Of a stretch of DNA of 12,833 bases, positions 1 to 12,833 are shown one piece after another (positions within the stretch are counted from its first letter, which is position 1; each line of letters begins with the position of its first letter). Source of the stretch: Holophagales bacterium (GTDB lineage: Bacteria > Acidobacteriota > Holophagae > Holophagales > Holophagaceae). Where the stretch lies: NCBI GenBank assembly GCA_031256155.1, contig JAIRRD010000231.1:1-12833 (forward strand), in the 5' to 3' direction. Below the pieces are notes generated by a model. It was not told the DNA's origin. It saw only the letters and a list, made by a program, of their open reading frames with translations, and did not search any database. A program made the translations under genes and the position numbers.

Positions 1-930
1 ATGGAAATGGGCATGTCAACACCGGGTGAAATTCAGCGTTTGACTGAAATAGCACCTCCTGATTTTGGTATTATCACCAATGTTGGAATCGCGCATCTGG
101 AAAATTTCCCGAATGGCCAAGAGGGTATCGCTTGCGCGAAGGGTGAATTGGTGGCGGGTTTAATATCTGGAGGGGCTTGGGTTTTTCCAAAGGATGATCC
201 GTGGTGCCAGTGGATTTCAAAACAGAGCTGGGCATCAAAAACAAAGCCGATACCGGTGGGTGTTGGTGCTGATTTTTCGATTACGTCTATAGAATCGCTT
301 GGCTTAAGAGGCGAGCGCTTTATACTACAAGCCCCGATGGGTGACCTTGACCTTGAAATAAGACTCAGGGGTCGCCACCAGATTCAAAACGCCGCTCTTG
401 CCGCCTCCATCGCCCTGATAGCCGGTTTTGAGGGTGGTGAAATCTCGCACGGACTTGCTTCCGTTGAGCCTGAGGAAGGTCGGGGGCGCTTATATGCCCT
501 TAGCGGCGGCGGATGGCTCCTGGATGAATCCTATAACGCAAGTCAGGAGTCTATGTTATCATGTGCGAGTGCGCTTTTGGACTTAGACGGTGGCGAGCCA
601 ATAGCTGTATTGGGATGTATGCGCGAGCTTGGGTCAGCATCTGCTTCTTTGCACGAATCTGTTGGAAGCGCACTGCGTCAGGTTGGGATCAGTCGTCTGT
701 GGGTCTATGGGGATTTTGCAATGGAATTGGCGCGCGGCTTTGGTAATGGCGCAAACGCATATCCGGATTTTGAAACTTTAAGACCCGCACTGGTTGAACT
801 GCCGCAAGATGCACGCATACTGGTAAAAGGCAGTCGTTACTGGATGTCAGAAAGGGCAGTTGTGTATTTATTAAATCAATTTGGCGACACAGAGCGAACT
901 GGTATAAACAACCTTGAGGAGGTTAAATGA
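1..930 (+). CDS. murF: UDP-N-acetylmuramoyl-tripeptide--D-alanyl-D-alanine ligase, 5'-truncated
   Basis: MurF uses ATP to join D-Ala-D-Ala to the UDP-MurNAc-tripeptide, the last cytoplasmic step of peptidoglycan precursor synthesis. The visible 309 residues are the middle and C-terminal domains. The opening EMGMSTPGEI corresponds to the family's ExGxxxPGEI segment. Then come TNVGIAHLENF (about 26-36) and AKGEL with Lys47, the lysine that is carbamylated in Mur ligases. DESYNASQESM (175-185) matches the DDSYNANPxSM motif, and a Rossmann-like C-terminal domain follows. The family is usually about 450 residues, so roughly 100-150 residues with the ATP-binding GTNGKT loop lie left of the window. 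The first ATG is therefore an internal methionine, not the start. The stop overlaps the mraY start by 4 bp (ATGA), which indicates translational coupling. Identity is firm from motifs; the extent of the missing part is inferred. Confidence 0.95.
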   Translation: MEMGMSTPGEIQRLTEIAPPDFGIITNVGIAHLENFPNGQEGIACAKGELVAGLISGGAWVFPKDDPWCQWISKQSWASKTKPIPVGVGADFSITSIESLGLRGERFILQAPMGDLDLEIRLRGRHQIQNAALAASIALIAGFEGGEISHGLASVEPEEGRGRLYALSGGGWLLDESYNASQESMLSCASALLDLDGGEPIAVLGCMRELGSASASLHESVGSALRQVGISRLWVYGDFAMELARGFGNGANAYPDFETLRPALVELPQDARILVKGSRYWMSERAVVYLLNQFGDTERTGINNLEEVK

Positions 931-2033
931 TTCCTTGGATTCTCTATCTGGTTCGTGACCTGCTTCCAGCTAAGGTTTTCAGCTATGCCGCGAACATCTT
1001 CAGTTATGTGACATTCAGAACCGCGATTGCGGCTGCCACGGCATTTATTCTCTGTCTGCTCTTCGGGCCTCGGTTTATCAGAACTCTGAAGAAGTTAAAA
1101 TTGGGACAACACATAAGGCTGGAAGGGCCTGAACATCACCAAACCAAGAGCGGGACACCTACAATGGGCGGACTTCTTGTAGTAGGTGCTATTGTCATAT
1201 CTACCTTTTTATGGTGCGGGCTTGACAGTGGCCATATTTGGGTGGCGTTATTGAGCCTTATCGGTTTTGCTGCCGTGGGAGCGTATGACGATGTTCAAAA
1301 ATTGCTTAAAAAACAAAATAAGGGTCTGAGCGGTAGAGAGAAATTGCTTGCTCTAACAATTATTTGCCTTTTAGTGGCATGGCTGACACTCTATTTTGGT
1401 TTGAGAGGGGATGAGACGAGTAATCTGGCCGTGCCATTTTTCAAAAACTGGCGGCCGGACGTGGGTATTTTCCTCATTCCATGGATATGGCTGGTTATGG
1501 TTGGAACGAGTAATGCCGTAAACCTGACAGACGGTTTAGATGGTTTGGCCATTGGCGGAATATTGATAGTCAGCGTCACTTTTGCCGTGTTGGCCTATGT
1601 AGCCGGTCATGTTGTCATGGCGAATTACCTGTTTGTACCTTTTGTCGGCGGCGCGTCCGAATTAGCCGTATTTCTCGGTTCTATGGCTGGAGCCTCGCTG
1701 GGGTTCCTGTGGTTCAATGCTCACCCCGCCGAAGTTTTTATGGGTGACACCGGTTCACTTGGTCTTGGCGGTGCGCTGGGGACAGTAGCGATTTTGATTC
1801 ATCAGGAATTGCTTTTGGTTATTGCGGGGGGATTATTTGTATGGGAGGCTCTGTCCGTAATCTTGCAAGTAGGTTCATATAAACTGCGAGGTGGCAAGCG
1901 TGTATTCAGAATGGCACCTTTCCACCATCATCTTGAGTTGGGTGGTTTGAAGGAAACAAAAGTAGTTATAAGGCTTTGGATTATGGCTGTTGTCTGTTCG
2001 CTTGTCGCGCTGAGTTCCTTAAAACTCAGGTAA
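927..2033 (+). CDS. mraY: Phospho-N-acetylmuramoyl-pentapeptide-transferase
   Basis: MraY is the polytopic inner-membrane enzyme that transfers phospho-MurNAc-pentapeptide from UDP to undecaprenyl phosphate, giving lipid I. The 368-residue length is normal. Family signatures are all present: HQTKSGTPTMGG (71-82), the Asp pair in GAYDDVQKL (121-122), NAVNLTDGLDGLA (196-208), FNAHPAEVFMGDTGSL (263-278) and the histidine cluster MAPFHHHLE (329-337). Many hydrophobic segments lie between them, as expected for about ten transmembrane helices. The start at 927 overlaps the murF stop (ATGA) and is preceded by a strong GAGGAGG ribosome-binding site (916-922) with a 4-nt spacer. Its product acts directly after that of murF. 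alr starts 7 bp after its stop. Nothing looks truncated and all motifs appear intact, so it should be functional. Confidence 0.98.
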   Translation: MIPWILYLVRDLLPAKVFSYAANIFSYVTFRTAIAAATAFILCLLFGPRFIRTLKKLKLGQHIRLEGPEHHQTKSGTPTMGGLLVVGAIVISTFLWCGLDSGHIWVALLSLIGFAAVGAYDDVQKLLKKQNKGLSGREKLLALTIICLLVAWLTLYFGLRGDETSNLAVPFFKNWRPDVGIFLIPWIWLVMVGTSNAVNLTDGLDGLAIGGILIVSVTFAVLAYVAGHVVMANYLFVPFVGGASELAVFLGSMAGASLGFLWFNAHPAEVFMGDTGSLGLGGALGTVAILIHQELLLVIAGGLFVWEALSVILQVGSYKLRGGKRVFRMAPFHHHLELGGLKETKVVIRLWIMAVVCSLVALSSLKLR

Positions 2034-2040
2034 AGAACTG

Positions 2041-3207
2041 ATGGCGATTTTTGATCCCACTATAGACTCAAGTGATACCATCCGGGCCACATGGGCAGAG
2101 GTGAACCTTGGCGCGTTGCGCTGCAATTTCCGGTTGATTAAGGAAAAAATCAACAACGCAAGACCTGTTGGCATTATGCTGATGGTCAAGGCCAACGCTT
2201 ATGGACACGGCCTTGTTGAAGTAGCCAGGACACTGTCCGATCTTGCCGATTGTATCGGTGTTGCCGTTTTGGAAGAAGGAATTTTGCTGCGCCGTGAGGG
2301 CATCAAAAAGCCAATCGTGGTTATGGGCGGCGTTTGGGGTGACCAGATACCGCATTTTATAAAGCACGATCTCATTCTTTCAGCCAGTTCAATGGACAGG
2401 CTGTTTCAGATAGATGATGCCGCCAGGGCAATGGGGCGGCGCGCAAAAGTGCATTTAAAAATAGATACCGGCATGGAGAGGGTGGGCATACACTACTTCA
2501 ACGCCCACAAGCTACAAGAAGCGGTCCTGAAATGCGCTAATGTTGACGCGCTTGGCATCTATTCGCATTTTGCCAATGCCGACGCCGAGGACTTGACACA
2601 CGCGAAATTACAACTGGAACGTTTTCAGGAAGTTCTGGCATTTTATGAAAAGAATTCAATACAGCGGCCAATAGCGCACATGGCCAATTCTGCGGCAATG
2701 CTGCGATTGCCTGAGAGCCATTTTGACTTGGTGCGCCCGGGGCTACTGCTGTACGGTGTCTATCCTTCACCGTTCGTTCCCGGCGACATTGACGTTTCGC
2801 CAGCTATGACGTGGAAGAGCAGGGTGGTTTACTTCAAAGTGGTTCCCCCTGGCCATCCGGTCAGCTATGGCTCAACGTGGGAATCCGACCACCCCGCACG
2901 GATGGTGACAGTTCCCGTGGGCTATGGCGATGGCTATTTCAGGAGCATGTCCAATATATCCCAGGTGATAATTAACAACCGCAAATACCCGCAAGTTGGC
3001 ACAATCTGCATGGATCAACTGATGGTGAATATTGAATGGGACAGTGCCTACAACGGCGATGAAGTAATATTACTTGGCTCGTCCGAAAGCGAGCGCATAA
3101 CTGTTGAAGACATGGCAGCATGGGCAAACACAGTGCCTTATGAAGTGTTTACGGCAATAAATGCCAGAGTGCCGAGGGTGTATAGCGGTTTAACTTATTG
3201 TAGTTAA
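2041..3207 (+). CDS. alr: Alanine racemase (PLP-dependent)
   Basis: Alr interconverts L- and D-alanine with pyridoxal phosphate, supplying D-Ala for the ligase step that feeds MurF. The protein has 388 residues, near the usual length. MVKANAYGHG places the PLP-binding lysine at Lys50, at the head of the fold-type III barrel. KIDTGMERVGI (140-150), SHFANAD (175-181), HMANSAA (213-219) and RPGLLLYG (232-239) follow. The C-terminal domain has VGYGDGY (293-299), with the second catalytic tyrosine at 295, and VGTICMDQLMV (319-329). ATG 2041 is the best start: it is 7 bp after mraY and behind a modest AGG-containing site. After the usual RVPRVY ending, the last residues (about YSGLTYCS) and the TAA stop are encoded by the first hairpin of the repeat at 3181, so the repeat has replaced or extended the native gene end. 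Placement after mraY, where murD is common, is noteworthy. Confidence 0.97.
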   Translation: MAIFDPTIDSSDTIRATWAEVNLGALRCNFRLIKEKINNARPVGIMLMVKANAYGHGLVEVARTLSDLADCIGVAVLEEGILLRREGIKKPIVVMGGVWGDQIPHFIKHDLILSASSMDRLFQIDDAARAMGRRAKVHLKIDTGMERVGIHYFNAHKLQEAVLKCANVDALGIYSHFANADAEDLTHAKLQLERFQEVLAFYEKNSIQRPIAHMANSAAMLRLPESHFDLVRPGLLLYGVYPSPFVPGDIDVSPAMTWKSRVVYFKVVPPGHPVSYGSTWESDHPARMVTVPVGYGDGYFRSMSNISQVIINNRKYPQVGTICMDQLMVNIEWDSAYNGDEVILLGSSESERITVEDMAAWANTVPYEVFTAINARVPRVYSGLTYCS

Positions 3208-3303
3208 ACCGCTATGCCGGGATTCGCTTGCGAATCACGGCCGCTCATAGTCCATAGGCGAGCTTGGCTCGCCGTAAATGGACTATGAAAGCGCAAGTTG
3301 CTA
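3181..3303 (+). repeat. Triple-hairpin repeat unit, copy 1 of 2 (123 bp)
   Basis: The unit consists almost entirely of three abutting inverted repeats. H1 is 3182-3195 paired with 3202-3215: 14 bp closed by the 6-nt loop TATTGT. H2 is 3216-3241: a 4-bp GCCG/CGGC base, one G-A mismatch, then 7 bp (GATTCGC/GCGAATC) around TT. H3 is 3245-3255 paired with 3278-3288 (11 bp), enclosing an inner 7-bp stem GGCGAGC/GCTCGCC (3257-3273) with loop TTG. The unit begins TATAGC and ends GCTA running into the next TATAGC, so short inverted termini bracket it. H1 contains the alr stop codon. All pairings are read directly from the bases; whether they form in DNA or RNA is inference. No T-run follows the stems, so a classical intrinsic terminator is not evident. 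Confidence 0.93.
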
Positions 3304-3426
3304 TATAGCGGTTTAACTTATTGTAGTTAAACCGCTATGCCGGGATTCGCCTGCGAATCACGGCCGCTCGTAGTCCATAGGCGAGCTTGGCTCGCCGTAA
3401 ATGGGCTATGAAAGCGAAAATTGCTA
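3304..3426 (+). repeat. Triple-hairpin repeat unit, copy 2 of 2 (123 bp)
   Basis: This is a direct tandem copy of 3181-3303 at a period of 123 bp, differing at only a handful of positions. One change lies in the H2 loop (TT to CT). Two A-to-G changes lie in the H3 outer stem and turn A-U pairs into G-U pairs on the + strand. The rest are in the single-stranded tail (GCGCAAG versus GCGAAAA). H1 with its TATTGT loop is identical. The copy ends in TTGCTATAG and runs directly into the hairpin at 3429. It lies in the convergent gap between alr (+) and the sugar aminotransferase gene (-). The near-identity of the copies indicates recent duplication or homogenisation. Confidence 0.93.
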
Positions 3427-3428
3427 TA

Positions 3429-3457
3429 GTGATTCTGTGTAAAATATACCGAATCAC
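3429..3457. terminator. Interrupted hairpin over the aminotransferase stop codon, possible terminator
   Basis: GTGATTC (3429-3435) pairs with GAATCAC (3451-3457). After one T-C mismatch the stem continues as GTGTA with TATAC (one G-U pair) around an AAA loop. The hairpin directly abuts repeat copy 2. Its right arm contains the stop codon of the - strand aminotransferase gene (3454-3456). It could end transcription from either side of the convergent pair, but no clear U-tract follows on either strand, so the terminator role is inferred from position and structure only. Confidence 0.5.
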
Positions 3458-4584
3458 TTGGAATCGTTATAAAAACTCAGCACGGATTTGGCCACTTCCT
3501 CTAACATCGCTTCGGTCATTTCAGGATAGACGGGCAAACTCAGGACTTCTTCGCTGGCTAGTTCTGTTTCCGGCAGAGACCCTTTTTTATATCCCAAATA
3601 TTCAAAACAAGGCTGCTTGTGCAGGGATATTGGGTAAAAGATGGCACTGCCAATGCCTTGCGCTTTGAGGTGAGCCTGTAGTTTATCGCGGCGACCGCGC
3701 TTTACGCGCACGGTGAACTGGTTATAGATATGGCGACCATCGGGTACAACTTCAAGGGGGAGTTGCAGGTCATCCTGACTTAAAGACTTCATTCTCTGCA
3801 TATACCATTTGGCGTTCTTTCTTCTGCCCTCGTGCCAGCCCTCAAGAAATGGCAGTTTTGCGCGAAGCACCAGAGCCTGGAATTCATCTAAGCGCCCATT
3901 CATGCCAACTTCGTGATGGACATAGACAGGTTCCATACCATGAACCCTGAGCCGCCGTACCTTTTGGGTCAGCGATTCATCATTGCGGATGAGTGTTGAA
4001 CCGGCATCTCCGAAAGCGCCCAGATTTTTGGTTGGATAAAAGGAGCATCCTGTTATTTGACCGAACTGGCCGGCGCTCTTGCCCCAACCTTTAGCCCCCA
4101 GGCTCTGACATGCGTCCTCAATAACCGGAATCCCTTTGGAATTGGCTATTTCCATTATTTTTGGCATATCGGCTAATTGGCCAAAGAGATGGACTGGCAT
4201 TATAGCCTTGGTGCGTGCGGTTATAGCGGCTTCAACAGCCCGCGGGGCTATATTGAAGGTAACGGGGTCAATATCAACAAACACAGGCACAGCACCAAGC
4301 CGTGCCACTACGCCGCCTGTGGCGAAAAATGTGAAGCTGGGCAGGATAACTTCGTCCCCATGACCCACGCCCAGTGCCATAAGAGCAACGAGCAGGGCAT
4401 CTGTACCACTGGACATACCAACGGCAAAGGCAGCGCCGCTGTAACCCGCCAAATCCGCTTCCAGGCCCGTTACATTTTCTCCAAGGACAAAGGTACAGCG
4501 ATCAATGAGTGTAGAAAGGCCATTCAGCACTTTTTGCTTCACAACAACATTTTGTGCGGCAAGGTCCAGCATCGGTACAGACAT
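3454..4584 (-). CDS. DegT/DnrJ/EryC1/StrS-family sugar aminotransferase
   Basis: This family uses PLP and usually glutamate or glutamine to aminate keto groups on nucleotide-linked sugars for surface polysaccharides, glycoproteins or antibiotics. Numbered from ATG 4584 (376 aa), the PLP features are SSGTDALLVAL (58-68), VHLFGQ (131-136), EDACQSLGA (156-164) with the cofactor-binding Asp157 and Gln160, and SFYPTKNLGAFGDAG with Schiff-base Lys186. NGRLDEFQA (229-237) and the C-terminal YPISLHKQPCF and LSLPVYPEMTEA complete the family pattern. ATG 4584 is preferred over the in-frame GTG at 4587 because the GGAGG site at 4590-4594 is 5 nt from the ATG but only 2 nt from the GTG. The exact sugar cannot be told. 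The partial fusion gene at the right edge could fit surface-glycan work, but no glycosyltransferases are in view. The gene ends inside the 3429 hairpin. Confidence 0.93.
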   Translation of the reverse strand: MSVPMLDLAAQNVVVKQKVLNGLSTLIDRCTFVLGENVTGLEADLAGYSGAAFAVGMSSGTDALLVALMALGVGHGDEVILPSFTFFATGGVVARLGAVPVFVDIDPVTFNIAPRAVEAAITARTKAIMPVHLFGQLADMPKIMEIANSKGIPVIEDACQSLGAKGWGKSAGQFGQITGCSFYPTKNLGAFGDAGSTLIRNDESLTQKVRRLRVHGMEPVYVHHEVGMNGRLDEFQALVLRAKLPFLEGWHEGRRKNAKWYMQRMKSLSQDDLQLPLEVVPDGRHIYNQFTVRVKRGRRDKLQAHLKAQGIGSAIFYPISLHKQPCFEYLGYKKGSLPETELASEEVLSLPVYPEMTEAMLEEVAKSVLSFYNDSK

Positions 4585-4705
4585 CACAGCCTCCGGTCAG
4601 ATATATTTTTGGAACCATCCATTTATAGCGGTTCCATATCAAAATTGAGTTCCATGATTTTGAGATGGAAATTTTTGGGATACTCTTCAATCACCGTAAC
4701 ACCTT
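4585..4705 (-). promoter_or_regulatory. Intergenic leader of the aminotransferase gene with ribosome-binding site and hairpins
   Basis: This 121-bp gap between the mqnD-like stop and the aminotransferase start holds a GGAGG ribosome-binding site (4590-4594, - strand). One stem-loop is GGAACC (4611-4616) with GGTTCC (4630-4635). A second is TTCCAT...ATGGAA near 4650-4671, extended by A/T-rich flanks. On the - strand a 12-codon ORF beginning ATGGATGGT (near 4623) ends in TGA overlapping the aminotransferase ATG as TGATG; it could be a leader peptide or chance. The string TATAGCGGTTCCATAT (4624-4639) matches the hairpin at 7433 at 14 of 16 positions. I see no convincing promoter, so cotranscription with the upstream gene is plausible. 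Confidence 0.45.
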
Positions 4706-5518
4706 TTAATAAATCCACAAAATCGATTTGCCGAGAAGTGTGCAAACCGCCTGTACCCCTCTATCGCCTACGTCTATTGTGAAATCATTTACCCAGGCTC
4801 GGACGTACCTGTCAACCATTTCGCGAACCATACCGCGTCCAAAACTCTGCGCGTAATCAATACTCTCCTGGTGCCTGGACATTGCTGTTTCCACACTTTT
4901 ACGCATGAGCCTAGCAAACGCTTGTTTTTCTTCCAGAGGCATGTCTTTTCTGATAGCGTTACCGCCCATCGGCAGTGGCAAGTCATACTGTTTTTTCCAC
5001 CAGTCGCCTAAATCCGCAACCAAGCACAATCCCTTATCTCTGTACATAAGCTGGCTTTCGTGAATGAGCAGTCCGGCGTCAAAATGCCCATCGGCTACGC
5101 TATCCATAATTTTGTCAAATGGTACCAATTCAGTCTTGAGTCCGGGCATCCACTGGCGCATGGCGAGATAAGCGCTGGTCCTAAGGCCAGGAATGGCTAC
5201 TGTTTTATTAAGTAAATCCTCTGGTTTCAGGCACTCTCTGGCTACAACCAACGGGCCTGTCCCCTCCTGGATACTTGAACCAGCCCTGAGCAAATCATAT
5301 TTGTCTTCAAGTTCCGGGTAAGCTCCAAAACTGATCGCTGTAACGTCATATTGGGCTTCTAAAGCTTTCTGATTCAAAGTTTCTATGTCATTACGGACAA
5401 ATTCAAAACCAAAGCGTTGAAAATCTGCGTCTCCCCTTAACCAACCCAAGGCCAGGGGGGCCATCATGTAGGCATCGTCAGAGTCAGGGCTATGGGCAAT
5501 AACCACTTGTTTTGTCAT
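4706..5518 (-). CDS. mqnD: MqnD-like 1,4-dihydroxy-6-naphthoate synthase (futalosine menaquinone pathway)
   Basis: MqnD converts cyclic dehypoxanthine futalosine to 1,4-dihydroxy-6-naphthoate in the alternative menaquinone pathway. It has a periplasmic-binding-protein-like fold but acts in the cytoplasm, and no signal peptide is seen here. The 270-residue length fits. HSPDSDDAYM (9-18) matches the N-terminal substrate-loop motif, SFGAYPEL (63-70) and QEGTGPLVV (84-92) follow, and IPGLRTSAYL (109-118) matches the PGxxTxA segment. LLIHESQ (150-156) supplies His153, equivalent to the catalytic histidine of MqnD, and LPLPMGGNAIRKDM (180-193) is a hallmark block. MqnA is related but normally lacks the IHE motif, so MqnD is favoured. 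Some homologues are annotated only as MqnA/MqnD/solute-binding family, and no other mqn gene is in the window. No Shine-Dalgarno site precedes ATG 5518; a TATACT box lies 8 nt upstream. Confidence 0.82.
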   Translation of the reverse strand: MTKQVVIAHSPDSDDAYMMAPLALGWLRGDADFQRFGFEFVRNDIETLNQKALEAQYDVTAISFGAYPELEDKYDLLRAGSSIQEGTGPLVVARECLKPEDLLNKTVAIPGLRTSAYLAMRQWMPGLKTELVPFDKIMDSVADGHFDAGLLIHESQLMYRDKGLCLVADLGDWWKKQYDLPLPMGGNAIRKDMPLEEKQAFARLMRKSVETAMSRHQESIDYAQSFGRGMVREMVDRYVRAWVNDFTIDVGDRGVQAVCTLLGKSILWIY

Positions 5519-5526
5519 ACGATCTC

Positions 5527-5532
5527 AGTATA
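5527..5532 (-). promoter_or_regulatory. Possible -10 box of the mqnD-like gene
   Basis: On the - strand TATACT (5 of 6 to TATAAT) ends 8 nt before ATG 5518. There is no Shine-Dalgarno-like sequence in between, so transcription would begin at or almost at the start codon, as in a leaderless mRNA. The -35 region at the usual spacing falls within the hairpin 5532-5565 and resembles TTGACA poorly. Weak evidence, from sequence only. Confidence 0.3.
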
Positions 5533-5565
5533 TATCAGTTCAACTTATTGTAGTTGAACTGCTGT
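5532..5565. repeat. Dispersed relative of the repeat H1 hairpin in the divergent intergenic region
   Basis: Arms 5532-5545 and 5552-5565 form a 14-position stem around the loop TATTGT, the same loop and arm length as H1 of the tandem repeat. Against that copy, T-A at one pair is C-G here (5541-5556) and G-C at another is A-T (5537-5560), so both sides changed together. One pair became T-G and one became a T-C mismatch. It is followed by GCTGTGCCTGG, matching GCTATGCCGGG after H1, and then by a different palindrome AAGGATATCCTT (5573-5584) where H2 would be. H3 is absent. It fills most of the gap between mqnD (-) and the TPR gene (+). Confidence 0.85.
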
Positions 5566-5589
5566 GCCTGGAAAGGATATCCTTACAAA

Positions 5590-7437
5590 ATGAGTGAAGA
5601 CGCTCTTGGAACATATTGTCAAAATTGTACTACCTGGAACCCCGGCGATCGCGAGGTCTGCCGGAAATGTGGTACCCGTCTTCTCATTGTTACGGGGGAT
5701 CACGGTTGGGATGACGATGAGGAAACAGGAGTTGAAACAGAAGAAGATCTTGATGAACATCTATTGGAGCGAATCACAGGGCTTGAGGAAAGCCTGAAGC
5801 GCATTGAAACCTATCTTGAAACCGTATCAGATCAATTAGGCAAGCTGGAACGCAGTGAAGTCATGCTTCGCAATGGTTTGATGAGTCTGGTTCAAGAGAT
5901 GGAGCAAAATAATAAGCTGGATGCCCATGCGTTTACAAAGCGCTGGGAAAGCGCTGTTGAAGAAAATTTGCAACTATTGGGTGCCAGAGAACTTTTTACA
6001 AGGTACAGAGCCAGAATCCTGCCAATTGCCAAAACCAAAAGCATGGCTCATTTGAGGCGGGCACTTCTGGAGACAACCGTTCTGTTGGATAACTCCCAAC
6101 TTCCAGAAGCCGTCCAAAGACTTGAAGAAGCATTGCACATTGATCCAAAAAACTATGAATTACTCTTTACTGTGGCGGCGCTGAAAGAAATTATCGGCGA
6201 TTCTGACAGAGCCATTTACATCGCCCGTAGAGTAGTTCAACTGAGTCCGCGGCATTACGAAGCCTGGATGTTAATCGCCAAGATTGCTCAGGATCATCTT
6301 CATCAGATTGATAGAGCAATTGAAGCCCTCCGTACCGCTTCTGACCTTCGACCGGAAGAGCTGGAACCCAAAATGGCCATGGCAGAGCTGTTTTTGGATC
6401 AAGATGACCTGCAAGAAGCTTTTGAAGCCTCAAAAAGTGCACTGGAAATGGAGCGGAATGGTGACACGTTAAGTGCTATGGGCGAGATACACATAGCGCG
6501 TGGTGAATACAGCAAGGCGATCCAACTGTTGAAAGAAGCTTCTGAATATCAGCCGGGTGAAATTAATATCCGAGAGTTGTTGGCTGAGGGCTACTTTCAT
6601 GCTTCAGATCATCAAAAATCTTTTGCTATTCTTCATGACCTGTTGAGGCATAACCCAGGCGACCCGGAACTGCTCATTTTGCTTGATTCAAGAACCTCAA
6701 GCCAGTTACGTAGCGCGAGAGGCGGTAGCAGGCGCGCCCAGGCATGGCTGGACAGAGCGGAGGAATGGCTGCAGGAAGAAAACCAGGAAGAAGCCAAAAA
6801 ATGCCTGCAAGAGGCCAGAAAAATTACTGATAGTGACCGCGCTGAATGGATTGACCTGCAGATTCGGGCACTGAAAGACATATCACAGGCCACGCCAAAA
6901 CTCCTGGCCTTTTCGACATCCCAGTGCCATCCTCGCCTTTGCTTCAACGCCCTGCGTTTAGCCGTTGATTTTCTGATGACCAAAGGCGACAGTTCAGCGG
7001 TTATGCAGGCTCTGAACAACTATTTAGACGCATATCCCAAGAGCAGCGGCGCATGGGAATGCGCTGTAATCCGTCAGGCTTTTCTTATAATGACCGGAAA
7101 AGCTACCGAGAAAGATTTAGCCGAAGTAAAGCGCCTGCAAGCTAATCCCCTTCCGGGTCAGGAATCCAGAGCCACGACACTGCTGGGCCAGTATTTACTG
7201 GATTTCCATCATCCTCAGGAAGTTATAGACTTGATAGTTCCAAAAATTCAGCATGAACCGACGCTGATCAACTATTTTCAGCTTGGCAGCGCATTGGCCG
7301 CCGCCGGACAAAACGCGAGGGCCTTGGAAATACTGCGTTTGGGTAGAACAGCAATCCCGGGTGACCTTCAGGATGACCAATTGGAGATGCTCAAAGAGCG
7401 CTTGAACGCATTGATTCAGGAACTGGAAAATGTATAG
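5590..7437 (+). CDS. Zinc-ribbon, coiled-coil and TPR-repeat protein of unknown function
   Basis: Numbered from ATG 5590 (615 aa). The N terminus has a CxxC-x10-CxxC zinc ribbon (Cys10, 13, 24, 27). An acidic linker (about 40-57) and a heptad-like coiled coil (about 57-107) follow. Then come many tetratricopeptide-like helical pairs, clear around 160-365 (for example AVQRLEEALHIDPKNYEL, AIYIARRVVQLSPRHYEAW, AIQLLKEASEYQPGEI) and again near 390-420 and 540-595. There is no signal peptide or membrane segment, so it is probably a cytoplasmic scaffold; TPRs bind proteins, and partners are unknown. I reject an in-frame TTG at 5554 because it lies inside the 5532-5565 hairpin and adds unrelated residues. 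AAAGGA (5572-5577) is the candidate ribosome site, with a long 12-nt spacer, and is partly inside a small palindrome. The gene ends inside the hairpin at 7433. No specific function can be assigned. Confidence 0.85.
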   Translation: MSEDALGTYCQNCTTWNPGDREVCRKCGTRLLIVTGDHGWDDDEETGVETEEDLDEHLLERITGLEESLKRIETYLETVSDQLGKLERSEVMLRNGLMSLVQEMEQNNKLDAHAFTKRWESAVEENLQLLGARELFTRYRARILPIAKTKSMAHLRRALLETTVLLDNSQLPEAVQRLEEALHIDPKNYELLFTVAALKEIIGDSDRAIYIARRVVQLSPRHYEAWMLIAKIAQDHLHQIDRAIEALRTASDLRPEELEPKMAMAELFLDQDDLQEAFEASKSALEMERNGDTLSAMGEIHIARGEYSKAIQLLKEASEYQPGEINIRELLAEGYFHASDHQKSFAILHDLLRHNPGDPELLILLDSRTSSQLRSARGGSRRAQAWLDRAEEWLQEENQEEAKKCLQEARKITDSDRAEWIDLQIRALKDISQATPKLLAFSTSQCHPRLCFNALRLAVDFLMTKGDSSAVMQALNNYLDAYPKSSGAWECAVIRQAFLIMTGKATEKDLAEVKRLQANPLPGQESRATTLLGQYLLDFHHPQEVIDLIVPKIQHEPTLINYFQLGSALAAAGQNARALEILRLGRTAIPGDLQDDQLEMLKERLNALIQELENV

Positions 7438-7459
7438 CTGTTCCATGTGAACTGCTATA
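7433..7459. repeat. TATAGC...GCTATA hairpin overlapping the TPR-gene stop codon
   Basis: TATAGCTGTTC (7433-7443) pairs with GAACTGCTATA (7449-7459), 10 of 11 pairs with one T-T mismatch, around a CATGT loop. Its left arm contains the TPR-gene stop TAG (7435-7437). Its right arm contributes most of the -10 element for sufB. The TATAGC and GCTATA ends are the same as those bracketing the 123-bp units at 3181-3426, and GTTC...GAAC resembles the inner stem of the 5532 copy. It looks like a minimal member of the same repeat family. Confidence 0.75.
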
Positions 7460-7461
7460 AT
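7453..7461 (+). promoter_or_regulatory. Extended -10 promoter element upstream of sufB
   Basis: TGCTATAAT is a perfect extended -10 (TGnTATAAT) for a housekeeping sigma factor. Transcription would begin near 7468, leaving a leader of about 22 nt before ATG 7490. The position 17 bp upstream reads TATAGC, a poor -35, which extended -10 promoters tolerate. The element overlaps the right arm of the hairpin at 7433-7459. No repressor site such as an IscR or SufR box was recognised. Confidence 0.55.
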
Positions 7462-7489
7462 ATAGTCGTTGTTACTTGTGGACAAGATT

Positions 7490-8929
7490 ATGGATTTGCC
7501 GCTTCAGAACTTAACCAGTCAGGAATACAAGTACGGGTTTGTGACAGATATTGAAACAGATTCGGTTGCGCCTGGGTTAAATGAAGAAGTAATCAGCACA
7601 ATCTCACGCAAAAAAGGCGAACCTGTATGGTTGCTGGAATGGAGACTTAAAGCATATAAACACTGGCTTACAATGAAATATCCCGAATGGCCGCACATAA
7701 AATACAAAACGCCTGATTTTCAAAAAATTGTCTATTATTCAGCACCTAAATCAAAACAGCCAAAATATAACAGTTTGGATGAAGTTGACCCTGAACTTTT
7801 AAGGACTTTCGACAAGTTAGGTGTGCCGATAGAGGAGCGTAAAGCTCTGGCAGGCGTGGCTGTTGATGTGGTATTTGATTCAGTTAGCGTTGCCACCACT
7901 TATAAGGATCGTCTTAGAGAACAAGGCATCATTTTTTGTTCACTGTCAGAAGCAATTAAAGAACATCCCGATTTAATAAAAAAATATCTTGGCAGCGTTG
8001 TCCCATACACAGATAATTTTTACGCCGCTCTTAATTCCGCTGTATTTACCGATGGTTCGTTTTGCTTTATTCCAAAAGGCGTTAAATGCCCGATGGATTT
8101 ATCCACGTATTTCAGAATTAACAATAAGGAATCGGGCCAGTTTGAGCGAACTCTAATAGTAGCGGAAGAAAGTTCGAGCGTCAGCTATCTGGAAGGTTGC
8201 ACAGCGCCTCAATTTGATATAAACCAGCTTCATGCGGCGGTTGTTGAACTAATTGCTCTGGATGACGCAGACATCAAATATTCGACAGTCCAAAACTGGT
8301 ATGCGGGCGACAGCGAGGGTAAAGGCGGAATTTTTAACTTTGTCACCAAACGCGGTCTGTGCAAAGGTCCCAGATCCAAAATCAGTTGGACACAAGTCGA
8401 AACAGGCAGTTCAATTACCTGGAAATACCCAAGCTGCATACTTCTGGGAGAAAACAGCATTGGAGAGTTCTACAGTGTCGCTCTGACCAACCATAAACAG
8501 CAGGCCGATACCGGCACTAAAATGATACATATTGGGCGCAATACAAAGTCCACTATCATTTCCAAGGGAATTAGCGCTGGCGGCAGCTCAAACAGCTACA
8601 GAGGGCTTGTCAGAGTAATGCCTGGTGCTACGTGCGCCCGCAATTTCAGTCAATGTGACTCTATGTTAATTGGACAAACTTGCAGCGCAAATACATTTCC
8701 GTACATAGAAGTTCAAAATCCATCCGCCAAAGTTGAACACGAAGCTACAACAAGCAAAATAGGTGAGGAACAGTTATTTTATTTTCAACAGCGCGGGATT
8801 TCGATTGAAGACGCAATCTCCATGATAATAAACGGATTTTGCAAAGAAGTATTCAGAGAACTGCCAATGGAATTTGCCGTTGAAGCAACCAAACTGCTTT
8901 CACTAAAACTTGAAGGCAGTGTTGGGTAG
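7490..8929 (+). CDS. sufB: Fe-S cluster assembly scaffold protein SufB
   Basis: SufB is the scaffold subunit of the cytosolic SufBCD complex on which Fe-S clusters are built before transfer to apoproteins. Numbered from ATG 7490 (479 aa, normal length), it has the typical N-terminal region [18 protein letters not shown] (13-30), IVYYSAPK (80-87), [20 protein letters not shown] (171-190) and the beta-helix core. [14 protein letters not shown] places Cys389 at the position of E. coli SufB Cys405, the sulfur-accepting and cluster-building residue, and [21 protein letters not shown] gives Glu418, equivalent to Glu434. In-frame TTG 7469 and GTG 7478 lie upstream, but conserved-family alignment and the position of the -10 element favour ATG 7490. 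The ribosome site is weak (TGGACAAG). It heads sufB-sufC-sufD, and sufC starts 21 bp after its stop. Confidence 0.96.
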
Positions 8930-8950
8930 TTAAAAAACAGGAAAAAACCG

Positions 8951-9712
8951 ATGCTAACAATAAAAAACCTTGCTGCGCGAATTGGCAATAACCAGGTATT
9001 GAAAGGTGTTGATCTGGAGGTAAAACCAGGTGAAATCCACGCTATCATGGGGCCGAATGGATCAGGAAAATCAACTCTCGGTAAAGTACTGGCCGGGCAT
9101 CCTGCCTGCGAGGTCACTGCCGGAGAAGCATATTTTTATGGCAAAAATCTGCTGGAACTGACTGCTGATGAACGGGCAAGGGCCGGTCTCTTCCTGGGCT
9201 TTCAAAACCCTATAGAAGTTCCGGGAGTCTCCAACAGCCAATTCCTTAGAATTGCCTACAACAAAAACGCTGAGGCCAATGGGCAGGACGAACTGGACCC
9301 GCTTGAGTTTGACGATTTTATTCAGGAAAAGCTCAAACTGGTCAAAATGGCCCCGGCCTTTTTGGATCGCAGCTTAAACGAAGGATTTTCGGGCGGCGAG
9401 CGGAAACGCAATGAAATTTTACAAATGAGCGTTCTCGAACCCAAGCTGGCGATTTTAGATGAATTGGATTCGGGCCTGGATATTGACGCATTGAAAGTAC
9501 TGGGCGAAGCGGTGATGGCGCTGAAGCGCCCTGACAGGGCATTGCTTGTGATTACGCACTTCCCCAGAATTCTGGAAACAATCAAACCTGATAGTATCCA
9601 TGTCCTTTACGGCGGGAAATTTGTATTACATGGCGGCAGTGAATTGGCTCTTGAACTGGAAGCAAAAGGCTACGACTGGATTCAAGCAGAAAACCAATCG
9701 GGGAGGTGCTGA
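8951..9712 (+). CDS. sufC: Fe-S cluster assembly ATPase SufC
   Basis: SufC is the ABC-type ATPase that drives conformational change of SufB-SufD during cluster assembly; it is soluble and not a transporter. In 253 residues it shows Walker A GPNGSGKST (34-42), the Q-loop FQNPIEVPGVS (84-94) with the PIE(V/I)PGVS sequence typical of SufC, the signature FSGGERKRNEILQ (146-158), Walker B LAILDELDSGLD (166-177) and the H-loop ITHFPRIL (201-208). Family members more often have DEIDSGLD and THYQRIL, so these are mild variants with catalytic Glu and His kept. The ribosome site AGGAAAA lies about 8 nt before ATG 8951. Its stop TGA shares its last base with the sufD start (TGATG), indicating translational coupling and probably 1:1 synthesis. 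Confidence 0.97.
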   Translation: MLTIKNLAARIGNNQVLKGVDLEVKPGEIHAIMGPNGSGKSTLGKVLAGHPACEVTAGEAYFYGKNLLELTADERARAGLFLGFQNPIEVPGVSNSQFLRIAYNKNAEANGQDELDPLEFDDFIQEKLKLVKMAPAFLDRSLNEGFSGGERKRNEILQMSVLEPKLAILDELDSGLDIDALKVLGEAVMALKRPDRALLVITHFPRILETIKPDSIHVLYGGKFVLHGGSELALELEAKGYDWIQAENQSGRC

Positions 9713-10977
9713 TGGCAGAAAATGTTGAAGCTCTTTTTCTGCAAACACCAATGTCTTACTCCCGCCCCGCCGATTGGGAGCCGCTCCGAAAATCCGCTGA
9801 AGAAAAAATCCGCACGTCACCACTGCCAACAAGTGACCATGAAGACTGGAAATATTTAGATTTAAGCCCCGTCTATTCCCAGGCATTTAATCAAATAGCT
9901 AACGATACAGCCCTTTCTCAAGCCCCTGTGGATGGTTTGGTGCCGGAAACTGCCCACAGCCGCCTGCTTTTTACAAATGGCCGCTTAAATCCCAATTTGT
10001 CTGACACCAGTGCCTTATGCGGCGGCATTTATTTTTCGCGGTTGGCAGAAACTGCGCCCCGTGTAATCAAATATTTGGGGAAGCTGGCCAATCCAAACTC
10101 GTCTGGTTTCTTTGCAAACATAAACACAGCACGCTTTGGGGATGGAGCCGCTATTTGTGTATCCAGCGGACAATCGTCCGAAATTCCTTTACATGTTGTG
10201 TTTCATTCAAGCAACATGGGAACTGACGGGCAGTCAATCACATTCCCCCGTATTCTCGTTGTTCTGGAGCCGGGCGCACAAGCGCATCTGATTGAGGAAT
10301 ACTGTGGCAGCGGGAATTATCTGACCAATTCAGTTGTTGAGATAGTTTTGGGCGAAGGCGCTAATCTACGACACGACCGTATTCAACGCGAAAGCCCCGG
10401 TGCCTTTCATTTTTGCACACTGTGCGCTGACATTGCCAGATCTGCATCGTACAGCTCCACAACAATATCCGCAGGTGCTGCCATATACAGGCACGACCCA
10501 AAAATTAAATTTGTCGGCGAACACGCTGAATTGGAATTAAATGGTCTGACGCTGATAAATGCCGCGCAAACAGCTGATACCCACAGTCTGATAGACCATA
10601 CTGTATCGAACTGCTCCAGCAGACAATTACAAAAATACATCATAGGTGATTCCGCTCATGGCATATTTAACGGACAAGTGCTGGTACGTCCAGGGGCGCA
10701 GCAGACAAGCGCCAGCCAATCCAGTCGCAACCTCTTGTTGACGGAAAACGCCAAAATAGATACCAAACCCCAGCTTGAAATTTATGCTGATGATGTCAAA
10801 TGCGGTCATGGAGCCGCTGTAGGTCAGTTAGACTCTGATGAGCTTTTTTATTTGCAAAGCCGCGGTTTGGACTTGAATTCCGCGAGAAGTCTCCTTTTAG
10901 CCGGTTTTGCCGCTGATGTACTCAACCATATGGCGCTGCCCAGTCTGCGCCGCAACTTTGTATCAATTCTTGATTAA
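9712..10977 (+). CDS. sufD: Fe-S cluster assembly protein SufD
   Basis: SufD is a SufB paralogue that forms the SufBC2D complex and is needed for iron entry and cluster formation at the SufB-SufD interface. Numbered from ATG 9712 (421 aa), the N terminus carries LPTSDHEDWKYLDLSP (38-53), matching the family's ExWKYTD region. The beta-helix core follows, and then VKCGHGAAVGQLDSDELFYLQSRGL (362-386), where His366 corresponds to E. coli SufD His360 at the proposed cluster site. The end, ARSLLLAGFAADVL (391-404), is typical. The start is fixed by GGGAGG (9701-9706) with a 5-nt spacer and by the TGATG overlap with sufC; an in-frame GTG at 9706 lies within the ribosome site and is rejected. No sufS, sufU or sufE follows: the next gene is on the opposite strand. 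Confidence 0.96.
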   Translation: MAENVEALFLQTPMSYSRPADWEPLRKSAEEKIRTSPLPTSDHEDWKYLDLSPVYSQAFNQIANDTALSQAPVDGLVPETAHSRLLFTNGRLNPNLSDTSALCGGIYFSRLAETAPRVIKYLGKLANPNSSGFFANINTARFGDGAAICVSSGQSSEIPLHVVFHSSNMGTDGQSITFPRILVVLEPGAQAHLIEEYCGSGNYLTNSVVEIVLGEGANLRHDRIQRESPGAFHFCTLCADIARSASYSSTTISAGAAIYRHDPKIKFVGEHAELELNGLTLINAAQTADTHSLIDHTVSNCSSRQLQKYIIGDSAHGIFNGQVLVRPGAQQTSASQSSRNLLLTENAKIDTKPQLEIYADDVKCGHGAAVGQLDSDELFYLQSRGLDLNSARSLLLAGFAADVLNHMALPSLRRNFVSILD

Positions 10978-11024
10978 AATGGGAGAGTAATACCAAGTCG
11001 CGTTCAATTAGGAGCCGCAAGAAG
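10978..11024. other. Short convergent gap between sufD and the right-edge gene
   Basis: Only 47 bp separate the two convergent stop codons. The sole symmetric element near it is AGCTAGCT around 11023-11030, at the stop codon of the - strand gene. I see no GC-rich stem with a T-run, so neither transcript has an obvious intrinsic terminator here, unlike the structured boundaries at 3181-3457 and 7433. Confidence 0.6.
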
Positions 11025-12833
11025 CTAGCTCACATGGTAGTCCTTTAGGTATTTCAAAGTCGGCTCTGGCACTATCTGTGAAATACAATCAAAACGACGC
11101 TCTTCCAGCAAGGCGCGCACGCACGAAGCGCTTATTGGTGTCCCGTCCTGCCGTAGTTTTCGCGGGATTACGGTCACTTCTATTCCGCTGCGTGGCAATT
11201 CCTCGATCATCGCAAGGTTGTACTGCCTCGTGATAGGGTCTGTCGGCTCTTCTCCCACAAAGCGCTTCGAGATATTCAGCGAAGGCGCGATAGATTCCGC
11301 AAAAATCCTGATGTCTTCGCTCGCGTCGAGCTTCGCGTCCTTTGCTGAATCCTTCAAGAAATACTCTGGGAAGGTCATCAGCGAAATCATGAAACTCCCA
11401 CTTGGGAGGACCTTCAGTCTTCCCAAATCATCTGTCCCAGCCTTTACCAACAGTAGTCTGTCTTTAAATGGAAAGGACGATTTGTCTTCCTCGACAACGA
11501 ATATGTAAAGGAAATCGCATTGTTTCAGGGCCTCTTCAATTAAATATCTGTGTCCAAGAGTGAACGGGTTGCAGTTCATCACGATGGAGCCGATGACCCC
11601 ATCGCAGGATGTCTTTTCGCTCTTAAGGTGAGCCAGAAAGCCATCAAGCGATGAATTCGCATTTTGTCTCGCATCGGTCTCCCCCACGTCCAACCGTTTT
11701 AGCGGTATGAATTCCTTTCGGCGCGACATTTTGTTTCTGCGGTAATCGTCTGGATGGGTATAGTCATCGGAGCCACGCAGGAAATCGGAGAGGATGGAAT
11801 ATATCTTGTCTGCAAGAAGCCTGTATCCCCTGTGATTCATGTGGGCATTAGACAATAGCACTTCGCCATAAGTATGCGGTCTATCAAAAGCGGAATCAAG
11901 GGAGTAGAAGTGGACTCTTTTCGAATCAACGTAATGCCTCAAATTGTAAAAGTTTTTTCCTATGAAAACAACCATGTCGTTTTCGCGGATATTAAAATGT
12001 TCGATATGATAAAATATTCCTGGACTGCGACATACGCTGCCATAATTTAATACTCGAATTCTTTGTGATAGATCAGAGATATTGAGGAGACGCTGTAATT
12101 GGCTCTGTATTGTGTATTTGTCTTCTGCTAATATCCCTAACGCACGACAGTCACCAAAAAAATGTATGGTATTGTCATAATTGCTTGGATTATCAGTAGT
12201 GTAGCGCATGCCGTGAATCACATTGAAATACTTCGATCGTATATCCTTGGGATATGAGATGCCATCCCTGTAAATATACTCTGGAAGTTTACATACTTCC
12301 GAAATGTAGCCTTCATTGCAAGTGGGTAAATCTTCATAAAACGGCTTAAGAAAGCTCATTAGCAAATCACTACTTCTATTTAGATGGTTAATGTAGTGAC
12401 TTTGTGTCAACTTATGTAGAATTTCCAATGAACTCATATTTTCGACGACTCGACCTGGATCGCTTAAATCCAATATAAACATACGAGCCTTTATTTGTTC
12501 AATGATTTCAGACGCAATGTGCAGTTTTTCCAAATCCTCTATTTCAATGATCAGGGAATCCAAAGATACCACTGAGCAAGCCACACGAGACGATAGCTCG
12601 TGGCAAATTTTTGCAGAATCAATGATGGGTGTTACTATTACTGCATCAACAGTAGGGTGTAAATCAAGAAATTGCTTTGGTGCAACTACATCAAGATTAT
12701 ACGGAAACTGAAGTGATGGATTTTGGTCAATAATGCAGGTGACGGTTACCTCAGTCGCGTACAATTTCTCATAAAGCATTTTTCCAAGATCGCCGCCGCC
12801 ATAAATCGCTACTCTTTTCCAAGAATTATTATG
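11025..12833 (-). CDS. Rossmann / SGNH-hydrolase-like / CitC-like nucleotidyltransferase fusion, 5'-truncated
   Basis: The reading frame stays open to the right edge with no stop or start codon after the internal Met at 12777-12779, so the true N terminus is outside the window. The upstream codons read RVAIYGGGDLGKMLYEKL, a glycine-rich Rossmann-like nucleotide-binding start. Numbered from that Met (584 aa), residues 1-90 continue this fold. About 204-335 is SGNH-like: block I FFGDCRALG (207-215) has Cys211 where the catalytic Ser is expected, VLNYG (243-247) resembles the central Asn block, and NAHMNHRGY (311-319) resembles the C-terminal His block. About 394-580 matches the nucleotidyltransferase domain of citrate lyase ligase CitC: GSIVMNCNPFTLGHRYLIE (397-415) with the HxGH-like core, FPFKDRLLLV (436-445) and SASCVRALL (550-558). 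Usual CitC has an N-terminal acetyltransferase domain, absent here, and no citrate lyase genes are nearby, so a role in glycan or small-molecule activation is likelier. Substrate unknown. Confidence 0.82.
   Translation of the reverse strand, partial: HNNSWKRVAIYGGGDLGKMLYEKLYATEVTVTCIIDQNPSLQFPYNLDVVAPKQFLDLHPTVDAVIVTPIIDSAKICHELSSRVACSVVSLDSLIIEIEDLEKLHIASEIIEQIKARMFILDLSDPGRVVENMSSLEILHKLTQSHYINHLNRSSDLLMSFLKPFYEDLPTCNEGYISEVCKLPEYIYRDGISYPKDIRSKYFNVIHGMRYTTDNPSNYDNTIHFFGDCRALGILAEDKYTIQSQLQRLLNISDLSQRIRVLNYGSVCRSPGIFYHIEHFNIRENDMVVFIGKNFYNLRHYVDSKRVHFYSLDSAFDRPHTYGEVLLSNAHMNHRGYRLLADKIYSILSDFLRGSDDYTHPDDYRRNKMSRRKEFIPLKRLDVGETDARQNANSSLDGFLAHLKSEKTSCDGVIGSIVMNCNPFTLGHRYLIEEALKQCDFLYIFVVEEDKSSFPFKDRLLLVKAGTDDLGRLKVLPSGSFMISLMTFPEYFLKDSAKDAKLDASEDIRIFAESIAPSLNISKRFVGEEPTDPITRQYNLAMIEELPRSGIEVTVIPRKLRQDGTPISASCVRALLEERRFDCISQIVPEPTLKYLKDYHVS

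Follow-up and report, generated by a model that had tools for sequence, protein, structure and literature searches.

Tandem three-hairpin units at the 3' end of alr

The window analysed here, a stretch of 12,833 nt, carries the alanine racemase gene alr (2041-3207, plus strand) and, convergent with it, a gene encoding a DegT/DnrJ-type aminotransferase (3454-4587, minus strand). At the end of alr, two 123-bp units that are 96% identical lie head to tail and gap-free at 3181-3426. On the plus strand copy 1 (3181-3303) consists of a left TA and a 121-bp body (3183-3303, TAGCGG...GTTGCTA), and copy 2, which follows at a spacing of 123 nt (3304-3426, or 3304-3428 with its right flank), is made up of a TA common with copy 1 (3304-3305), a body at 3306-3426 and a right TA at 3427-3428. 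A covariance model (R1) built from 27 aligned copies of the element matches the two at 3181-3305 and 3304-3428, with scores of 146 and 143.5 bits respectively. Directly to the right of copy 2 is a small inverted repeat (3427-3474, GTGATTC...GAATCAC), which, like another element tip, starts with TATAGTGATTC. Elsewhere in the window a 584-aa protein is encoded at 11025-12779; the C-terminal third resembles citrate lyase ligase, and no Pfam match at E 0.001 covers the N-terminal part.

Each unit is composed of three abutting hairpins, which in both copies are read on the plus strand. In copy 1, hairpin 1 (3183-3214) is a palindrome of the form TAGCGGTTTAACT-loop-AGTTAAACCGCTA that is also the left terminal repeat and carries an IS630-like box, TTATTGTAGT; it is followed by hairpin 2 (3216-3241) and by a nested hairpin 3 (3242-3293) with an outer stem CGCTCATAGTCCAT/ATGGACTATG..AGCG and an inner stem GGCGAGC/GCTCGCC. 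The corresponding hairpins of copy 2 are located at 3306-3337, 3339-3364 and 3365-3416. Stems comprise 13-14 bp in the first hairpin, 4 + 6/7 bp in the second and 11-14 + 7 bp in the nested third, and the ten bases at the right end of each body are without pairing; in copy 1 this tip (3294-3303) ends in GCTA, the inverted-repeat partner of the TAGC on the left. The tandem pair folds at -137.6 kcal/mol, against a mean of -77.1 for shuffled sequences (z -13, with none of 200 shuffles as good). The single 121-nt bodies folded as RNA give z -8.5 and -6.9, and copy 1 folded as DNA gives z -10.8 for the plus strand and -9.4 for the minus strand. The two near-identical units with their abutting stems and the TATAGC...GCTATA ends had been recognised in a preliminary description of this DNA, and both are confirmed by these data. 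In the four single units that were folded, the terminal ends were in every case unpaired with each other and the 3' tip was free, and this arrangement of three hairpins in series without end-to-end pairing is an unusual feature of the element.

The reading frame of alr enters copy 1 by 27 nt, and the last eight codons (YSGLTYCS) and the stop codon (3205-3207) are derived from the TA and copy 1, giving a protein that ends ...RVPRV-YSGLTYCS-stop. We compared this site with the three other genomes of the genus, designated G001, G002 and G003, the window's own genome (a 1.62-Mb assembly that is 69% complete) being G000. The alr orthologue of G001 ends ...RVPRVYV-stop and is without the element, G002 has an aged copy of its local type directly 3' of alr and G003 has a different sequence after the gene. 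The sequence adjoining alr and the element in G002 resembles that of the window, with similarity to the region of the aminotransferase gene. Twelve overlaps between copies and the ends of mechanically called ORFs were counted, six of them 27-28 nt long, and the element may therefore have lent the same tail to other genes.

Copy number and phylogenetic range

When 150 candidates were scored in each genome, the covariance model matched at least 145 sequences in G000, 81 in G001, 104 in G002 and 9 in G003; the highest of these counts may be low because only 150 candidates per genome were scored, and the weaker matches include partial copies. The copies in G003 rest on the covariance model, weak single blastn matches in G003 and in a genome of the same class having been set aside. 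Under stricter filters the model identified the element in four of 77 genomes of the family, namely the four of this genus, and in none of the 73 other family genomes, which represent ten other genera. A blastn search of G000 gave full-length matches on many contigs (best 40 of 174 candidates), and the hairpin 1 pattern, allowing up to three mismatches, occurs at 184 sites in this genome as against 21 for the reversed control. Scanning of named genomes with a sequence pattern returned at least 49 stretches, and among the matches listed all derive from two Holophagaceae/Holophagales MAGs. The sample code of one element-bearing MAG, Nt197, denotes the humus-feeding termite Neocapritermes taracua, as given in part of PMC7024585, and the window's own genome is probably also of termite-gut origin. 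No match to the element was found in the plasmid and phage collections.

Taking 145 copies of 123 bp, the family would account for approximately 1.1% of the 1.62-Mb assembly. In 17 of the listed G000 copies the first base lies no more than 10 bases from the start of a contig, and the family is therefore a likely cause of the fragmented assembly.

Genomic context of the copies

Context was examined for 74 copies of the window's own genome, these being the 75 top-scoring of 87 matches less one that is cut by a locus end (one other is perhaps present twice). Only two lie inside an ORF of at least 100 aa, 24 have no called gene on one side and 48 are located between two genes, whereas 4872 of 6268 other TA sites in the same loci fall within ORFs. 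Nearly all copies are thus outside called genes. The proposal that the unit lacks any coding potential is slightly inaccurate, since copy 1 provides the end of alr. Among the 48 intergenic copies, 13 are in convergent, 22 in tandem and 13 in divergent gaps, close to the distribution of other intergenic TA sites in these loci (253, 357 and 283 respectively), and the median distance is 57 nt to gene starts and 69.5 nt to gene ends. Genes are therefore avoided, but without any preference for gene ends.

These counts bear on two functions suggested in the preliminary description, a bidirectional transcription block and a stabiliser of mRNA 3' ends. The position of the window copies in a convergent gap, their very stable fold and the presence of a copy directly after alr in G002 as well are what one would expect of a functional element acting at gene ends. 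However, copies are equally near to gene starts and gene ends, no terminator-like site was found at 3100-3520 in the window, where the copies are without a T-tract, and changes in the stems of young copies show no preference for G-T over A-C mismatches (see below). Neither function is supported by these observations, and we consider it very unlikely that the element has either role.

Ends, target site and empty sites

Among 67 copies of 110-135 nt with flanks in G000, 45 start with TATAGC and 47 end with GCTATA. The 38 G000 copies that are clean at both ends have no fixed base in the left flank beyond the TA, and the right flank is frequently T-N-G because another TATAG-ended repeat abuts. The terminal inverted repeats are perfect over TAGC/GCTA only, and with the common right end 7 of the 12 outermost positions match; terminal inverted repeats are therefore present, but they are short, imperfect and weak for a MITE.

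To locate empty sites, the flanks of 87 clean copies were joined around one TA and searched against the fetched loci, with the best match taken for each copy. Twenty-six of the 87 matched across the junction. In 11 of these the best match is to an end of the element itself within that locus, and another duplicates a copy already recorded. In the remaining 14 informative cases the empty site has a single TA in nine, a gap-free CA in one and is not clean in four. Seven of the nine single-TA sites are gap-free, and the other two have small gaps away from the TA. Two of the nine cases are weak, with identities of 76% and 83%. From these comparisons the body is best read as TAGC...GCTA, 121 bp long in the window, with the TA duplicated on insertion. 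The 123-bp unit originally described is accordingly correct as the repeat spacing, whereas the transposable body is 121 bp and the most plausible reading of the outer TA is a duplicated target.

Several of the insertion hosts are older repeats, including copies of the same family (for example L020 and L016), and a GAGC-tipped copy (L171) is inserted in a TAGC-tipped one. In a GTGC-tipped subfamily of G001 the site is C-TA-G in all seven listed copies that have both flanks. According to a title in the reference list of PMC2170065, an IS630-associated transposon prefers to insert at the TA of 5'-CTAG-3'.

Further repeats with related tips are present in the own-genome loci. These contain 252 distinct TATAG(C/T)NNTT ends, as against 31 raw matches of a scrambled word, and the ends fall into 10 clusters of three or more, two of which are the ends of the element described here, together with 55 singletons. 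Several more palindromic miniature families have the same TATAG(C/T)NNTT tips. A second abundant TA-flanked repeat has the ends TAGTCGTTTTAC...GTTGACTA, which occur 24 times in the fetched loci of G000 (at L017 and L044, for example, close to the hairpin element), and copies of the hairpin element are inserted into or beside it at several TAs.

Conservation of pairing and drift of individual copies

In the alignment of 27 copies, 96.3% of 1220 cells contain a standard pair, compared with 38.5% at most when the partners were slid by one to three columns. Both-sided changes are found at 23 of 47 pairs (13.4 in shuffled alignments) and in 141 cells (45.5 shuffled), although of the five measures of covariation one, the count of pair types, is not elevated relative to shuffles (44 versus 43.1). 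Comparison of the G000 and G002 consensus sequences reveals 11 pairs changed on both sides, a single one-sided change (to G-U) and 33 unchanged pairs. Pairing thus persists as the sequence of the element diverges from one species to another. Dispersed copies, predominantly intergenic and with conserved pairing, are what the preliminary description had anticipated from a search of the genome, and both the location (2 of 74 within genes) and the both-sided pair changes bear this out.

Conserved pairing of this strength might suggest a family of structured RNA genes or riboregulators, duplicated by chance at this locus. We consider this very unlikely: no Rfam family reaches its gathering score in the window, promoter-like sites are absent from 3100-3520, nested insertions occur at TA, and the element was found in just one of the 11 genera searched, with more than 100 matches in two of its genomes.

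The individual copies present a different picture from the consensus sequences. In 51 young copies of G000, one-sided changes in the stems produce 29 G-T cells and 32 A-C cells, at 10 sites each, so that there is no G-T excess that would indicate selection at the RNA level in young copies, and this candidate was rejected. Seventeen of the 51 form a subfamily with one common A-C mismatch in hairpin 1, and perfect pairing is therefore dispensable for spread. Among the private changes of 50 young copies, those at paired positions comprise five G-T, six A-C and eight others. Paired positions are nevertheless hit less often than unpaired ones (19 variants in 90 columns versus 15 in 35, or 0.43% versus 0.90% per cell, p=0.03). 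Across the six subfamily consensus sequences there are 259 Watson-Crick, six G-T, no A-C and five other pairs, an excess of G-T that is only a hint because the six share ancestry and are not independent. We read these data as indicating that individual copies drift once inserted and that the hairpins are kept by the lineages that are still spreading. Since pairing in the consensus is kept by both-sided changes and single copies decay, the hairpins appear to serve mobility rather than the host.

The both-sided changes could alternatively be mutational in origin, if template switching within quasi-palindromes copied one arm onto the other. This explanation bears on nothing but the hairpins and would leave the MITE interpretation intact. 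The strong DNA folds of both strands would favour it, as would the lack of wobble preference among private changes, which is expected when single copies are not selected for folding. It does not readily account for the lower frequency of private changes at paired positions, and one-sided intermediates do exist: at one position the pair is U-A in 15 sequences, C-G in 10 and U-G in two. The six G-T against no A-C pairs in the consensus sequences, within the limit just given, also hint at tolerance of wobble pairs only. We regard template switching as possible but doubtful as the main source of the paired changes.

IS630-type transposons as candidate mobilisers

Matches to the DDE_3 transposase family were found in all four genomes (two in G000, eight in G001, five in G002 and six in G003). 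Those in G000 are two fragments only, of 102 aa and 69 aa (the latter with a stop), although in an assembly that is 69% complete this scarcity of transposase may be only apparent. All four ORFs tested in NCBIfam have the IS630 transposase model NF033545 as their top match, and two of them exceed its cut-off. One transposon, at locus L067 of G001, is whole within its contig: it has the form TA, TAGCGGTTCCCC...GGGAACCGCTA, TA, is approximately 1 kb long and contains an ORF of 132 aa next to one of 157 aa. In G000 an ORF with zinc-ribbon motifs adjoins an IS630 fragment (L074:1-855, contig C89); from its motif we take this ORF to be TnpB-like.

A second end type, TA followed by TAGCNNTTNNNNTTATNGTAGTYCATAGCC, is present in all four genomes, with no match for the reversed-pattern control; several of these ends adjoin DDE_3 matches or IS630 genes and others do not. 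The same end type is additionally found in G002 on classical inverted-repeat miniatures about 116 bp long (115-116 bp at C7:275-390, C122:388-503, C149:3148-3263, C158:4138-4252 and C207:3413-3527), which carry the IS630-type end directly.

Ends of this second type carry TA followed by TAGCNNTT, together with TTATTGTAGT at the same offset as in hairpin 1 of the element, whose left end has the TAGCNNTT tip as well. We compared the ends of the element with ten such ends, not all of which adjoin a transposase gene. Over the inner 18 nt of its left end the element matches the best of the ten at 14, 15 and 14 positions in G000, G001 and G002 respectively; of 20000 shuffles, 2, 0 and 3 did as well. 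For the right end the corresponding numbers are 73, 138 and 3650 of 20000, and in G002 this end is therefore no better than chance. The match to the IS630-type ends is thus clear at the left and weak or absent at the right. For the IS630 type whose ends are most similar, no full-length copy was found; those seen are one-ended at contig edges, or broken.

Intergenic hairpins at high copy number are also characteristic of REP/REPIN palindromes, which are spread by Y1 RAYT proteins. Mobilisation of the element by a Y1 (RAYT/IS200) transposase would be in keeping with its hairpins, its copy number, its location mostly outside genes and the one Y1_Tnp gene of G000. No Y1_Tnp match (E <= 0.001) was found, however, in G001, G002 or G003, which have 81, 104 and 9 element matches, and the TA target and TAGC...GCTA ends recur in resident IS630 transposons. 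With a Y1 gene in only one of four element-bearing genomes, a RAYT/Y1 mobiliser was rejected, and a REP/REPIN-type origin is very unlikely.

Comparison with known repeat elements

The tips of the element are the same as those of resident IS630 transposons, and the duplicated TA is likewise a feature of the IS630/Tc1-mariner group, although members of that group are autonomous and encode a transposase (within ~1 kb in L067). The Correia/NEMIS elements of Neisseria have a tip of the type TATAGTGGATTAAC, which looks like that of the Holophagaceae element. The transposase of ISY100, an IS630/Tc1-mariner transposon, inserts by cut and paste at TA, as described in PMC2170065, and the TA was duplicated normally in 34 of 39 products.

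The closest precedent is RUP of Streptococcus pneumoniae, which is described in parts of PMC2229807 and PMC3049150 as a 107-bp repeat of about 110 copies with a TA duplication and short terminal repeats like those of IS630-Spn1, an IS630 transposon being its proposed mover. Compared by description, the Holophagaceae element is similarly short and of high copy number, with a duplicated TA target and short terminal repeats that are clearly IS630-like at the left end, and it probably works alike but differs in fold plan and host. A passage of PMC3049150 describes RUP as AT-rich, with terminal repeats that pair with one another; the ends of the Holophagaceae element, in contrast, remain unpaired with each other, and its three separate hairpins are arranged in series.

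According to portions of PMC2229807, Correia/NEMIS elements are non-autonomous, with TA termini, target duplication, stem-loop transcripts and 24-bp terminal repeats. On this description they resemble the Holophagaceae element in all of these respects except the last: the latter has shorter repeats and its ends do not pair together. In the same source CIR of Caulobacter and Brucella is the exception among bacterial repeat elements, whose stem otherwise results from pairing of the two ends; CIR has two independent hairpin arms, a linker and a GANTC motif, and is of uncertain mobility (PMC2229807). The element described here is thus like CIR in having independent hairpins instead of end-to-end pairing; the two arms, the linker and the GANTC motif of CIR set it apart, and the hosts differ.

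A model for propagation of the element

The preliminary description favoured a MITE-like, non-autonomous repeat family, and this suggestion is supported, with 145 dispersed matches in the element's own genome, TA-flanked ends, empty sites and the ends of resident IS630 transposons all in agreement. We conclude that the 123-bp unit is most probably a non-autonomous MITE with a 121-bp body, mobilised in trans by transposases of the IS630/Tc1-mariner type (a probability of roughly 85%). An IS630/Tc1-mariner-type transposase, supplied by complete transposons in these bacteria, would bind the ends of the miniature element, excise it and insert it at a TA, which would be duplicated, and the copies that survive would be chiefly intergenic. 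In the window, two head-to-tail copies with one common TA would have inserted where alr ends, and the reading frame of this gene now stops inside the element. The three hairpins appear to aid the element's own propagation and not any single neighbouring gene. The copy number, the ends, the TA at most informative empty sites, the conserved pairing and the left end in common with IS630 transposons are observed directly, and from them mobilisation in trans and a role of the hairpins are inferred.

One conceivable manner is that the three hairpins are a conserved cargo, carried in turn by different IS630-type transposases, with the folded strand being what selection sees. Within the genus, subfamilies differ in their tips (TAGC, GAGC and GTGC, the last with the CTAG target), and the hairpin plan is the same throughout, with hairpin 2 nearly constant; in four of the six subfamily consensus sequences hairpin 1 is followed by TA. 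We consider this reading unlikely, although it merits mention. If it were true, hairpin 1 would resemble a minimal transposon sitting at the element's left end, and folding of the nascent RNA or of replicating DNA would hide the left transposase site and couple movement to transcription or replication. Hairpin 1 also occurs alone, as a 32-bp palindrome flanked by TA or TATA (L012:2643-2679, L038:1491-1529 and L197, the last being G000:C117 and the same as L070), and these solo copies are possibly the smallest element of the group.

The identification of the Holophagaceae element as an IS630-mobilised MITE would add a high-copy family of this kind to the Acidobacteriota. Among the open-licence titles listed, none concerns a MITE family in Holophagaceae, and the one Acidobacteria genome paper among them that mentions MITEs has the term in its reference list only (PMC8841776). 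The Holophagaceae are a group with termite-gut members, and the hundreds of copies of this probably IS630-linked family provide material for asking why bacterial MITEs retain stable hairpins.
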